Shown here piece after piece: positions 1 through 64,000 of a stretch of DNA of 64,000 nt. Under the pieces are notes generated by a model. It was not told the DNA's origin. It saw only the letters and a program-made list of their open reading frames with translations, and did no database searches. The translations under genes were made by a program, and so were the position numbers. Source of the DNA: Sphaerisporangium album (GTDB taxonomy: Bacteria > Actinomycetota > Actinomycetes > Streptosporangiales > Streptosporangiaceae); the NCBI RefSeq assembly GCF_003323745.1, contig NZ_QOIL01000003.1, positions 496,001 to 560,000 of the forward strand, given 5' to 3'. Within the stretch, counting starts at the first letter, position 1; every line of letters starts with the position of its first letter.

Positions 1-1
1 G

Positions 2-1951
2 CTTGAGGCGAGGTCCGCCATGTACCGTTCCTTGCTGGCCGGTAGGCGAATGTTGGTGGTACTGGACAACGCGGCGAGTGCGGCTCAGGTACGGCCATTG
101 CTCCCCGGTACCGATACCTCGCTTGTCATCGTGACCAGCAGGAGCCGTCTCTCCGGGCTAGTGGTACGCGACGGCGCGCATCGGATCACCGTCGATATGC
201 TCCCGGAAGCCGAGGCGCTTGATCTGATCCGCCGGGTGACAACCGACTACCGCAGCGAAGATGATCCCGACGAGTTGGCCGAGCTGGCGAGGCTGTGTGC
301 CCGGCTGCCCCTCGCGTTGCGGATCGCCGCGGAACGGGCCGCCAGCCGCCCCTGGATGCCATTACGAGAACTGATCACAGACCTGCGTGACGAGTCAGCC
401 CTGTGGGACGCGCTTACCGCGGAAAGCGGAGACGAAGCTGACGCCGTGCGTACGGTTTTCGCCTGGTCCTATCGCGCTCTGGCCCAGCCGGTGGCCAGAG
501 CGTTCCGATTGCTCGGGCTACACCCGGGCCCCGAGTTCGGGGTCCCCGCCGTGGTAGCGACCACGGGCGGTACGGTCGGCCAGGCCCGGCAGGTACTCGA
601 CATGCTCGTGGGCGCGTACCTTCTCGAGCAGGTCACACGCGATCGTTATCAGTTCCATGACCTCATGCGCGCCTACGCTGTCGATCAAGCCACCGTCGAA
701 GAGGACGCCGAAGGCCGCCGTGCCGTCCTGACGCGGGTGATCACGTGGTACCTGCGTAGCGCGGACCATGCTCAGGAGAAGTTGGCTCCTCGCGATCGAC
801 GGATCCAGTTGGGGGAGCCCGCCTCAGATGTGGGGGCGCTCACCTTCTCTGACTATTCCGAAGCACTTCGATGGTTCCAAATCGAGCTCGCGAATCTGGT
901 CGCCTCAGTGCGAGTTGCATCCCAGACAGGCTTGGACGACCTCGCTTGGCAAGTGGCGGCGGTCCTCCGTAGCTACTGCATACGCCACAATCCCTTCGAC
1001 GCCTGGTTGGCGACCGGATCAATGGGACTCCAAGCCGCCCGCCGTGCCGGCAACAGGTACGGCGAAGCGGAGGTGCTGGACAGCCTCGGCAAGGCGTATG
1101 TGCAGTCGCACCAGATCGCCAAGGGGGCCGAGCATCACCGGATGGCGCTCGCGATCCGGCGAGAGATCGGAGACCGCCTCGGTGAGGCGATCTCGCTGAA
1201 CTCCCTCGGGCTGGTCAACCTTCGAGGTCGTAATCTGGCAGAAGCCCGTTCCCAGTTCGAGATGAGCCTGACCGCGTTGCGGACCCTCGACGAGGTCTTC
1301 TGGGAGTCCATCGTGCTGGCCAACCTGGCTGAGACGACTTTTGAACTGGCGCTCCTCGACGAGGCTTTTGATGCCGCAGGCGAGGCACTCGAACGGTTCC
1401 GCCTGCTAGAGGACCCCGATGGCCAGGGAAACACCCTGCGGATACTTTCAATGGTTCTACGAGAGCAAGGGCAGGTCGGCGCGGCGCGGGAGCATATTGA
1501 AGGCGCCCTCTCCATCGCCCGCGAACATGACAATCTCATGTGGGAGGGCTATTGGCTGCTGGAGCTGGGGAAAGTACAGCTCGCCATGGGCCAGCCCGCC
1601 GAATCGTTGATCGCTTTTCAGCGCTCGGCCAGCATTCAGAGACGCTTGGGTGACCGCAGTCGCGAAGCGCGGGCGCTGGACGGCACTGGGGAGGCATATC
1701 GGGAGCTTGGGCGTCCCCTTGAAGCGCTTGACTTCCATCGCACCGCGGTGGCCGTCCACCGCGAGCTTGGTGATAAATGGCAGTTGGCGGCCGCGCTGGA
1801 GAACATGCTGGTGGCGCTTCGACGCAGCGGGTCCAACGACGAGGTGTCGCTGCACCGGCGCGAGATGCTGTCTCTCCTCGACCATATGGAAGAACCACGG
1901 GCTCATGCGATGCGTGCCCGCCTCGCAGCCGTTTCCTGGGACGACGATTGA
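2..1951 (+). CDS. AfsR/SARP-type regulator, NB-ARC and TPR portion (5' truncated)
   Basis: The frame is open to the window edge, so the N-terminus (P-loop and any SARP DNA-binding domain) lies outside; the ATG at 20 is internal. The visible protein begins at the NB-ARC kinase-2 strand (GRRMLVVLDNAAS) and continues with the sensor strand (LVIVTSRSRL) and the LPLALRIAAERAA motif, followed by a winged-helix part and about 300 residues of TPR-like helical repeats (for example GNRYGEAEVLDSLGKAY and GDRLGEAISLNSLGLVN). This is the usual core of AfsR/SARP or STAND ATPase regulators of secondary metabolism and development. The family is clear; the target genes and the N-terminal domain type cannot be seen. 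Confidence 0.85.
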   Translation, partial: LEARSAMYRSLLAGRRMLVVLDNAASAAQVRPLLPGTDTSLVIVTSRSRLSGLVVRDGAHRITVDMLPEAEALDLIRRVTTDYRSEDDPDELAELARLCARLPLALRIAAERAASRPWMPLRELITDLRDESALWDALTAESGDEADAVRTVFAWSYRALAQPVARAFRLLGLHPGPEFGVPAVVATTGGTVGQARQVLDMLVGAYLLEQVTRDRYQFHDLMRAYAVDQATVEEDAEGRRAVLTRVITWYLRSADHAQEKLAPRDRRIQLGEPASDVGALTFSDYSEALRWFQIELANLVASVRVASQTGLDDLAWQVAAVLRSYCIRHNPFDAWLATGSMGLQAARRAGNRYGEAEVLDSLGKAYVQSHQIAKGAEHHRMALAIRREIGDRLGEAISLNSLGLVNLRGRNLAEARSQFEMSLTALRTLDEVFWESIVLANLAETTFELALLDEAFDAAGEALERFRLLEDPDGQGNTLRILSMVLREQGQVGAAREHIEGALSIAREHDNLMWEGYWLLELGKVQLAMGQPAESLIAFQRSASIQRRLGDRSREARALDGTGEAYRELGRPLEALDFHRTAVAVHRELGDKWQLAAALENMLVALRRSGSNDEVSLHRREMLSLLDHMEEPRAHAMRARLAAVSWDDD

Positions 1952-1958
1952 GACATTG

Positions 1959-1992
1959 CCAGTAGTGGCAGCGCCCCAGTAGTGGCAGCGCC
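1959..1992. repeat. 17-bp perfect tandem duplication
   Basis: The 17-bp unit CCAGTAGTGGCAGCGCC occurs twice back to back (1959-1975 and 1976-1992), starting 8 bp after the stop codon of the AfsR-like gene. It could be a slippage duplication in the 3' untranslated region. No function is evident. Confidence 0.8.
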
Positions 1993-2137
1993 GCGCACTC
2001 GGGCGGAGAGTGTGCTTCCGGACGGACACGCGCGGGCGAGCACTGGATGCCCGGCTACCGGTGGTCGTGACCGGATCGGATGGCACGGTGACGGCCCGCG
2101 CCTGGTGCTCGGGCGCGGGCCGGTCGGATGGGTGCGG

Positions 2138-2611
2138 TCAAGCGGTGGCGGCGGTCGGGTGGCGGTGGGAGCCGGCGACCGAGCGGATCGTCACGTTGAT
2201 GCGGTTCCAGGCGTTGATCTGGGCGGCGGCCATGACCAGTGCGGCCAGGGCCTGCTCGTCGTAGTGGTCGGCGGCGTCGTCCCACACGTGGTCGGGCACG
2301 CCCTCGCTGTCGGCCAGCCGGGTCATGGACTCGGTCAGCGCCAGGGCGGCGCGCTCCTCGGCGGTGTAGTACGGCGCCTCCCTCCATCCCGCGATCGCGT
2401 AGAGCCGTTCGTCGCTCTCACCGGCCTGCTTGGCAGCGTGGTAGTGCATGTCCAGGCAGAACCCGCAGCCGTTGATCTGACTGGCCCGGATCTTCATCAG
2501 CTCCAGCGTGCTGTGCGGGACGCCGCTGTGCCCGAGGTACGCCTCGACCTGCTGCATCGCGCGGTAGCCGCCGGCGGCGATCTTCGCGAAGTTGTCCATA
2601 CGTGGCTGCAT
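2138..2611 (-). CDS. Carboxymuconolactone decarboxylase/AhpD-like protein
   Basis: 157 aa. It has the AhpD-core CxxC motif (CGFC, Cys49 and Cys52) followed by His56, embedded in LMKIRASQINGCGFC and LDMHYHAA, which is the peroxidase/thiol-active site of this fold. Members act as alkylhydroperoxidase-like disulfide redox proteins. The start is supported by GGGAG about 8 nt upstream of the ATG. It lies downstream of an Rrf2 regulator in the same direction, with an operator-like palindrome in the 224-bp gap, so it is probably the regulator's target in a redox or nitrosative response. The physiological substrate is unknown. Confidence 0.85.
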   Translation of the reverse strand: MQPRMDNFAKIAAGGYRAMQQVEAYLGHSGVPHSTLELMKIRASQINGCGFCLDMHYHAAKQAGESDERLYAIAGWREAPYYTAEERAALALTESMTRLADSEGVPDHVWDDAADHYDEQALAALVMAAAQINAWNRINVTIRSVAGSHRHPTAATA

Positions 2612-2772
2612 GATCCATCTCCCGTCATCTGTTCGTCTGTGCGCACCGCACGGCGGGTCGCCGTGCGGACGTGTTCAGGTGTGGGGCAGTCTCGCGCGCC
2701 CGGCCACCACCACCGTGCGGCCCGCGATCATTCGCCCGCATTTCGTGACATGCGCCGAGCCGAGGACGGCGC

Positions 2773-2795
2773 ATCTGGATGTTTCATATCCAGAT
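2773..2795. promoter_or_regulatory. Candidate Rrf2 operator upstream of the AhpD-like gene
   Basis: Perfect inverted repeat ATCTGGAT-N7-ATCCAGAT in the gap between the Rrf2 gene and the AhpD-like gene. A degenerate copy with the same arm length and spacer lies directly before the Rrf2 start (3320-3342). Pairing of the two sites with this regulator is inference. Confidence 0.6.
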
Positions 2796-2835
2796 TCAAG
2801 GGCCGCGTCAGCGTCCGTCGTTCCCATCCGATCGA

Positions 2836-3318
2836 TCAGCCCCGCCCGTACCAGCGCCGGACGCCCTCGCCCAGGTTGGGCGCGTGGCGTTCGGCCGCCG
2901 CCGCGACCTCGGCGAGGGTCTGCGCCGCCAGCGCCCGCCGCCACGCCAGTTCGGCCTTGCGCATGGCGGTCGAGACGGCGCACGGCGTGCGGAAGTTCCG
3001 CTCGGGGGACTCGGCGCCCGAGCCGCGCCGCCGGATCTCGGTGCACTGGAACGCGTCGTCCGGCCCCTCGATCGCCGCGACGACCTCCATCAACGTGATC
3101 TTGTCGAGCGGGCGGGCCAGCCGGAAGCCGCCGCGCACGCCGGGCGTCGAGGTGAGCAGCCCCGCCCGCACCAGCGCCTGCAACTGCTTGTTCAGGTAAG
3201 CGGGCGGCAGCTCGTACCCCGCCGCCAGCCTGGACGTCGGCACCGGCCGGTCGTCGCCCAGCCAGCCGAGCGTCAGGCAGCAGTGCACCGCCCACTCGAC
3301 CCCTTCACTCATCCGCAC
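2836..3318 (-). CDS. Rrf2-family transcriptional regulator
   Basis: 160 aa, starting MRMSEGVEWAVHCC, with an N-terminal winged helix (LAAGYELPPAYLNKQLQALVRAG, then GVRGGFRLARP) typical of Rrf2. Three Cys residues matter: two are the adjacent pair near residues 13-14; the FQCTEI and RTPCAV cysteines (about 90 and 109) sit where Fe-S cluster ligands occur in IscR/NsrR-like proteins, so redox or NO sensing is possible. The first codon is GTG at 3318, with an in-frame ATG two codons later. A TAATGT -10-like element ends about 7 nt before the GTG, which suggests a leaderless transcript. Confidence 0.88.
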   Translation of the reverse strand: MRMSEGVEWAVHCCLTLGWLGDDRPVPTSRLAAGYELPPAYLNKQLQALVRAGLLTSTPGVRGGFRLARPLDKITLMEVVAAIEGPDDAFQCTEIRRRGSGAESPERNFRTPCAVSTAMRKAELAWRRALAAQTLAEVAAAAERHAPNLGEGVRRWYGRG

Positions 3319-3319
3319 A

Positions 3320-3342
3320 ATCTAGACATTACACATCCAGGT
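3320..3342. promoter_or_regulatory. Degenerate Rrf2 operator at the Rrf2 promoter
   Basis: ATCTAGAC-N7-ATCCAGGT has the same 8-7-8 layout as the perfect palindrome at 2773-2795 and ends 2 bp before the Rrf2 start codon. That position fits autoregulation by blocking the -10 region. Confidence 0.5.
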
Positions 3343-3487
3343 TCCGTTGCGAAACCCCCGACAAGGCAGGACACCCGCGCGACGCCTCCCATACATCAGA
3401 ACGTCATGACCCGTGGATGGGGAGAGGCCGGGTCGCGAACCCATAATGCGATCACCGACACGACATCCCCCTGTACCAGGAGGCGTC

Positions 3488-4765
3488 ATGCGTCCCCGAT
3501 CGAGGCTTCTCGCCGCCGCCGCCGTCACCGTGGCGCTGGCAGGAGCCCTGACCCTGCCCGCGTCCGCCCGCGACCTTCCGTCCGTCGACCCCGAGCTGGA
3601 GACGCCCGCGCTGTACGACGACGAGGCGGGTGGCAACGCCAACGGCGACGACCCGGCGATCTGGGTGGACCCGAACAGGTCCGCGAAGAGCCTTGTGATC
3701 ACCACGGCCAAGGACGCGGGGCTCTTCGTCTACGACCTCGACGGCCGCGAGCTTCAGCACATCCCCGCTCCTCCGGCGCCCGGCCCCGACCACGAGCCGG
3801 GCCGGTTCAACAACGTGGACGTCACCTATGGCTTCGGCCACCGCGATCTCGCGCTGGTGTCCGACCGCGGCAGCGACAGGCTCCGGATCTTCGCGATCTC
3901 CCAGGGCCGCCTGACCGACGTGACCGACCCGGCCGCGCCGTTCATCTTCAACGCCACCCAGGAGGAGGTGGACGAGGCGGCCACGGTGTACGGCCTGGCG
4001 GCGTGGAAGGACGCCACCGGCACGTACGCACTGGTCAGCCGCCGCCACCGGACCGCGCTCGGGCTCCTCCAGTTGCTGCCCAAGCCGGGCGGCAAGGTCG
4101 GATACCGGCTCGTCAGGACGCTGGAGCTGCCCGCGTCCTTCACCCTGCCGAACGGCGGGACCTGGACGCCGTGCCTGGAGCCCGGCGAGGACCCGCAGGT
4201 CGAGGGCATGGTCGTGGACCAGGACGCCGACGTGCTGTACGCGGGCCAGGAGGACGTCGGCATCTGGCGGGTGCGCGCCGACCTCACCGGCACGCCGCGG
4301 CTCGTCGACAGGGTGCGCGAGTACGGCGTGCCCGCGACCTACGACCCGGAGACGGAGGAGTGCACGCCCGGCGCGGACCCCGGGTACGGCGGCCGTCACC
4401 TCTCGGCCGACGTCGAGGGGCTGACGATCTACTACCGGCGAGGAGGCAAGGGCTATCTGCTCGCCTCAAGCCAGGGGGACGACACCTACGCCGTCTACCG
4501 CCGCGAGGGCGCCAACTCCTACCTCGGCGGGTTCCGCGTGGGAGCGCACCGCGACGTGGACGGCGCCGAGGTCAGCGATGGCGCCACCGTGCTCAACGTC
4601 CCCCTGGGCGCGTTCGGGACGGGCCTGTTCGTGACGCACGACGGCGTCAACACCCCGGCCGTGCCCGACCGGGAGAACACCGACTTCAAGTACGTGAAGT
4701 GGGACAAGATCGCCGGCGCACTCGGCTTGGACATCGACACCCGCGGCTGGAACCCCCGGGGCTGA
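3488..4765 (+). CDS. Secreted beta-propeller phytase (3-phytase)
   Basis: 425 aa. It starts at ATG 3488 with an AGGAGG Shine-Dalgarno box; an upstream ATG in the same frame lacks one. An N-terminal signal peptide (Arg-rich start, Ala/Leu core, PASA cleavage-like motif) is followed by the six-bladed phytase propeller with DDPAIWVDP, FNNVDVTYGF, DRGSDRLRIF, EGMVVDQ and DVEGLTIYY motifs, which supply acidic Ca2+ ligands. The family hydrolyses phytate outside the cell and releases phosphate. It is convergent with a Pit phosphate transporter, which together suggest phosphate scavenging. I found no clear PHO-box (GTTCACC direct repeats) upstream. Confidence 0.93.
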   Translation: MRPRSRLLAAAAVTVALAGALTLPASARDLPSVDPELETPALYDDEAGGNANGDDPAIWVDPNRSAKSLVITTAKDAGLFVYDLDGRELQHIPAPPAPGPDHEPGRFNNVDVTYGFGHRDLALVSDRGSDRLRIFAISQGRLTDVTDPAAPFIFNATQEEVDEAATVYGLAAWKDATGTYALVSRRHRTALGLLQLLPKPGGKVGYRLVRTLELPASFTLPNGGTWTPCLEPGEDPQVEGMVVDQDADVLYAGQEDVGIWRVRADLTGTPRLVDRVREYGVPATYDPETEECTPGADPGYGGRHLSADVEGLTIYYRRGGKGYLLASSQGDDTYAVYRREGANSYLGGFRVGAHRDVDGAEVSDGATVLNVPLGAFGTGLFVTHDGVNTPAVPDRENTDFKYVKWDKIAGALGLDIDTRGWNPRG

Positions 4766-4782
4766 TCCCGGCCACGCTGTGT

Positions 4783-4816
4783 CCGCGCCGCCGGGGCCCC
4801 CGCTCCGGCGGCGCGG
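4783..4816. terminator. Bidirectional hairpin between phytase and pit genes
   Basis: Perfect 12-bp stem (CCGCGCCGCCGG / CCGGCGGCGCGG) with a 10-nt loop between convergent genes. No U-tract is present, as is common for actinomycete terminators. Confidence 0.7.
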
Positions 4817-4831
4817 GCGCCCCTCCAGCGC

Positions 4832-5035
4832 TCACTTGGCGAGCATGACGTACAGGCCCAGGACGATGCCCACCGCGACGAGCAGGAAGCACAGCCCGGC
4901 GACCACCCGGCCGGCGGCGCGCCCGTTCGACAGGCCCACCAGGGCCAGGGAGTAGACGGCGACCAGGCCGGCGCCGCCGAGCAGCGCGGCGACCAGCACC
5001 TTCCACAGCGCGTCCAGATCGACGTACTCGCTCAC
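4832..5035 (-). CDS. 67-aa two-helix membrane protein coupled to Pit
   Basis: 67 aa, GTG start at 5035, overlapping the pit stop codon by 4 nt (GTGA), so translation is probably coupled. The sequence is almost entirely two hydrophobic helices (VLVAALLGGAGLVAVYSLALVGL and VVAGLCFLLVAVGIVLGLYVML, each cut here to its core) joined by a short SNGRAAGR loop. Small proteins of this type follow pit genes in other actinomycetes; an accessory role in phosphate transport is inference. Confidence 0.75.
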   Translation of the reverse strand: MSEYVDLDALWKVLVAALLGGAGLVAVYSLALVGLSNGRAAGRVVAGLCFLLVAVGIVLGLYVMLAK

Positions 5036-6186
5036 GCGACGCCTCCTCTCACCACCGGAGCCGGGGCGACGCCGCCGGTCCACTCGTCGTTGACGTTGCC
5101 CGCGTGCACCGGCCGGCGACGCGAGGCCATGTACAGCCCAGCGGAGAGGATCAGCACCACCACGAAGACCAGCGTCACGCCGAGCGCCCCGCCGATCAGG
5201 TCGGCGCCGCCCCAGGCGAGCGCGCCGACGAGCGCGGCGGCGGGGAGCGTCAGCAGCCAGGCGGCGACCATCCGGGTGGCGACGCTCCAGCGGACCTCGG
5301 CCAGCCGCTTGCCGAGCCCGGCCCCGATGACCGAGCCCGTGCAGACGTGCGTGGTCGACAGAGGGAACCCGAAGTGCGACGCGGCGAGGATGACCGCCGC
5401 CGACGAGCTCTCCGCGGCGAAGCCCTGCGGGGTCTCGATGTCGGTGAGGCCCTTGCCCAGCGTGCGGATCACCCGCCAGCCGCCGATCCAGGTGCCGGCC
5501 GCGATGGCCGTGGCACTGGCGACGATCACCCACAGCGGGGTGCCCGCGTCCTTGGCGATCGTCCCAGCGGTGATCATGGCGAGGGTGATGATGCCCATGG
5601 TCTTCTGCGCGTCGTTGGTGCCGTGCGCGAGCGAGACCAGCGACGCCGAGCCGATCTGGCCGTACCGGAACCCCCGGCCGCGCGTCCCGTCCGGGACGTT
5701 CCTGGTGATCGCGTAGACCAGGTAGGTGCCCGCCGTGGCGACCAGGACGGCCGCGAGCGGCGCCAGCACCGCCGGGATCAGCACCTTGGACACGATCGCG
5801 GCGCCCTTCACGGCGGAGGCGCCCGCGGCGATCAGCGTCGCTCCGACCACGCCGCCGATCAGCGCGTGCGAGGAACTCGACGGGATGCCGAAGTACCAGG
5901 TCAGGAGGTTCCAGGCCAGGCCGCCGACGAGGCCCGCGAAGACCACCGTGAGCGTGATCGCACCGGTTTCCACGATGCCGGTCGCGATCGTCGCCGCGAC
6001 CTTGAGAGAGAGGAAGGCGCCGGCGAAGTTCAGCACCGCCGACAGGGCGACCGCGATCTTGGGGCGCAGGGCCCCGGTCGCGATCGAGGTGGCCATGGCG
6101 TTGGCCGTGTCATGGAAGCCGTTGGTGAAATCGAAGGCCAGCGCGGTGATGACGACCACGGCGAGTAGCACGGTGTTCGCGTCCAT
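5032..6186 (-). CDS. pit: Pit-family low-affinity inorganic phosphate permease
   Basis: 384 aa from ATG 6186 (AGGA about 9 nt upstream); the frame stays open farther upstream but that part is Arg/Pro-rich and not protein-like. Both PHO4-family signatures are present: FDFTNGFHDTANAMATS near the N-terminus and SLAHGTNDAQKTMGII in the second half, with GIPSSSSHALIGG and FPLSTTHVCTGS repeats marking the inverted-repeat transporter fold. It imports metal-phosphate driven by the proton gradient. It forms a two-gene operon with the 67-aa membrane protein and faces the phytase gene. Confidence 0.95.
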   Translation of the reverse strand: MDANTVLLAVVVITALAFDFTNGFHDTANAMATSIATGALRPKIAVALSAVLNFAGAFLSLKVAATIATGIVETGAITLTVVFAGLVGGLAWNLLTWYFGIPSSSSHALIGGVVGATLIAAGASAVKGAAIVSKVLIPAVLAPLAAVLVATAGTYLVYAITRNVPDGTRGRGFRYGQIGSASLVSLAHGTNDAQKTMGIITLAMITAGTIAKDAGTPLWVIVASATAIAAGTWIGGWRVIRTLGKGLTDIETPQGFAAESSSAAVILAASHFGFPLSTTHVCTGSVIGAGLGKRLAEVRWSVATRMVAAWLLTLPAAALVGALAWGGADLIGGALGVTLVFVVVLILSAGLYMASRRRPVHAGNVNDEWTGGVAPAPVVRGGVA

Positions 6187-6284
6187 ATGGCGTCCTATGA
6201 CACCGGGGACGACATCTAATCTTCTCCGTGGGGCCCGTCTTGGGAAATTCATCTGGGCTTCGGCCAGGTCCGGCGTCCCGGCCC

Positions 6285-6764
6285 TTACTCGACGGCTCGG
6301 TAGCGGCCGCGCATCCGTACCAGAGGCGGGAGGGACGGGTTCACGTAGTCGACGGCGAGGACCTGGGCCAGGAAGAGGGTGTGGTCGCCGGCGGGGATGA
6401 CGCGGGCGGTCTCGGCCTCCAGCGCGGTCACACCGCCGTCGATGACGAACGCCTCGGTGTGGTGGCCCCGGTGGTGGGGGGTGCCCGCGACCAGGAGGCG
6501 GGCGCTCGGACGGCCGGGCGTGGCGAAGCGGCTGGCGATCACGGCCTGACCGCCGGACAGCAGGCTCGCGGCCCAGCGGTCCTGTCGCAGCATCACCTCG
6601 CACAGATAGCCCGAGGCGGTGAGGCTGAGCAGGACCATCGGCGGGTCCGCGGAGAGGGACGCGAAGGTGGTGACGGTCGTCCCGATGTCGTCGCGCCCGT
6701 CGCGGATGGTGACCACGGCCACCCCCGCGACAAGCTGCCTCATCGCCTCCGTGAACTCGTTCAT
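6285..6764 (-). CDS. Flavin reductase-like domain protein
   Basis: 159 aa from ATG 6764 (GGAG upstream); the longer frame adds only a low-complexity extension. The sequence FTEAMRQLVAGVAVVTI, GTTVTTFASLSADPPMVLLSL and HTLFLAQVL matches the FMN-binding split-barrel flavin reductase family (DIM6/NTAB type), which supplies reduced flavin to monooxygenases or is itself a small flavoprotein. No monooxygenase partner is adjacent. It is divergent from the next gene. Confidence 0.85.
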   Translation of the reverse strand: MNEFTEAMRQLVAGVAVVTIRDGRDDIGTTVTTFASLSADPPMVLLSLTASGYLCEVMLRQDRWAASLLSGGQAVIASRFATPGRPSARLLVAGTPHHRGHHTEAFVIDGGVTALEAETARVIPAGDHTLFLAQVLAVDYVNPSLPPLVRMRGRYRAVE

Positions 6765-6856
6765 GGCCCCCACTCCTACCACGATCACCACCACCCGGCT
6801 CTCCGCCGGCCGATCACCTCCCTCGGTTCCTCCTCCCGACCCATATCGCCGCAAGG

Positions 6857-7918
6857 GTGGCTCTCGTGGCGGATGATCGTCTTATGCGGTGGCTCATCCT
6901 GTCTGTCGTGGCGGCGATCGTGGTCGTGTGCTGGTGCTTCTGGATGCTGTTCAACGACCCGTGCGCGCCGCACGGGTGCGCCCACGGCGAGGACGTCCCT
7001 CTCAGGGTCCCCCTGCCCGAGGACCCCGCCCAGTGGACGGCCTCCCTTCCGCGCTCCGGTGACGGCTCTCCGTACCAGCCGCACATCGTGAAGAGGTTCG
7101 CCCGCGATGACGTCTGGACGTTCAGCGGGGACGGCGGCCTGGAGGTGACCCACTGGGACGGGTCGCGCCGGGTGGACAGGACCCCGCCGCTTCCGGAAGG
7201 CTTCCACGTCGAGGACGTCGAGGGCACGGCGTCCGACGACCTGTGGATCTCGGGCTGGGTCATGGGGCCGCCGAGGCCGGTGGATCCGACAGGCCCTGAT
7301 GGGGTGGTGGTGCGCTGGAACGGCCACGAATGGAGGCGCGTCCCGGTTCCCGCGAACGAGATCCAGCTCGCCCCCGTGGCACGCGACGACGTCTGGGCCC
7401 TCTTCGACGGGGAGATCGTGCACTGGGACGGCCATGCGTGGTCGCCGGCCTCGATGCCCGACATCCCGATGCCGGATTCCCTCAGCGGGGAGGATCCGGG
7501 TGCCCCGTTGAGCGACGTCATCGCGCTCGGACCCGATGACGTCTGGGCCGTTGGGACGGTCACCACGTATGTCTGCTGCGACCAGCGGGCCTACCACCGT
7601 GAGGTGGTGATGCACTGGGACGGTCGCTCCTGGAAACTCCTCGACCTCGAGATCCGCGGCGCGAACCTGGGCGAGGGGTTCCCCGACGGGAACGGCGGCC
7701 TGTGGATCCCTGCCCACCGCGACGGGGAACCGCTCATCATGCTGCACTACCGCGACGGACGGTGGACCAAGCGCACCCTGCCGCTCCCCCACGGGCTCCG
7801 TGGTCCGGAGATCGGCGAGATCGTACGTACGGACACCGGCAGGCTGCTTCTGACCACGACCGCCTACACCACCGAGGGCGGCAGCCCCACGACCGTGGAG
7901 TACAGCCTCACCTCGTGA
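6857..7918 (+). CDS. Membrane-anchored propeller-like protein of unknown function
   Basis: 353 aa. An N-terminal hydrophobic helix (LILSVVAAIVVVCWCFWMLF) anchors or exports the protein. The rest carries at least four repeats of a DDVW...HWDG..W pattern (for example ARDDVWTFSGD/THWDGS, SDDLWISG/VRWNGHEW, ARDDVWALFD/VHWDGHAW, GPDDVWAVG/MHWDGRSW), which looks like a beta-propeller or Kelch-like sensor of the cell surface. The start is ambiguous: GTG 6857 or 6866, or ATG 6884; none has a strong ribosome site. No enzymatic motif is seen. Confidence 0.75.
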   Translation: MALVADDRLMRWLILSVVAAIVVVCWCFWMLFNDPCAPHGCAHGEDVPLRVPLPEDPAQWTASLPRSGDGSPYQPHIVKRFARDDVWTFSGDGGLEVTHWDGSRRVDRTPPLPEGFHVEDVEGTASDDLWISGWVMGPPRPVDPTGPDGVVVRWNGHEWRRVPVPANEIQLAPVARDDVWALFDGEIVHWDGHAWSPASMPDIPMPDSLSGEDPGAPLSDVIALGPDDVWAVGTVTTYVCCDQRAYHREVVMHWDGRSWKLLDLEIRGANLGEGFPDGNGGLWIPAHRDGEPLIMLHYRDGRWTKRTLPLPHGLRGPEIGEIVRTDTGRLLLTTTAYTTEGGSPTTVEYSLTS

Positions 7919-7956
7919 CGCCCGTAACCGGCCCGCACGTGGACCCGGCGAACACG

Positions 7957-7994
7957 CGAAAGGGTCCTCCCGGGGTTCCGGGGGGACCCTTTCG
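7957..7994. terminator. Strong hairpin terminator between convergent genes
   Basis: Long inverted repeat: CGAAAGGGTCC pairs with GGACCCTTTCG, with additional CCC/GGG pairs toward the loop. It lies between the propeller-like gene and the osmoprotectant operon and can serve both. Confidence 0.8.
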
Positions 7995-8076
7995 GTCACT
8001 GGAGGATGCCGGCGACCGGCCTCATCGGTGAGGCGAGAAGAGGCGAGACGGTGGCCGGCTCACGGACGGCTCGGGG

Positions 8077-9003
8077 TCAGGCGAGGCCGTTCTGGGTCAG
8101 CCAGTCCTTGGCGACCATCGGCGGGTCGTCCTTGTCGACGGCGACGCGCTTCATCATGTCCACCAGCATGGTCGTGTCGAGCTTGGCGGAGATGGCGTTG
8201 AGCGTCGTGCGCACGGTGTCGTCGGCCCCGGCCTTGTTGACCAGCGGCGTGACGTTCTGGGCGCTGAAGACGTTCTTCGGGTCCTGCAGCGGCACCAGGC
8301 CGTTGATCAGGATCTTGGGGTCGGTCGTGAACACGTTGCCCACCTGGACGGCGCCGCTCTTGATGGCGTCGGCCGTGGTCTCGCCGGTCGGCTTCCACTC
8401 CTTGAACGTGAGGCCGTACACGTCCTTGAACTGGGCCTCACGGCGCTTCTTGAACTCCGGCGGGCCGCCGACGGTGAAGTCCTTGGCGACCTTGGCGAGG
8501 TCCTCGATCGAGGTCAGGCCGTTCTTCTGGGCGGTCTCCTTGGTGACGGACAGCGAGTCGTTGTCCTCGGCCGCGGAGGAGTCCAGAAGCTCCAGCTCGG
8601 CGGGCAGCTTGGACGCGAGCTCGGCGTTGACGTCGTCCTTGCTCGCGGCGGTGCTCTTGGGGTCGATGAAGCTCAGCAGGCCGCCGTTGTACTCGGGAAG
8701 GACGGTCAGCGCGCCGGACTTGATCTGGTCGTAGATCACCTCACGGCTGCCGATGTTGAACTTCTCCTCCACCTGGACGCCCTTGGCCTGGAGGGCCTGG
8801 GAGTAGATGGAGGCGAGCAGGACGTTCTCGGGGAAGTTGGCGGAGCCGACGACGACCTTGGTCGCCGCGGCGGAACCGGAGCCGGACGCGCTCGGGGCCG
8901 AGCTCGCGCTCGTGGTGCTGAGCGGGTCCCCCTCGCCGCCGCACGCTCCAAGAGTTAACACCGCGGCGACGGTGACCGCCACAGTGGCGAAGATTCGCCT
9001 CAT
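8077..9003 (-). CDS. opuCC: Osmoprotectant ABC transporter, substrate-binding lipoprotein
   Basis: 308 aa, ATG start with GGAAGGG 8 nt upstream. A lipoprotein signal ends at LTLGAC, followed by a Ser/Ala-rich tether. The mature part (VVVGSANFPENVLLASIYSQAL, LPEYNGGLLSFID, LTSIEDLAK, QVGNVFTTDP) is the OpuAC/ProX type II fold that binds glycine betaine, choline or carnitine through an aromatic cage. It is the last gene of a four-gene operon, 34 nt after a permease gene. Substrate choice among quaternary amines is not determinable. Confidence 0.92.
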   Translation of the reverse strand: MRRIFATVAVTVAAVLTLGACGGEGDPLSTTSASSAPSASGSGSAAATKVVVGSANFPENVLLASIYSQALQAKGVQVEEKFNIGSREVIYDQIKSGALTVLPEYNGGLLSFIDPKSTAASKDDVNAELASKLPAELELLDSSAAEDNDSLSVTKETAQKNGLTSIEDLAKVAKDFTVGGPPEFKKRREAQFKDVYGLTFKEWKPTGETTADAIKSGAVQVGNVFTTDPKILINGLVPLQDPKNVFSAQNVTPLVNKAGADDTVRTTLNAISAKLDTTMLVDMMKRVAVDKDDPPMVAKDWLTQNGLA

Positions 9004-9037
9004 CGTACATTCCCTTCCATTTCAGTAGGTAATGAGA

Positions 9038-9709
9038 CTAGCGGACGCGGGCCCGCCGGCTCACCCCCGGTGAGACGAGCACTCGCTGCAAGAGCGAGAA
9101 GGCGAGCTGCACGACCAGGGCCAGCGCGGCGACGAGCACCGCACCGCCGATCGTGCTGGGGAAGTCCTTGGTCGCGAGACCGTCGATGATGTAGCGCCCG
9201 AGCCCGCCCAGGCCGACGTACGCGGCGACGGTGGCGGTCGCGACCACCTGGATCGCGGCGATGCGCAGGCCGAGCAGGATCAGCGGCAGCGCCACCGGGA
9301 CCAGCACCCGCAGCAGCACCTGCCGGCCGCGCAGGCCCATGCCGTACGCGGCGTCGCGCAGGTCCTCGTCGACGCCGCGGATGCCCTCGTAGGTGTTGAC
9401 CAGGATCGGCGGGATCGCGAGGGCGACCAGTGGCAGCAGCACCGGCCAGGTGGTGCCGACGCCCGCCAGCAGGACGATCAGCACGACCAGGCCGAGGGTC
9501 GGCAGCGCGCGGGCGGCGTTGGCGGTGACGACCACCAGGACGGCACCGCGCCGGGTGTGCCCGATCAGCAGGCCGAGCGGGATCGCGATGACCATGGCGA
9601 GAAGCAGCGCGGCGAGGGAGAACTCGACGTGCTCCAGCAGGCGGATCGGGATGCCGCCCGAGCCCGACCAGTTCGCCCGGTTTCCGAAGAAGTCGACCAG
9701 CCAGTTCAC
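9038..9709 (-). CDS. opuCD: Osmoprotectant ABC transporter permease (distal)
   Basis: 223 aa, GTG start overlapping the stop of the preceding permease by 4 nt (GTGA). Five or six hydrophobic segments and the EAA-type coupling loop (DEDLRDAAYGMGLRGRQVLL) identify a BPD-type membrane subunit of the OpuCB/OpuCD kind. It pairs with the other permease to form the channel that takes compatible solutes into the cell. Confidence 0.92.
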   Translation of the reverse strand: MNWLVDFFGNRANWSGSGGIPIRLLEHVEFSLAALLLAMVIAIPLGLLIGHTRRGAVLVVVTANAARALPTLGLVVLIVLLAGVGTTWPVLLPLVALAIPPILVNTYEGIRGVDEDLRDAAYGMGLRGRQVLLRVLVPVALPLILLGLRIAAIQVVATATVAAYVGLGGLGRYIIDGLATKDFPSTIGGAVLVAALALVVQLAFSLLQRVLVSPGVSRRARVR

Positions 9710-10371
9710 GCCGTCCTCCTCGCCCGGGCCCAGGGCGTCAGCAGGCGCTGCGCGAGGACGATCAGCCCGTCCGCCAGCACGGCCAGCGCCACCACCAGCA
9801 CGATGCCGACGACGATCGGCGTGTAGAACTGGCGTTGCCAGCCGTCGATGAACAGGTAGCCGAGCCCGCCGCGGCCGATCAGCGCGCCGACGCTGACGAG
9901 GCTGATGCTCGACACCGTGGCCACCCGCAGGCCGGCGAGCACGACCGGCACCGCGATGGGCAGGTCCACCTGGAGCAGCCGCCGCATCGGCCCGAAGCCC
10001 ATGGCGACGGCCGACTGGCGCACACTGTCCGGCACGGCCCCGAGCCCGTCCACCACCGCCGGGATGAGCACGGCCAGCGAGTAGAACGTCAGCGGGATGA
10101 TCACGGTGGTGCGCTCGGCCAGGCCGGTGATGGGGATCAGCACGATGAAGACGGCCAGCGACGGCAGGGAGTAGACGACGTTCATCAGCCCGACCGTGGG
10201 CTGGTAGAGCACCCGCCAGCGCGCGCTCGCGAGACCCAGCGGAAGGGCGATGACCAGGCCGAGCACCACCGGGACCAGCGCCATCACGATGTGGTCGGTG
10301 AGGAGCTGCTGGATGCCGGGCCAGTTGCGGCCGATCCAGTCCCAGCGGACCAGGGGCTCGGTGTCACCCAT
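9706..10371 (-). CDS. opuCB: Osmoprotectant ABC transporter permease (proximal)
   Basis: 221 aa membrane protein with the coupling loop PDSVRQSAVAMGFGPMRRLL and several transmembrane helices. It overlaps the ATPase gene by 8 nt upstream and the second permease by 4 nt downstream, so the three are translationally coupled. B/D naming between the two permeases is by gene order and may be swapped. Confidence 0.92.
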   Translation of the reverse strand: MGDTEPLVRWDWIGRNWPGIQQLLTDHIVMALVPVVLGLVIALPLGLASARWRVLYQPTVGLMNVVYSLPSLAVFIVLIPITGLAERTTVIIPLTFYSLAVLIPAVVDGLGAVPDSVRQSAVAMGFGPMRRLLQVDLPIAVPVVLAGLRVATVSSISLVSVGALIGRGGLGYLFIDGWQRQFYTPIVVGIVLVVALAVLADGLIVLAQRLLTPWARARRTA

Positions 10372-11404
10372 CGCCCGGCACCTGCCCCGCCCGGCGCAGG
10401 GCCTCGTCCAGCGCCTCCCGGGTGACGACGCCGGCGAACCGGCCGTCGCCGTCGACCGCGATGGCCGAGCCCGGCGGCGCGAGCAGGGCGGCGTCCAGCG
10501 CGGTGCGCAGCGAGTCCTTCTTCAGATCGAACGTCCCGAACGGCTGGAGCCCGTCGGCGCCGTCCCTGCGCCAGCCGATCGGGCGCTCGTTCTCGTCCAG
10601 CGCGACCGACCAGCCGGGCACGCCGCGCTCGGTGCTCACGGCCAGGCCCGAGGCGGGGACGAACGACAGCCGCCGGATGCCGCGGTCCTTGCCGAGGAAG
10701 CCCTCGACGAATGCGTCCGCGGGCTCGGCGAGCAGCGTGGCGGGCGCGGCGATCTGCGCGAGATGCCCCCCGACGCGCATGACCGCGACGGTGTCGCCGA
10801 GCTTGATGGCCTCGTCGATGTCGTGGGTGACGAAGACGATCGTCTTGTGCAGCTCGGCCTGCAGGCGCAGCAGCTCGTCCTGGAGGCTGGCGCGCACCAC
10901 GGGGTCGACGGCGCTGAACGGCTCGTCCATGAGCAGGACGGGCGGGTCGGCGGCGAGCGCCCTGGCCACGCCGACGCGCTGCTGCTGGCCGCCGGAGAGC
11001 TGGAACGGGTAGCGGCCCGCCAGCTTGGTGTCCAGGCCGACGCGTTCGAGCAGCTCCATCGCCCGCGCGCGGGCCTTCTTCTTGTCCCAGCCCAGCAGGT
11101 AGGGGACGGTGGCGACGTTGTCGACGATCTTGCGGTGCGGGAAGAGGCCGGCCTGCTGGATCACGTAGCCGATGCCCCGGCGCAGGGTCGGCGGGTCGAT
11201 CTCGCGGATGTCCTGGTCGTCCAGGAGGATGCGTCCCTCTGTCGCGTCGATCATGCGGTTGATCATGCGCAGCGAGGTGGTCTTGCCGCAGCCGGACGGC
11301 CCGACGAACACCGTTATGGCCCCGGTGGGCACCTGGAGGCTGAGATTGTCGACGGCCACCGTGCCGTCTCCATAGCGCTTGGTGACGCCTTCGAATGTGA
11401 TCAC
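10364..11404 (-). CDS. opuCA: Osmoprotectant ABC transporter ATP-binding subunit
   Basis: 346 aa, GTG start. Walker A GPSGCGKT, signature LSGGQQQRV, Walker B LLMDEP and the switch His in VFVTHDIDEA are all intact. The C-terminal third (from about residue 265) resembles the tandem CBS region that in OpuA-type transporters senses ionic strength or cyclic di-AMP, ending in a well-preserved second CBS-like unit (GSAIAVDGDGRFAGVVTREAL). It is the first gene of the operon; promoter elements in the 402 bp upstream are not clear. Confidence 0.92.
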   Translation of the reverse strand: MITFEGVTKRYGDGTVAVDNLSLQVPTGAITVFVGPSGCGKTTSLRMINRMIDATEGRILLDDQDIREIDPPTLRRGIGYVIQQAGLFPHRKIVDNVATVPYLLGWDKKKARARAMELLERVGLDTKLAGRYPFQLSGGQQQRVGVARALAADPPVLLMDEPFSAVDPVVRASLQDELLRLQAELHKTIVFVTHDIDEAIKLGDTVAVMRVGGHLAQIAAPATLLAEPADAFVEGFLGKDRGIRRLSFVPASGLAVSTERGVPGWSVALDENERPIGWRRDGADGLQPFGTFDLKKDSLRTALDAALLAPPGSAIAVDGDGRFAGVVTREALDEALRRAGQVPGDG

Positions 11405-11806
11405 GCACGACCTCGTGCTTCTCGGCCGGGTCCATCAGGCCCGGAATCGTCGAGTCGGTTGCACACGGCTACCACCCGCTCGGCAGCCCCCACGGTAGGT
11501 GACGGCCCGACCGCGGGTCCACTTGATCTCCCCCGGCCACAGCCTACGGTGATCGACACCATCTGTCCCAGGACACTCCCCATACCCAACTTGTCGGGAT
11601 TACCAGAAAAGGACGAACGGTCGCCGGGACATCGCGTCTAGCTGGTACTTTCGCGATATCTATCAAACTGGCATCGATTGGTGCGGCGTTCGTGACAGCC
11701 TTGGCATGATTGGCCACCAGGCTTCCCAGAGTTCCCAGGCTTCTCTCTATCCTCCTCAGCCAGGCCAAACCCACACGCCCGCACGAGAATTCCAGAGGAT
11801 CCGGCT
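11405..11806. other. Divergent intergenic region, no gene seen
   Basis: 402 bp between the opuCA start and a plus-strand sigma-like gene. Short frames here show no recognisable protein. A GGGTAT hexamer on the minus strand (11582-11587) resembles a stress-sigma -10 element, but no GnnT -35 partner stands 14-16 nt away, so no promoter is called. Confidence 0.5.
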
Positions 11807-13543
11807 GTGACCCCTTCGCTCATCGATCGCCGCCCGAGGGCCGAGCTGGTCGCCGAGCTCTACGACCGTCACGCCGCCGGGCTGTTCGCGTACTGCCACG
11901 ACCAGCTCGGTGACACCGCCTCGGCCGCCGACGCGCTGGTGGCCGTTCTCACGGGCGTTCCGGCCGTGGAGCCCCCGCGCGCGGCGCTGTACGCGCTCGC
12001 CCGCCGCGAGATCTACCGGCGCGACGTCGCCTACGCCTTCCCCAGCGTCGACCCGTCAGGCGATCCGGTGACCGCGCTGGTCGAGCGGGTCGTGCGGGAG
12101 GTCCGGCCGCACCAGCGCGAGGTGCTGCTGCTGTCCGCCGTCTGCGGGCTGGACACCCCCGAGCTGGCCTGGGTGCTGGACGTCGCCGCCGACACCGCCG
12201 AGCAACTGGAGATCAGCGCCCGCCACCGCTTCACCCGGTCGCTCACCGCGGCCATCGCCTCAGCCCGGTCCGGGCTGCTCGTGCCCACGCCGGTGTCGGA
12301 GGTGTACGACGCGCTCGTGGTCGCCCCGGCGGAGGACGCGCTGGCCCGGCTGCCCTGGCGCACACCGCCCGTCGCGCTGCGCACGCAGGTGCTGAACGGC
12401 ATCCCGGAGGACGCGAGCGTCGTCCCCGCGAGCCGCCGGGACGCCAAGAGGCTCTGGCCGACGACCCCCCGGTGGCCGCTTCCGCTGGCCGAGCCCAACC
12501 CGGTCACCAACGCCGGGGTGTTCCCCGCCGAGCTCAAGCCTCCGAAGCCCGGGCGCAGGTCGAAGCACGAGGCCACGACCGAGCCGATCCCCAAGGTGCG
12601 CGACACGGCTCCCCGGCGTACGCCCCTGGTGCTCGCCGCGCCGGTGCCCGCGGACGTGCTGGACGCGCCCCTGAAGCCGCACGACACGCCATCGAAGCCG
12701 GACGACACGCTCCTGAAGCCGGCCGAGGTGCAACCGAAGCCGGACGATCCGCCCCTGAAGTCCGAGCATGTCCCGGCGCCCGCCACCGAGTCGGCGTTCG
12801 GCAAGGCGCTGGCCACCGGGCAGTGGCCCACGTTGCAGCGCACCCGCAGGCGGGCGCGTCCCAAGCCGTCCAGGAAGCCTCAGTCCACCGAGGCCCGCAC
12901 GACCGAGGCGCACCCGGCCGAAGCCCGTCCGTCCACGGCTCCCACGAGCGAAGTCGCCGCGAGCGAGGCGCGCACCACGGCACAGGAGCCGGCGGTCCGC
13001 ACGACCGAACCCACCGATGTCCTCGTGGCCGGGCAGCCGATCGCGGTCGTCCCTGAGATCGACCCGGCCGACGCTCTCACGGCGACCCAGCCGATGGACA
13101 TCGTGAGGCTCACGGACGCCGAGCTCGCAATGGCGGAGACGGCCGGTGAGATGGTCGTGAGCGCCACGGCGGCCGAGGCGAAGGCGGCCGAGGACGCGGA
13201 GACCGTCGCGGAGACGGCCGCGGAGCTCGTCACGGTCTCCGAGGTCGTCACGGTCGCGGAGGTCGTCACGGTCGCCGAGCCGGACGCGCCGGCGACGGCG
13301 GACGCGGCGTCCGAGGCGGTGGCCACGATGACCGCCGAACCGGACGCGGAGGCCGGCGAGCCGGGCGGCAGGCCGGCGAAGGCGCGGGCCGTCAGGTCAG
13401 GGTCGCGCCGGCACAAGCGACCCAAGCCGATCAAGGTCGGAGAGCACCACTACGACTGGCTGTGGGAGCTGGTCGGGTTCCTGATCTGCGTCGCCATCGC
13501 GCTGGCCGTCTTCTTCGCGGTCCCCACGCTCGTCACCCCCTGA
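11807..13543 (+). CDS. Sigma-70-like protein with long Pro/Ala-rich linker and C-terminal membrane anchor
   Basis: 578 aa. Residues 10-45 (RAELVAELYDRHAAGLFAYC) look like sigma region 2 and residues about 98-150 (VRPHQREVLLLSAVCGLDTPELAWVLDV) like a sigma region 4 helix-turn-helix, both weakly conserved. Then come about 350 residues of low-complexity Pro/Lys/Ala/Thr/Val sequence, including KPDD/KPHD repeats and EVVTVAEVVTVAE repeats, a basic stretch (SRRHKRPKP), and one hydrophobic helix at the end (LVGFLICVAIALAVFFAVP). The layout suggests a DNA-binding or sigma-like domain held at the membrane. Whether it is a functional sigma factor is not clear. A hairpin follows at 13545. Confidence 0.7.
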   Translation: MTPSLIDRRPRAELVAELYDRHAAGLFAYCHDQLGDTASAADALVAVLTGVPAVEPPRAALYALARREIYRRDVAYAFPSVDPSGDPVTALVERVVREVRPHQREVLLLSAVCGLDTPELAWVLDVAADTAEQLEISARHRFTRSLTAAIASARSGLLVPTPVSEVYDALVVAPAEDALARLPWRTPPVALRTQVLNGIPEDASVVPASRRDAKRLWPTTPRWPLPLAEPNPVTNAGVFPAELKPPKPGRRSKHEATTEPIPKVRDTAPRRTPLVLAAPVPADVLDAPLKPHDTPSKPDDTLLKPAEVQPKPDDPPLKSEHVPAPATESAFGKALATGQWPTLQRTRRRARPKPSRKPQSTEARTTEAHPAEARPSTAPTSEVAASEARTTAQEPAVRTTEPTDVLVAGQPIAVVPEIDPADALTATQPMDIVRLTDAELAMAETAGEMVVSATAAEAKAAEDAETVAETAAELVTVSEVVTVAEVVTVAEPDAPATADAASEAVATMTAEPDAEAGEPGGRPAKARAVRSGSRRHKRPKPIKVGEHHYDWLWELVGFLICVAIALAVFFAVPTLVTP

Positions 13544-13544
13544 G

Positions 13545-13567
13545 GCTCCTCGCGCGTGCGCAGGAGC
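13545..13567. terminator. Hairpin between convergent genes
   Basis: GCTCCT-C-GCGC-GT-GCGC-AGGAGC: stems of 6 and 4 bp with one bulged C, just after the sigma-like stop codon and 18 bp before the stop of the convergent hydratase gene. Confidence 0.55.
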
Positions 13568-13584
13568 GGGGGGCCGCACGCGGA

Positions 13585-14052
13585 TCAGCGAGGCAGGTGG
13601 AGGCGGACCGTGCCGGTGGCGTGGTCGCCCATGCCGACCGTGCCGCGCACCTCCACCGTGACCTCTCCGGCCTCGTGGGCGGCGACGGTGCCGTTGAACG
13701 TGAGCGTGTCGCCGGCGTACGCGGGGACGCCGAGCCGGACGTTGATGCTGCGGATCAGCGCCTCGGGCCCCACCCAGTCGGTCACGTACCGCTCGACCAG
13801 GCCCATCGTGGTCAGGATGTTCAGGAAATCGTCCCGCGCGCGCCGGGGCTCATGGTGGACCGACGGGGCATCCGTGGTCGCGGGCTCGGCCGAGACGACG
13901 CTGATCGGGGTCACGTCGATGCGCAGCGGAGGCAGGGCGGCGCCGCACTCGATGTCGTCTTCCGTCAGTGTGCGCATCTCGGCTCCCGGGGCGCCCACAT
14001 GGGCGGATACCGACTCGTCGTCCATCTCGCGGCGGGTCACCCGCAACGGCAT
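13585..14052 (-). CDS. chsH1: MaoC-like hydratase, ChsH1-type (steroid side-chain)
   Basis: 155 aa from ATG 14052 (GGTGGG upstream), or 130 aa from ATG 13977 (GGGAG upstream), which is closer to the usual ChsH1 size. The core reads LNILTTMGLVERYVTDW, then ALIRSINVRLGVPAYAGDTL, closely like mycobacterial ChsH1, the small subunit of the ChsH1-ChsH2 enoyl-CoA hydratase acting on the last three carbons of the cholesterol side chain. It carries a VHH motif near residue 66. It ends facing the sigma-like gene and is divergent from the KstR-like regulator, separated by 691 bp. No ChsH2 partner lies in this window. Family call is firm; steroid substrate is inferred from resemblance and context. Confidence 0.75.
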   Translation of the reverse strand: MPLRVTRREMDDESVSAHVGAPGAEMRTLTEDDIECGAALPPLRIDVTPISVVSAEPATTDAPSVHHEPRRARDDFLNILTTMGLVERYVTDWVGPEALIRSINVRLGVPAYAGDTLTFNGTVAAHEAGEVTVEVRGTVGMGDHATGTVRLHLPR

Positions 14053-14743
14053 ATCGATACCCACCTTTTCCGTGTCGCATACAGCAATGTTTCCGGAAAT
14101 GCACGGACCTTCGGGTAATTCAATTACGGGCACGACAAAAGGCGGCGTGATGCTCGACACGAGCGAGTCCTGGCGCCCGCGAGGCTGTGCACCTCGCCGG
14201 ATCCGCTCGTCGCCACCCGCGTCCGGCCTCCCGTCCCGCACATGGGGACCCGCCGGTCGCGGGGGCCCGAAAGCTCGTCGCAGGCGTACGTTTCGGATCC
14301 CGAGCTCGCCTGCCCGTACACCGTCCCAGAAAATCGCGGCATCACGGTTGAGTACGGGTTTCAGGGGATAGGACGGGCGCTCCTCGGACGCGGCTTTTTC
14401 TCCCGGGGACGAAACTTCAATACCCGGACAACATCCTTTCCCCCACCGCCCCTTGCCGGATCGCGCGACCAGCCATGTCATGAAATATCCCGATCTGAAG
14501 GCTTCTGACGTGAGCCGGCCACCATGGCTCGCGCCAGAGGGCCATGCCGCGCGCCCCTGTCGGCGCGGTCGTCCCCCGCGAGCGGCCGTACGCGAACTAG
14601 AACAGATTCCAATCTGTGCCCGGGGCCGGTTTCGGGAATGCTTCCAGATCCCGGTCCTCCACCCGAACAACATGGAAGACCGGCATACCCGGGAACCGGG
14701 CGGTAACAAAGCCCGCTTGCGTCTTATCCGGTAACGTGTTCTC
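14053..14743. other. Long divergent intergenic region with one operator-like site
   Basis: 691 bp with lower G+C in places and no convincing gene; a long minus-strand frame runs through most of it but its translation is Arg-rich and shows no codon bias. It holds the KstR-like box at 14598-14611. No tRNA-like T-loop is seen. Confidence 0.55.
14598..14617. promoter_or_regulatory. Degenerate KstR-type box and overlapping palindrome
   Basis: TAGAACAGATTCCA (14598-14611) matches TnnAACnnGTTnnA with one mismatch (ATT for GTT). It overlaps a perfect 7-2-7 inverted repeat ACAGATTCCAATCTGT (14602-14617). The site is 127 bp or more upstream of the KstR-like gene and may be its autoregulatory operator. 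Confidence 0.5.
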
Positions 14744-15394
14744 ATGCGATCCCCGCATGCCGCCCCCGCCGTCCCCGCCGCCGACGGCGGCGAGCACCCG
14801 GCGCCTCCTCCGGCGTCCTCCGGCGTCCGTACGCGCAGCCAGCACCAGCGGCGCAAGCGCATCGTCCAGGCCGCCGCCGCGCTCGCGTCCCGGGGCGGCG
14901 TCGAGGCCATGCAGATGAGGACGGTAGCCGAGCGCGCCGGGGTCGCCCTCGGCACCCTCTACCGCTACTTCCCCTCCAAGATGGACCTGGTGGTCGCGGT
15001 CGTCGGCGAAGAGATCGACCTGCTGGAGGCCAGCATCGAGCGCAGGCCGCCGAACGCCGCGACGCCGGCGGGCCGCGCGGTCGACGTGCTCATGCGGGCC
15101 ACGCGCGGCCTCATGCGCGAGCCCGAGCTGGCCGACGCGCTGATCCGCTCCCTGATCATGGCCGAGGTCGACACCCCGTTCGGCGACCGCATGGCCGGGC
15201 TGCTTCTGCGCGTGTCGGCCGACGGCCTCAGCGTGGAGTCCGCCGACGAAGAGCAGTACGCGCTGGCCGGGTCACTGGCCGCCGTGTGGGTGCACGAACT
15301 GCTGGAGATGCTGCGCGGCCGGCGCACGTACGAGCAGGTCCAGCGGCGCCTCGAGATCGCGGCGGGCCGTCTGTTCGCCGGCCTCGGCTCCTGA
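14744..15394 (+). CDS. kstR: TetR-family regulator resembling KstR
   Basis: 216 aa. After a 30-residue Pro/Ala-rich lead, the DNA-binding domain reads RRKRIVQAAAALASRGG, VEAMQMRTVAERAGVALG and TLYRYFPSKMDL (residues 36-82), a close match to KstR, the repressor of cholesterol catabolism in mycobacteria and rhodococci. The C-terminal ligand domain (ELADALIRSLIMAEVDTPF, VWVHELLEMLRGRRT) is of the same length and layout. KstR-type boxes appear before several genes in this window, supporting the call. KstR is known to respond to 3-oxo-steroid CoA thioesters; that ligand is assumed here, not shown. Confidence 0.75.
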   Translation: MRSPHAAPAVPAADGGEHPAPPPASSGVRTRSQHQRRKRIVQAAAALASRGGVEAMQMRTVAERAGVALGTLYRYFPSKMDLVVAVVGEEIDLLEASIERRPPNAATPAGRAVDVLMRATRGLMREPELADALIRSLIMAEVDTPFGDRMAGLLLRVSADGLSVESADEEQYALAGSLAAVWVHELLEMLRGRRTYEQVQRRLEIAAGRLFAGLGS

Positions 15395-15522
15395 TGTGGG
15401 CACCGTGCGGGGGCGCCCGGCGGAGGCACCGTCCTGGAACACCGATGACACATGGGCCACACCCGAGGCTGACGGTGCGCGGTACTGTTCACGGATGCGT
15501 CATACTGACCGCTTACACTCAT

Positions 15523-15537
15523 AGACATCGGATGTCT
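15523..15537. promoter_or_regulatory. Candidate GntR operator (autoregulatory)
   Basis: Perfect 15-bp palindrome AGACATCGGATGTCT, ending 46 bp before the GntR-family start codon. A near copy lies before the L-fucose operon at 30815-30829, matching 12 of the 14 arm positions. Confidence 0.65.
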
Positions 15538-15582
15538 CGGCCGCATCAGCGTTGTTGCGCGCGAATATAGGGTGGTGACTTC

Positions 15583-16254
15583 GTGGCGGTCACTGACGCT
15601 GCGATCGACAAGATCAAAGGAATGATCGTCTCCGGCGAGCTCGCCCCCGGCGCGCGGCTGCCCAAGGAGGCCGACCTGGCGGAACGGCTCGGCCTGTCCC
15701 GCAACTCGCTGCGCGAGGCCGTCCGCGCGCTCGCCCTGATCAACGTGCTCGACGTGCGCCAGGGCGACGGCACGTACGTCACCAGCCTGGAACCCCGGCT
15801 GCTCCTCGACGCGCTGTCCTTCGTGGTCGACTTCCACCGCGACGACACCGTGCTGGAGTTCTTCCAGGTCCGGCGCATCCTGGAGCCGTCGGCCACGGGG
15901 ATGGCGGCCACCAACATGGACGACGCGGACATCGTCGAGCTGAAGGCCATCCTCGACGCCCTGCCCGAGGACCCGAGCATCGAAGAGCTCGTGGCCAACG
16001 ACCTGCGGTTCCACCAGTTCATCGCCAAGGGTTCCGGCAACACCGTGCTGTCTTCACTGATCGAGAGCCTGTCCGGCCCCACGACCCGGGCCCGCATCTG
16101 GCGCGGCCTCACCCAGGAAGGCGCGACGGCGAAGACCCGCGAACAGCACACCGCGATCTACGAGGCCATCGCCGCCCGCCAGCCTGACATCGCCCGCGCC
16201 TGGGCCACCGTCCACGTCGCGGGCGTCGAAGAATGGCTCCGCCGCGCCCTCTGA
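15583..16254 (+). CDS. GntR-family regulator, FadR/FCD subfamily; probable L-fucose pathway regulator
   Basis: 223 aa, GTG start with GGTGG about 8 nt upstream. The N-terminal winged helix (IKGMIVSGELAPGARLPKEADLAERLGLS, RNSLREAVRAL) is followed by an FCD effector domain (LEFFQVRRILEP, NDLRFHQFIAKGSGN, EQHTAIYEAIAAR) whose Asp and His residues normally coordinate a metal and a sugar acid or carboxylate. It stands alone, but its promoter palindrome recurs before the fucose operon, so it probably represses that operon and itself. A sugar-acid effector such as fuconate or ketodeoxyfuconate is inference. Confidence 0.85.
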   Translation: MAVTDAAIDKIKGMIVSGELAPGARLPKEADLAERLGLSRNSLREAVRALALINVLDVRQGDGTYVTSLEPRLLLDALSFVVDFHRDDTVLEFFQVRRILEPSATGMAATNMDDADIVELKAILDALPEDPSIEELVANDLRFHQFIAKGSGNTVLSSLIESLSGPTTRARIWRGLTQEGATAKTREQHTAIYEAIAARQPDIARAWATVHVAGVEEWLRRAL

Positions 16255-16408
16255 CCCTGTTCGGCCCGCACCGAGCTCCTCCGTGCCCGGCCGCGCGGTC
16301 CGGCGGCCGTGGCGTTCGCCGCCGCGCTCACGTCCAGGGCATCCTGGCCAGGGCGAACACGCCGAAAGCCCGGTAAAGAAAAATCTCCCCTGATTTCATC
16401 GCACGACC

Positions 16409-16435
16409 TGTCGATCCGGGGGTGTCTCGCGCGTC
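16409..16435 (+). promoter_or_regulatory. ECF42-type promoter of the DGPF gene
   Basis: TGTCGA (16409-16414), 17-nt spacer, CGTC (16432-16435). ECF42 sigma factors are known to use TGTCGA at -35 and CGA/TC at -10 before DGPF genes, and an ECF42 gene follows two genes down, so self-controlled expression of the pair is likely. Confidence 0.7.
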
Positions 16436-16490
16436 GGACTCCATACCGAGCCCGGACAGGGCATCGCGACACACCCGGAAGGGATCGACC

Positions 16491-16838
16491 ATGGCGAAAT
16501 ATCTCATCCTGATCTACGAGGACGAGGCGGCCTGGGCCAACGCGGGCCCCGCCGACTACGAGCGCGCGATGAAGGAGCACAACGAGTTCGCCGCGAACAA
16601 CGGCGCCGTGCTGCGCGGCGGCGAGGCCCTGCACCCGGGCGCGATGGGCACCAGCATCCGCAAGGACGGCTCCGGCGACTTCGTGGTCACCGACGGCGCC
16701 TTCTTCGAGACCAAGGAGGGCCTGGGCGGCTACTACCTCGTCGAGGTGGACGACCTCGACCAGGCCATCGCCGTCGCCAAGCAGGTCCCCGCCCCGTTCG
16801 GCGGTGTCGAGGTCCGTCCGGTCATGGTCTTCGACTGA
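16491..16838 (+). CDS. YCII-related DGPF-domain protein
   Basis: 115 aa from ATG 16491 with GGAAGGGA upstream; farther upstream codons lack a ribosome site. MAKYLILIYEDEAAW at the N-terminus and YYLVEVDDLDQAIAVAKQVP near the C-terminus are typical of the YciI-like/DGPF ferredoxin-fold family, with VTDGAFFETKE replacing the signature DGPF stretch. Such proteins are genomic partners of ECF42 sigma factors; their biochemical role is unknown. It is 93 bp upstream of the ECF42 gene in the same direction. Confidence 0.9.
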   Translation: MAKYLILIYEDEAAWANAGPADYERAMKEHNEFAANNGAVLRGGEALHPGAMGTSIRKDGSGDFVVTDGAFFETKEGLGGYYLVEVDDLDQAIAVAKQVPAPFGGVEVRPVMVFD

Positions 16839-16931
16839 GAAGCGTGACGTGTCCCGGGCGAATCGCTTCGCGCATCGGCTTCACGGGTCCGGCGGGTCCG
16901 GATCCCCGGCCATGACGCCCGGGCGCGGGAC

Positions 16932-18194
16932 ATGAACCCCGCCGTCGCCGACGCGGTCGCGGACGCGCACCGTCGCGAGTGGGCCTTCGTGCTCGCCGCG
17001 ACGGTGCGCGTCACCCGCGACCTCGACCTCGCCGAGGAGTGCGTCCAGGACGCGTACGCCAAGGCCCTGGCGACCTGGGACGAACGCGGCATCCCGGCCA
17101 GCCCGGGGGCCTGGCTGACCACGGTGGCGAAGAACCGCGCCCTGGACCTGCTGCGCCGGGACGCGACGATGCGCCGCTCGCTGCCCCTCCTGCTCGACGA
17201 GCGGACCACCTCCGAGCGGCCCGAACCGGACGGCTCGCCGGTGGAGGACGACCGGCTGCGGCTGATCTTCACCTGCTGCCATCCCGCGCTGTCCGAGCAG
17301 GCGCAGGTCGCCCTGACCCTGCGTCTGCTGTGCGGGCTCACCACCGCCGAGGTCGCCCACGCGTTCCTCGTCAGCGAGGCGACCATGGCCGCCCGCATCA
17401 CCAGGGCCAAGAAGAAGATCGCCACCGCCCGCATCCCGTACCGCGTCCCGCCCGCCGAGGACCTGCCCGCGCGCATCGACGCCGTCCTCACCGTCGTCCA
17501 CCTGCTGTTCACCACCGGTCACACCGCCCCGGCGGGCGACACGCTCGTCCGCCACGACCTGCTGGACCGCTCGCTCGACCTGGCCCGCATGCTGCGCGGC
17601 CTGCTGCCGGGCAACGGCGACGTCACCGGCCTGCTGGCGCTGATCGTGCTGACCCACGCGCGCAGCGCCGCCCGCGTGACCGGCGACGGCCGCATGCTCC
17701 TGCTCGCCGACCAGGACCGCACGCTCTGGGACCGCGCCGCCATCGAGGAGGGCGTCGCGCTCGTCCGCGAGTCCCTTCACGCCCGGCCCGTCGGCCGCTA
17801 CGCGATCATGGCGGCGATCGCCGCCCTGCACGCGGAGGCCCCCTCCTGGGAGGAGACCGACTGGCACGAGGTGGTCTGCCTGTACGACCTGCTGCTGCGC
17901 GTCTGGCCGTCCCCGGTCGTCGCCCTCAACCGCGCCGTCGCCGTGGGCTTCGCCGACGGATTCGCCTACGGCCTCAAGGAGCTCGACGACCTCGCCTCCG
18001 ACCCCCACCTCGCCGGCTACCCCTACCTCCCCGCCGCCCGCGCCGACTTCCTCCACCGCCTCGGCCACACCGCCGAATCCCGCACCGCCTACGAACAGGC
18101 CCTGGCCCTCAGCGGCAACACGCTCGAAAAGACCTTCCTCACCACCCGCCTGAACCGACTGTCCGACCAAGAACCCTTCAGACACATTAGGTAG
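16932..18194 (+). CDS. ECF42-family sigma factor with C-terminal extension
   Basis: 420 aa. Region 2 (REWAFVLAATVRVTRDLDLAEECVQDAYAKAL) and region 4 (LTLRLLCGLTTAEVAHAFLVSEATM) are followed by the long helical extension of the ECF42 group (DUF6596/TPR-like), including PVVALNRAVAVGF and YLPAARADFLHRLG. The extension is known to be needed for activity in ECF42 proteins, which have no classic anti-sigma factor. Conserved motif FTCCHPALS between the regions supports the group. It follows the DGPF gene, and the ECF42 promoter motif lies before that gene. Confidence 0.92.
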   Translation: MNPAVADAVADAHRREWAFVLAATVRVTRDLDLAEECVQDAYAKALATWDERGIPASPGAWLTTVAKNRALDLLRRDATMRRSLPLLLDERTTSERPEPDGSPVEDDRLRLIFTCCHPALSEQAQVALTLRLLCGLTTAEVAHAFLVSEATMAARITRAKKKIATARIPYRVPPAEDLPARIDAVLTVVHLLFTTGHTAPAGDTLVRHDLLDRSLDLARMLRGLLPGNGDVTGLLALIVLTHARSAARVTGDGRMLLLADQDRTLWDRAAIEEGVALVRESLHARPVGRYAIMAAIAALHAEAPSWEETDWHEVVCLYDLLLRVWPSPVVALNRAVAVGFADGFAYGLKELDDLASDPHLAGYPYLPAARADFLHRLGHTAESRTAYEQALALSGNTLEKTFLTTRLNRLSDQEPFRHIR

Positions 18195-18199
18195 CCGCT

Positions 18200-18205
18200 T
18201 ATACT
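18200..18205 (+). promoter_or_regulatory. -10 element before the 46-aa ORF
   Basis: TATACT, with TTCAGA 17 nt upstream as a weak -35, overlapping the end of the ECF42 gene. It would start transcription about 20 nt before the small ORF at 18233. Confidence 0.4.
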
Positions 18206-18232
18206 CGAAGCGTGTTTGTCTACATTTGGTCC

Positions 18233-18373
18233 ATGGACGAGAACGCCGAGATGGCTGCCGAGGCTCCTCTGGACTACGAGGCCATCCCCCAGCGCTTCCC
18301 CTGGGTCGGGCTCGGCCCCGAGGAAGAACACGACTTCTCGCAGTCCTATCGCGACGCGATGGCCGCCGCATAG
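18233..18373 (+). CDS. Small acidic protein, 46 aa, unknown function
   Basis: ATG 18233 to TAG 18373, 46 codons with strong third-position G/C bias. The product is acidic (MDENAEMAAEAP..., then LDYEAIPQRFPWVGLGPEEE) with an aromatic/proline centre and no signal or membrane helix. A TATACT -10 element lies 27 bp upstream. I do not recognise the family. It precedes the DUF6157-like gene by 99 bp in the same direction. Confidence 0.55.
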   Translation: MDENAEMAAEAPLDYEAIPQRFPWVGLGPEEEHDFSQSYRDAMAAA

Positions 18374-18472
18374 AGGAGAGGTTGTCCAGGCCAGCCATCG
18401 TCGAAGGCCCGGATCGGGCGTCTCAGTAGAATCGCAAGTCGCCGATATGGGATGTCTCCGCCGGGAGTGAGC

Positions 18473-18889
18473 GTGGATCTGAACTACTACCGGACGTTGA
18501 TCGCGGTGGCCGAGGACTGTCCGGTGCGGAGTGCGGTCGTGCCGGAGGGACGGGGCGGGCGGCGGACCGTCGCGGTGGTGCAGTACGAGATGCTGGCCGG
18601 GCGGCCGTATGTGTACACGCAGGAGGACGTGTTGTTCGAGTCCTGGGTGCGGCGGCAGGATATGCCGGATATCTCGGAGGAGCGTCGGGCGGCGCTGCGG
18701 GACGAGTTCTTCTCCAGGTCGCAGGCCTGTCTGCGGGCTTCGCCGCTGCCGAAGCAGTACGGCTGGGGGCTGGCGTTCGACGCGGAGGGCCGGGTGGCGT
18801 TGTGCCCGATGGAGTCCGGGGAGTACGCAGCGCTGCTGGAGGACGAGGGGACGACCGTCCTCAAGGCCATGCGTTCCCGCCGCACGTGA
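18473..18889 (+). CDS. DUF6157-like small protein
   Basis: 138 aa from GTG 18473 (GGGAG upstream); GTG 18467 and ATG 18452 are alternatives that add 2 or 7 residues. Motifs NYYRTLIAVAEDCPV, TVAVVQYEML and YTQEDVLFESWVRRQD match a conserved bacterial family of unknown role (DUF6157 as I recall). KQYGWGLAFDAEGRVALCPM is the conserved C-terminal half. No catalytic motif is known. It is 61 bp upstream of the kinase gene but need not share its transcript. Confidence 0.7.
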   Translation: MDLNYYRTLIAVAEDCPVRSAVVPEGRGGRRTVAVVQYEMLAGRPYVYTQEDVLFESWVRRQDMPDISEERRAALRDEFFSRSQACLRASPLPKQYGWGLAFDAEGRVALCPMESGEYAALLEDEGTTVLKAMRSRRT

Positions 18890-18950
18890 AGGGGCCGGAA
18901 GGGGTCTCGGGTGCCGCGGGGGCGGGTGCGGGCGTGGTAGGGATGGGTAC

Positions 18951-20531
18951 ATGTCACCGCCGAGTCCCCTCTTGGACGCCGACCCGCGGGAGCTCGGCCG
19001 GTATGTCCTCATCGGGCGGATCGGCAGGGGTGGGCAGGGAATCGTCTACCTCGGCGCCTCTCCCGAGGGCGTCGGGGTAGCCGTCAAGCTCATGCACTCG
19101 CGCCTCGACGACGAGCGCGCGCGCCGCAGGTTCATCGTCGAGGTAGAGGCGGTACGCCGCGTGGCGCCCTTCTGCACCGCCCAGGTGCTGGACGCGGACC
19201 TGGACGGCGACCGTCCGTACATCGTCAGCGAGTACGTCGAGGGCGTGTCGCTCCAGGAGCTCGTCACGACCGAGGGGCCGCGCACCGGGGGCGCGCTCGA
19301 CCGCATCGCCGTCGCGACGGCGACCGCGATGGCCGCGATCCACGGCGCGGGGGTCGTGCACCGCGATTTCAAGCCGGGCAACGTGCTGATGGGGCTCGAC
19401 GGGCCGCGCGTCATCGACTTCGGCATCTCGCGCATGATGGACACGACGGCGACCACGGGACGGGTGCCGGTGGGCACGCCCGCGTACCTGTCGCCCGAGC
19501 AGCTCAAGGGAGAGCGCGCAGGACCGCCGGCGGACGTGTTCGCCTGGGCCCTCACCGTGGCGTTCACCGCGGGAGGCCGGCACGCGTACGCGGCCGACTC
19601 CTTCGAGGCGATCCTCGGCCGCATCCTCTTCGGCCGGCCCGATCTGGACCCGCTCGCCGGGCCGCTGCGGGAGCTCGTCGCCGACTGCCTCGCCGAGGAC
19701 CCCGCGCGGCGTCCGACCGCCGAAGAGGTGCTGCGCCGGCTCATCGCCCGCGACGCGGTCAGGGTCGCCTCGTCCGGCGAGGCGCTGAAGGCGGGCGCGG
19801 GTCTGGCGTCGGAGGGCGCCGGGGAGGGCGAGGGGCCGGCGACGCTGACTCTTCCGCCGCGGTCTTCCCGCGCGCCCGGGGACGATGACCGGCCCACGCT
19901 GACCGCCCTGTCTCCGCATCAGGAAGACGAGGACGACGACCAGGCGCACACCCCGGTCGTGCCGCTGACGGCCGTGCCCGCACGTGACGACGCGCGTCAT
20001 GGCGGCCCCGGAACGCCGGCCTCCCCGCCGCCCGTGGGGCGGCGACGGTTATGGTGGCCCGTCGTCATCATGGCGGGCGCCGCGCTGGTGACCGGGGTGG
20101 CGGCGGTCGTGGTGGCGTGGCGGCATTCCGGCGCGACACCGGACGGCGCGCAGGCGTACGCGGGGCGGTGGACGGGGAGCGCCGAGCATCCGACGGCGGG
20201 GCGGGTGTTCCCCGTGGAGGTACGGCTGGGCGACGCCGCGCCGCGGTCCTCCGGATCAGCGGGTTCGGCGGGGTCGACGGAAGCGGCGGGGACGAGGGAA
20301 GCGGCGGGCCGAATGCGGTGGGGAGCGGACCTGCACTGCGCCGGGCGGCTGGTTCACACCCGTCAGGACGGTGCGACGGCGACCTATCGCCTCGACCAGG
20401 TGCGTGGGAACGATTGCTACCCGGGCACAGTGACGCTCAGGCCCTCGGCCGCCGACCGGGCGACCTTCCGGGTCACCCGGGAGGGCGAGACGACGCCGCG
20501 CTACTCGGGAACGGTCACCCGCACGCCCTGA
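18951..20531 (+). CDS. Membrane Ser/Thr protein kinase with extracellular domain
   Basis: 526 aa from ATG 18951 (GGATGGG upstream). Kinase domain: Gly loop GRIGRGGQGIVY (22-33), Lys46, catalytic HRDFKPGN (137-144), DFG 156-158, and SPEQ (181-184), all intact. An acidic Pro-rich linker leads to one transmembrane helix (about 367-390) and a 135-residue outer domain with the pattern YAGRWTGSAEHPTAGRVFPVEV, two Cys, and ending TVTRTP. A paralogue of the same architecture lies at 38229. It probably phosphorylates cytoplasmic proteins in response to an outer signal; ligand and targets are unknown. Confidence 0.92.
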   Translation: MSPPSPLLDADPRELGRYVLIGRIGRGGQGIVYLGASPEGVGVAVKLMHSRLDDERARRRFIVEVEAVRRVAPFCTAQVLDADLDGDRPYIVSEYVEGVSLQELVTTEGPRTGGALDRIAVATATAMAAIHGAGVVHRDFKPGNVLMGLDGPRVIDFGISRMMDTTATTGRVPVGTPAYLSPEQLKGERAGPPADVFAWALTVAFTAGGRHAYAADSFEAILGRILFGRPDLDPLAGPLRELVADCLAEDPARRPTAEEVLRRLIARDAVRVASSGEALKAGAGLASEGAGEGEGPATLTLPPRSSRAPGDDDRPTLTALSPHQEDEDDDQAHTPVVPLTAVPARDDARHGGPGTPASPPPVGRRRLWWPVVIMAGAALVTGVAAVVVAWRHSGATPDGAQAYAGRWTGSAEHPTAGRVFPVEVRLGDAAPRSSGSAGSAGSTEAAGTREAAGRMRWGADLHCAGRLVHTRQDGATATYRLDQVRGNDCYPGTVTLRPSAADRATFRVTREGETTPRYSGTVTRTP

Positions 20532-20621
20532 GCCGACGTGCGCGCGTCCCCGGCCCCTCGCGGACGCGGGACGGATCGTCCGCGCGCCGCGCCCTTCGTC
20601 CGCGGGCGGCCGCTGCGGAGG

Positions 20622-21221
20622 TCAGAATTCGGCGTTCACGCAGGCGAGCCGAGGGCCCGCCGTGCCGGCGTGGCCCGCGTCGGTGTGGGTGTGCTCGGCG
20701 TGGATGACCACGGAGCGCGGGTGGCGGTCGGTGAACTTCCAGTCCAGGGCGGAGCGCGCGGAGGCGTCGCCGCGGGCGTCGGTCGTGAAGTCCAGCCAGA
20801 CCTCGTTGCGCGCGTTGGCGTACTTCGGGTTGGTGGACGGGGTCACCGGGTCCTGGTTGTGCTGGTAGTGCGGGCCCGCGTCCTCGCCCTTGGCCCCGCA
20901 CGGCTTCGTGTGCACGTGGGCGCCGTAGGAGTGGTTGGGCAGCAGCCCGCTGACGCGGAGCTGGACGATCGAGTGTCCGTCGCTGCCAGGAACGTACGCG
21001 ACCGCCGCCGCGGCGCCCGCCGGGACGAGCTTCTGGTCGTAGGCGATGGCCTGCTGCCCGGAGGTGTACGGCCCGAACCGGCCGAGCGCGACGATCGGGT
21101 CCTGGCCGTTCGCGGAACGCACCGGGTCGCGGCCGCTCTGTGCGCCGGAGTAGGCGGCCCCCGTGCTGAGCAACGTCACCGGCAAGAGCAATGCCACCAT
21201 TCCAGCACGGACCGCCCTCAT
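20622..21221 (-). CDS. sodC: Secreted Cu/Zn superoxide dismutase-like protein
   Basis: 199 aa with a signal peptide (MVALLLPVTLLSTGAAYSGA). The SodC fold is marked by YGAHVHTKPCGA, AGPHYQHN, NEVWLDFTTDARGDA and the final RSVVIHAEHTHTD...RLACVNAEF. Metal-ligand histidines in HVH, HYQH and VIHAEH, and the paired cysteines (KPC and LAC), are present; the canonical Arg of the active-site rim is replaced by the PRLACV segment, so activity is likely but unproven. It would detoxify extracellular superoxide. It is convergent with the kinase gene. Confidence 0.85.
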   Translation of the reverse strand: MRAVRAGMVALLLPVTLLSTGAAYSGAQSGRDPVRSANGQDPIVALGRFGPYTSGQQAIAYDQKLVPAGAAAAVAYVPGSDGHSIVQLRVSGLLPNHSYGAHVHTKPCGAKGEDAGPHYQHNQDPVTPSTNPKYANARNEVWLDFTTDARGDASARSALDWKFTDRHPRSVVIHAEHTHTDAGHAGTAGPRLACVNAEF

Positions 21222-21571
21222 GAGATCTCCCTTTCCTCGCCGAGGCCGACGCCTAGTCGTCGCCCTTTTCCGATATACCCGGACATCGCGGCGGGTTGGG
21301 CCAATATCGCGTTAAAAGTCCACAATGCATAACCCTGAGCAGCGCGAACACCGCACCCGTCGCTCCCGGGCAGAGACAGGAAATCACCACTCGGCGGCAT
21401 GGTCCATCGGTTCGACGGCGCAGGGAATGCCGTCCTCCCGGCCCCCCGCCCACCTAAGGCGCAATTCACGCCAATTCAGCACATTTCCCGGGCCCTGGAG
21501 AGAACACCACTACTACATATGGCGTGAACCGGATAAATCCCGAAAAGTCCGCCATTGAGCCGACCCCGAGC
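21222..21571. other. Intergenic region without gene
   Basis: 350 bp between the sodC start and the stop of the lactonase gene (end of the fucose cluster). Short frames give no recognisable product, and no hairpin, tRNA or operator repeat is evident. The sodC promoter must lie here but no clear -35/-10 pair is seen. Confidence 0.5.
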
Positions 21572-22414
21572 TCAGACGTGCAACGCGTACGCCGCCCGCG
21601 CCGTCCCCGCGAAGACCAGATCACGCTCCGACGCGCTCAGCCCCGCCGTGAGCCCCGCGGCGAGCTCCACGACCCGCCCGTACGAGGCGGCCAGCTCGCA
21701 CACCGGCCAGTCCGACCCGAACATCACCCGTTCGGCCCCGAAGCAGGACAGGATGTGGTCCGCGTACGGCGCGAGGGTGGGGGCGTCCCAGGTCCGCCAG
21801 TCCGCCTCGGTGACCAGCCCGGATAGCTTGCACATCACGTTCGGCGCCTCGGCCAGGGCCTTGATCTCGCTCGCCCACGGCTCGAAGGCCCCGGACGCGA
21901 TGGGCGGCTTGGCGGCGTGGTCCAGGACGAATCGGACACCGGACAGCTCGCGCACCAGCTCCCGCGCCGACGCGAGCTGCGGAACGAGGACGAGCAGGTC
22001 GTAGGCGAGCCCCGCCTGCCCGACCGCGCGGATGCCCTGGCGGACGTCCGGCCGGTCCAGCCACGCGAGGTCCTCGTCCTGGACCTGGTGACGGATCCCG
22101 GCCAGCAGCTCGCCGCCGGGCCCGGACCGCAGGCGCAGCAGCTCGTCCGCGACGGCGGGACCGGTGAGGTCCACCCACCCGACCACCCCGGCCACGAGCC
22201 CGTCCGAGGCGGCCGCGGTCGCCAGGAACTCCTCGGTCTCCGCCACCGACCCGACCGCCTGCACCAGCACCGTGTGGTCCACGCCCGCCGCGGCCGTCTC
22301 GCGCCGCAGGTCGTCCAGGTCGTACGGCCTGCGGATCGGGGCCAGTACCTCCCCCGCCATCCAGGGGTACTCCCGCCGGCGCGGATCCCACAGGTGGTGA
22401 TGGGCGTCGATCAT
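21572..22414 (-). CDS. L-fuconolactone hydrolase (amidohydrolase family)
   Basis: 280 aa. MIDAHHHLWDP at the start is the metal-binding HxH of the amidohydrolase fold, followed by GIRHQVQDE, RFVLDHAAKPPI, MCKLSGLVTEADW and VMFGSDWPVC, all signatures of COG3618 sugar lactonases. In the oxidative L-fucose route it opens L-fucono-lactone to L-fuconate. It is the last gene of the minus-strand fucose cluster, 45 nt after the dehydrogenase gene. Confidence 0.88.
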   Translation of the reverse strand: MIDAHHHLWDPRRREYPWMAGEVLAPIRRPYDLDDLRRETAAAGVDHTVLVQAVGSVAETEEFLATAAASDGLVAGVVGWVDLTGPAVADELLRLRSGPGGELLAGIRHQVQDEDLAWLDRPDVRQGIRAVGQAGLAYDLLVLVPQLASARELVRELSGVRFVLDHAAKPPIASGAFEPWASEIKALAEAPNVMCKLSGLVTEADWRTWDAPTLAPYADHILSCFGAERVMFGSDWPVCELAASYGRVVELAAGLTAGLSASERDLVFAGTARAAYALHV

Positions 22415-22459
22415 GGATGGCTCTCCAACGCTGGAAGGGACGGACGGGGCGGCGCGGGG

Positions 22460-23419
22460 TCACGCCAGGGTGATCAGCTCCTCGGAGGCCAGAGCCTCCC
22501 ACAACTCGTCCGGGACGGGGGACGCACCGAGGGCGGCGTTGCGCTCGACCTCCTCGGGCGAGCGGACGCCGATGACCACCGAGCGCACGGCGGGGTGCCG
22601 CAGCGGGAAGGCCATCGCCGCCTGCGGCAGCAGCACGCCGTACTGTTCGCAGATGACGGCCATGCGCCGGGCCCGCCGGACGAGCTCCTCCGGGGCGGGC
22701 CCGTAGTCGTACGTGCCGGTGGCGTCGTGCGTGGCGAGGAGCCCGCTGTTGAACACCGCGGCCGCGAACACCGCGACCCCCCGCTCCAGGCACAGGGGCA
22801 GCAGTTCGGCGCCGCCCGACTGGTCGAGCAGGGTGTAGCGCCCGGCGAGCATGACGACGTCGAGGTCCGTCTCCCGGACGAGATCGGCGAGCATCCGCCA
22901 CTGGTTCATCCCGGCGCCGATGGCCTTGACGACGCCCTGGTCGCGCAGCTCGGCGAGCGCGGGATAGGCCTCCTCGACCGCTTCCTTCCAGTGGTCGTCG
23001 GGGTCGTGCAGGAGGACGATGTCCACCGCGTCGTGCCCGAGGCGTTCCAGGCTCTCCTCCAGCGAGCGCCGCACGCCGTCCCGGGAGAAGTCCCAGACCC
23101 GGCGGTGGTCGGCGGGCACGTCGAAGCCCTGGTCGTCGCGCCCGCCGCCCTCGGCGGGGACCAGCAGCCTGCCGACCTTGGTGGACAACGTGTACGACTC
23201 GCGGGGGTAGGCGCGCAGCGCGGCGCCGAGGCGGCGCTCGGAGAGGCCGAGGCCGTAGTGCGGGGCGGTGTCGAAGTAGCGGATCCCGGCCGTCCAGGCG
23301 GCCTCCACCGTCCGTGCCGCCTGCTCGCCGGTGATGGCCGAGAACAGGTTGCTGATCGGGGCGGCGCCGAACCCGTACGGGGTCACCGTCGCGCCACGGC
23401 CCACGGTCCGCTCTAACAC
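22460..23419 (-). CDS. L-fucose dehydrogenase (aldo/keto reductase)
   Basis: 319 aa. The start is GTG 23419, chosen for its GAGGAGGG box 5 nt upstream; the longer frame reaching 23458 has none. The TIM-barrel AKR has the catalytic set in GIRYFDTAPHYGLGLSE (Asp, Tyr), LSTKVGRLL (Lys) and IVLLHDPDDH (His). Close relatives are D-threo-aldose/L-fucose 1-dehydrogenases. It would oxidise L-fucopyranose to the lactone with NAD(P)+. Substrate assignment rests on the operon. Confidence 0.87.
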   Translation of the reverse strand: MLERTVGRGATVTPYGFGAAPISNLFSAITGEQAARTVEAAWTAGIRYFDTAPHYGLGLSERRLGAALRAYPRESYTLSTKVGRLLVPAEGGGRDDQGFDVPADHRRVWDFSRDGVRRSLEESLERLGHDAVDIVLLHDPDDHWKEAVEEAYPALAELRDQGVVKAIGAGMNQWRMLADLVRETDLDVVMLAGRYTLLDQSGGAELLPLCLERGVAVFAAAVFNSGLLATHDATGTYDYGPAPEELVRRARRMAVICEQYGVLLPQAAMAFPLRHPAVRSVVIGVRSPEEVERNAALGASPVPDELWEALASEELITLA

Positions 23420-23506
23420 AGATCCCTCCTCATGCCGAAGCACCGAATGGTCGAACAACCGAACACCGACGAGCCACGGACGTACCAGTGATCGTCACGC
23501 ACGCCT

Positions 23507-23830
23507 CTAAACCAGGCCGTCCGGGGCGTCCATCGTCCAGATCACGCGCAGCCCCGTGTTCCGGGGGTCGAAGTCCCCCTCCAGCAGGCGGTTGATCCGG
23601 GCCTGCCACGCCTGGTTGGCGGCGCTGTCCTTGAGCCTCTCCTGCATGGCGGCGTAGTCGTCGACCTCGACGTAGTGGAACAGGTCGCGGCCGTCGCGCC
23701 AGATCGTCCACGACCGCACGCCCGCCGACCGCATGTCGGCGTCCAGCTCGGCCGGGATGACCGAGTGCACCTCGTCGTAGATCTCTTCGGCGCCGGCCCT
23801 GAGCCGGGTGCGCAGGGCGATCCGCTGCAT
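23507..23830 (-). CDS. L-fucose/L-rhamnose mutarotase (RhaM-like)
   Basis: 107 aa from ATG 23830 (GAGG 4-7 nt upstream); the longer frame adds a non-conserved lead. MQRIALRTRLRAGAEEIYDEVHSVIP and WTIWRDGRDLFHYVEVDDY match the dimeric alpha/beta-barrel mutarotases of COG3254, with His28-region and Trp/Tyr residues forming the sugar site. It interconverts alpha and beta anomers of a 6-deoxy sugar, preparing substrate for the pyranose dehydrogenase. It lies 88 nt after the importer permease gene. Confidence 0.88.
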   Translation of the reverse strand: MQRIALRTRLRAGAEEIYDEVHSVIPAELDADMRSAGVRSWTIWRDGRDLFHYVEVDDYAAMQERLKDSAANQAWQARINRLLEGDFDPRNTGLRVIWTMDAPDGLV

Positions 23831-23918
23831 GGTGCCTCGCAACTCCTTCGCTGGCCGGGAGTGGCTCCCTGGGTTTCCCGCCGTGTCCCCGGCCGGCGGG
23901 GCCGGGGACACTCACGGG

Positions 23919-24941
23919 CTAGTCTTGTGCCTTTCCGCTGGTGACGCGGGCGAGCATGAGCGCGATGAGGATGATCCCCCCGTAGATGGCCTGGATCCAC
24001 TGCGCCGACACCCCGGCCAGCGTGAGGATGTTGTTGATCAGGCCGAGCACGAGGACGCCGCACAGCGCGCCGAACAGCGTGCCCTTGCCGCCGTCCAGGC
24101 TCACCCCGCCGATGACCGCCGCGGCGAACACCGTGAAGATCATGCCGTCGCCCTGGGCCGCCGCGACCGAGCCGAGCCGGCCGGTCATGAGCAGGCCCGC
24201 GAGGGCCGCGAGCAGGCCGCCGATGATGAACACTGCCCAGACCACCCGGTCGGTGCGCACGCCGGCGGCGCGGGCGGCGTCGACGTTGCCGCCGATCGCG
24301 TAGATCGCCCGGCCGTGCCGGAAGTATCCGAGCACGACGATGCCCACGATGTAGGCGGCGATGCAGATCCAGACGGACGCGGGCAGGCCGATCCAGCGGG
24401 CGTTGCCCAGGTAGAGGAACGACTCGGGCAGCGCGAAGAGGTTCTGTCCGCCGGTGAACCCGATCTGCAGGCCGCGCAGCACGATCAGCATGCCGAGCGT
24501 CACGATGAACGCCGACAGCTTGAACCGCAGGATCAGCAGGCCGTTGAACGCGCCGACCAGCGCGCCGATCAGCAGGCAGAGCGGGATGCCGAGGGCGGTC
24601 GGCCACTCGGTGCCGAGCCCGTTGGCCGCCGCCGGGATGACCAGGCCGACGCCCAGGGCGGGGGCGAGGCCGACGGTCGACTCCAGCGACAGGTCGAACT
24701 TCCCGGCGATCAGGATCATCGCCTCGGCGAGCACGAGCAGCGACAGCTCGGTCTGCTGTTGCAGCACGTTGGTGAGGTTGTCCCCGCTGAGGAACGCGGG
24801 GTCGATCAGCGCGCCCACGACGATCAGCACCACGATCGCCGGCACCAGGGCCAGGTCGCGGAACCGGGCCAGCCTCGGCACGCCGGCCCGCGCGGGCGAC
24901 TTCCCGGGCGAGCCGGGAGGAGCCACGGTCGTCTCAGTCAT
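23919..24941 (-). CDS. CUT2 sugar ABC transporter permease (RbsC-like)
   Basis: 340 aa with about ten hydrophobic helices. IAGKFDLSLESTVGL, FIVTLGMLIVLRGLQ, YAIGGNVDAARAAGV and AAAVIGGVSLDGGKGT are hallmark BPD_transp_2 motifs. It overlaps the ATPase gene by 8 nt. It is the membrane part of the importer of the fucose operon; the sugar is inferred from the neighbours. Confidence 0.93.
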   Translation of the reverse strand: MTETTVAPPGSPGKSPARAGVPRLARFRDLALVPAIVVLIVVGALIDPAFLSGDNLTNVLQQQTELSLLVLAEAMILIAGKFDLSLESTVGLAPALGVGLVIPAAANGLGTEWPTALGIPLCLLIGALVGAFNGLLILRFKLSAFIVTLGMLIVLRGLQIGFTGGQNLFALPESFLYLGNARWIGLPASVWICIAAYIVGIVVLGYFRHGRAIYAIGGNVDAARAAGVRTDRVVWAVFIIGGLLAALAGLLMTGRLGSVAAAQGDGMIFTVFAAAVIGGVSLDGGKGTLFGALCGVLVLGLINNILTLAGVSAQWIQAIYGGIILIALMLARVTSGKAQD

Positions 24942-26433
24942 CGGACACCCCTTCCATGACCGCCACGAGGTCGGCGTCCGTCCACCCGCGCGGCACCTCC
25001 TTCACGACCCGGCCGTGGAACATGACCAGCACGCGGTCGCATATGCGCAGGTCGTCCAGTTCGTCGGAGACCAGTACGGCCCCGGCCCCGCGATCGGCGG
25101 CGTCCTCGACGGCGCCGAGCAGCGCCTGTTTCGCCCGCACGTCGACTCCCGCGGTCGGGTTGATGACCACGAGCGCCTTCGGGTCGTCGGCCAGCGCGCG
25201 CGCCATGACGACCTTCTGCGCGTTCCCGCCGGAGAGGTCGCCGACCGGCTGGGACGGTCCCGTGGTCTTGATGGTCAGGGACTCGATCATCCGCTCCGCC
25301 TTGGCACGCCGCAAGGCCGGGGACACCGCCCCGAACCGCCCCAGTTTGTGGGCGATGGGCAGCGTGGCGTTCTCGGCGATCGAGAGTAGCGGCACGAACC
25401 CTTCCTTGTGCCGGTCCTGCGGCACGAAGCCGAGACCGGCGCGCAGCGCCGCGGTGACGTCCCCGGGCTTGGGGCGGCCGCCGTTGACGGTGACCGTCCC
25501 GCTGTCGGCGGCGTACAGGCCGACCAGCGTCTCGGCGAGCCCGACCTTGCCGCTGCTGCCGGAGCCGGCCAGCCCGACGATCTCCCCGGCGTGGACGGTG
25601 AGGTCCACGTCGTGGTACCGCTCGCCGAGCGTCAGCTTCTCGGCGCTGAGCACGACCGCCGCGTCCGGGCGTACGGCACGCGACCGCGCCTGGTACCGGG
25701 CGGCGGCCTCGCCGGTCATGGCGGCGACCAGCTCGTCGTGCGGAAGGTCGGCCACCGGACGGGTGAGGATGTGCCGGGCGTCACGGAACACCGTGACGGA
25801 CTGGCAGATCTGGTACACCTCCTCCAGGTGGTGCGAGATGAACATCATCGTGACGCCGCGCGCGCGCAGGTCCCGCATGCGTTCGAAGAGGCGCTCGATG
25901 GCCGGGCCGTCGAGCTGCGCGGTGGGCTCGTCCAGGATGATGAACCGCGCGCCGAACGACAGCGCCCGCGCGATCTCCAGGAGCTGGCGCTGCTCGACGT
26001 TCAGGTCGCCCGCCAGGCGGCCGGCGTCGACGTCGACGCCGTACTGGTCGAGCAGGTCGCGGGCCCGGGCGCGCATGGACCGCCAGTTGATCGGGCCGCG
26101 GCCCGCCTGGCGGTTGAGGTACAGGTTCTCGGCGACCGTGAGGGTCGGGATGATCGTGGACTTCTGGTAGACGCACGCGACGTTGCGCCGCCAGCCGTCC
26201 CGGTCCGCGAATGCGGGCGCGGGACGGCCGGCGAACAGGATTTTCCCCTCGTCGGGGCGCTGGAGGCCGGTGAGGATCGACACGAGCGTCGACTTCCCGG
26301 CCCCGTTGCGCCCGACCAGGGCGTGCGTCTCCCCCTCCGCGATCGCGATCCCCGCGTCGTCGAGCGCCGTCGTCGGCCCGAAGCGCTTGGTCACGCCGCG
26401 GGCCTCGACGGCCGGGATGGTGGAGTCGGGCAT
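24934..26433 (-). CDS. CUT2 sugar ABC transporter ATP-binding protein (tandem)
   Basis: 499 aa from ATG 26433, which shares one base with the stop of the binding-protein gene (TGATG). Two ABC halves: the first has GRNGAGKS, LNVEQRQLLEIARAL and IILDEPTAQLD; the second has the degenerate Walker A GSGSSGK, intact LSGGNAQKV and VVINPTAGVD in place of a canonical Walker B Asp-Glu. That asymmetry is usual for RbsA-like proteins. It energises sugar import for the fucose pathway. Confidence 0.93.
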   Translation of the reverse strand: MPDSTIPAVEARGVTKRFGPTTALDDAGIAIAEGETHALVGRNGAGKSTLVSILTGLQRPDEGKILFAGRPAPAFADRDGWRRNVACVYQKSTIIPTLTVAENLYLNRQAGRGPINWRSMRARARDLLDQYGVDVDAGRLAGDLNVEQRQLLEIARALSFGARFIILDEPTAQLDGPAIERLFERMRDLRARGVTMMFISHHLEEVYQICQSVTVFRDARHILTRPVADLPHDELVAAMTGEAAARYQARSRAVRPDAAVVLSAEKLTLGERYHDVDLTVHAGEIVGLAGSGSSGKVGLAETLVGLYAADSGTVTVNGGRPKPGDVTAALRAGLGFVPQDRHKEGFVPLLSIAENATLPIAHKLGRFGAVSPALRRAKAERMIESLTIKTTGPSQPVGDLSGGNAQKVVMARALADDPKALVVINPTAGVDVRAKQALLGAVEDAADRGAGAVLVSDELDDLRICDRVLVMFHGRVVKEVPRGWTDADLVAVMEGVSDD

Positions 26434-27509
26434 CACTTGACCTGGTTGCCCCAGAGCTGCGGGTCGTCCACGTTCTCCTTGGTGACCAGCGGCGCGGGCA
26501 GCTGGTCCTCCAGGCGGCCGCCGCCGACGTCGACGATCGTGCTGTCGTGGTCCGTCGGGCCGGGCTGGAACGTCTTGCCCTCCAGCGCGGCCTTGGCGTA
26601 CGAGACCGCCCACTTGGCGTACAGGTCGGCGGGCTGCGACACGGTCGCGTCGATCTGCCCGTCGCGGATCGCCTGGAACTCCTGCGGGATGCCGTCGTTG
26701 GAGATGATGAAGATGTGCTTGGGGTCGGTCGGCGGGACCAGCAGGTTCTTGGACTTCAGCACCTGCAGGGTCGGGGCGAGGAAGACGCCGCCGGCCTGCA
26801 TGTAGATGCCGTTGATGTCCGGGTGCTGGGTGAGGCGGGTCTGCAGCGCGGCGGCCGCCTTGGTGCCCTCCCACTCGGTCGGCTCGGCGAAGACCGTGAT
26901 GCCCGGGTAGTTGCTCTTCATGCACTCGGCGAAGGCCTCGGAGCGGTCGCGGCCGTTGACCGACGACAGCGCGCCCTGGAACTCGATGACCTTGCCCTTG
27001 CCCTTGAGCTGGTCGCCCAGGAACTTGCACGCCTTCTCGCCGTAGGCCCGGTTGTCGGCGCGGACCACCATGTACGTCTTGCCCTTGTCCGGGCGGGTGT
27101 CCACGGTGACGACCGGGATGTTCTTGCTCGCGAGCTGGTCGAGGGTGGTGGCGATCGCGCCGGTGTCCTGCGGCGCCATGATGATCGCCTTGGCGCCCTG
27201 GCTCACCATCGCCTGGGTGTTGGCGACCAGCTTGGACACATCGTTCTGCGAGTTGGTCGGCGGCATCAGCTCGACGCCGAGCTCGGTCGCGAGCTGGGGC
27301 ACGTACTTGTTGTAGGAGTTCCAGAAGTCGGAGTCGGCGCGGGGGAAGTCGACGCCGACCTTGCCGCCGCCGGCCGCGGGCGCGGACGCGCCGCCTCCGG
27401 ACGACGCCGTGGGCGCCGACGTGGACGTCGAGTCGTCGCCGCACGCGCTCAGGGCCAGCACGCTCACGGCTGTGAGGACCACGCCGATGGCTGAAGAACG
27501 TATTTTCAT
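26433..27509 (-). CDS. CUT2 sugar-binding lipoprotein
   Basis: 358 aa with a lipoprotein signal ending LALSAC and a Ser/Ala/Gly-rich tether. The mature domain (VGVDFPRADSDFWNSYNKYVP, AIIMAPQDTGAIATTL, KNIPVVTVDTRPD, VSQPADLYAKWAV) is an RbsB-type periplasmic-binding fold. As first gene of the importer, 274 bp after the SDR gene, it may have its own promoter or share the operon transcript. The ligand is probably L-fucose. Confidence 0.92.
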   Translation of the reverse strand: MKIRSSAIGVVLTAVSVLALSACGDDSTSTSAPTASSGGGASAPAAGGGKVGVDFPRADSDFWNSYNKYVPQLATELGVELMPPTNSQNDVSKLVANTQAMVSQGAKAIIMAPQDTGAIATTLDQLASKNIPVVTVDTRPDKGKTYMVVRADNRAYGEKACKFLGDQLKGKGKVIEFQGALSSVNGRDRSEAFAECMKSNYPGITVFAEPTEWEGTKAAAALQTRLTQHPDINGIYMQAGGVFLAPTLQVLKSKNLLVPPTDPKHIFIISNDGIPQEFQAIRDGQIDATVSQPADLYAKWAVSYAKAALEGKTFQPGPTDHDSTIVDVGGGRLEDQLPAPLVTKENVDDPQLWGNQVK

Positions 27510-27783
27510 GGTCGCCTCGTTTTAGACGGGATTGCGGGGGGTGTATGGCCGCTCTCACGAGCGTCCGTAAGCGCCGCGCCTGTCCTCTCGTACGAGCCTC
27601 CGGCTGTGGCTCGTCCGGGAGACGCAGGGTGTGGCGTCTTCTCGTGTGGTCGGGGTCGGGGGCCCGAGGTTCCGTGGGTCTCGGGCCGGGGAGCGGATAT
27701 TTCGTCGGGGGTCGCCTCTGGGCCCGTCACGGGTTCGTAGGGCCCGTGACGGGGTGGTTCATGCTGCTTCGGGTCGGGGGCCG
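27510..27783. other. Repeat-rich gap inside the fucose cluster
   Basis: 274 bp between the SDR and the importer gene. It contains recurring GGTCGGGG/TCGGGGGCC segments and CTCACGAG/CTCGTACGAG half-sites and no gene. The minus-strand translation is a Pro/His/Thr/Arg-rich low-complexity string. It may hold a second promoter or an mRNA-processing site; nothing specific is recognisable. Confidence 0.4.
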
Positions 27784-28530
<747 letters not shown>

Positions 28531-28579
28531 CACCAATCCCCCTCGCCGGCGCGCCCGCGCGTGTCCTCGTGCGATCCCA

Positions 28580-29926
28580 TCACGCCGCTCCTTCCCGGCC
28601 CGGCAGTTCCGTCACCGTGGCCACGCTCGCGCCCGCCACCTCGTCCCTCCAGACCGGGCCGTCCGGGTAGAGGTGGTCGGCGATCGACTCCGGGAGCATG
28701 GCGGCGCTGAACCCGGGCGCGAGGGGCGCCTGGTAGCGGCCGTTGACGATCACCACGGGGTCGGCGAAGTGCTCGTGCAGGTGGTCGACGTACTCGATCA
28801 CCCGGTCGCGCATGGTGCCGCTGACGGCCACGTAGTCGAACATCGCCAGGTGCTGCACCAGCTCGCACAGCCCGACGCCGCCCGCGTGCGGGCAGACGGG
28901 CACGCCGAACTTGGCCGCGAGCAGCAGGATCGCGATGTTCTCGTTGACGCCGCCCACGCGCGCCGCGTCGAGCTGCACGACCGACATCGACCCGGCCTGC
29001 AGCATCTGCTTGAAGATCATGCGGTTCTGGACGTGCTCGCCCGTCGCGACCTTGACCGGCGCGAGCGCCCGCGCGATGGTGGCGTGCCCCAGCACGTCGT
29101 CCGGGCTGGTCGGCTCCTCGACCCAGTAGGGGTCAAACTCCCGCAGTTCGTTCACCCAGCGGATCGCCGAGCCGACGTCCCAGCGCTGGTTGGCGTCCAC
29201 GGCGATGCGGAACCCGGGGCCGCAGACCTCGCGGGCGATGCGCATGCGCCGCCGGTCGTCCTCCAGGTCGGCGCCGACCTTCAGTTTGATCTGGGTGAAC
29301 CCGGCCTCGATGGCCTCCTTGCACAGACGGCGCAGCTTGTCGTCGTCGTAGCCCAGCCAGCCCGGGGAGGTGGTGTACGCGGGGTAGCCGTCGACCTTGA
29401 GGGCCGCGATGCGCGCGGCGCGGCCCGGTTCGGCCTCCTGCAGTATGCGCAGGGCCTCGTCGGGGGTGAGCGCGTCGGTGAGGTAGCGGAAGTCGACCAG
29501 CGAGACGATCTCCTCGGGGGACATCTCACCGAGCAGCAGCCACAGGGGCTTGCCCTCGAGCTTGGCCTTGAGGTCCCACAGGGCGTTGACCACGGCGGAG
29601 ATCGCCATGTGCATGACGCCCTTCTCCGGGCCCAGCCATCGGAGCTGGGAGTCGTTCACCATGTCCTTGTACAGCACGCCCAGGTCGTCTAGCCCCCTGC
29701 CGACGACGTAGGGTGCGAGCGCCCTGATGGCGGTCGTCTGCACCTCGTTGCCCCGGCCGATGGTGAAGGCGAACCCGTGCCCGTCCACCGTGCCGGTCGT
29801 CCTGAGGACGACGTACGCGGCGGAGTAGTCCGGGTCGGGGTTCATCGCGTCGGACCCGTCGAGCTCCCGCGAGGTCGGGAAGCGGACGTCGTGGGTCTCC
29901 AGCGCGGTGATGACGGGTCCGCTCAT
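28580..29926 (-). CDS. fucD: L-fuconate dehydratase (enolase superfamily)
   Basis: 448 aa. The protein matches the FucD/ENOSF1 family over its whole length: [56 protein letters not shown] (acid/base Lys), VDANQRWD (metal Asp), [10 protein letters not shown] (metal Glu), ATGEH and [15 protein letters not shown] (catalytic His). It removes water from L-fuconate to give 2-keto-3-deoxy-L-fuconate. The identity is the firmest in the operon and sets its substrate as L-fucose rather than L-rhamnose. It overlaps the hydrolase gene upstream by 4 nt (ATGA). Confidence 0.95.
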
Positions 29927-30801
29927 GCCTGTCCCACGATCTGGCGCTGACGCCCCAGGCCGTCGATCTCCAGCTCCACCACGTCGCCTTTCCTGAGGTA
30001 CGGGTGATCGGGCATTCCGAGGGCGACGCCGGCGGGGGTCCCGGTGTTGATCACGTCACCGGGCTCCAGGACCATGAACTGACTCACGTAGCGGACGACC
30101 TCGGCGACACCGAAGATCATGTTCTTGGTGTCGCCGTCCTGCCGGACCTCTCCGTTGACCCAGAGGCGCAGGCCGAGGCTCTGCGGGTCCGGCACCTCGT
30201 CGGCGGTCACGAGCCACGGGCCGAGGGGGTTGAAGGTCTCGCACGACTTGCCCTTGTCCCACTGGCCGCCGCGTTCGAGCTGGAACTCCCGCTCGGAGAC
30301 GTCGTTGGAGACGGCGTACCCGGCGACGCAGGCGAGGGCCTCCTGGTGGGAGCCCAGGTAGCGGGCGGTCGCGCCGATGACGACGGCGAGCTCGACCTCC
30401 CAGTCGGTCTTCACGCTGCCGCGCGGGATCAGCACCTCGTCGCCGGGGCCCACCACGGTGTTGGGGGCCTTCATGAAGATGATCGGCTCCGTGGGGAGGG
30501 CCGCGCCCGTCTCTTCGGCGTGGTCACGATAGTTGAGGCCGATACATACGATCTTTCCCGGCCTGGCGATGGGCGGACCGATGCGCGATTCCGGGGTGCC
30601 GGTGATTCCGTCCCCGCCGAGGAGCGGCAACTCGTCCGACAGCAGGGCGTTCGCGATCCGTGCGGTCTGCCCCGAAGCGAAGAAGGCCCCGTCGAAGTCT
30701 GCTTCGTGGCCGAGCAGTCCTCGCAGGTCACGAGCTCGTCCGGCCTCGTCGAGGACGGCGGGGCGCTCTTCCCCGGGCGGTCCGACTCGCAGTAGCTTCA
30801 C
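29923..30801 (-). CDS. FAH-family hydrolase, probable 2,4-diketo-3-deoxy-L-fuconate hydrolase
   Basis: 292 aa, GTG start with GGGAG 5 nt upstream. The C-terminal FAH fold carries [46 protein letters not shown] (metal Glu), [14 protein letters not shown] and [15 protein letters not shown]. Homologues in fucose and rhamnose clusters cleave the 2,4-diketo-3-deoxy acid to pyruvate and L-lactate. It is the first gene of the operon, with the GntR-type operator 14 bp upstream of its start. Confidence 0.9.
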
Positions 30802-30814
30802 ACGTCTCCCTCGT

Positions 30815-30829
30815 AATCATCCGATGTCT
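30815..30829. promoter_or_regulatory. Candidate GntR operator of the fucose operon
   Basis: AATCATCCGATGTCT, 14 bp upstream of the first fucose gene. It matches 12 of 14 arm positions of the palindrome before the GntR gene at 15523-15537 (AGACATC-N-GATGTCT). Its position would block transcription start or early elongation. Confidence 0.6.
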
Positions 30830-31023
30830 TGAGAGGAAAGACTACGCGGAGATAGGCCAGCGTCAAGAGTGCAGGTGGGGGCTGGGATCATTCGTCCGAT
30901 GCCTATTTCATAACGAACGCCGCCCCCGGGATTCGCAAGGTGACGATCCGGATACGGTCCGCCATGCGCCGTGGTCGCGGCACCGGCATCGCGACGGCGG
31001 GTTGTACGCCCGTGTCCCCGCCA

Positions 31024-31037
31024 TAGAACACGTTCTA
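31024..31037. promoter_or_regulatory. KstR-type operator of the P450 gene
   Basis: TAGAACACGTTCTA is a fully palindromic match to TnnAACnnGTTnnA, 42 bp before the P450 start codon. Its right arm overlaps a TAGAAT -10-like hexamer (31036-31041), so binding would repress the P450 promoter. Confidence 0.75.
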
Positions 31038-31079
31038 GAATTCTCCGAGCAGCTGCCGATCGAGCCTCTGGGTGGTCAT

Positions 31080-32282
31080 ATGGAAATCAACCTCGTCGAC
31101 CAGGACCATTACGCCCGCGACGGCGCGCCGCACGAGCAGCTCAAGTGGCTGCGCGACAACGACCCGGTCTTCTGGCACGAGGGTGACGAGCAGCGCGGCT
31201 GGCCGGGGTTCTGGGCGATCACCAAGCACGAGGACGTCGTCCACGTCTCCCGCAACTCGGACCTCTTCTCCTCCGCCAAGAAGCTGGCGCTGTTCAACGA
31301 GGTCCCCGAGGAGCAGCTGGAGCTCCAGCGCCTGATGATGCTCAACCAGGACCCGCCGGAGCACACCCGCAGGCGGTCCCTGGTCAACCGCGGCTTCACG
31401 CCCCGGCAGATCAACGCCCTCGAAAGCCACATCCGCGACATCTGCCACGGCCTCATCGACGAGGTCGCCGGGAAGGGCGCCATCGACTTCGTCACCGACG
31501 TCGCCGCGCCCCTCCCCCTGTACGTCATCTGCGAGCTGCTCGGCGCGCCCGTCGAGGACCGCGACAAGCTCTTCCAGTGGTCCAACCGCATGATCGGCGC
31601 CGAGGACCCGGACTACGCCGGCGCGCCCACCGACGGCGCCGACGCCGCGATGGAGGTCTACGCCTACGCCAACAAGCTCGCCGCCGAGCGCCGCGAGCAG
31701 CCGCGCCCCGACATCGTCACCAAGCTGCTCCAGCCCGACGAGAACGGCGAGACGCTCAGCGAGAGCGAGTTCGACCTGTTCGTCCTGCTCCTGGTCGTCG
31801 CGGGCAACGAGACGACGCGCAACGCGGCGTCCGGCGGCATGCTCACGCTCTTCGAGCACCCGGACCAGTGGGAGCGCCTCGTCCGCGACCACTCCCTCAC
31901 CCGCACCGCCGCCGACGAGATCGTCCGCTGGGTCTCCCCCGTGAACCTGTTCCGCCGCACGGCCACCCGGGACACCGTCCTGCGCGGCAAGCACATCAAG
32001 GAAGGGGACAAGGTGGTCGTCTTCTACTCGTCGGCCAACCGCGACGAGGACGTCTTCGCGGCCCCCGCGTCCTTCGACATCGCCCGCGACCCCAACCCGC
32101 ACATCGGCTTCGGCGGCGGCGGCGCCCACTTCTGCCTGGGCAACCACCTCGCCAAGCTCGAACTGCGCGTGCTGTTCGAGGTCGTCACCGAGCGCCTGCC
32201 CAACCTGCGCCAGACCGGCGAGGCGAAGCGGCTGCGCTCCAACTTCATCAACGGCATCAAGACGCTTCCCGTGGAGGTGTGA
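31080..32282 (+). CDS. Cytochrome P450 of the CYP125/CYP142 steroid group
   Basis: 400 aa from ATG 31080 (GGGTGG upstream); the longer frame passes through the operator and is not coding. I-helix VVAGNETTRN, K-helix ExxR (DEIVRW), and heme-binding FGGGGAHFCLGNHLAKLE are intact. LVNRGFTPRQINALE, CELLGAPVEDRD and SPVNLFRRTATRDT resemble CYP125/142/124, which oxidise the C26 methyl of cholesterol or branched lipids. The KstR-type box before it supports the steroid role. A 3Fe-4S ferredoxin likely to reduce it is encoded at 53291. Sterol specificity is inference. Confidence 0.88.
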   Translation: MEINLVDQDHYARDGAPHEQLKWLRDNDPVFWHEGDEQRGWPGFWAITKHEDVVHVSRNSDLFSSAKKLALFNEVPEEQLELQRLMMLNQDPPEHTRRRSLVNRGFTPRQINALESHIRDICHGLIDEVAGKGAIDFVTDVAAPLPLYVICELLGAPVEDRDKLFQWSNRMIGAEDPDYAGAPTDGADAAMEVYAYANKLAAERREQPRPDIVTKLLQPDENGETLSESEFDLFVLLLVVAGNETTRNAASGGMLTLFEHPDQWERLVRDHSLTRTAADEIVRWVSPVNLFRRTATRDTVLRGKHIKEGDKVVVFYSSANRDEDVFAAPASFDIARDPNPHIGFGGGGAHFCLGNHLAKLELRVLFEVVTERLPNLRQTGEAKRLRSNFINGIKTLPVEV

Positions 32283-32438
32283 CGGCCGTCACCGCCGTCG
32301 CCGGGCCCCTTGCGGAAGTCCGGCCGTACCGGGGTCCGGCAGGTTAGGGGCCCCGGCTACGGCCCGCGCGTCTGCCCGCGGGCGGGCGCCGCACCTTACG
32401 ATGAGCGCGCCCGATCATCCGTACCCACGGAGGCGCAG

Positions 32439-33191
32439 ATGTCCCCCACGCTCACGGCCGGCGGCCCGCGCGGCGCGCGGATCGCCCACGGGCTCGCCGC
32501 GTCGTACGAAGAGCTGGCCTCCCTTCTGGAGGACCTCACCGGCGGCCAGTGGCGCGAGCCGACCCGCTGCGCGGGCTGGGAGGTGCGCGACGTCGCCGGG
32601 CACGTCACCGGACTCGCGTCCGACGTCGCAAGCGGCGCCGTCGGCAGCCGCACCGGCGACCAGCAGGCCGCCGACCTGCGCGAACTGTCCCCGCCCGCGA
32701 TGGCGCAGAGCCTCAGGGGCTCGGCCGCCGCGATCGGGCGCTTCCTGGACGGGTTCGGCGAGGACACCTGGCGCGCGCCGAGCGGGATCGGCGCCGACAC
32801 CTTCGAGCAGAGCTACCGGCGCCTGTGGAACGACCTGTACGTCCACACCGACGACATCCGGACGGCCCTCGGCCTGCCGTCCGGCCGCGGTCCCGCGCTG
32901 GCCGCCAGCGTCGCGCACATGGAGGACCGGCTGAAGCGGGCCGGCTTCGGCCCCGCCCGCGTCCTCCTCCGCGCCCCCGACCCGACCACGGACGGCACCG
33001 CGGACGGGGCTGCGGACGGGGCTGCGGACGCCGTGCTGGAGCTCGTGTTCGGAGAGGCGGACGACGCGCCGGCGACGCCCCTCACCGACCCGCTGCGCTT
33101 CGTCCTCGTCGCCACCGGTCGCGTGGACCCGTCCGAGCTGGGCCTTCCGCCGGAGGTCAACATCTACCGGACGTACTCCGGACGCCCCTGA
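32439..33191 (+). CDS. Maleylpyruvate isomerase/DinB-like TIGR03083 family protein
   Basis: 250 aa from ATG 32439 (CGGAGG upstream). ASYEELASLLEDLTGGQWREPTRCAGWEVRDVAGHVTG (shown here in pieces: LTGGQWREPTRCAGW, VRDVAGHVTG) is the N-terminal four-helix metal-binding domain of mycothiol-dependent enzymes, with His in AGHV and WNDLYVHTDDIRTALG as the third-ligand helix. A TADG/AADG tandem repeat (12-bp DNA unit near 32994-33030) interrupts the C-terminal part. It probably acts as a mycothiol-dependent transferase; substrate unknown. It lies 157 bp after the P450 gene. Confidence 0.8.
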   Translation: MSPTLTAGGPRGARIAHGLAASYEELASLLEDLTGGQWREPTRCAGWEVRDVAGHVTGLASDVASGAVGSRTGDQQAADLRELSPPAMAQSLRGSAAAIGRFLDGFGEDTWRAPSGIGADTFEQSYRRLWNDLYVHTDDIRTALGLPSGRGPALAASVAHMEDRLKRAGFGPARVLLRAPDPTTDGTADGAADGAADAVLELVFGEADDAPATPLTDPLRFVLVATGRVDPSELGLPPEVNIYRTYSGRP

Positions 33192-33661
33192 CGCCGCCGA
33201 CGCGGCGGGGCTACGCGACGAGATGTCCGGCCTTCGCCGAACGCCTCCGCCTCGCGGGCGCCTAGGGCGGTGACCACGAAGGCTCACCGGCTCGCCAGTG
33301 CGGTGACCGCACAGGTTCACCGGCTCGTCCGATTCCTTCGCCGGTGTGGGTCTTCGTATCCGGCGCCGGTCGGCGAGAAGGGACGACGGTGATGTCGGCG
33401 CCTTCGTGCGGCGAGAACCCGGTGAACGTTCGTGCTCACAGCACCAGCTGTACCGGCGCCGTATCGACCCGTTCAGGGACCCTGTAGCGACCCTGTATCG
33501 ACCGGGACCGGCCGCGGACTACTCCCGGGGACGTACAGGAGGGGCGGGCCCGCGGTCCCGGTGGCGTAGGCGGTCGGCCTCTGCGAGGGGGACGCCCCGG
33601 GACGGCGATTGGGACACCATCCACGGTGACCACCTAATGAAGCCTAGAAAAAGGGGGAACC
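33192..33661. other. Intergenic region with two tandem hairpin repeats
   Basis: 470 bp without a supported gene. Two 28-bp direct repeats (33267-33294 and 33300-33327, four mismatches) each contain CGGTGA-N10-TCACCG, so two similar hairpins stand in tandem. Farther on, near 33460-33500, GTATCGACC / GTAGCGACC / GTATCGACC occur as three close repeats. These may be operator or leader elements for the copper-oxidase operon that follows. Confidence 0.5.
33267..33327. repeat. Tandem 28-bp repeats forming two hairpins
   Basis: Two copies separated by 5 bp, 24 of 28 bases identical; both preserve CGGTGA and TCACCG arms while the 10-nt loop varies, which suggests the paired arms are what is conserved. 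Confidence 0.6.
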
Positions 33662-34102
33662 GTGCGCAGGGTCTACGCCGTCCTCGCCGGCCTGCTGTTG
33701 CTCGCCGTGATCGCGCAGTTCTACTTCGCGGCCGTCGGCGCGTTCGACAAGCCGCAGGAGGACGGCTCGTTCAGCCTCCACAGCCTCACCGGGATGATGG
33801 TGATCCCCGTGCTGTCACTGCTGGCCACCATCGCCGCCGCCGTCGCGAAGGCCCCCGGCCGCCTGATCGGGATGACCATCCTGCCGCTCGGCCTGGTCAT
33901 CGTGCAGGTGCTGATCATCGTGCTCGGCGACGCGCTCAACGACAGCGCCGACAACACCACCACAGGAAGCCTGGTCATCCTGGGACTCCACGCCCTCAAC
34001 GGCCTCGCCATCATGGGCGTGAGCGGCATGGTGTTCCGCCAGGCACGCCTGCTCGCGGCGAGCACGACGCCCGCCCCGGGCACCGCCGCACGCGTCGCAT
34101 GA
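33662..34102 (+). CDS. Four-helix membrane protein (DUF6220-like)
   Basis: 146 aa, GTG start with AAAGGGGG upstream. Four hydrophobic helices: VYAVLAGLLLLAVIAQFYFA, GMMVIPVLSLLATIAAAV, LIGMTILPLGLVIVQVLIIV and LGLHALNGLAIMGVSGMV. His residues in SLHSLTG and GLHALNG are placed in helices and could bind heme or metal. The stop overlaps the multicopper oxidase start by 4 nt (ATGA), so the two products probably work together. Function unknown. Confidence 0.75.
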   Translation: MRRVYAVLAGLLLLAVIAQFYFAAVGAFDKPQEDGSFSLHSLTGMMVIPVLSLLATIAAAVAKAPGRLIGMTILPLGLVIVQVLIIVLGDALNDSADNTTTGSLVILGLHALNGLAIMGVSGMVFRQARLLAASTTPAPGTAARVA

Positions 34103-36237
34103 CGGTCGAGACGCTCCTCGTCCTCGACCTGCTCGCGGGGGTCGTGGCCACGGCGGGCTGGCTGGGCGCGGGCGCGACGGCGGCGGCACACCGCTCGCTC
34201 GTCGCCCTCCCCCTCGCCGCCCTGGCCCTGGCCGCGACCCTCGCCCGCTGCGCGCTGACGATCCCCCTCGCCGGTGCCGGCTGGTGGTTCGTCCAGGAGA
34301 AACTCAGCCTCACCCTGCCCCTGGCGCTCATCGGTGCCCTGACTGGGGCCGTCCTCGCGGTCCCCCGCCTGCTCGCGGCCACCCGCCGCCGCACGGCAGC
34401 ATCCGCCGACGCGTCCGGCGGTTCCGGCGCTCCGGGTGGTCCCGGCGACGCCGCCGAAGCACCCGGCCTCACCGACTCACGCGCCCCCGCGCGGGTCGTC
34501 GTGCCGCTCTTCGGCGCGGGGTACGCCGCGGCGGCGGGCCCTGTGGTCTCGCTCCTGATCGGTTATCCCATGACGCCGGGCGCGGCCCTGATCACGGTGG
34601 CCCTCACGGCGGCGGCGATCCTGGCGACCTGGCGCATGGTGGCCGGACGCCTGCCCTTGGCGCGCGTGACCGTGGCCACGGCCGTCGCCGTGGGCCTGGC
34701 CGGCACCGGGCTGGCGTTCGTCCCGGCCGACGCGATCGACACCGGCGGCGGCCCCGCGAGCGCCCACTCCTCAGGCGCCACCATGCCGGAAATGTCGCCC
34801 AGCGCGATTTCCGGCGCACCATCTCATGCGATGCCCGGCATGCCCTCCGGCACCGTGACGAGCGCGTCGTCCCACACGGCCCCCGACCAGCCCGTGACCG
34901 CGTTCCGTGGCCCCTCCACGCCCGAGCCGGGAGGGACGATTCGCCGGTACGCCCTGACCGCGCGCACGGCGACCGTCCGGCTCGCCTCGGGGCGTCAGGT
35001 CGAAGCGTGGACCTTCAACGGCACCGTGCCCGGCCCTCCGATCACCGCCACCCAGGGCGACCTCGTCGAGGTGAAGCTGCACAACGCCGACATCGCCTCG
35101 GGCGTGACCCTCCACTGGCACGGCTACGACGTCCCCGCCGGCGAGGACGGCGTGCCCGGCCTCACCCAGGAGGCCGTCATGCCCGGCCAGGAGTTCACGT
35201 ACCGCTTCCGCGCCCTACAGGCCGGCACGTACTGGTACCACACGCACGAGGTCTCCGACCTGGGCGTCCGCATGGGCCTGTACGGAACGCTGGTGGTGTC
35301 TCCGCGCCCCGCGTCCGGCGGCACCCCCGCCGAGACGACCGGCACCGGCACCGGCGAGACGTCCGGTACGCGCGCACGGAACGCCGTGGATCTCACCCTC
35401 CCGGCGCACACCTTCGCCGGTACGACCGCGCTCGGCGACCAGGACCGCCCGTTCACCCGGCAGGTCGCGCCCGGCAGCCCCGTACGCCTGCGGCTGGTCA
35501 ACACCGACAACACGCCGCGCGGGTTCGCCCTCAGCGGCGCGGCGTTCCGGGTCGCGAGCATCGACGGCCGCGACCTGAACCGGCCGGGCGAGCTGAACCG
35601 GACGCGCCTGCGCCTCCCCGCCGGGGGACGCTACGACCTCGTCTTCCCCATGCCGCCCGGCCAAGCCGTCCTTCTCGTGGACGACCGCCCGGCCCTCACG
35701 CTCACGCCCGGTGGCCCGGCGCCGGCCGCTCCCGCCGAGAAGACCGCCGCCTGGCCGGAGTTCGACCCTCTGTCCTACGGCGGCCCGGCCCCGACGCCGT
35801 TCGGCGCGGATGACCGCTTCGACCGCCGGTTCACGATGGTCCTGGACCGGGGCCTCGCCTTCTCGAACGGCAGCCCGATGTACGCGCACACGGTCAACGG
35901 CCGCGCGTTCCCGTCCATCCCGACGCAGCTCGTCCGCAAGGGCGACCTCGTCCACATGACCGTGGTCAACAGGGGCCGCGACACGCACCCCTGGCACCTG
36001 CACGGCCACACGGTCCTGGTCCTGTCGCGCGACGGGCGCGAACCGTCCGGCTCTCCCCTGTGGATGGACACGTTCGACGTCCAGCCCGGCCAGGTCTGGG
36101 AGGTCGCCTTCCGCGCCGACAATCCGGGCATCTGGATGAACCACTGCCACAACCTCAGCCACGCGGACATGGGCATGGCCCTCCACCTCGACTACGACGG
36201 CGTGACGACCCCCTTCCACGGCGCACACGGCGGCTGA
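34099..36237 (+). CDS. Membrane-fused multicopper oxidase
   Basis: 712 aa. Residues 1-210 form about six transmembrane helices. A linker at 222-262 is rich in Met and His (HSSGATMPEMSP, SHAMPGMPS), typical of copper handling. Cupredoxin domains follow with HWHG (339-342), HTH (381-383), HPWHLHGH (630-637) and HCHNLSHADMGM (682-693), giving complete type 1, 2 and 3 copper sites with Met as axial ligand. Likely an extracellular copper oxidase anchored in the membrane. It is co-translated with the preceding four-helix protein. Confidence 0.9.
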   Translation: MTVETLLVLDLLAGVVATAGWLGAGATAAAHRSLVALPLAALALAATLARCALTIPLAGAGWWFVQEKLSLTLPLALIGALTGAVLAVPRLLAATRRRTAASADASGGSGAPGGPGDAAEAPGLTDSRAPARVVVPLFGAGYAAAAGPVVSLLIGYPMTPGAALITVALTAAAILATWRMVAGRLPLARVTVATAVAVGLAGTGLAFVPADAIDTGGGPASAHSSGATMPEMSPSAISGAPSHAMPGMPSGTVTSASSHTAPDQPVTAFRGPSTPEPGGTIRRYALTARTATVRLASGRQVEAWTFNGTVPGPPITATQGDLVEVKLHNADIASGVTLHWHGYDVPAGEDGVPGLTQEAVMPGQEFTYRFRALQAGTYWYHTHEVSDLGVRMGLYGTLVVSPRPASGGTPAETTGTGTGETSGTRARNAVDLTLPAHTFAGTTALGDQDRPFTRQVAPGSPVRLRLVNTDNTPRGFALSGAAFRVASIDGRDLNRPGELNRTRLRLPAGGRYDLVFPMPPGQAVLLVDDRPALTLTPGGPAPAAPAEKTAAWPEFDPLSYGGPAPTPFGADDRFDRRFTMVLDRGLAFSNGSPMYAHTVNGRAFPSIPTQLVRKGDLVHMTVVNRGRDTHPWHLHGHTVLVLSRDGREPSGSPLWMDTFDVQPGQVWEVAFRADNPGIWMNHCHNLSHADMGMALHLDYDGVTTPFHGAHGG

Positions 36238-36272
36238 CCAGAGGCCAAGCGCCCGCGGACGGCCCGGGGCGG

Positions 36273-36312
36273 CCGCCCATCGCCGACCACGTGGCAGGCC
36301 GGCGACGGGCGG
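36273..36312. terminator. Long hairpin between convergent genes
   Basis: 13-bp stem with one mismatch (CCGCCCATCGCCG / CGGCGACGGGCGG) and a 14-nt loop, between the oxidase gene and the LLM-hemerythrin gene. Confidence 0.6.
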
Positions 36313-36356
36313 ACGGCCGCGAAACTCATGGCCGGGGCGGCGATTCGCGGGAGCGG

Positions 36357-38036
36357 TCAGGAGAAGCCGAGGCGGGCCAGGGGTTCGACCAGTTCGCGTT
36401 CCTCGTAGGAGAGGTGGGACAGCAGGGCGTCGGTGAGGAGGTCCACGGCGGCCTGGAGGGACTTCAGGCCATCGGGCTCGGTCACCAGCGCGACCAGCGC
36501 CCGGTCGACGCCTTCGAGGACGTCGTGGATCACGTGGTGTTCCCGCTCAAGCCGGTCGACCACCGGCGCGAGCTCGGGCATGGCATGGCGAAGGTGGGGG
36601 AAGACGCCGACGTCCTCCATGGTGTGGTGGGTGGTGACCACCCGGCAGTACTGCTGGCAGTAGACGCCGAGCGTCCAGTTGTTCTGCCGCATGGTCATCT
36701 CGTTGATCTGGGAGCGGGCCGTCCCGGGGTCCATCGTTCCGGCCGCCACCTGCTCGACGAGCCCGCGCAGCGTGCGCAGCTCCTCTCGGAGGTGGTCGTG
36801 CACGTCGATGAGGTGGCGGCCCGCGGCCTGCTCGTGCGCGGTGTAGCGGCGGTTCGGGTCGGGCGCGGGGCCGGTCGGGCGGGTCGTCTCGTCCCAGACC
36901 CGCACGTCGCTGAGCCGGGTGCCGTCGTCCGGGGTCGGCACGACCGCGAGCGCCGAGGTGGGGACGGCGGGCCGGACGCGGATGGCCGAGCTGGAGGAGG
37001 TGGACGAGGCGGTGGCCGGTGAGGCAGTGGCCGCCGAGGTCGCCTTCGGTGACGACGCGTCCGGCGAGGTCGCGGATACCACGGCCTGCTCCCGGTCATC
37101 GGCCGCGCTGCCCGGCCGTGGGTCGTCCGACGGCGGCGGGTCGGTCCGCCCGGCCCGCTCGGTCGCGACCAGCTCCTGGACGGCGGGGGCTACCTCGGCC
37201 GCGAAGCGGCGGATCACGTCCGGGTCGTCGCCTATCAGGATGTAGCCGCTCATGCCCTGCGTGAGGGTGAGTTCGGCGAGCTGCTCGGCCCACACGTGCG
37301 CGGGCCCGTCGAGGAAGCCGGTCCCGCGGCCGTCGAACGTGCCGCTGACGTTGTACAGCCGCCGCACGTCGGAGGGCTGGCGCCCGGCCTCCAGCGCGGC
37401 CTCGTCGATCATCGCGTTCATCGCGGGCAGCTCGCCAGGCCCCGCGTACGGGCTGCTGGGCAGCCATCCGTCGGCGAGCCGTCCGGTCAGCGCGAGCATG
37501 CGCTTCTTGTACGAGCCCACCCAGATGCCCACGTCGTGGGCCGGTGCGGGGCCGGGGTGGGCGCCCCATACGCGGTAGTGCGCGCCGTCCACGCGGACCG
37601 TCCCGCCGTCGGGCGACCATATCGCCCGGATGATCTCGATGGCCTCTTCCAAGGCATCGACGGCCTGGGCCGAGGTGAGCCGCCGTCCGCCCATCGCGGC
37701 CACGCCATCCCAGAACGCCCCGGCGCCGAGGCCGAGCTCCACCCGCCCTCCGCTGAGGATGTCGAGGGTGGCGACGCTGCGGGCGAGCACGGCCGGGGGC
37801 CGCAGGGGCAGGTTGGCCACGTTCGGGGAGACGCGCACGGTCGACGTAGCGGCGGCGATGACCGACAGCAGCGTCCAGGTGTCCAGGAACCGCGCCTGGT
37901 AGGGATGGTCCTGGACGGTCACCAGATCCAGGCCCACCTGCTCGGTCAGCCGAGCGAGCGCGACGACGCGATCGGCCTGGCCCGCGTCTGGGGTGATGAA
38001 CGTTCCGAACAGCAGCTCGTGCCCGTAGTCGGCCAT
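36357..38036 (-). CDS. LLM-class flavin/F420 oxidoreductase fused to hemerythrin domain
   Basis: 559 aa from ATG 38036 (GGGAAG upstream). Residues 1 to about 310 are a luciferase-like TIM barrel (FGTFITPDAGQADRV, LVTVQDHPYQARFLDTWTLL, GGRVELGLGAGAFW, VGIWVGSYKKRML) of the F420-dependent type. An 80-residue Ser/Ala/Thr linker follows, then a hemerythrin-like four-helix domain with iron ligands in IDVHDHLREE, TTHHTMEDVGVF, REHHVIHDVLE and SHLSYEERELV. The union of an oxidoreductase with an O2/NO- or redox-sensing di-iron domain is unusual. A clear promoter lies at 38080-38107. Substrate unknown. Confidence 0.88.
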   Translation of the reverse strand: MADYGHELLFGTFITPDAGQADRVVALARLTEQVGLDLVTVQDHPYQARFLDTWTLLSVIAAATSTVRVSPNVANLPLRPPAVLARSVATLDILSGGRVELGLGAGAFWDGVAAMGGRRLTSAQAVDALEEAIEIIRAIWSPDGGTVRVDGAHYRVWGAHPGPAPAHDVGIWVGSYKKRMLALTGRLADGWLPSSPYAGPGELPAMNAMIDEAALEAGRQPSDVRRLYNVSGTFDGRGTGFLDGPAHVWAEQLAELTLTQGMSGYILIGDDPDVIRRFAAEVAPAVQELVATERAGRTDPPPSDDPRPGSAADDREQAVVSATSPDASSPKATSAATASPATASSTSSSSAIRVRPAVPTSALAVVPTPDDGTRLSDVRVWDETTRPTGPAPDPNRRYTAHEQAAGRHLIDVHDHLREELRTLRGLVEQVAAGTMDPGTARSQINEMTMRQNNWTLGVYCQQYCRVVTTHHTMEDVGVFPHLRHAMPELAPVVDRLEREHHVIHDVLEGVDRALVALVTEPDGLKSLQAAVDLLTDALLSHLSYEERELVEPLARLGFS

Positions 38037-38079
38037 GTCGCTTCCCGTCGTCTCCGTCAAAGTAGTCGATGCACCGCAG

Positions 38080-38107
38080 ATGTTATGCCAAACAGAAGAG
38101 TTGTCAA
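38080..38107 (-). promoter_or_regulatory. Promoter of the LLM-hemerythrin gene with direct repeats
   Basis: On the minus strand, TTGACA (38107-38102), 16-nt spacer, TAACAT (38085-38080). A 10-bp direct repeat, CTTCTGTTTG on that strand, occurs at 38114-38105 and 38098-38089, spaced by 16 bp and overlapping the -35 and the spacer, so it looks like a repressor or activator site. Confidence 0.7.
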
Positions 38108-38228
38108 ACAGAAGGTTTACCATCTCACCAATCCCCCGACCGAACCCCGCGCAAGGCGAAGGTCCATAGTGGCCGGGGCTTCGCGTCGATACGCTTGGAG
38201 CCCGCGGTCGACGTGCATGGAGGAGCTC

Positions 38229-39917
38229 ATGGCGCCTGGCCCCCTGCAGCCGGGGGATCCCCCCGCGCTGGGCGCGTTCCGGCTCGTCGGGCGCCTCGGT
38301 GAGGGCGGGCAGGGGATCGTCTACGAGGGGCTGACCCCGGGCGGCGAGCGCGTGGCCGTCAAGGTCCTCAAGGGCGGCGCGGATCCGGACACCCGCCGCA
38401 GGCTGGCCAGGGAGTTGCAGTCGGCGCGCAGGGTGGCGCCCTTCTGCACGGCCCGCGTGCTGGCGGCCGACCTCGACCGGGCCGATCCGTACGTGGTCAG
38501 CGAGTTCGTCTCGGGCCCGTCCTTACAGGAGCGGGTGCGGGACGGCGGTCCGCTGCGGGACGGCGACCTCGACCGGCTGGCGATCGGCACGGCCTCCGCC
38601 CTCGCCGCCATCCACGGCGCCGGGGTCGTCCACCGCGACTTCAAGCCGGCCAACGTGCTGCTCGGCCCGGACGGCCCGCGTGTGGTCGACTTCGGCATCG
38701 CCCAGCCGCTGGACGCGAGCACGGCCCCTTCGGCGCTGTCGGGCACCCCGCCGTACATGGCGCCCGAGCAGCTCAAGGGCGTGCACGGGTCCCCTGCGGC
38801 CGATGTGTTCGCCTGGGCCGCCACCATAGTCTTCGCCGCGACCGGCCGCGCGCCGTTCGGCAGCGACACGATCGCCGCCGTCTTCAACCGCATCCTCACC
38901 CAGGACCCCGACCTGGGCGGCGTCCCCGAGAGCCTGCGCGCGACGCTGGCCACCTGCCTCGCCAAGGATCCGCAGGCACGCCCGTCGGCGCGGTCGCTCC
39001 TGGTCCGCCTGGTCGACCCGGGAGCCGCCACCGTCACCGTGCCCGAGGTCGGCCCGGTCCCGACCGCATACGTCCCCGCGGGCTGGGACGGCGCCGTTCC
39101 GGCCGGGCAGGTGACGGGTCCGCACGGCACCGGCCAGGCCGCGCATCACGTCCCGGGTCCGCCCGGTCCCGGCGTGGCCGGTCCGCACGGGCCCGGCGCG
39201 ACCAGGGTGCTCCCGGCCGACCCCGGAGGCGCGACCACCGTCCGTGGCACCACAGTTCCCCAAGGAGCTGTCGGGACATATCCGGCGACGCCGTACCGCG
39301 AGCAGAGCACGCGAAGGGCCGGACGCGCCGTACCGCTGACCGTCGCCGCCGTGGCCCTCGCGGCGGTCGCCACGGCGGGTGTGCTGTATGCGAACGGGAC
39401 GATCGGCGGCTCGCCCGGAGGAAGCCAGGGGACCGATCAGGCGGCATCCGGCGGGGCCACAGGCCAGGAAACGACGACGGCGTCGTCCTCGGCACCGGGC
39501 GCGACAGGGGAAGGGCAGGCGCCCGCTCAGGCGTCCGATCCGGCCAGCGCCTCGGAACCGGCGTCCGGGCCGACGTCGGCCGCGCCTCCCGTCCAGGGCG
39601 ACGGCATTCCGGCGGCCTTCGCGGGGACCTGGGCGGGATGGATCGAGTCCCAGGACAACCGTAAGAACAAGATCAACCTGACCGTCACCCTGCAGGACGG
39701 ACAGCGCACCGCCCAGTGGACGCACGACGCCTGCCGGCAGCAGGCCACGCTGACCCACACCACGAGCGCCACGGTGCTTCTGTTCACGGTGGAGCAGCAG
39801 GACCAGTGCTTCGGAGGGGACGTGACCCTCACACTCAAGGATCCCGGGACCTTGGACTATGTGGGTCAGGAGGGCTTAGGAGGGGTGGAGTACCACGGAA
39901 GCCTCCGCCGCCCCTGA
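38229..39917 (+). CDS. Membrane Ser/Thr protein kinase, paralogue of the 18951 gene
   Basis: 562 aa from ATG 38229 (GGAGGAG 3 nt upstream; ATG 38217 is a possible alternative). Gly loop GRLGEGGQGIVYEG, Lys45, HRDFKPAN (135-142), DFG 154-156 and APEQ are intact. A long Gly/Pro/His-rich linker (VTGPHGTGQ, VAGPHGPGA) precedes one transmembrane helix (VPLTVAAVALAAVATAGVLY) and a Ser/Ala/Pro stalk. The outer domain (FAGTWAGWIESQDNRKNKIN, THDACRQQATLTH, QDQCFGGDVTLTL) has the same plan as the first kinase, with two Cys that could form a disulfide. Ligand unknown. Confidence 0.92.
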   Translation: MAPGPLQPGDPPALGAFRLVGRLGEGGQGIVYEGLTPGGERVAVKVLKGGADPDTRRRLARELQSARRVAPFCTARVLAADLDRADPYVVSEFVSGPSLQERVRDGGPLRDGDLDRLAIGTASALAAIHGAGVVHRDFKPANVLLGPDGPRVVDFGIAQPLDASTAPSALSGTPPYMAPEQLKGVHGSPAADVFAWAATIVFAATGRAPFGSDTIAAVFNRILTQDPDLGGVPESLRATLATCLAKDPQARPSARSLLVRLVDPGAATVTVPEVGPVPTAYVPAGWDGAVPAGQVTGPHGTGQAAHHVPGPPGPGVAGPHGPGATRVLPADPGGATTVRGTTVPQGAVGTYPATPYREQSTRRAGRAVPLTVAAVALAAVATAGVLYANGTIGGSPGGSQGTDQAASGGATGQETTTASSSAPGATGEGQAPAQASDPASASEPASGPTSAAPPVQGDGIPAAFAGTWAGWIESQDNRKNKINLTVTLQDGQRTAQWTHDACRQQATLTHTTSATVLLFTVEQQDQCFGGDVTLTLKDPGTLDYVGQEGLGGVEYHGSLRRP

Positions 39918-40094
39918 CCTTCAGCCGGTCCGCACCGCCCTGGGCGTTCCAGACCCGTCCGCGCCGCCCCGAGTGTTGGAGACCGGTCCGCGCGGTCAGG
40001 ACCGGTCCCGCGTTCGGAACCGGTCCGTCATTTTCGCCGTTCAAGCCCCCGTCCGTGCCGTCCCTGATCGTTCAAGCGGCACGGAGTCGGCTTC

Positions 40095-41039
40095 TCAACC
40101 TGCGCGTACGATCTGGAACGAGTACGTCCCGGCCTTGGCCGCCGGTGACCTGACGACCAGCGCGTAGCGACCCGTGCCGCTCGCCAGGGGGATTTCGAAC
40201 TCGTTGCCGCACAGCGGGTAAGGCTGACGGGCCTCGGCGACGCTCTTCTGGGCCGCGTCGAAGAGTTCCATCGCGATGTCGCCGCACTGTCCGCCGATGA
40301 TCTTGATGGCGGTGGCGCCGTCCGCATCGAACTCGAAGCGGTCGATCCGCCCGGGCGGGTCCAGCCGTCCCGCTCCGGCCGGGCTGCCCTCACCGATCTT
40401 CAGGCCGATCGCCGCGGGGAACGTGCGCACCTTCACGGTCGCGATCCGGAAGCTGTACGGCCCGACGACGTTCGTGCCGCCCCAGACCTCCAGCCGGTGC
40501 CCGCCCACCTTGGTCAGCTTGAACAGCGAGGTGCCGTAGCTGAGGCTGGCGGGCGCCGGCCCCAGCGGCTCGCCGTCCACCTCCGAGAACACCTGGAACT
40601 GGATGTCGGCGCCCTCCATATCGGTGACCCAGAACTCCCGGGCGTCGCCCAGGTCCAGGGTGAACTTGTCCTTCTGCCCGGCACGGGTGAGCTCGGACGA
40701 GACCGTGCTGCCGTCGACCAGGGTGCCGCCGGGCGCGACAGGGGCCGCGGCCTTGTCGGCGGTTCCACTTTCGACGGGTGTGCTCTCGGGCTGGACCGGC
40801 GTGCTTTCCGTCTGCGCGGGGGTGCTCTCGACAGGCGTGCTCTCGCTCGGGACGGGAGTGCTCTCGACGGGGGCGGTCGTGGCGCCTCCGTTCACCTGCG
40901 CGGAAGGGGTGGCGTCACCACCCGAGCCTCCGACACCGGCGAGGCCGCACCCGGCGAGGGCGGCGAGCGCGAGGACGACGGCACCGTGCCGGACCGGTGC
41001 GAGAAGGCGCGATGCGGAGAAGTTCGTCATGCCCGTCAT
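40095..41039 (-). CDS. Lipoprotein with ESTP repeats and PPC-like domains
   Basis: 314 aa (ATG 41039; ATG 41030 also possible). A lipoprotein signal ends ALAALAGC. A stalk of about five ESTPV-type repeats, rich in Ser/Thr/Pro and probably glycosylated, leads to two beta-rich domains (DKFTLDLGDAREFWVTDMEG and DRFEFDADGATAIKIIGG, YALVVRSPAAKAGTYSFQI) like the pre-peptidase C-terminal or jelly-roll fold. It is surface-exposed with unknown ligand. It is convergent with the kinase gene. Confidence 0.75.
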   Translation of the reverse strand: MTGMTNFSASRLLAPVRHGAVVLALAALAGCGLAGVGGSGGDATPSAQVNGGATTAPVESTPVPSESTPVESTPAQTESTPVQPESTPVESGTADKAAAPVAPGGTLVDGSTVSSELTRAGQKDKFTLDLGDAREFWVTDMEGADIQFQVFSEVDGEPLGPAPASLSYGTSLFKLTKVGGHRLEVWGGTNVVGPYSFRIATVKVRTFPAAIGLKIGEGSPAGAGRLDPPGRIDRFEFDADGATAIKIIGGQCGDIAMELFDAAQKSVAEARQPYPLCGNEFEIPLASGTGRYALVVRSPAAKAGTYSFQIVRAG

Positions 41040-41354
41040 TCTTCGAGAACCCGCTTACAACGCGGTTGCCGCGCACTTTCCATTTCCGGCACAAATCCGC
41101 ATCTTCCGGCGCAACTACGCAATATCGAGCTCCGGGTCACCTCGTCGGCATCCGTCCTCACGCGGACGGCGACGGTTCAGGCCCGCGAGCCGAGGAACAC
41201 GCCGTCGCCGAACGGAACTCTGGGTTCTGACGATCCCCTGACCAGGACTCTCCGGGAGAACCTGGCCCACGCCCGGGAAGAGGGTTCCGCGGGTAGATAG
41301 TGGATGTCCCGCGGCTACTTGCCATGATTTTCCGGGGTATATGAGTATTTGCCC
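41040..41354. other. Divergent intergenic region
   Basis: 315 bp between the lipoprotein and mannosyltransferase starts, without gene. On the plus strand a GAGTAT -10-like hexamer (41343-41348) ends 6 nt before GTG 41355, which would give a leaderless mRNA for the mannosyltransferase. Confidence 0.4.
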
Positions 41355-42638
41355 GTGACCGAGCGCATGCCACCGGGCGCCGCCGAGGTCGTCACCGGCC
41401 AGGCGGCGACGGACGGGAGCCGGGCCGAGACCATCGCGCCGCAGAACGGGTCCGGCGACCTGGACCGCACGCCCGGCGTTCCGGACGGCACTCCCGACGA
41501 AACTCCGCACGACGCGGACGTACGCCGCCGGGTGCCGAGGTTCGTCACCGATTTCGGCGACCGGCGGGCGCTGCTCATCTGGTTCGTGTCGCACGTCGGG
41601 TTCCTGATCTACACCTACCTGGCGGGGCCGGGGCGGACGACGGATCCGTTCCTCGACCGGCTGACACGATGGGACGCCGGGAACTTCATCGCCATCGCCG
41701 ACTACGGCTACGACGGGCCGCCGGGCATGCAGGACAGCGGCAAGCTGCCCGCGTTCTTCCCCGGCATGGCGCTGCTGATCAGGATCCTACGGCCGGTCGT
41801 CCACGACGGGCGGCTGGCCACCGTCCTGATCTCCCTGGTGGCGAGCGCGGTCCTGGCGGTGGCGCTGTCGCGGCTGGCGGAGTCGTACCGGGAGGGCAGC
41901 GGCGGGTACGCCGTGGCCGCGCTGTTCCTCAGCCCGTTCGCCGCCTTCCTCTACACGGGGTACTCGGAGGCATTGTTCCTGGCGCTTGCGATCCCGGCGT
42001 GGGCGCTGGCCCGCAGGGGGCGGTGGGAGGACGCCGCGCTCTGCGCCGCCCTGGCCGCCGGCGTCCGCATCTCCGGGCTGTTCCTGGCCTTCGGCATCCT
42101 GGTCATGTTCCTGGTGGCCGAGAACGGCGGCAGGGCGCCCGGCGCCCTGCGCAAGCTGCCCTGGCTGGCCCTCCCCGGCGTGCCGGTGCTGGCCTACGCG
42201 TTCTACCAGTGGACCCGCACCGGCGACTGGCTGGCGTACAACTCGGTGCAGGACCAGTACTGGGGACGGCACACCGTCTGGCCGTGGGAGGCGTTCCTCA
42301 ACACCCTCGACATGTCCGACGACGTTCCCTCGCTGACCACGTCCTACTACGAGGAGATCATCGCCGCCGCCGTGCTGCTGGTCGTCACCATCTGCGTGGC
42401 GGTCCGCCGCCGCTGGCCCGAGCTGGCGTACATGACGCCGCAGGCGCTGTCGTTCCTGACCATGTCCAGCTTCTACATGTCGGTGGGACGCGCGTCGCTC
42501 ACCTGGTTCCCGCTGTGGATCGCGCTCGGCGTCGCGGGCGTGCGGAGGCCATGGGTCTGGTACGTCAGCATGGCCGTGATGCTCCCGGTCATGGCGATCA
42601 ACGTCGGAAATTTCACCACAGGCGCCTGGATAGGCTGA
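41355..42638 (+). CDS. PIG-V-like membrane mannosyltransferase
   Basis: 427 aa from GTG 41355; ATG 41367 is an alternative and no ribosome site is seen. A cytoplasmic, acidic, unordered lead of about 60 residues is followed by eight or more hydrophobic helices. The first luminal-type loop has RLTRWDAGNFIAIADYGYD, the conserved acidic motif of GPI mannosyltransferase 2/PIG-V-like GT-C enzymes, and PAFFPGMALLIR and YTGYSEALFLAL follow. It would transfer a mannosyl residue from a polyprenyl-phosphate donor to an outer-face glycolipid or protein. Adjacent glycoconjugate genes fit that role. Confidence 0.8.
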   Translation: MTERMPPGAAEVVTGQAATDGSRAETIAPQNGSGDLDRTPGVPDGTPDETPHDADVRRRVPRFVTDFGDRRALLIWFVSHVGFLIYTYLAGPGRTTDPFLDRLTRWDAGNFIAIADYGYDGPPGMQDSGKLPAFFPGMALLIRILRPVVHDGRLATVLISLVASAVLAVALSRLAESYREGSGGYAVAALFLSPFAAFLYTGYSEALFLALAIPAWALARRGRWEDAALCAALAAGVRISGLFLAFGILVMFLVAENGGRAPGALRKLPWLALPGVPVLAYAFYQWTRTGDWLAYNSVQDQYWGRHTVWPWEAFLNTLDMSDDVPSLTTSYYEEIIAAAVLLVVTICVAVRRRWPELAYMTPQALSFLTMSSFYMSVGRASLTWFPLWIALGVAGVRRPWVWYVSMAVMLPVMAINVGNFTTGAWIG

Positions 42639-42657
42639 GCGAAGCCGCCGCCGGGAA

Positions 42658-43680
42658 CTACCAGGAGGAGTCCTGCTCCGGGTCGCTGCCCTCCGACAGG
42701 AGGCGGACGTCGGACTCGACCATCATCGCGACGAGCTGCTCGAAGGACACCGACGGTTCCCAGCCGAGCTGGACGCGGGCCTTCTTCGGGTCGGCGCACA
42801 GCAGGTCCACCTCGGCGGGCCGGTGGAGGGCCTGGTCGACGACGACGTACCGCTCCCAGTCGAGGCCGGCCGCCTCGAAGGCGGCGACGACGAGCTCGCG
42901 GACCGACCGCGTCTCGCCGGTGCCGATCACGTAGTCCTCGGGCGCGGCGGCCTGGAGCATCAGGCGCATGGCCTGGACGTAGTCGCCGGCGTAGCCCCAG
43001 TCGCGGCGGGCCTCCAGGTTGCCGAGGCGCAGGTCGGAGGCGAGGCCGAGCTTGATGCGGGCGGCCCCGAGCGTGACCTTGCGGGTGACGAACTCGGCGC
43101 CGCGCCGGGGCGACTCGTGGTTGAAGAGGATGCCGGAGACGGCGAACATGCCGTACGACTCGCGGTAGTTCTGGGTGAGGAAGTGCCCGTACGCCTTGGC
43201 CACACCGTACGGCGAGCGCGGGTGGAAGGGCGTGCGCTCGTTCTGCGGGGTCTCGCGGACCTGGCCGAACATCTCGGAGGACGACGCCTGGTAGAAGCGG
43301 ATCTGCCCCGACCCGGGGCTGCGCGAGGAGGTGATGCCGGAGCAGACCCGGATGGCCTCCAGCATGCGCAGCACGCCCATGCCGGTGACCTCGGCGGTCA
43401 GCTCGGCCTGTTCCCAGGACATGGGGACGAAGGAGATGGCGCCCAGGTTGTAGACCTCGTCGGGCTGGACGCGTTCGACCGCGGAGATGAGCGAGCCCTG
43501 GTCGAGCAGGTCGCCGCGGACGAGCTCGACCTTCTGGAGCAGCCTGCGGACGCGGGCGACGCGCGGGTTGGCCTGGCCGCGGACGAGCCCCCAGACGTCG
43601 TACCCCCGGTCGAGCAGGTGCTCGGCGAGGTAGGAGCCGTCCTGCCCGGTGATGCCGGTGATCAGCGCACGCCTGGCCAA
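42658..43680 (-). CDS. gmd: GDP-mannose 4,6-dehydratase
   Basis: 340 aa with a TTG start and AGGAGGACC just upstream. NAD(P) motif ITGITGQDGSYLAEHLL, VYNLGAISFVPMSW, FYQASSSEMFGQ (catalytic Ser-Glu), SPYGVAKAYGH (Tyr-Lys) and NHESPRRGAEFVTRK are standard Gmd. It makes GDP-4-keto-6-deoxy-D-mannose, precursor of GDP-fucose, GDP-rhamnose or related deoxyhexoses. No GDP-fucose synthase or reductase is adjacent. A KstR-type box lies 133 bp upstream. Confidence 0.95.
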   Translation of the reverse strand: MARRALITGITGQDGSYLAEHLLDRGYDVWGLVRGQANPRVARVRRLLQKVELVRGDLLDQGSLISAVERVQPDEVYNLGAISFVPMSWEQAELTAEVTGMGVLRMLEAIRVCSGITSSRSPGSGQIRFYQASSSEMFGQVRETPQNERTPFHPRSPYGVAKAYGHFLTQNYRESYGMFAVSGILFNHESPRRGAEFVTRKVTLGAARIKLGLASDLRLGNLEARRDWGYAGDYVQAMRLMLQAAAPEDYVIGTGETRSVRELVVAAFEAAGLDWERYVVVDQALHRPAEVDLLCADPKKARVQLGWEPSVSFEQLVAMMVESDVRLLSEGSDPEQDSSW

Positions 43681-43812
43681 CGGGTCCTCCTTGGTCTCCG
43701 GGCTAGGCGGCTTGGGTGGCTTCGCCCGAACTATGAGCTGTAAGACGCGAATGTACCTCCCTGGCTCCCGGCAAGCGCCATGGGCCGTTCACGATCACGC
43801 GGCCGACCACCC

Positions 43813-43826
43813 TAGAACCGGTTCTA
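43813..43826. promoter_or_regulatory. KstR-type operator between gmd and a GT4 gene
   Basis: TAGAACCGGTTCTA is a perfect palindromic match to TnnAACnnGTTnnA and shares the GAAC-NN-GTTCTA core with the sites before the P450 and PPOX genes. A TAGGGT -10-like hexamer on the minus strand (43814-43809) overlaps it, suggesting control of gmd. Confidence 0.6.
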
Positions 43827-43842
43827 CCGAGCGGCGCTCGGT
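43826..43842. repeat. Inverted repeat next to the KstR-type box
   Basis: ACCGAGC-GGC-GCTCGGT, a perfect 7-3-7 dyad sharing one base with the KstR-type box. It could be a second operator or a leader hairpin. Confidence 0.55.
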
Positions 43843-44000
43843 CGGGGTGACCGCCCAGTTCGCAGTACATAGGGGCGGTTTGAGGCACAATTCCATGTTA
43901 AGGGTGCGTCAGTTACCAGATGGTAGGGTCGCGACTAAGATCGGCCTTCGCGGTACACGTTCCACACGGGTACCGAGCACCGCTCTCGAAAGGGGTGTCC

Positions 44001-45290
44001 GTGCAGGTTCCAGACGACGGGCGAGAGCACGAGGCGTCCGGTGAGGGCAGGCTGCGCGTCGCCCTGCTGTCGTACCGGAGCAAGCCCACCTGCGGCGGGC
44101 AGGGCGTCTACCTGCGCCACCTCAGCCGTGAGCTCGTCGCGCTCGGGCACCACGTCGAGGTCATCTCCGGCCCGCCCTACCCGGAGCTGGACGAGGGCGT
44201 CGTGCTGAACAAGCTGGAGAGCCTCGACCTCTACCGCGACGAGGACCCCTTCCGCACCCCCGCACTCGCCGAGTACCGCGACTGGATCGACGTCCTGGAA
44301 GTCGCCACGATGTGGACGGCCGGGTTCCCCGAGCCGCTGACGTTCAGCCTGCGCGCGCTGCGCGAGCTGAAGAAGCGCCAGGGCGACTTCGACGTGGTCC
44401 AGGACAACCAGACGCTGGGCTACGGCCTGCTCGGCATCCAGAAACTGCTCCCCGTCGTCGGGACGATCCACCACCCGATCAGCGTGGACCGCCGCATCGA
44501 GCTGAAGGCCGCGCCGTGGCGCAAGCAACTCTCGCTGCGCCGCTGGTACGGGTTCGTCCGCATGCAGAGCATCGTCGCGCCGCGGCTGAAGCCGATCCTC
44601 ACGGTCAGCGAGTCCAGCCTCGCCGACATCCACCGCGACTTCAACGTGCCGCAGAGCAGCATGCGGCTGATCCCGCTCGGCGTCGACACGCGGTACTTCC
44701 ACCCGCGCCCGCACCTGCCCAAGCGCCCGGGGTCGATCGTGGCCGTCGCCAGCGCCGACTCGCCGATGAAGGGCGTCGCCACCCTGCTGCGCGCCGTGGC
44801 CAAGCTCGCCACCGAGCGCGACGTGAACCTGACCGTCGTCAGCAAGCCAACGGCCGGCGGCCCCACCGAGAAGCTGGTCCAGGAGCTCGCGCTCGGGGAC
44901 CGCGTCCGGTTCGTCCACGGCATCTCGGACGACGAGCTGGGCGAGCTGATCGCCACCTCGGAGATCTCGGTCGTGCCGTCGCTGTACGAGGGCTTCTCGC
45001 TGCCCGCCGTCGAGCACATGGCGTGCGGGACGCCGCTGGTCGCCAGCCGTACGGGCGCGTTGCCCGAGGTCGTCGGGGACGCGGCCGTCCAGGTGCCGCC
45101 GGGCGACCCCGAGGAACTGGCCGCGGCGCTGCTGCGGCTGCTCGACTCGCCCGCGGAGCGCGAGCGGGTGGGCAGGGCCGGCTACGACCGGGTGATGGAG
45201 CGCTACACCTGGCACGTCGTGGCCAAGCGCACCGTCGAGGCCTACCGCGAGGCGATCGCGGCCCGCGAGATCGCGAAGGCGACGCGGTGA
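44001..45290 (+). CDS. Glycosyltransferase family 4
   Basis: 429 aa from GTG 44001 (AAGGGG upstream). GT-B fold with N-terminal LRVALLSYRSKPTCGGQGVYL (Gly-rich acceptor loop), middle TIHHPISVDRRI and LTVSESSLADI, and C-terminal donor site motifs GVDTRYFHP, VVPSLYEGFSLPAVEHMACGTPLV (Glu-x7-Glu type). Probably an inverting-independent, retaining GDP-mannose- or UDP-sugar-using enzyme. It heads a plus-strand set with a methyltransferase and a toroid-fold protein; acceptor unknown. Confidence 0.92.
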   Translation: MQVPDDGREHEASGEGRLRVALLSYRSKPTCGGQGVYLRHLSRELVALGHHVEVISGPPYPELDEGVVLNKLESLDLYRDEDPFRTPALAEYRDWIDVLEVATMWTAGFPEPLTFSLRALRELKKRQGDFDVVQDNQTLGYGLLGIQKLLPVVGTIHHPISVDRRIELKAAPWRKQLSLRRWYGFVRMQSIVAPRLKPILTVSESSLADIHRDFNVPQSSMRLIPLGVDTRYFHPRPHLPKRPGSIVAVASADSPMKGVATLLRAVAKLATERDVNLTVVSKPTAGGPTEKLVQELALGDRVRFVHGISDDELGELIATSEISVVPSLYEGFSLPAVEHMACGTPLVASRTGALPEVVGDAAVQVPPGDPEELAAALLRLLDSPAERERVGRAGYDRVMERYTWHVVAKRTVEAYREAIAAREIAKATR

Positions 45291-45351
45291 ACCCCCGCGC
45301 GGCGAACGTGCGGGGCGAAACGGTGACGAGACGGTGAAAGGGGAGCGGTAG

Positions 45352-46065
45352 GTGCTGACCGTCGACTTCCGGCGGCTCCCGGTGGGGCCGGGCGTCCGCG
45401 TACTGGATCTCGGGTGCGGCGGTGGCCGTCACGCCTTCGAGGTCCTGCGGCGCGGCGCGGACGTGGTCGCCTTCGACCAGGACGCGGACGAGCTGAAGAG
45501 CGTGGCGAGCATGTTCGCGGCCATGGAGACGGCCGGGGAGGCGCCGCCGGAGGCCACCGCCGAGACCGTGACCGGTGACGCGCTGGCCATGCCCTTCCCC
45601 GACGCGTCGTTCGACCGGGTGATCGCGGCCGAGGTGCTGGAGCACATCCCGGACGACATGGCGGCGATGCGCGAGATCCACCGGGTGCTGAAGCCGGGAG
45701 GGCTCGCGGCCGTCACCGTGCCGAGCTTCCTGCCCGAACGCATCTGCTGGGCGCTGTCGGAGGCATACCACACCGCTCCCGGTGGGCATGTGCGCATCTA
45801 CACGCTCGCCGAGCTGACCGCCAAGCTGAAGGCGACGGGCCTGGTGGTCGGCCCGCACCACCACGCGCACGGGCTGCACTCCCCTTATTGGTGGATCAAG
45901 TGCGCGGTGGGCGTGAACGACGACGACCACCCGCTGGCCAAGGCGTACCACGAGCTGCTCGTCTGGGACATCATGAAACGTCCCGCCCTGACCCGGATCG
46001 CGGAGTCCGTGCTCAACCCTCTGATCGGGAAGAGCGTGGTCCTCTACGTCCGGAAGCCCGCTTGA
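45352..46065 (+). CDS. Class I SAM-dependent methyltransferase
   Basis: 237 aa, GTG start with GGGGAG upstream. VRVLDLGCGGGRHAFEVL is the SAM-binding loop, followed by VVAFDQDADEL, FDRVIAAEVLEHI and VLKPGGLAAVTVP. The His-rich GPHHHAHGLHSP segment may shape the substrate site. Its stop overlaps the next start by 4 nt. It probably methylates a sugar or lipid made by the neighbouring transferase. Confidence 0.9.
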   Translation: MLTVDFRRLPVGPGVRVLDLGCGGGRHAFEVLRRGADVVAFDQDADELKSVASMFAAMETAGEAPPEATAETVTGDALAMPFPDASFDRVIAAEVLEHIPDDMAAMREIHRVLKPGGLAAVTVPSFLPERICWALSEAYHTAPGGHVRIYTLAELTAKLKATGLVVGPHHHAHGLHSPYWWIKCAVGVNDDDHPLAKAYHELLVWDIMKRPALTRIAESVLNPLIGKSVVLYVRKPA

Positions 46066-47153
46066 CCGCGGGCCGGGACCGGGGCGCGGTGCCGGCCGTC
46101 CCCGGAGTCTTCACGGCGGAGCAGGTCGTCGCCACCGCGCGCAGCATCGCGGCCGTCCAGGAGCCCGACGGCGGCGTCCCGTGGCCGGAGGGGCACGTCG
46201 ACGCGTGGAACCACGTCGAGTGCCTGATGGCGATGACGGTGGCGGGCCTCAACGCCGAGGCCAGGAAGGGGTACGACTGGCTGGCGCGCACCCAGCGGCC
46301 CGACGGCTCGTGGCCGGCGAAGATGGTGCGCGGCGAGGCCGCCGAGGCGAACGGCGAGAGCAACCACGCCGCGTACGTCGCGGTGGGCGTGTGGCACGAC
46401 CTGCTGGTCACGGGGGACGAGGACTTCACCCGCGCCATGTGGCCGGTGGTCAGGAGGGCGCTGGACTTCGTCGTCGACCTGCAGACCGCGCGCGGCGAGA
46501 TCATCTGGGAACGCTCGCCCTCGGGCTTGCCGGCGGCGTACGCGCTGCTGACGGGGTGCTCGTCCATCTACCAGGGGCTGCGGTGCGGCGTGCTGCTCGG
46601 CGAGCACCTGGGCGACCCGCACCCGGACTGGGAGCTGGCCGCCGACCGGCTCGGGCACGTGCTGGCCGCGCACCCGGAGGCGTTCGCCGACAAGAGCCGG
46701 TTCTCGATGGACTGGTACTACCCGATCCTGGGCGGCGCGGTGCGCGGCGCGGCGGCGCGGGAGCGGCTCGACCGGCAGTGGGAGACGTTCGTCGAGCCGG
46801 GCCTCGGCGTGCGCTGTGTGTCGGACCAGCCGTGGGTGACGGGCGCGGAGTCCTGCGAGCTTGCCATGGCGCTGGACGCCACCGGCGACCGGGAGCGCGC
46901 GCTGACCGTCTTCGCCGACATGCAGCACATGCGCCACGAGAACGGGTCGTACTGGACCGGCTGGCAGTTCGTGAACAAGGCGTGGTTCCCCAACGAGCAG
47001 TCGGCGTACACGGCGGCGGCCGTGATCCTGGCCGCCGACGCGCTGTCGGACACGACGCCGGGCTCGGACCTGTTCCGCCAGGCGGGGCGGTACGCGATCC
47101 CCGTCGTGGACCCCGGCTCCTGCGGCTGTTCGCGGGCGTCGAGCCGCACCTGA
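46062..47153 (+). CDS. Prenyltransferase/squalene-cyclase-like alpha/alpha-toroid protein
   Basis: 363 aa from TTG 46062, which overlaps the methyltransferase stop (TTGA); GTG 46089 is an alternative. Repeats of the (alpha/alpha) barrel kind are visible: IAAVQEPDGGVPWPEGHVDAW, LARTQRPDGSWPAKM, HMRHENGSYWTGWQF, the QxxDGSW pattern of prenyltransferase/cyclase families. Acidic residues line several repeats but there is no DxDD cyclase motif, so it may be a glycan-processing enzyme or a lipid-binding subunit rather than a cyclase. Its co-translation with GT4 and methyltransferase genes suggests the same pathway. Confidence 0.75.
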   Translation: MTAGRDRGAVPAVPGVFTAEQVVATARSIAAVQEPDGGVPWPEGHVDAWNHVECLMAMTVAGLNAEARKGYDWLARTQRPDGSWPAKMVRGEAAEANGESNHAAYVAVGVWHDLLVTGDEDFTRAMWPVVRRALDFVVDLQTARGEIIWERSPSGLPAAYALLTGCSSIYQGLRCGVLLGEHLGDPHPDWELAADRLGHVLAAHPEAFADKSRFSMDWYYPILGGAVRGAAARERLDRQWETFVEPGLGVRCVSDQPWVTGAESCELAMALDATGDRERALTVFADMQHMRHENGSYWTGWQFVNKAWFPNEQSAYTAAAVILAADALSDTTPGSDLFRQAGRYAIPVVDPGSCGCSRASSRT

Positions 47154-47178
47154 GCGCCACGGCTTGGGAATATACGTT

Positions 47179-47208
47179 TTGACTTATATAAGCGGGAAGC
47201 TGTAGAAA
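47179..47208 (+). promoter_or_regulatory. Promoter with palindromic operator before the ArsR gene
   Basis: TTGACT (47179-47184), 18-nt spacer, TAGAAA (47203-47208), then 6 nt to GTG 47215, consistent with a leaderless mRNA. The 10-bp palindrome CTTATATAAG (47183-47192) sits between the elements and is a likely site for the ArsR-type repressor. Confidence 0.65.
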
Positions 47209-47214
47209 ACAAGG

Positions 47215-47577
47215 GTGCATGCGTTCGATGTGCTCGGCGACCCGGTGCGGCGCAGGATTCTCGAAGTGCTCGCCGACGGCGAGAAGACCTCCGGCGCCGT
47301 CTGCGCGGTCATCCAGGAGGAGTTCAGGATCTCGCAGCCGGCCGTCTCGCAGCATCTCAAGGTGCTGCGGGACAACGGCTTCGCGACCGTACGCCCGGAC
47401 GGGGTCCGCCGCCTCTACGCGGTGAACTCCGAGCCGCTGCGCGACATCGACGCCTGGCTTGACCGTTTCCGGCGCTTCTGGGCCCCGAAGCTCGACGCGC
47501 TGGGAACGGAACTGGCCCGCGGCAAGCGCGAACGCCGGCTGCGCGGTCACGGCGAAGACCCCGAACCAGAGGAATGA
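47215..47577 (+). CDS. ArsR-family transcriptional regulator
   Basis: 120 aa, GTG start. Winged helix with VLGDPVRRRILEVLADGEKT, ISQPAVSQHLKVLRDNGFAT and the wing VRPDGVRRLYAVN. No metal-binding Cys pair is present, so it is of the SRPBCC-linked type, which commonly controls its downstream AHSA1 partner. It ends 3 bp before the next start. Confidence 0.92.
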   Translation: MHAFDVLGDPVRRRILEVLADGEKTSGAVCAVIQEEFRISQPAVSQHLKVLRDNGFATVRPDGVRRLYAVNSEPLRDIDAWLDRFRRFWAPKLDALGTELARGKRERRLRGHGEDPEPEE

Positions 47578-47580
47578 ACG

Positions 47581-48231
47581 ATGGAAGTCAGCGAGCAGAT
47601 CAACGCCGTCCAGCGCCACGTCGGCACCCGCACGCTCGAAGCGGGTGAGGCGCGCGTCATGACCGTCAGCCAGGTCTACGCCACCACGGTGGAAGACCTG
47701 TGGGACGCCTGCACGAGCGCCGAGCGCATCCCGCGCTGGTTCCTGCCCGTCTCCGGCGACCTGCGCCTCGGCGGGCGCTACCAGCTCGAGGGCAACGCGG
47801 GCGGCACCATCGAGCGGTGCGACCCGCCGAAGAGCTTCGCCGCCACCTGGGAGTACGGCGGCGGGATGAGCTGGATCGAGGTGACCGTCTCCCCCGAGGG
47901 CGACGGCACGCGGTTCGAGCTCCAGCACATCGTGCCCGCGGCCGACGTGGACGAGCACTGGGACACGTTCGGGCCGGGCGCGGTCGGCATCGGCTGGGAC
48001 ATGGGGCTCCTGGGCCTGGCCTCCCACCTCGGCTCCGGCGAGGGCGTCACGCCCGAGGGCGCCGCCGCGTGGATGGCCTCCGACGAGGGCAGACTGTTCG
48101 TGACGCTGAGCAGCGCAGGCTGGCGCGACGCCGACATCGCCGGCGGCCAGGACGAGGCGACGGCCACCGCCGCCGCCGAGCGCGTCGCGGCCGCGTACAC
48201 CGCTCCCCCTGAGGCGGCGCCCGAAGCCTGA
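47581..48231 (+). CDS. SRPBCC/AHSA1-family protein
   Basis: 216 aa. VYATTVEDLWDACTSAERIPRWFLP, LRLGGRYQLEGNAGGTI and TRFELQHIVPA give the START-like hydrophobic-cavity fold of activator-of-Hsp90-type proteins. The C-terminal 40 residues are Ala-rich and variable. Translationally linked with the ArsR gene, it probably binds a small hydrophobic compound. Ligand unknown. Confidence 0.9.
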   Translation: MEVSEQINAVQRHVGTRTLEAGEARVMTVSQVYATTVEDLWDACTSAERIPRWFLPVSGDLRLGGRYQLEGNAGGTIERCDPPKSFAATWEYGGGMSWIEVTVSPEGDGTRFELQHIVPAADVDEHWDTFGPGAVGIGWDMGLLGLASHLGSGEGVTPEGAAAWMASDEGRLFVTLSSAGWRDADIAGGQDEATATAAAERVAAAYTAPPEAAPEA

Positions 48232-48292
48232 GGGCTCCCGCTTCCCCGGCGCACGCGGCGCGGATCAGCGCCTGGGCGGGCCCGGCGGTCGA

Positions 48293-48973
48293 TCAGGTGA
48301 CGTCGGCGTCGTGCACGAGCAGCGCGATCTGAACCCGGTTGTTCAGCGCGAGCTTGGTCAGCACCCGCGAGACATGCGCCATGACGGTCGGCACGGTCAT
48401 GCGCAGCTCGGCCCCGATCTCGGCGTTCGAGCACCCCCGGCCGAGGGCCATCGCCACCTCCCGCTCCCGGCCGGTGAGCAGGCCCAGCCGAGACCGCGCA
48501 TGGTCGCGCCGGGAGGCGGCCGCGGGATCGGCGACGTGCTGGATCAACTGCCGGGTGACCGACGGCGAGAGCATGGCCTCGCCGGCCGCCACCGTGCGTA
48601 TCGCCCGCATGATGTCGCGCGGCGGAGTGTCCTTGAGGAGGAAGCCGCTGGCCCCGGCCCGCAGGGCGCGCAGCACATGGTCGTCGGCGTCGAACGTCGT
48701 CAGGACGATCACATGCGGCGGCCTCGCCCGGGACCGCAACCGCTCGGTCGCGACCAGCCCGTCCACCCGCGGCATCCGGATGTCCATGAGGACGACGTCC
48801 GGCCAGTGGGCGTCGGCCAGCGCGTCCGCCTCGGCGCCGTCCCCGGCCTCGGCGACCACCTCGATGTCGGGCGCGGCGGCCAGCAGCATCACCAGGCCCG
48901 CCCGGACCAGCGGGTCGTCGTCCACGATGGCCAGCCGGATCGGCGCCGGGCCTTCACCCTCGCCGGTCAGCAC
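48293..48973 (-). CDS. NarL-family response regulator
   Basis: 226 aa from GTG 48973 (GGAG upstream); a TTG at 49015 would add 14 residues. Receiver domain with acidic pocket in RLAIVDDDPLVRAGL, phospho-Asp in DVVLMDIRMP, Thr in VIVLTTFD and Lys in GFLLKDTPP. LuxR-type HTH at the C-terminus (LLTGREREVAMALGRGCSNAEIGAEL). It follows its cognate kinase gene by 88 bp. The divergent ABC exporter is a natural candidate target. Confidence 0.93.
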   Translation of the reverse strand: MLTGEGEGPAPIRLAIVDDDPLVRAGLVMLLAAAPDIEVVAEAGDGAEADALADAHWPDVVLMDIRMPRVDGLVATERLRSRARPPHVIVLTTFDADDHVLRALRAGASGFLLKDTPPRDIMRAIRTVAAGEAMLSPSVTRQLIQHVADPAAASRRDHARSRLGLLTGREREVAMALGRGCSNAEIGAELRMTVPTVMAHVSRVLTKLALNNRVQIALLVHDADVT

Positions 48974-49061
48974 GGCGGCTCCGTCCGCCTGATCGGCATG
49001 GCCGTACGGAAACAAGACCGGGGCCGGCGGGCGCGGACACGGGAGCGACGCTGGGCGCGGC

Positions 49062-50282
49062 TCAGGCGGGCCACGGCATCCACGCCTCGAGCCGGAAGCC
49101 GCGGCCGTCAGGTTCGGCCCCGTGGTGCAGGCGGCCGCCCGCGAGCGTAACGCGCTCGCGCAGGCCGACGAGCCCCATGCCCGCGCCGGGCACCCCCTCC
49201 GGCGGGGGCGTGATCGGGAGCGGGTTGGTGACGCGCACGCGCAGCCCCTCGCCGCGGGCGCCGTCCACGAGCACGTCGACCGCCGCGCCGGGCGCGTGCT
49301 TGCGCGCGTTCGTGAGCCCCTCCTGCACGAGCCGGTACGCCGTACGGCCGACGGCGGACGGCAGCCCGTCCGCAGCGCCGGCCGGGCACGCGTACGCGAC
49401 CCGGGTGCCGGCCGCGCGGGCGCTTTCCACCAGTTCCGGCACGTCGGGCAGGCCGGGTTGCGGGCGCTCGGGCGGCCCGGAGACGCCCACGCGCAGAACC
49501 CCGATCACCGCGCGCAGTTCCTGCAGCGCGTCGTGCGCGTTGGCGCGGATCACCCCCGCCGCGGTCGCCACCTCCTCCCGCCGCGCGTCCATGCGCACCT
49601 CCAGTGCCCCCGCGTGCAGACTGACCAGGGACAGGCGGTGGGCGAGGACATCGTGCATCTCCCGCGCGATGCGCGTCCGCTCCGTCAGCCGCGCCTGCTC
49701 GACACGCAGGTGCTGCTCGGCCTCCAGGCGGGCCGCGCGCTCGCGCAGGGAGGCGACCAGCTGACGCTGCGCCCGGGCGAACATCCCCCACCCCACCGCG
49801 GCCGCCAAGATCCCCCCACGCACCGCGAAGTCCACCCAGACCGGGAACTTCGGGTCATCCTGGAGCATGAAGTAGACGGTGACCATGGCGACGTTCGTGA
49901 CGGCGAGCACCAGCGCGACCAGGGCGCGGCGGTGCACGGCGACCGTGAACACCGCGACGGCGAGCGCCGCCGTCGTCATCGCCGAGACCGCACCGACGAG
50001 CGTGAGCGCCACGGCCAGCCCCAGCGGCCACCGGTGGCGCCACCACAGGCTCAGGCAGCACAGCGTGCCCATCGCGGCGTCGACCTGCCATGTCGGGGTC
50101 GGCGAGGGATCCGCGGACGCGTCCCCGACCCGCAGCAACAGCGTCCCGAAGGCAAAGGACAGCACGACGCATGTCACGTCGCCCGCTCGCGCCGCGCATC
50201 CGTCCCGGCCGAGCGTCGGCACAGACTCGGGGGGCGGATCGATCCGGGCGTCCGGTAGGGCGGGACCGGCCTGGCTGGACAT
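49062..50282 (-). CDS. NarX-type sensor histidine kinase
   Basis: 406 aa. Five or six transmembrane helices (residues about 38-180) without a large outer loop, then a DHp domain with phospho-His in ERTRIAREMHDVLAHRLSLVSLHAG and an HATPase region (YRLVQEGLTNARKHAPGA, GAGMGLVGLRERVTLAGG). It probably senses a membrane event such as antibiotic or lipid stress, since it lies next to an ABC exporter gene pair, divergent by 163 bp. Confidence 0.92.
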   Translation of the reverse strand: MSSQAGPALPDARIDPPPESVPTLGRDGCAARAGDVTCVVLSFAFGTLLLRVGDASADPSPTPTWQVDAAMGTLCCLSLWWRHRWPLGLAVALTLVGAVSAMTTAALAVAVFTVAVHRRALVALVLAVTNVAMVTVYFMLQDDPKFPVWVDFAVRGGILAAAVGWGMFARAQRQLVASLRERAARLEAEQHLRVEQARLTERTRIAREMHDVLAHRLSLVSLHAGALEVRMDARREEVATAAGVIRANAHDALQELRAVIGVLRVGVSGPPERPQPGLPDVPELVESARAAGTRVAYACPAGAADGLPSAVGRTAYRLVQEGLTNARKHAPGAAVDVLVDGARGEGLRVRVTNPLPITPPPEGVPGAGMGLVGLRERVTLAGGRLHHGAEPDGRGFRLEAWMPWPA

Positions 50283-50445
50283 GATCTCAGGGTACGTGCC
50301 GCGCCCTGTGACGGGCAGCGCCCGAAGTCACGCCCGGTGCCGACCAAAGTCGGGGGTGGCCGGGCGCCCGGCCTCTCCCTTCGGCCCGGAACCGGCTGAC
50401 CGGGGAACGATGCCCCGGGGACGGTCCAGCGCGCAGCCTGGTCGC

Positions 50446-51171
50446 ATGATCGAGGTCAACCATCTGTCCAAGCGGTACGGCGACCAGATCGCCGTGGACG
50501 CCGTGTCGTTCCGATGCGAGCCGGGGACGATCACCGGATTCCTCGGGCCCAACGGCGCCGGCAAATCCACTACTTTGCGCATGATCTGCGGGCTGACCCC
50601 GCCGACGTCCGGCGAGGCCCTCGTCTGCGGTGTGCCCTACCGGTCCCTGCCCGTACCCGGCCGCCGGGTCGGTGTCCTGCTCGACGCCTCCGCCCAGCAC
50701 GCCGGGCGGACCGGCCGCGAGGTGCTCGCCCTGTCGGCCCAGGTGCTGGGCGTCGCCGGCGCCCGTGTCGAGGAGCTGCTCGACCTCGTCGGGCTGGCCG
50801 GCCCGGCCGCGCGCAAGCGGGTCCGCGGGTTCTCGCTCGGTATGCGCCAGCGTCTCGGCATCGCGCACGCGCTGCTCGGCGAGCCCGAGGTGCTGATCCT
50901 CGACGAGCCGGCCAACGGCCTGGACCCGGAGGGCATCCGGTGGATGCGCCACCTGCTGCGCGAGCACGCCGCCCGAGGCGGGACCGTCCTGCTGTCCTCC
51001 CACCTGCTGCACGAGATCGAGCGGACCGCGGACCGGCTCGTCGTGATCGCCGGCGGGCGTGTCGTGGGCCGGGGCGGCCGGGACGAGATCCTGGCGGGCG
51101 GCGGCGACCTGGAGGAGGAGTTCCTGCGCCTCACCGGGCGGCGGCACGTCATCGAGGAGGTCGAGCAGTGA
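50446..51171 (+). CDS. ABC exporter ATP-binding protein
   Basis: 241 aa from ATG 50446; the longer frame upstream is not protein-like. LGPNGAGKST, FSLGMRQRLGIAHALLG (signature), VLILDEPANGLDPEG and LLSSHLLHE are intact. Family: DrrA/CcmA-like ATPases of two-component exporters for drugs or lipids. The stop overlaps the permease start by 4 nt. Confidence 0.92.
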   Translation: MIEVNHLSKRYGDQIAVDAVSFRCEPGTITGFLGPNGAGKSTTLRMICGLTPPTSGEALVCGVPYRSLPVPGRRVGVLLDASAQHAGRTGREVLALSAQVLGVAGARVEELLDLVGLAGPAARKRVRGFSLGMRQRLGIAHALLGEPEVLILDEPANGLDPEGIRWMRHLLREHAARGGTVLLSSHLLHEIERTADRLVVIAGGRVVGRGGRDEILAGGGDLEEEFLRLTGRRHVIEEVEQ

Positions 51172-51950
51172 GCGGCACCGCGTCAATTGGAGCCGATCGC
51201 CCCGCGCGCCGGCCCGCCACCGGGCCTTCGCCGATGCGCCTGACCCTCGTCGAACTCCGCAAGGCGGCCGACACGCGGGCCGGATTCCGGCTGATCGTCG
51301 CGGTCGCCGTCCTCACGCTCGCCGTCGTCGCGGCGCGGCTCGCCTTCGGAGAGGCCAGGACGCTGGGGTCGCTGGCCGGGGACGCGCAGTTGCCGGCCTC
51401 GGTGCTGCTGCCCGTGCTCGGCGTGCTGTCGGTGACGAGCGAGTGGTCGCAGCGAACGGCGCTGAGCACGTTCATCCTCGTCCCCGCCCGAGGCCGGGTC
51501 GTCGCGGCGAAGATCCTCGCCGCGTGCCTGCTCGCCACGGGCGCGACGGCGGTCGGCCTGGCGACGGGGGTCGCGGGGTTCGCGGTCGGCGGGATCCTGG
51601 ACCGGACGACCGGCGGATGGGACCTGTCCGGCGCCGTCGTCGCCCAACTCTTGCTGGTCGACTGCGTGACCATGCTGTGCGGCACGGCGTTCGGCCTGCT
51701 GCTCCTGAACTCGGCCCCGGCGATCGTGACCTTCTACGCGCTTCCCATCGCGTGGACCCTCGCCGCTGGGCTCCTGCCCGGGCTTGACACGGCGGCCCAG
51801 TGGCTCGATATCGGACGGGCACGCGTCCCTCTGGCCGAGCCGGGCGTCACCGGGCAGGAGTGGGCGAGGTTCGTCACCTCGTGCCTGCTCTGGGTGGCCC
51901 TGCCGGCCGCCCTGGGGTTGCTGCGCATACACCGTACGGAGATCAGCTGA
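51168..51950 (+). CDS. ABC exporter permease
   Basis: 260 aa, GTG start within GTGA at the end of the ATPase gene. Six hydrophobic helices follow a short cytoplasmic lead (RLTLVELRKAADTRAGFRL), with VLSVTSEWSQRTALSTFIL as the conserved helix pair of ABC2-type permeases. With the adjacent ATPase it forms an exporter, probably controlled by the divergent two-component system. Confidence 0.88.
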   Translation: MSGTASIGADRPARRPATGPSPMRLTLVELRKAADTRAGFRLIVAVAVLTLAVVAARLAFGEARTLGSLAGDAQLPASVLLPVLGVLSVTSEWSQRTALSTFILVPARGRVVAAKILAACLLATGATAVGLATGVAGFAVGGILDRTTGGWDLSGAVVAQLLLVDCVTMLCGTAFGLLLLNSAPAIVTFYALPIAWTLAAGLLPGLDTAAQWLDIGRARVPLAEPGVTGQEWARFVTSCLLWVALPAALGLLRIHRTEIS

Positions 51951-51981
51951 GCATCGAGGACTCGTCGGGTCGGTGGTCGGG

Positions 51982-52623
51982 TCAGGGGGTGGCGATGCGT
52001 TCGAGGACTCTCAGGGAGCCTTCGGTTCTCGTCTCCTTGTACTGGCCGGTGGCGAGGGCGCGCTGGAAGACGCGGTACGGGGCCTGGCCGCCGGTCTTGG
52101 GATCGGGGTAGACGTCGTGGAAGACGAGGGCGCCGCCCGGGATGACGTGGTGGGCCCAGCCCTCGTAGTCCTTGGTGACGGGGTCCTCGGAGTGGCCGCC
52201 GTCGATGAACAGCATCGCGAGCGGCGTGTGCCAGTAGCGGGCGACGGTCTCCGAGCTGCCGACGATGGCGATCACCTGGTCTTCCAGCCCGGCCGACGCG
52301 ATGGCGGTGCGGAAGAACGGCAAGGAGTCCATCTTGCCGAAGCGCGGGTCCATGAGAGAGGGGTCGTGGTGGGCCCAGCCGGGCTGGATCTCCTCCGAGC
52401 CACGGTGGTGGTCGACGGTGAAGAGGACCGTGCCGGTCTCGCGGGCGGCGGCCCCGAGGTAGATCGCGGACTTCCCGCAGTAGGTGCCGATCTCGCAGAT
52501 CGGACCGAGCGGGCCGTACACGCACGCGGTCTGGAAGAGCGCCAGCCCTTCGTTCCCGGGCATGAAGCCCTTGGCACGCTCGGCCGCGTGACGCAGGTCC
52601 GCCGGGAAGGACATGTCAGTCAT
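51982..52623 (-). CDS. Class I SAM-dependent methyltransferase (CmcI-like)
   Basis: 213 aa, ATG 52623 with AGGGA upstream. ICEIGTYCGKSAIYLGAAA is the SAM-binding loop, with LFTVDHHRGSEEIQPGW, MLFIDGGHSEDPV and GGALVFHDVYPD typical of the Methyltransf_24/CmcI-like group; the DGGH and HDVY acidic residues usually bind a divalent metal. It is divergent from the PPOX gene across a 149-bp region with two dyads, so it may be co-regulated with it. Substrate unknown. Confidence 0.87.
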   Translation of the reverse strand: MTDMSFPADLRHAAERAKGFMPGNEGLALFQTACVYGPLGPICEIGTYCGKSAIYLGAAARETGTVLFTVDHHRGSEEIQPGWAHHDPSLMDPRFGKMDSLPFFRTAIASAGLEDQVIAIVGSSETVARYWHTPLAMLFIDGGHSEDPVTKDYEGWAHHVIPGGALVFHDVYPDPKTGGQAPYRVFQRALATGQYKETRTEGSLRVLERIATP

Positions 52624-52714
52624 GATTTTTCCCTTGTGTACGGCAACGCTGCTGCACCCTATCTACAACGCGCGAACGCCCCGATGCGTGCCCCCACCCT
52701 TGATCCAAAGGGTC

Positions 52715-52729
52715 TGGAACAATATTCCA
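52715..52729. promoter_or_regulatory. Palindrome in the methyltransferase/PPOX divergent region
   Basis: TGGAACAATATTCCA, a 15-bp dyad whose 5-bp arms TGGAA/TTCCA are perfect. It is 21 bp from the KstR-type box and looks like a related but distinct operator. Confidence 0.5.
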
Positions 52730-52749
52730 AACCTTCTTGCCGCCCCTGG

Positions 52750-52763
52750 TGGAACATGTTCTA
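52750..52763. promoter_or_regulatory. KstR-type operator of the PPOX-ferredoxin-ADH genes
   Basis: TGGAACATGTTCTA matches TnnAACnnGTTnnA at every fixed position. It overlaps a TACTTT -10-like hexamer (52762-52767) that lies 5 nt before the GTG start at 52773, a layout fit for repression of a leaderless transcript. Confidence 0.72.
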
Positions 52764-52772
52764 CTTTGCTGC

Positions 52773-53249
52773 GTGAACCAGCGCGCGCGCATCGCGATGT
52801 CGGAGGACGAGGTGACGGCCTTCCTCGCCGAGTCTCGCAAGCTCCAGCTGGGCACGATCAACCCCGACGGAACCCCCCACCTGGTGACGATGTTCTACGG
52901 CCTCCTCGACGGCCGCATCGCCTTCTGGACGTACGCCAAGGCCCAGAAACGGCTCAACATCGAACGCGACCCCCGCGTGAGCTGCCTGGTCGAGGTCGGC
53001 GACGACTACTTCGGCCTGCGCGGCGTGCTGGTGTACGGCACCGCGCGGCTGATGGACGAGCGTGAGGCCGTCCTGTCGGTGGGGATGACCGTCACCCGGC
53101 GCATGACCGGCCTGGCCGAGGACGAGGTCACGGAGGACATCCGCGCGTACGTCGAGCACACGGGCCGCAAGCGCGTCGCCTACGTCGTCGAGCCCGGGCG
53201 CGTGGTCTCCTGGGATCATCGTAAGCTCGCCACCGGCGCGACGGCCTAG
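52773..53249 (+). CDS. PPOX-fold (pyridoxamine oxidase-like) F420/flavin-binding protein
   Basis: 158 aa from GTG 52773, chosen because VNQRARIAMSEDEVTAFLAESR is the conserved family opening. RKLQLGTINPDGTPHLVTMFYGLLDGRIAFWTY and VGDDYFGLRGVLVYGTARL (given here in overlap) are the split-barrel core used by F420H2- or FMN-dependent reductases. The KstR-type box overlaps its presumed promoter. The ferredoxin and ADH genes follow in the same direction. It may reduce an enone of a steroid or quinone intermediate; that is inference. Confidence 0.85.
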   Translation: MNQRARIAMSEDEVTAFLAESRKLQLGTINPDGTPHLVTMFYGLLDGRIAFWTYAKAQKRLNIERDPRVSCLVEVGDDYFGLRGVLVYGTARLMDEREAVLSVGMTVTRRMTGLAEDEVTEDIRAYVEHTGRKRVAYVVEPGRVVSWDHRKLATGATA

Positions 53250-53290
53250 ACCCGCGCCGACAGCGCAGAACCACCGCGAGGAGGGCTCCG

Positions 53291-53485
53291 ATGAAGATCA
53301 AGGTGAACTACGACGTCTGCGAGGCCAACGCCGTCTGCATGGGCCTGGCCCCGGACGTCTTCGAGGTGGACGACGAGGACAACCTGCACGTCCTGCTCCC
53401 CGAGCCGCCGCCCGAGGCGCTCGACCGCGTCCGCCACGCCATCCGTTCCTGCCCCAAGGCCGCGCTCTCCCTGCAAGGAGAGTGA
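53291..53485 (+). CDS. 3Fe-4S ferredoxin, FdxD-like
   Basis: 64 aa, ATG with GAGGAGGG upstream. Cys residues in YDVCEANAVCMGLAP and RSCPKAAL give the C-x5-C...C set of P450-partner [3Fe-4S] ferredoxins; the residue replacing the fourth Cys is Ala in CEANAVC. It resembles mycobacterial FdxD, which is itself KstR-controlled. It is the likely electron donor of the P450 at 31080. Confidence 0.9.
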   Translation: MKIKVNYDVCEANAVCMGLAPDVFEVDDEDNLHVLLPEPPPEALDRVRHAIRSCPKAALSLQGE

Positions 53486-53550
53486 GCCGCTTTCAATAGC
53501 CCCGAGGACCGCACCAAAGGACCGCACCCAAGGACAAGGAGGTCTGCCCG

Positions 53551-54636
53551 ATGCGAGCCGCCCTGCTGCACGCCGTCGGCGACGACAAGCTCGACATCCG
53601 CGACGACGTCACCCTCACCCCCGTGGGCCCGTCGGACGTCCGCGTGAAGATCAAGGCGACCGGCGTCTGCCACTCCGACCTGTCGGTGATGTCGGGCGTG
53701 CTGCCCATGCCGTTGCCGGTGGTGCCGGGGCACGAGGGCGCGGGCGAGGTGGTGGAGGTCGGCGACCACGTCACCACGGTGAAGCCGGGCGACCACGTGA
53801 TCGTGAACTGGACGCCCGCGTGCGACGCGTGCCCGAGCTGCTCCGCCGGCCAGCCGTACCTGTGCACGACCTACCTGGTGCAGAGCTTCTCGCTGGCCCG
53901 GTTCCGGTTCGGCGGCGACACCCCGGCGTTCGGCATGACCGGCTGCGGCACCTGGGCCGAGGAGATCGTGGTGCCCTGGCAGGGGGCGATCAAGGTCGAC
54001 TCCGACGTGCCGTTCGAGGTCGCGGCGCTGATCGGCTGCGGCATCACGACCGGCGTCGGGGCGGTGATCAACACGGCGAAGGTCAGGCCCGGCACCACCG
54101 TGGCGGTGATCGGCTGCGGCGGGGTGGGGCTGTCGGTGATCCAGGGCGCGCGGGTGTCGGGGGCCACGAAGATCCTCGCGGTCGACCCGCTGACGTCCAA
54201 GCAGGAGCTGGCCAGGAAGGTCGGCGCCACCGACGCCTGCGCTCCGGACCAGCTCACGGAGGCGATCGGCGCGCTGACGGGCGGCCGGGGGTTCGACTAC
54301 GGGTTCGAGGTCGTCGGCAGGTCCGCGACCATCATGTCCGCCTGGCAGGCGACCCGGCGCGGCGGCGACGTGATCGTGGTGGGCGCCGGGGCGATGGACG
54401 ACATGGTGCCGCTGTCGGCGTTCAACCTGCTCTTCGAGGGCAAGAACCTGCTCAGCTCGCTGTACGGCGGCAGCGACGTCCGGCGTGACTTCCCGTTCCT
54501 GGCGAACCTGTGGAAGGCGGGGAAGCTCGACCTGGAGAGCATGATCAGCTCGCGCATCCGGCTCGCCGACCTCAACGACGCCGTCGCGGCCCTGCGGGGC
54601 GGCGAGGTGCTGCGGCAGGTCGTCCTCTTCGACTGA
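53551..54636 (+). CDS. Zinc-dependent alcohol dehydrogenase
   Basis: 361 aa, ATG with AAGGAGG upstream. Catalytic zinc ligands in GVCHSDLS, VPGHEGAGEV and the later IGCGITTGVG; structural-zinc cysteines in ACDACPSCSAGQPYLC; Rossmann motif VIGCGGVGLSVIQGA. It belongs to the group III/mycothiol-like ADH set near mycobacterial AdhD. Located with a FdxD-like ferredoxin behind a KstR-type box, it may oxidise C26-hydroxylated sterols to aldehydes after the P450 step. That substrate is inference. Confidence 0.9.
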   Translation: MRAALLHAVGDDKLDIRDDVTLTPVGPSDVRVKIKATGVCHSDLSVMSGVLPMPLPVVPGHEGAGEVVEVGDHVTTVKPGDHVIVNWTPACDACPSCSAGQPYLCTTYLVQSFSLARFRFGGDTPAFGMTGCGTWAEEIVVPWQGAIKVDSDVPFEVAALIGCGITTGVGAVINTAKVRPGTTVAVIGCGGVGLSVIQGARVSGATKILAVDPLTSKQELARKVGATDACAPDQLTEAIGALTGGRGFDYGFEVVGRSATIMSAWQATRRGGDVIVVGAGAMDDMVPLSAFNLLFEGKNLLSSLYGGSDVRRDFPFLANLWKAGKLDLESMISSRIRLADLNDAVAALRGGEVLRQVVLFD

Positions 54637-54663
54637 GCCTTCCATGAGCCCGCACAGGCGTGC

Positions 54664-54697
54664 GGCTCCCCGGGCCGGTGGTGCGGCCCGGGGAGCC
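54664..54697. terminator. Strong hairpin terminator
   Basis: Perfect 13-bp stem GGCTCCCCGGGCC / GGCCCGGGGAGCC with an 8-nt loop, between the ADH gene and the convergent TIM-barrel gene; serves both directions. Confidence 0.8.
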
Positions 54698-54728
54698 CGC
54701 GGTCACGCTGGGGAGGACCCCCGGGGAG

Positions 54729-55736
54729 TCACTCCGAGGAGAACGCGGCGTCGAACGCGGCGGTCGGCGGCGTGATCTTGTTGAGGCCCCTGACGAAGCT
54801 CAGGGCCTCGGGCGCGCCGTCGAGCCGGTCCATGCCGGCGTCCTCCCACTCGATCGAGATGGGGCCCTCGTAGCCGATGGAGTTGAGGGCACGGAAGCAG
54901 TCCTCCCAGGGCACGTCGCCCCGGCCGGTGGAGACGAAGTCCCAGCCGCGGCGCAGGTCGGCCCAGGCCAGGTGCGACGACAGCCGGCCCTTGCGGCCGT
55001 CGCCGGTGCGGACCTTGGCGTCCTTGCAGTCCACGTGGTAGATGCGGTCGGCGAAGTCGAGGATGAACCCGACCGGGTCGAGCTCCTGCCACACCATGTG
55101 GGACGGGTCCCAGTTCAGGCCGAACGCGGGACGGTGGCCGATGGCCTCCAGCGTGCGCACCGTGGTGTGGTAGTCGTAGGCGATCTCGCTCGGGTGCACC
55201 TCGTGGGCGAAGCGCACGCCGACCTCGTCGTACACGTCGAGGATCGGGTTCCACCGGTCGGCGAAGTCCTGGTAGCCGGCGTCGATCATCGCCGGGGAGA
55301 CCGGCGGGAACATCGCGACGGTCTTCCAGATGGACGACCCGGTGAAGCCGACCACCGTGTCGACGCCGAGCTTGGCGGCCGCGCGGGCGGTGTCCTTCAT
55401 CTCCTCGGCGGCGGCCCGGCGGACCTCCTCGGGGTCGCCCGAGCCCCAGATGCGGGCCGGCAGGATGCCCTTGTGCCGCTCGTCGATGGGGCTGTCGCAG
55501 ACCGCCTGCCCGACGAGGTGGTTGGAGATCGTCCAGACCTTCAGCCCGTGCTTCTCCAGGACCTCCAGCTTGCGCGGGATGTAGGAGTCGTCCGCCAGGG
55601 CCTTGTCGACCTCGAAGTGGTCACCCCAGCAGGCGATCTCCAGGCCGTCGTAGCCCCACTCGCCGGCCAGGCGGCACACCTCTTCGAACGGCAGGTCGGC
55701 CCACTGGCCGGTGAACAGCGTGATCGGTCGCGTCAT
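54729..55736 (-). CDS. Sugar phosphate isomerase/epimerase-like TIM-barrel enzyme
   Basis: 335 aa from ATG 55736 (AGAGGGG upstream). [30 protein letters not shown] is the AP_endonuclease_2 family opening; metal-binding residues are in [28 protein letters not shown] and [11 protein letters not shown]. The family isomerises or epimerises sugars, inositols or keto-sugars with Mn2+/Co2+. It is the last gene of the ROK-controlled sugar cluster; the dyad at 55783 lies before it. Confidence 0.87.
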
Positions 55737-55782
55737 GACCCCTCTCCTTCTCTGCTCTCTACTTCTCTGCGTGTCGTCTGCA

Positions 55783-55802
55783 TGGCCACATCCGCGTGGC
55801 CA
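55783..55802. promoter_or_regulatory. Inverted repeat before the TIM-barrel gene
   Basis: TGGCCAC-N6-GTGGCCA, perfect 7-6-7 dyad in the 148-bp gap between the Gfo/Idh and TIM-barrel genes; a third partial GCGTGGCC follows. It could be an operator or an attenuating hairpin. Confidence 0.5.
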
Positions 55803-55884
55803 AGTCTGCGTGGCCGGGCTCACATGGGAGATCCGGGCGGGCGGCCCGCGCCGTGGGCCGCCCGCCCGGATCGGTCGGTGCGGG

Positions 55885-57069
55885 TCACTGGGGGACGGGC
55901 GTCCAGCGGCTCTCGTTCGCCGCGCTCTGCTCGACCGCGCTGAGGACCTGCTGCACGCGCAGCCCGTCGGCGAACGACGGCTCGGGGTCGGTGCCGTTGC
56001 CGATCGCCTCCAGGAAGTCCTTCACCTCGTGGCTGAAGGTGTGCTCGTACCCGAGCCCGTGCCCCGGCGGCCACCACGCCCCCGCGTACGGGTGCCCCGA
56101 CTCGGTGACGTAGATGCGCCGGAACCCGGCCTCCTCGGCGGGCAGGGTGTGGTCGTGGAACCACAGCTCGTTCATGGCCTCGAAGTCGAACGACAGGCTG
56201 CCGAGCGAGCCGTTGACCTCGATGCGCATGGCGTTCTTGCGGCCGGTGGCGAAGCGGGTCGCCTCGAAGGACGCGAGGCCGCCGCCGGAGAGCCGGCCGA
56301 TGAACACCGCCGCGTCGTCCACGGTGACGGTGCCCGTGTCGCCCGCCTCGCCGGCGCCGGCGGCCAGCCCCGCGGACTCCTCGGCCAGGGGCCGCTCGCC
56401 GATGAACGTCGCGGTGAGGGCGGACACGCCGGTCAGCTTCTGGCCGGTGACGAACTGGGCGGTGTCGACGATGTGCGAGCCGATGTCGCCGAGCGCGCCG
56501 GAGCCGGCCTTGTCGCGCTGGAGCCGCCAGACCAGGGGGAACTCGGGGTCGACGATCCAGTCCTGCAGGTACTGCGCGCGCACGTGCCGGATCTCGCCCA
56601 GGCGGCCCTCGGCCACGAACCGCCGCGCGAGCGCGACCGCGGGGACGCGCCGGTAGTTGAACGCGACCATGCTGCGCACGCCGCGCTCGGCGGCGCGCTC
56701 GGCCGCCGCCGCCATGGCCTCGGCCTCGGCGACGGTGTTGGCCAGCGGCTTCTCGCACAGGACGTGCTTGCCCGCCTCCAGGGCGGCGATGGCGATCTCG
56801 GCGTGAGAGTCACCGGGCGTGCACACGTCGACGATGTCGACGTCGTCCCGCTTGATCAGTTCCTTCCAGTCGTTCTCGACCGCGGCCCAGCCGAGCTGGG
56901 CCGCGGCGGCGGCGGTGCGGTCCTCGGACCTGCCGGACAGCACCGCCATGACCGGCGCGACCGGCAGGTCGAAGAACGCGCCGACGCTGCGCCACGCCTG
57001 GGAGTGCACGCGCCCCATGAACGCGTACCCGACCATGCCGACCCCGAGCGCCGGCCTGTTGTCACTCAC
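55885..57069 (-). CDS. Gfo/Idh/MocA-family oxidoreductase
   Basis: 394 aa. N-terminal NAD(P) domain ([46 protein letters not shown] with catalytic Lys) and C-terminal sheet domain ([14 protein letters not shown] as the Asp/His site, [22 protein letters not shown]). It would oxidise or reduce a sugar or inositol at one carbon. It starts 15 bp after the binding-protein gene, in a cluster with a CUT2 importer and a TIM-barrel isomerase, suggesting keto-sugar or inositol metabolism. Confidence 0.9.
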
Positions 57070-57084
57070 GTAAAACCCCCGAGA

Positions 57085-58143
57085 CTAGGATTCGAAGCCG
57101 AGCGGCAGGTACTTGGCCGCGTTCTCCTTGGTGATGGTCTCCGACGCCAGCGTGATCGACTGCGGCACCTGCTGCTCGACCAGGTCGCTGAGACCCTTGC
57201 CCTGGGCGATGAGCCGGGCGAGCTTGATCGCCGAGCCGGCCATCGTCGGGCTGTAGGTCACGGTGGCCTTCAGCACGCCGCTGTCGGCCTGGATGTCGCG
57301 CATCGCGTTCGCCGAGCCGGCGCCGCCGACCATGAAGAACTCGCTGCGGTTGGCCTCCTTGATGGCCGCGAGCACGCCGATGCCCTGGTCGTCGTCGTGG
57401 TTCCAGATGGCGTCGATCTTCTTGTGCGCCTGGAGCAGGTTGCTCGCCACCTGGGTGCCGGACTCGACGGTGAACTTCGCGTCCTGCTGCGCGGTGACGC
57501 TGAAGCCGTAGGTCTTCAGCGCGTCGGCGAAGCCCTTGCTGCGGTCCTGGGTGAGCGGCAGGGTCGCGATGCCCTGGATCTCCAGGATCACCGGGTTGGA
57601 GACGCCCTTGTCCTTCAGCGTCTTGCCGATGTAGTTGCCCGCGGCCACGCCCATACCGTAGTTGTCGCCGCCGACCCACGTCCGGTAGGACAGCTTGTCG
57701 GGGAAGACGCGGTCGAGGTTGATCACCGGGATGCCGGCGTCCATCGCCTTGCGGGCGACCTGGTTGAGCTGCTCACCGTCGTTGGGCAGGATCACCAGGG
57801 CGTTGACCTTGGCCGCGATCAGCGACTCCACGGCCGTGATCTGCTGGTTGATGTCGTTGGTCGGCTCGACCGGCTTGAACTCGACATCGCTGTACTGCTT
57901 GGCCTGGTCGGCGGCGTTCTTGGCGATGGCGGCGATCCAGCCGTGGTCGGCGGCCGGGGCGGAGAAGCCGATGACGACCTTGGTGCCCGGCTCGTCGTTA
58001 CCCGTGCCGGCGGAGGCCGCCTGCGGGGCGGCCGTGGTGGGGGCTGCGGCGGGCTCGTTGCTCGTGCAGGCGCTCACGAGGGCCCCTGCGCCGACGACGG
58101 CTCCGCTGACGAGGAATCCTCGCCTGCCGACGCGCTTTTCCAT
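57085..58143 (-). CDS. CUT2 sugar-binding lipoprotein
   Basis: 352 aa from ATG 58143 with AAGGAGAT upstream. A Tat-like RRGFLVSG motif precedes a lipobox LVSAC, so export may be via Tat. Mature RbsB-type fold: VVIGFSAPAADHGWIAAIAKN, ALVILPNDGEQLNQVA, GIPVINLDRVFPD, AIWNHDDDQGIGVLAAI. It binds the sugar taken up by the importer encoded next to it. Confidence 0.9.
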   Translation of the reverse strand: MEKRVGRRGFLVSGAVVGAGALVSACTSNEPAAAPTTAAPQAASAGTGNDEPGTKVVIGFSAPAADHGWIAAIAKNAADQAKQYSDVEFKPVEPTNDINQQITAVESLIAAKVNALVILPNDGEQLNQVARKAMDAGIPVINLDRVFPDKLSYRTWVGGDNYGMGVAAGNYIGKTLKDKGVSNPVILEIQGIATLPLTQDRSKGFADALKTYGFSVTAQQDAKFTVESGTQVASNLLQAHKKIDAIWNHDDDQGIGVLAAIKEANRSEFFMVGGAGSANAMRDIQADSGVLKATVTYSPTMAGSAIKLARLIAQGKGLSDLVEQQVPQSITLASETITKENAAKYLPLGFES

Positions 58144-58341
58144 TGAAATATCTCCTTCTGTGGGGTTACCGGGCCTCGCCACGGGTGGATCCGGTTTATT
58201 CAGGTGATCAGGGCTTGCGGACGTGGGCGGATCCGCGTGTTCCGCGGGTTTCCGTGAGGGTTCGCCGTTCTTGCGGGCACGGCGAACCGGCCGCGGGTCC
58301 CCGGGTGGTCGGCCCCGGGACGCGGATCCCGCCCGCGCGCC

Positions 58342-59394
58342 CTAGGTTCGCGATTCCAGGCTTCTGCGCTGCAGGAGGACGGCGATCACGATGATCAGCC
58401 CCTTGGCGATGAGCTGGTCACTGGTGTTGAGGCCGTTGAGGATGAACAGGTCGGTGATGACCGTGAAGATCAGAAGCCCGAGGATCGAGCCGATGATGGT
58501 TCCCCGGCCACCGGTGAGGAGGGTGCCCCCGATGATCACGGCGGCGATCGCGTCCAGTTCGTACAGATCGCCGTGGGTGCTGGAGCCCGTGGTGGTGCGG
58601 GCCATGATGAGGACGGCGGCGATGCCGCAGCAGAGGCCGGACAGCGCGTACAGCAGCAGGGTGTGGCGCCGTACGTTGATGCCGGCGAGCCGGGCGGCCT
58701 CAGGGTTGCCGCCGACCGCGTAGGTGCGACGTCCGAAGGTCGTGCGGTTGAGCACGATCCATCCGACGATCACCACGAGCGCGAAGATGTAGACCAGCAG
58801 CGGCAGGCCGAAGACCCGCGTGGTCGACAGTTCCACGATCGCGTTGTTGTCCGGCCGGACCAGCTGGGTCCTGCGGTCGGACATGCGCTGGGCGAGGCCC
58901 CGGGCTGCGACGAGCATCGCCAGGGTGGCGATGAACGGCACCATGCGCCCGTAGGAGATGAGGAAGCCGTTGACGAGCCCGGCGCCCGTGCCGACCACGA
59001 TGGCGCAGATGACCATCACGACCGGCCCGTAGGACTGGGTGGCCAGCGTGGTCGCCCACACCGAGGCCAGGGCCATGATGGCGCCCACCGACAGGTCGAT
59101 GCCGCCGCCGATGATGACGAAGGTGGCGCCGACCGTGATGACGCCGATCGTCGCGGCCAGGGCCAGGATGTTGACGAGGTTGGACGAGGTGGCGAAGGTG
59201 TCGGGCACGGTGACCAGGCCGACGATGGCCAGCAGCACCAGCGCCACGACGAGGCCGAGGTGGCGGGCCTGGCCCACCCTGCTCATCACGCCCGGCCCGC
59301 GGGCGGCACCCGCCTGGCCTTCGGTGCGTGCGTGCTGGTCGGCCGGTGGGGGCGTGCTCGAGGTGCCGCCGCCCGAGGCGCGTGCGTTCGTCAC
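58342..59394 (-). CDS. CUT2 sugar ABC transporter permease
   Basis: 350 aa, GTG start overlapping the ATPase stop by 4 nt (GTGA). An unordered lead of about 40 residues precedes roughly ten helices with IGGGIDLSVGAIMALASV, PFIATLAMLVAARGLAQ, YAVGGNPEAARLAGINV and AAVIIGGTLLTGGRGT, the BPD_transp_2 hallmarks. Channel part of the ROK-regulated importer. Confidence 0.93.
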   Translation of the reverse strand: MTNARASGGGTSSTPPPADQHARTEGQAGAARGPGVMSRVGQARHLGLVVALVLLAIVGLVTVPDTFATSSNLVNILALAATIGVITVGATFVIIGGGIDLSVGAIMALASVWATTLATQSYGPVVMVICAIVVGTGAGLVNGFLISYGRMVPFIATLAMLVAARGLAQRMSDRRTQLVRPDNNAIVELSTTRVFGLPLLVYIFALVVIVGWIVLNRTTFGRRTYAVGGNPEAARLAGINVRRHTLLLYALSGLCCGIAAVLIMARTTTGSSTHGDLYELDAIAAVIIGGTLLTGGRGTIIGSILGLLIFTVITDLFILNGLNTSDQLIAKGLIIVIAVLLQRRSLESRT

Positions 59395-60899
59395 AGCGCG
59401 CTCCCTTCCATGATCATGTCTAGTACGCGTGGTTCGTCGAGTTCGCGGGCGTCGGACTCGTGGATGACCTTGCCCTCGCGGAGCACCAGCACCCGGTCGG
59501 CCAGCCCGAGCACCTCGGGGACCTCACTGGACACCAGCAGCACGCCCACGCCCTCGTCCGCCAGACGCCGGATCACGGCGTACAGCTCGGCCCGGGCGCC
59601 GACGTCGACGCCCCGGGTCGGCTCGTCCAGGAGGAGCAGTTTGCGCCCCTCTACGAGCCATCGGGCGAAAACGGCCTTCTGCTGGTTGCCGCCCGAGAGG
59701 GTTCTGACCGGTTTGTGCGGGTCGCCCGGCCGGATGTCGAGCGCCTGGACCAGCCGTGCGGCCTCGGCGCTCTCGTCCTTGCGGTCGACCCAGCCCAACT
59801 TGGCGTACTTGGTGAGACCGGCGATCGTGATGTTGCGCGCGACGGTCTCGTTCATCAGCAGGGCCTGGGACTTGCGCTCCTCGGGAGCCAGGCCCATGCC
59901 CATCTGGACGGCTTTGGACGTGCTGCCCGCGGGCACGCGGTCCCCTTCGAGCACGACCGTGCCCGTGGACGCGCGGCGCGCGCCGTAGATGGTCTCGACG
60001 ATCTCCGACCGTCCCGAGCCGACCAGGCCGGCCAGGCCGACGATCTCGCCCTGCCTGATGGTGAGCGAGACGTCGGCGAAGCGGCCGGGCAGCGTGAGGT
60101 TCTCGACCTTCAGCACCTCGGGCTTGCCGTCGTGGGACCCGGGCTCCGGGCGCGGCGGGAAGACGTACTCGACGTCCCTGCCGGTCATCAGCGAGACGAT
60201 GGAGGAGGTCGAGGTGTCGCGGGCGGGCAGGCCGACGGCGGCCGTCCTGCCGTCCTTGAGCACGGTGACGCGGTCGCCGATCTCGCGGATCTCCTCCAGC
60301 CGGTGGGAGATGTACACGACGGCGACGCCCTGCGCGGTCAGCTCTCTGATCACGCGGAACAGGTTCGCGACCTCGTCGTGCGCGAGGGCGGCCGACGGCT
60401 CGTCCATGACGATCAGCTTCGCCTCGTGGGACAGCGCGCGGGCCATACTAACGATTTGCTTCCCGGCGGCGGACAGGCGCCCGACCTCCGTGCCGGGACG
60501 CATCTCGCCGTGCCCGAGCCGGCCGAGCAGCTCGGCGGCGGCCTTGTTCATCTCGCCCCGGCGGGTGAAGCCGAACGCGGCCTGCTCGTGCCCGAGGAAG
60601 ACGTTCTCGGCCACCGACAGCCCGTCCACCAGGTCGAGCTCCTGGTAGATGGTCGAGATGCCGGACTTGATGGCCGCGATCGGCCCGGCGAAGCGGACCG
60701 GCTCGCCGCCGAACGTCACGGTGCCCTCGTCGGGCTGGTGGGCGCCCGCGAGGATTTTGATCAACGTGGACTTGCCCGCGCCGTTCTGACCGAGCAGGCA
60801 GTGCACCTCGCCGGCGCGGACGTCGAGGTCCACGCCGTCGAGGGCGCGTACGCCGGGAAACTGTTTGACGATCCCGCGCATGACCAGCAGGTCGCTCAC
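59391..60899 (-). CDS. CUT2 sugar ABC transporter ATP-binding protein (tandem)
   Basis: 502 aa from GTG 60899 (CGGAGG 5 nt upstream). First half: GQNGAGKST, LSAAGKQIVSMARAL, IVMDEPSAAL. Second half: GLVGSGRSE, LSGGNQQKAVFARWL, LLLDEPTRGVDVGA. Typical RbsA/XylG arrangement. It lies 146 bp after the ROK gene and is co-translated with the permease. Confidence 0.93.
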   Translation of the reverse strand: MSDLLVMRGIVKQFPGVRALDGVDLDVRAGEVHCLLGQNGAGKSTLIKILAGAHQPDEGTVTFGGEPVRFAGPIAAIKSGISTIYQELDLVDGLSVAENVFLGHEQAAFGFTRRGEMNKAAAELLGRLGHGEMRPGTEVGRLSAAGKQIVSMARALSHEAKLIVMDEPSAALAHDEVANLFRVIRELTAQGVAVVYISHRLEEIREIGDRVTVLKDGRTAAVGLPARDTSTSSIVSLMTGRDVEYVFPPRPEPGSHDGKPEVLKVENLTLPGRFADVSLTIRQGEIVGLAGLVGSGRSEIVETIYGARRASTGTVVLEGDRVPAGSTSKAVQMGMGLAPEERKSQALLMNETVARNITIAGLTKYAKLGWVDRKDESAEAARLVQALDIRPGDPHKPVRTLSGGNQQKAVFARWLVEGRKLLLLDEPTRGVDVGARAELYAVIRRLADEGVGVLLVSSEVPEVLGLADRVLVLREGKVIHESDARELDEPRVLDMIMEGSAL

Positions 60900-61045
60900 A
60901 GGGCCTCCGGAAGGGGGTCGCATGGGGATGGGGCTGAGGAGATCGGGTGGTTCGGAAGATCCGTGGACGGTCGGCTGAGGAGTCCGCCGTGCGAGCGGAT
61001 CTTCGTTCCGGGGACGGTCAGGGTTTCCGGAGCCGCGGGCGGGGG

Positions 61046-62227
61046 CTACGAGGCGGAGAAGACGTGGTCGGTGATGAGCCGGGCGCCGCCGATCACACCG
61101 GCGGTGTCCCCCAGCTCGGAAAGGACGATGGGCAGGTTGCCGGTGGCCAGGGGCAGCGACCGGCGGTAGACGACACTCCTGATCTCCGCGAGGAGCACGT
61201 GGCCCAGGCGGGCCACCCCTCCCGCGATGATCATGAGACCGGGGTTGAAGAAGCTGACCAGGCCCGCGAGGACCTGCCCCGCCTGGCGCCCGCCGTCGCG
61301 GATCAGCCGGATCGCGGCCGGGTCCCCGAGCGCGGCGGCCTCGGCGACGTCCTCGGCGCTGAGGTGCCCGACCTGGGCGAGCCGCTCGGACAGGTACGGC
61401 GAGCGGGGGGCGATCCTGACGGCCTCCCGGGCGAGGGCGGCGCCACCGAAGTAGGCCTCCAGACAGCCGGAGTTGCCGCAGGTGCAGGTCGGCCCCTGGT
61501 CGTCGACCCGCATGTGGCCGATGTCGCCCGCGCTTCCCGACACGCCCCGGTAGATCTTGCCGTCCACCACGATGCCGCAGCCGATGCCGGTGCCGATCTT
61601 GATGAGCAGGAAGTCGTCCACCTGGCGCGCCAGGCCGGCGTGGAGCTCTCCCATGGCCATGAGGTTGACGTCGTTGTCCACCACGGCGGGACAGCCGAGC
61701 TCCTGGCTGATCGCCTCCTTCACCGGATACCGGTCCCAGCCGGGCATGATCGGCGGGGCCACGGGAACGCCCTCGCGGAAGCTGACCGGGCCGGGCACGC
61801 CGATCCCCGCTCCGTGAAGCTGGGAGAACAGGCCCTGCTCGCGCAGCTTTCCGACCAGATCCACCGCACGGTCGAGCACCACGACCGGTCCCTCGCGCAC
61901 GTCGCACGGCTCACTGAGGTGGCCGAGGATCTCCAGTTCGCCGTTGGTGACGGCGACGTCCACCGAGGTGGCGCCGATGTCGATGCCGACGAACCGCATG
62001 TGCGGCGACAGCCGGACCATCCCGGACCGCCTGCCTCCACGGGAGGCGGCCAGCCCGGCCTGCTCGACCAGCCCCATCTCGATGAGACGGTCGAGCTCGA
62101 GGTTCAGCTTGGAACGCGACAGCTCGATGTCGTCACCGAGCTCCGCGCGGGAACGGCCACCGTCGCGCAGGAGACGCAGCAGCGCCGCCTGGTGGACGTT
62201 CTCTGGCCGTACGGGGATGCGTTTCAC
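61046..62227 (-). CDS. ROK-family transcriptional repressor
   Basis: 393 aa from GTG 62227 (GGAGG 5 nt upstream). N-terminal winged helix (HQAALLRLLRDGGRSRAELGDDIELSRSKL in part), then sugar-kinase-like ROK fold: FVGIDIGATSVDVAV, GIGVPGPVSFREGVP, VVDNDVNLMAMGE, IGTGIGCGIVVDGK and the zinc-binding CTCGNSGCLEAYFGG. It probably represses the sugar operon that follows and itself; an inverted repeat lies before its start. Confidence 0.92.
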   Translation of the reverse strand: MKRIPVRPENVHQAALLRLLRDGGRSRAELGDDIELSRSKLNLELDRLIEMGLVEQAGLAASRGGRRSGMVRLSPHMRFVGIDIGATSVDVAVTNGELEILGHLSEPCDVREGPVVVLDRAVDLVGKLREQGLFSQLHGAGIGVPGPVSFREGVPVAPPIMPGWDRYPVKEAISQELGCPAVVDNDVNLMAMGELHAGLARQVDDFLLIKIGTGIGCGIVVDGKIYRGVSGSAGDIGHMRVDDQGPTCTCGNSGCLEAYFGGAALAREAVRIAPRSPYLSERLAQVGHLSAEDVAEAAALGDPAAIRLIRDGGRQAGQVLAGLVSFFNPGLMIIAGGVARLGHVLLAEIRSVVYRRSLPLATGNLPIVLSELGDTAGVIGGARLITDHVFSAS

Positions 62228-62258
62228 ATGGCCTCCGGTATCGGAGTGATGTGAGGCA

Positions 62259-62274
62259 GAAGTTAGTTCACTTC
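62259..62274. promoter_or_regulatory. Candidate ROK repressor operator
   Basis: GAAGT-N6-ACTTC (the spacer reads TAGTTC), 32 bp upstream of the ROK start codon. An AT-rich centre is usual for ROK operators. Confidence 0.5.
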
Positions 62275-62327
62275 CGCTACCCGCGTGAAGCCCTTTTTGG
62301 TGACGATTCAGAACTTTTGTTGTTATC

Positions 62328-62351
62328 GGCGAAAGCTGGGGGGCTTTCGCC
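62328..62351 (-). terminator. Hairpin terminator after the SDR gene
   Basis: Perfect 9-bp stem GGCGAAAGC/GCTTTCGCC with a 6-nt loop, directly after the SDR stop codon on the minus strand. Confidence 0.8.
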
Positions 62352-62352
62352 G

Positions 62353-63249
62353 TCAGAGCATCGCCTTCAGCGACGCGCCCGCCTGCTCCCCCAGCGTGGT
62401 CGGCCGGAGGTACGGCTGCTCGGCCAGGATGGCCTCCCAATTGTCGCGGATGGCCTCGGCGGTGAGGTCGTCGGCCCGCCAGCCCGGCCCCTCGGCCACG
62501 AACACGCGGGCGACGCGCCCGGCGCCCACGCTGAACACCTCGCCGCTGGTCTCGCAGCTCTCGTGCGCCAGGAAGACGACCAGCGGGCTGACCTTCTCGG
62601 GGCCGAACCTCTGCTCGAACTCGGCGGGCAGCAGCGTCTCGGTCATCCGCGTCCAGGCGATCGGCGCGATGGCGTTGGCCTTGATGCCCGCGCGGGCGCC
62701 CTCGATGCCGAGCGTCTTGGTCAGGCCGACCAGGCCCATCTTGGCGGTGGAGTAGTTGGCCTGGCCGAAGTTGCCGAACAGGCCCGCGGGCGAGGAGGTG
62801 TTCACGATGCGCCCGTAGCCCTGCTCCTTCATGTGCGGGAACGCGGCGCGGCTGACCAGGAACGAGCCCCGGACGTGCACAGCGAGCACGGCGTCGAACT
62901 CCTCGACCGTCATCTTGCCGAACGACCGGTCGCGCAGGATGCCGGCGTTGTTGACCACGATGTCCACCCGGCCGAAGGCGTCCAGGGCGGCCCTGACGAC
63001 GGCCTCGGCCCCCTCCGGCGTCGCGATGTCGTCGGCGCCGGCGACCGCCTCGCCGCCGTCCTTGGCGATCAGCTCGGCCACCTCGGCGGCGGGACCTGCC
63101 GAGGCGCCGCTGCCGTCCAGCGCCCCGCCGAGGTCGTTCACGACGACCTTGGCGCCGCGCGCGGCGAGCATGAGCGCGTGCGAGCGGCCGAGACCGTGCC
63201 CGGCGCCGGTGACGATCGCGACCTTCCCGTCGAACCTCAGTTCGGACAT
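62353..63249 (-). CDS. SDR, MFE-2/17beta-HSD4-like 3-hydroxyacyl-CoA dehydrogenase
   Basis: 298 aa from ATG 63249 (AAGGGTGG upstream). LRFDGKVAIVTGAGHGLGRSHALMLAARGAKVVVNDLGG (cut: VTGAGHGLGRSHAL, VVVNDLGG) is the opening of the peroxisomal multifunctional enzyme type 2 dehydrogenase domain. NNAGILRD, Ser in NTSSPAGLFG and YSTAKMG complete the catalytic set. Relatives oxidise 3-hydroxyacyl-CoA of fatty acid or steroid side chains. No KstR-type box lies in the 265 bp upstream, so linkage to that regulon is not supported here. Confidence 0.88.
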   Translation of the reverse strand: MSELRFDGKVAIVTGAGHGLGRSHALMLAARGAKVVVNDLGGALDGSGASAGPAAEVAELIAKDGGEAVAGADDIATPEGAEAVVRAALDAFGRVDIVVNNAGILRDRSFGKMTVEEFDAVLAVHVRGSFLVSRAAFPHMKEQGYGRIVNTSSPAGLFGNFGQANYSTAKMGLVGLTKTLGIEGARAGIKANAIAPIAWTRMTETLLPAEFEQRFGPEKVSPLVVFLAHESCETSGEVFSVGAGRVARVFVAEGPGWRADDLTAEAIRDNWEAILAEQPYLRPTTLGEQAGASLKAML

Positions 63250-63425
63250 GCCGCCCACCCTTCGAGGAGTGCTCCGGAGCACTCCGCCGAGCACCCCAGG
63301 AGAACAAGCTTCTGGCCAGCACACGATAACCCGCGCCCACCCGCCCCACCCAGCGCCCTCGCCCCGCCTTCCACCAGGAGTGGCCTCGCGTCACGTAGCG
63401 GATAGTGATCGGGCAGGTCGAATTC

Positions 63426-63434
63426 TGCTATAGT
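63426..63434 (+). promoter_or_regulatory. Extended -10 promoter
   Basis: TGCTATAGT, an extended -10 element (TGn-TATAGT) with no good -35, about 80 bp before the ATG at 63515. Confidence 0.5.
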
Positions 63435-63514
63435 TTCTGCCCCCGCAGGTGCCTTGGGTCAATGTGGCCCCTCTTCCCATGGCCCCGTCCGCAACCCCCC
63501 TGGCTGGAGGCCTC

Positions 63515-64000
63515 ATGCCCGTACAGCCGCCCCTGCGCGTGATCCAGTGGGCCACCGGCGCCGTCGGCAGTTACGCGCTGCAGAGCGTGATCGCGCGGCC
63601 GGAGTTCCGGCTCGCCGGCGTGCTCGTCTACGACCCGGACAAGGTCGGCCTGGACGCCGGGCCGCTCGTGGGCATGCCCGACACCGGCGTCCTGTGCAGC
63701 GACGACTTCGACGAGGTGCTCACCACCGAGGCCGACTGCGTGCTGCACATGCCGCTGCCCGCCGCGTACTTCGGCGGCGACTACGCGGCCGACCTGGAGA
63801 CGGTCTGCGCCATCCTCGCCTCGGGCAAGAACGTCATCACCACCACGGGCTTCATCTACCCGCAGGTGTACGGCCCCGGCGTCGTCGAGCGGCTGGAGAC
63901 CGCCTGCGAGGCGGGCGGCACCTCGGTGTACGGCACCGGCATCAACCCCGGCTTCATGAGCGACCTGTTACCGCTCGCGCTGAGCGGCCTGTCCACCCGC
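63515..64000 (+). CDS. DHDPR-like NAD(P)-dependent dehydrogenase (3' truncated)
   Basis: 162 codons to the window edge, ATG with GGAGG 5 nt upstream. RVIQWATGAVGSYALQSVIARPEFRLAGVLV (cut: WATGAVGSYAL, RPEFRLAGVLVYD) is the dinucleotide-binding start of dihydrodipicolinate reductase-like proteins of the 2,4-diaminopentanoate dehydrogenase kind, and NVITTTGFIYP and YGTGINPGFMSDLLP follow as in actinobacterial members. The substrate is unknown. It is divergent from the SDR gene. Confidence 0.8.
   Translation, partial: MPVQPPLRVIQWATGAVGSYALQSVIARPEFRLAGVLVYDPDKVGLDAGPLVGMPDTGVLCSDDFDEVLTTEADCVLHMPLPAAYFGGDYAADLETVCAILASGKNVITTTGFIYPQVYGPGVVERLETACEAGGTSVYGTGINPGFMSDLLPLALSGLSTR

Follow-up and report, generated by a model that had tools for sequence, protein, structure and literature searches.

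A luciferase-family oxidoreductase joined to a putative di-iron hemerythrin-like domain in actinomycetes, with an operator-like repeat array at its promoter

Gene structure and start site

The window, i.e., the whole 64,000-nucleotide stretch of Sphaerisporangium album DNA analysed here, encodes on its reverse strand a protein in which two Pfam domains exceeded their gathering cut-offs: Bac_luciferase (PF00296; residues 14–229, E = 1.3e-44, 153.3 bits against a cut-off of 27.9) and Hemerythrin (PF01814; residues 409–550, E = 1e-13, 52.3 bits against 25.3). A preliminary description had read this open reading frame as a luciferase-like (LLM) barrel fused to a hemerythrin domain and the sequence bears this out: the gene (hereafter LLM-Hr) unites a luciferase-family oxidoreductase with a putative di-iron hemerythrin-like domain. 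The span then given, 36357–38107, covers the gene and extends to the -35 box. The features of the locus are collected in Table 1.

Table 1. Features of the LLM-Hr locus, with coordinates counted from the first base of the window.
Feature	Position	Strand	Basis
LLM-Hr CDS, luciferase-like/hemerythrin fusion, 559 aa, stop included	36357..38036	-	ORF, homologues, Pfam
LLM (Bac_luciferase) TIM-barrel domain, residues 1–290	37167..38036	-	Pfam, fold matches
Low-complexity Ala/Pro/Ser/Thr-rich linker, residues 291–357	36966..37166	-	Alignment, pLDDT
Hemerythrin-like domain with conserved N-terminal segment, residues 358–559, five helices in model	36360..36965	-	
Loop residues 449–462 (MRQNNWTLGxYC), directly before helix HHxxED	36651..36692	-	Conservation, models
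Sigma-70-like promoter TTGACA-N16-TAACAT, overlapped by proposed operator	38080..38107	-	
Proposed MarR operator, TCTG boxes of 16-bp period	38077..38114	-	Repeat, shuffles, genome pattern counts
Divergent Ser/Thr protein kinase, in place of the MarR gene of loci L009–L012	38229..39917	+	

Translation most likely begins at 38036. A start codon was present at the aligned position, or no more than one codon away, in all 80 homologues (the script having taken the nearest start codon), and a longer listed reading frame starting at 38123 would read through the promoter. The flexible linker was there as described, but not its length of 80 residues; the unconserved part is nearer 67 residues, because residues 358–395 are partly conserved and fold with the hemerythrin domain in the model.

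A multicopper oxidase gene is convergent with LLM-Hr (33346–36237); its listed GTG start is probably too early, since Met codon 252 (in frame, at 34099) opens a membrane-like N-terminus. Neither this gene nor the kinase was recognised among the 25 groups of neighbouring genes listed for homologous loci, groups that were partly annotated.

Conservation and origin of the fusion

A scan of the genome collection identified 199 stretches encoding a relative, of which the best 80 were kept as loci. The two-domain protein was full-length in all 80 (482–572 residues, 53–82% identity), so that conserved two-domain homologues, the absence of which would have told against the fusion, were found throughout. 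The fusion is widespread, occurring in many actinomycete species; the record titles include Sphaerisporangium, Streptosporangium, Nonomuraea, Pseudonocardia, Kribbella, Micromonospora, Actinoplanes, Nocardioides and Lentzea. Eighteen plasmid records also matched, 14 with at least 80% coverage, all of these from Streptomyces, and four shorter (H15–H18), of which H15 and H17 were inspected. The plasmid gene table labels these proteins just 'LLM class flavin-dependent oxidoreductase'. No paper on the fusion was found in the open-licence PMC text, and the relevant passages of PMC5712208 and PMC3188489 do not describe it; the survey of hemerythrins in PMC4919030 counted 56 domain architectures, and the word 'luciferase' does not occur in its main text.

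Conservation was concentrated in the two domains, where the mean frequency of the commonest residue was 0.73 and 0.76, against 0.24–0.25 in the linker. Counted from residue 290 to 375, the linker varied between 22 and 101 residues in 81 sequences (median 45), and in the whole-protein model its residues 308–354 had pLDDT below 50.

Phylogenetic analysis of the LLM domains (FastTree; 82 fused proteins with LLM-only and other-fusion outgroups) placed all of the fused proteins in a single clade with support of 0.947, together with one LLM-only protein from Nonomuraea gerenzanensis. The latter grouped inside the clade with four fused Nonomuraea proteins (support 0.935), and so it has probably lost its hemerythrin domain. 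The single-domain Tsukamurella protein, the other member of the LLM-Hr group found to lack hemerythrin, fell outside the fused clade, as did an LLM domain fused to a FAD_binding_4/BBE oxidase. This topology suggests that, among the sampled proteins, the fusion arose once and was followed by one loss. The gene for the LLM-FAD oxidase, in which the LLM domain is joined to a berberine-bridge-type FAD oxidase (FAD_binding_4, BBE), lies at L108:3909-6152 in N. gerenzanensis, directly downstream of the LLM-only gene.

The hemerythrin-like domain

The pattern H, HxxxE, H, HxxxE characterises the ligands of hemerythrin-like di-iron proteins. In LLM-Hr it corresponds to H413, H470–E474, H500 and H541–E545, and these positions, along with H471, E546, C460, Y463 and C464, were identical in all 81 sequences, in agreement with the His/Glu ligands that had been pointed out from a single sequence; they are putative ligands of a di-iron site. 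H504 was kept in 77 of the 81 sequences and missing in four. With respect to oxygen binding, the HxxxH of helix 3 was consequently present in 77 sequences, while the HxxxxD of helix 4 has E546 in place of D in all 81; this fails the strict form, but fits the motif of PMC4295536, which is written there with D/E allowed, as far as the residues themselves are concerned.

The whole-protein model (mean pLDDT 85.7, pTM 0.61) matched solely LLM-type enzymes among the 50 matches listed, and for this reason the C-terminal 202 residues were also modelled alone. This produced five helices with a pTM of 0.85, in which segment 358–395 was ordered in the absence of the barrel. A Foldseek search with the domain model returned no match below E = 0.001. 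The best matches by VIA-align were 2p0n (Z = 12.8) and 3cax (Z = 12.4), both of which we take to be hemerythrin-like, followed by the DcrH hemerythrin (Z = 10.8); designed or unrelated bundles scored little below 2p0n and 3cax, at Z = 9–12. Since these fold matches are moderate at best, the assignment to hemerythrin rests on the Pfam score and the ligands. The YtfE profile (RIC iron-centre repair) matched weakly (E about 0.08). A profile match to p53 (E = 0.05) was set aside as chance.

The loop at residues 449–462, largely near-invariant, was unordered in the whole-protein model (pLDDT below 50), as were residues 449–459 in the domain model; the models were built with 44 and 52 related sequences and this disorder may reflect a lack of depth. 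From the models, the loop is a possible lid.

The LLM barrel and its cofactor

Among the 50 matches listed, the closest solved folds to the barrel were the F420-dependent enzyme Mer (8qpl, Z = 33.1; 1z69, Z = 31.9); FMN enzymes trailed by less than two Z units (8t0w, Z = 31.4). Among the best 25 of the 31 NCBIfam models matched, the top scores belonged to F420-type models (up to 119.7 bits), and no model of a different type exceeded 45.7 bits; within the same 25, no F420 subfamily cut-off was reached (TIGR03560, 119.7 of 231.4 bits; TIGR03619, 119.1 of 166.9; Mer, 83.7 of 348.7).

Genes for F420 synthesis were surveyed in 68 genomes, comprising 67 bearers of the fusion reached through the 80 loci and the S. 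album genome itself. Because the cofD model also scores weakly in unrelated control genomes, only matches over its cut-off were counted, and these occurred in 63 of the 68. Partial matches were obtained for two genomes (G014, G057) and the profile search gave no match for three (G019, G023, G062). cofG was not over its cut-off in G014, G019 and G023. G023 (a metagenome-assembled genome of 2.9 Mb) and G062 (a many-contig draft) also gave no cofE match, and the missing cofD and cofE of these two may be gaps. The S. album genome had cofD, cofG and cofE, all over their cut-offs. Many actinomycetes make F420 and the survey covered bearer genomes only, for which reasons the co-occurrence carries little weight. 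On balance, F420 is the likely cofactor over FMN, favoured by the profile scores and weakly by co-occurrence.

Sanguibacter (G019) was considered as a bearer free of F420, having neither a cofD match nor cofG over the cut-off. It does have cofE over the cut-off (C11, L105), adjoining an FGD-like LLM gene that exceeded the F420_G6P cut-off and scored higher with a model labelled FMN-dependent. Its value as a counter-example is undercut by these two genes.

Promoter and repeat array

The promoter proposed in the preliminary description, TTGACA-N16-TAACAT, was present and was the sole promoter-like site in 2.7 kb (1, compared with 0.2 in shuffled sequence, sd 0.4). The 10-bp direct repeat spaced by 16 bp was also recovered, with an additional member: CTTCTGTTTG occurs twice, with starts 16 bp apart, these being its sole copies within the window, and a third, shorter box follows. 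TCTG boxes therefore lie at 38109–38112, 38093–38096 and 38077–38080, spanning -35 to -10, the upstream two extending to the full 10 bp. A general repeat-finding run listed no repeat at the promoter.

Of the 81 upstream regions (200 bp each), 15 contained TCTG-N12-TCTG; 200 mononucleotide shuffles gave 0.15 on average and never more than 2. In the 9.3-Mb S. album genome, the triple box TCTG-N12-TCTG-N12-TCTG had 26 matches and the reversed control one. Twenty-three fell in two tandem arrays, 8 in one and 15 in the other, two overlapped at the promoter of a MarR gene and one was at LLM-Hr; outside the tandem arrays, that is, the triple box occurred only at the LLM-Hr promoter and in the intergenic region between the nearest MarR homologue and a Flavodoxin_2/FMN_red gene. 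In close genomes, with the last box written as TYTG, it was found at the LLM-Hr promoter in four of four. These made up four of 10 matches in total; five of the other six came from a single genome, where three overlap, and the reversed control gave five. The two tandem arrays consist of TCTGAGGTACTGGGCT-like units of 16 bp (G000, C20:143441-143588 and C43:5225-5484).

A candidate regulator

As called by a crude gene caller, a MarR gene belonging to one BLAST-linked group was divergent upstream of LLM-Hr in 28 of the 80 loci, within 152 bp in 26 of these and at 639 and 801 bp in two. A second MarR group was divergent at 81–83 bp in two further loci. No main-group MarR was called upstream in the remaining 52 loci, or 50 counting the second group. 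The close relatives L009–L012 had both the MarR gene and the TCTG array. The nearest MarR in the S. album genome (C34:144488, 56% identity, the next best having 31%) is divergent from the Flavodoxin_2/FMN_red (azoreductase-like) gene, with the triple box at their shared promoter. The unusual triple array is thus common to the promoters of LLM-Hr and of this MarR gene, and the latter probably controls LLM-Hr in trans. Dedicated regulation, as originally implied by the repeat, is supported in a putative form by the operator-like array and the association with MarR genes.

MarR proteins of other bacteria control azoreductases. By analogy, the azoreductase-like partner suggests quinones or electrophiles as the inducing signal.

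Other neighbours were less frequent. In 18 of 80 loci (the Kribbella group), three of which also had MarR, LLM-Hr was preceded in the same orientation by a large, BTAD-type-looking regulator, and an HxlR-type gene was downstream in five of 80 (one checked with Pfam). On a Streptomyces plasmid (L107:1886-5545), a MarR gene is divergent from an MFS transporter that is followed by LLM-Hr, an efflux-like arrangement; the MarR/MFS intergenic region contains no TCTG box.

A second hemerythrin fusion

The S. album genome encodes another fusion on contig C10 (L101:2509-3342), a protein of 278 residues with F420H2_quin_red (124.9 bits) and Hemerythrin (66.7 bits) domains. The position of its CxxxC relative to HHxxED matches that in LLM-Hr, as it does in a hemerythrin-only protein (L102); of two other hemerythrins, L103 has the second Cys only and L104 neither. 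Nineteen plasmid records matched this fusion, seven covering at least 80%. A protein 68% identical to it is encoded on Streptomyces clavuligerus plasmids, adjoining a divergent Ser/Thr kinase gene. Of all the observations, the occurrence of similar modules on F420-type folds of two unrelated kinds hints most strongly at a common function.

Discussion

Our best explanation, offered tentatively and at somewhat below an even chance, is that LLM-Hr is an enzyme of redox stress under MarR control that probably depends on F420 and carries a di-iron scavenger on a tether; its cofactor, metal, signal and activity we infer. MarR would leave the promoter on meeting an electrophile, quinone or redox-cycling compound, which the LLM barrel would then reduce using the reduced deazaflavin F420H2 or, less likely, FMNH2. 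The di-iron domain on its tether, with the CxxxC close by, would clear away peroxide derived from O2, or NO, whether generated or encountered in the reaction, or may instead keep O2 off the reduced cofactor. The varying length of the tether suggests that the domains work alongside each other and not by way of a single fixed route for electrons; their relative placing in the model is uncertain, given a pTM of 0.61. What was observed is two intact, conserved domains, a variable tether, an array over the promoter and a MarR candidate with the same array; the divergent MarR genes at other loci, the second fusion, the MarR and MFS genes beside LLM-Hr on the Streptomyces plasmid and cofD in 63 of 68 genomes also speak for this explanation. 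Against it stand the F420 cut-offs that were not reached, Sanguibacter, the LLM-only forms, the 52 of 80 loci without a main-group MarR and the Streptomyces MarR/MFS promoter without the box.

The LLM barrel might instead be an FMN-dependent monooxygenase, acting on its substrate with FMNH2 and O2, for which hemerythrin would bind and hand over the O2 and the azoreductase-like protein, having the same predicted operator, would perhaps provide the FMNH2. An FMN fold is nearly as close as Mer (8t0w, Z = 31.4 against 33.1), one bearer lacks cofD and has no cofG over the cut-off, and H413, HxxxE, H500xxxH504 (77 of 81) and HxxxxE fit the motif of PMC4295536 with D/E allowed; a precedent for oxygen supply is McHr, reported in the relevant passages of PMC4919030 to serve methane monooxygenase. 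We consider this unlikely, since the top NCBIfam matches are F420-type (119.7 against 45.7 bits among the best 25 of 31), the last ligand is E546 and not D in all sequences, H504 is missing in four, and the same passages describe O2-binding hemerythrins as negligible in number in Actinobacteria. Furthermore, the F420-type quinone reductase has the same kind of domain, where O2 delivery makes little sense.

That second fusion bears more favourably on another alternative, in which LLM-Hr would by itself constitute an F420H2 oxidase, peroxidase or NO reductase and F420H2 (or FMNH2) would be oxidised through the di-iron site with CxxxC as a relay. Consistent with this, a single genome couples CxxxC hemerythrin to each of two unrelated F420-type folds, the CxxxC is identical in 81 of 81 sequences, the loop lacks order in the models and might act as a gate, and a mycobacterial hemerythrin-like protein is reported to be an NO peroxidase (in passages of PMC8913304); a tether of 22–101 residues, the existence of LLM-only forms and the lack of an evident flavin for one-electron steps make it rather unlikely. 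Quite improbable, as a broader proposal, is that actinomycetes joined CxxxC hemerythrin to unrelated F420-type reductases more than once, generating F420H2-driven di-iron oxidases, peroxidases or NO reductases. Methanogens possess an F420H2 oxidase, of which the proposed fusions would be an aerobic counterpart. The preliminary description suggested O2 or NO sensing, or the channelling of electrons. As a sensor, the hemerythrin domain would turn the LLM enzyme on or off in response to O2, NO or redox state, and sensor fusions such as DcrH and Bhr-DGC are reviewed in PMC9388753; we regard the sensor reading as very doubtful, for control appears to be located at the promoter, the model gave no sign of interdomain contact (pTM 0.61), and the relevant part of that review lists the ligands as five His with one Glu and one Asp, the Asp position being Glu here.

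The roles best known for hemerythrin domains are carrying O2, sensing and the repair of iron centres. The LLM-Hr fusion, widely conserved and with a probable F420 enzyme as partner, and the second fusion on an unrelated F420-type fold point to a shared use of F420H2 and di-iron in redox defence, and the LLM-Hr system supplies a candidate regulator and a promoter with which the inducing signal could be found.

Comparison with known systems

LLM-Hr resembles LLM class flavin-dependent oxidoreductases (PF00296; TIGR03560, TIGR03619, Mer) in barrel fold and family score, Mer being the nearest solved fold, and differs in falling under each subfamily cut-off (among the best 25 of 31 models matched) and in adding a C-terminal hemerythrin domain. 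With hemerythrin HHE proteins (PF01814) it shares a score over the Pfam cut-off and the conserved H, HxxxE, H, HxxxE; it departs from them in the fusion to an enzyme, the CxxxC, the RQNxW loop and a structural match that is only moderate. The hemerythrin-like protein of Mycobacterium kansasii, as described in passages of PMC8913304, appears from the model to have the five-helix core in common with LLM-Hr, but is monomeric and unfused, and its ligand set is called unique to the mycobacterial proteins. The relevant passages on a Streptomyces phenazine cluster (PMC5712208) offer a loose parallel, a hemerythrin gene and an LLM F420-type gene being separate there and fused here.

Closer in composition is the F420H2-dependent quinone reductase (PF04075)-hemerythrin protein, which likewise combines an F420-type enzyme with a CxxxC hemerythrin, although the enzyme family is unrelated, the linker short and the TCTG triple box absent. 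In DcrH and other hemerythrin sensor fusions (in the relevant passages of PMC9388753) the domain is also joined to another, and DcrH was among the fold matches; the partner in those proteins is a signalling or transport domain, whereas in LLM-Hr it is a metabolic enzyme.
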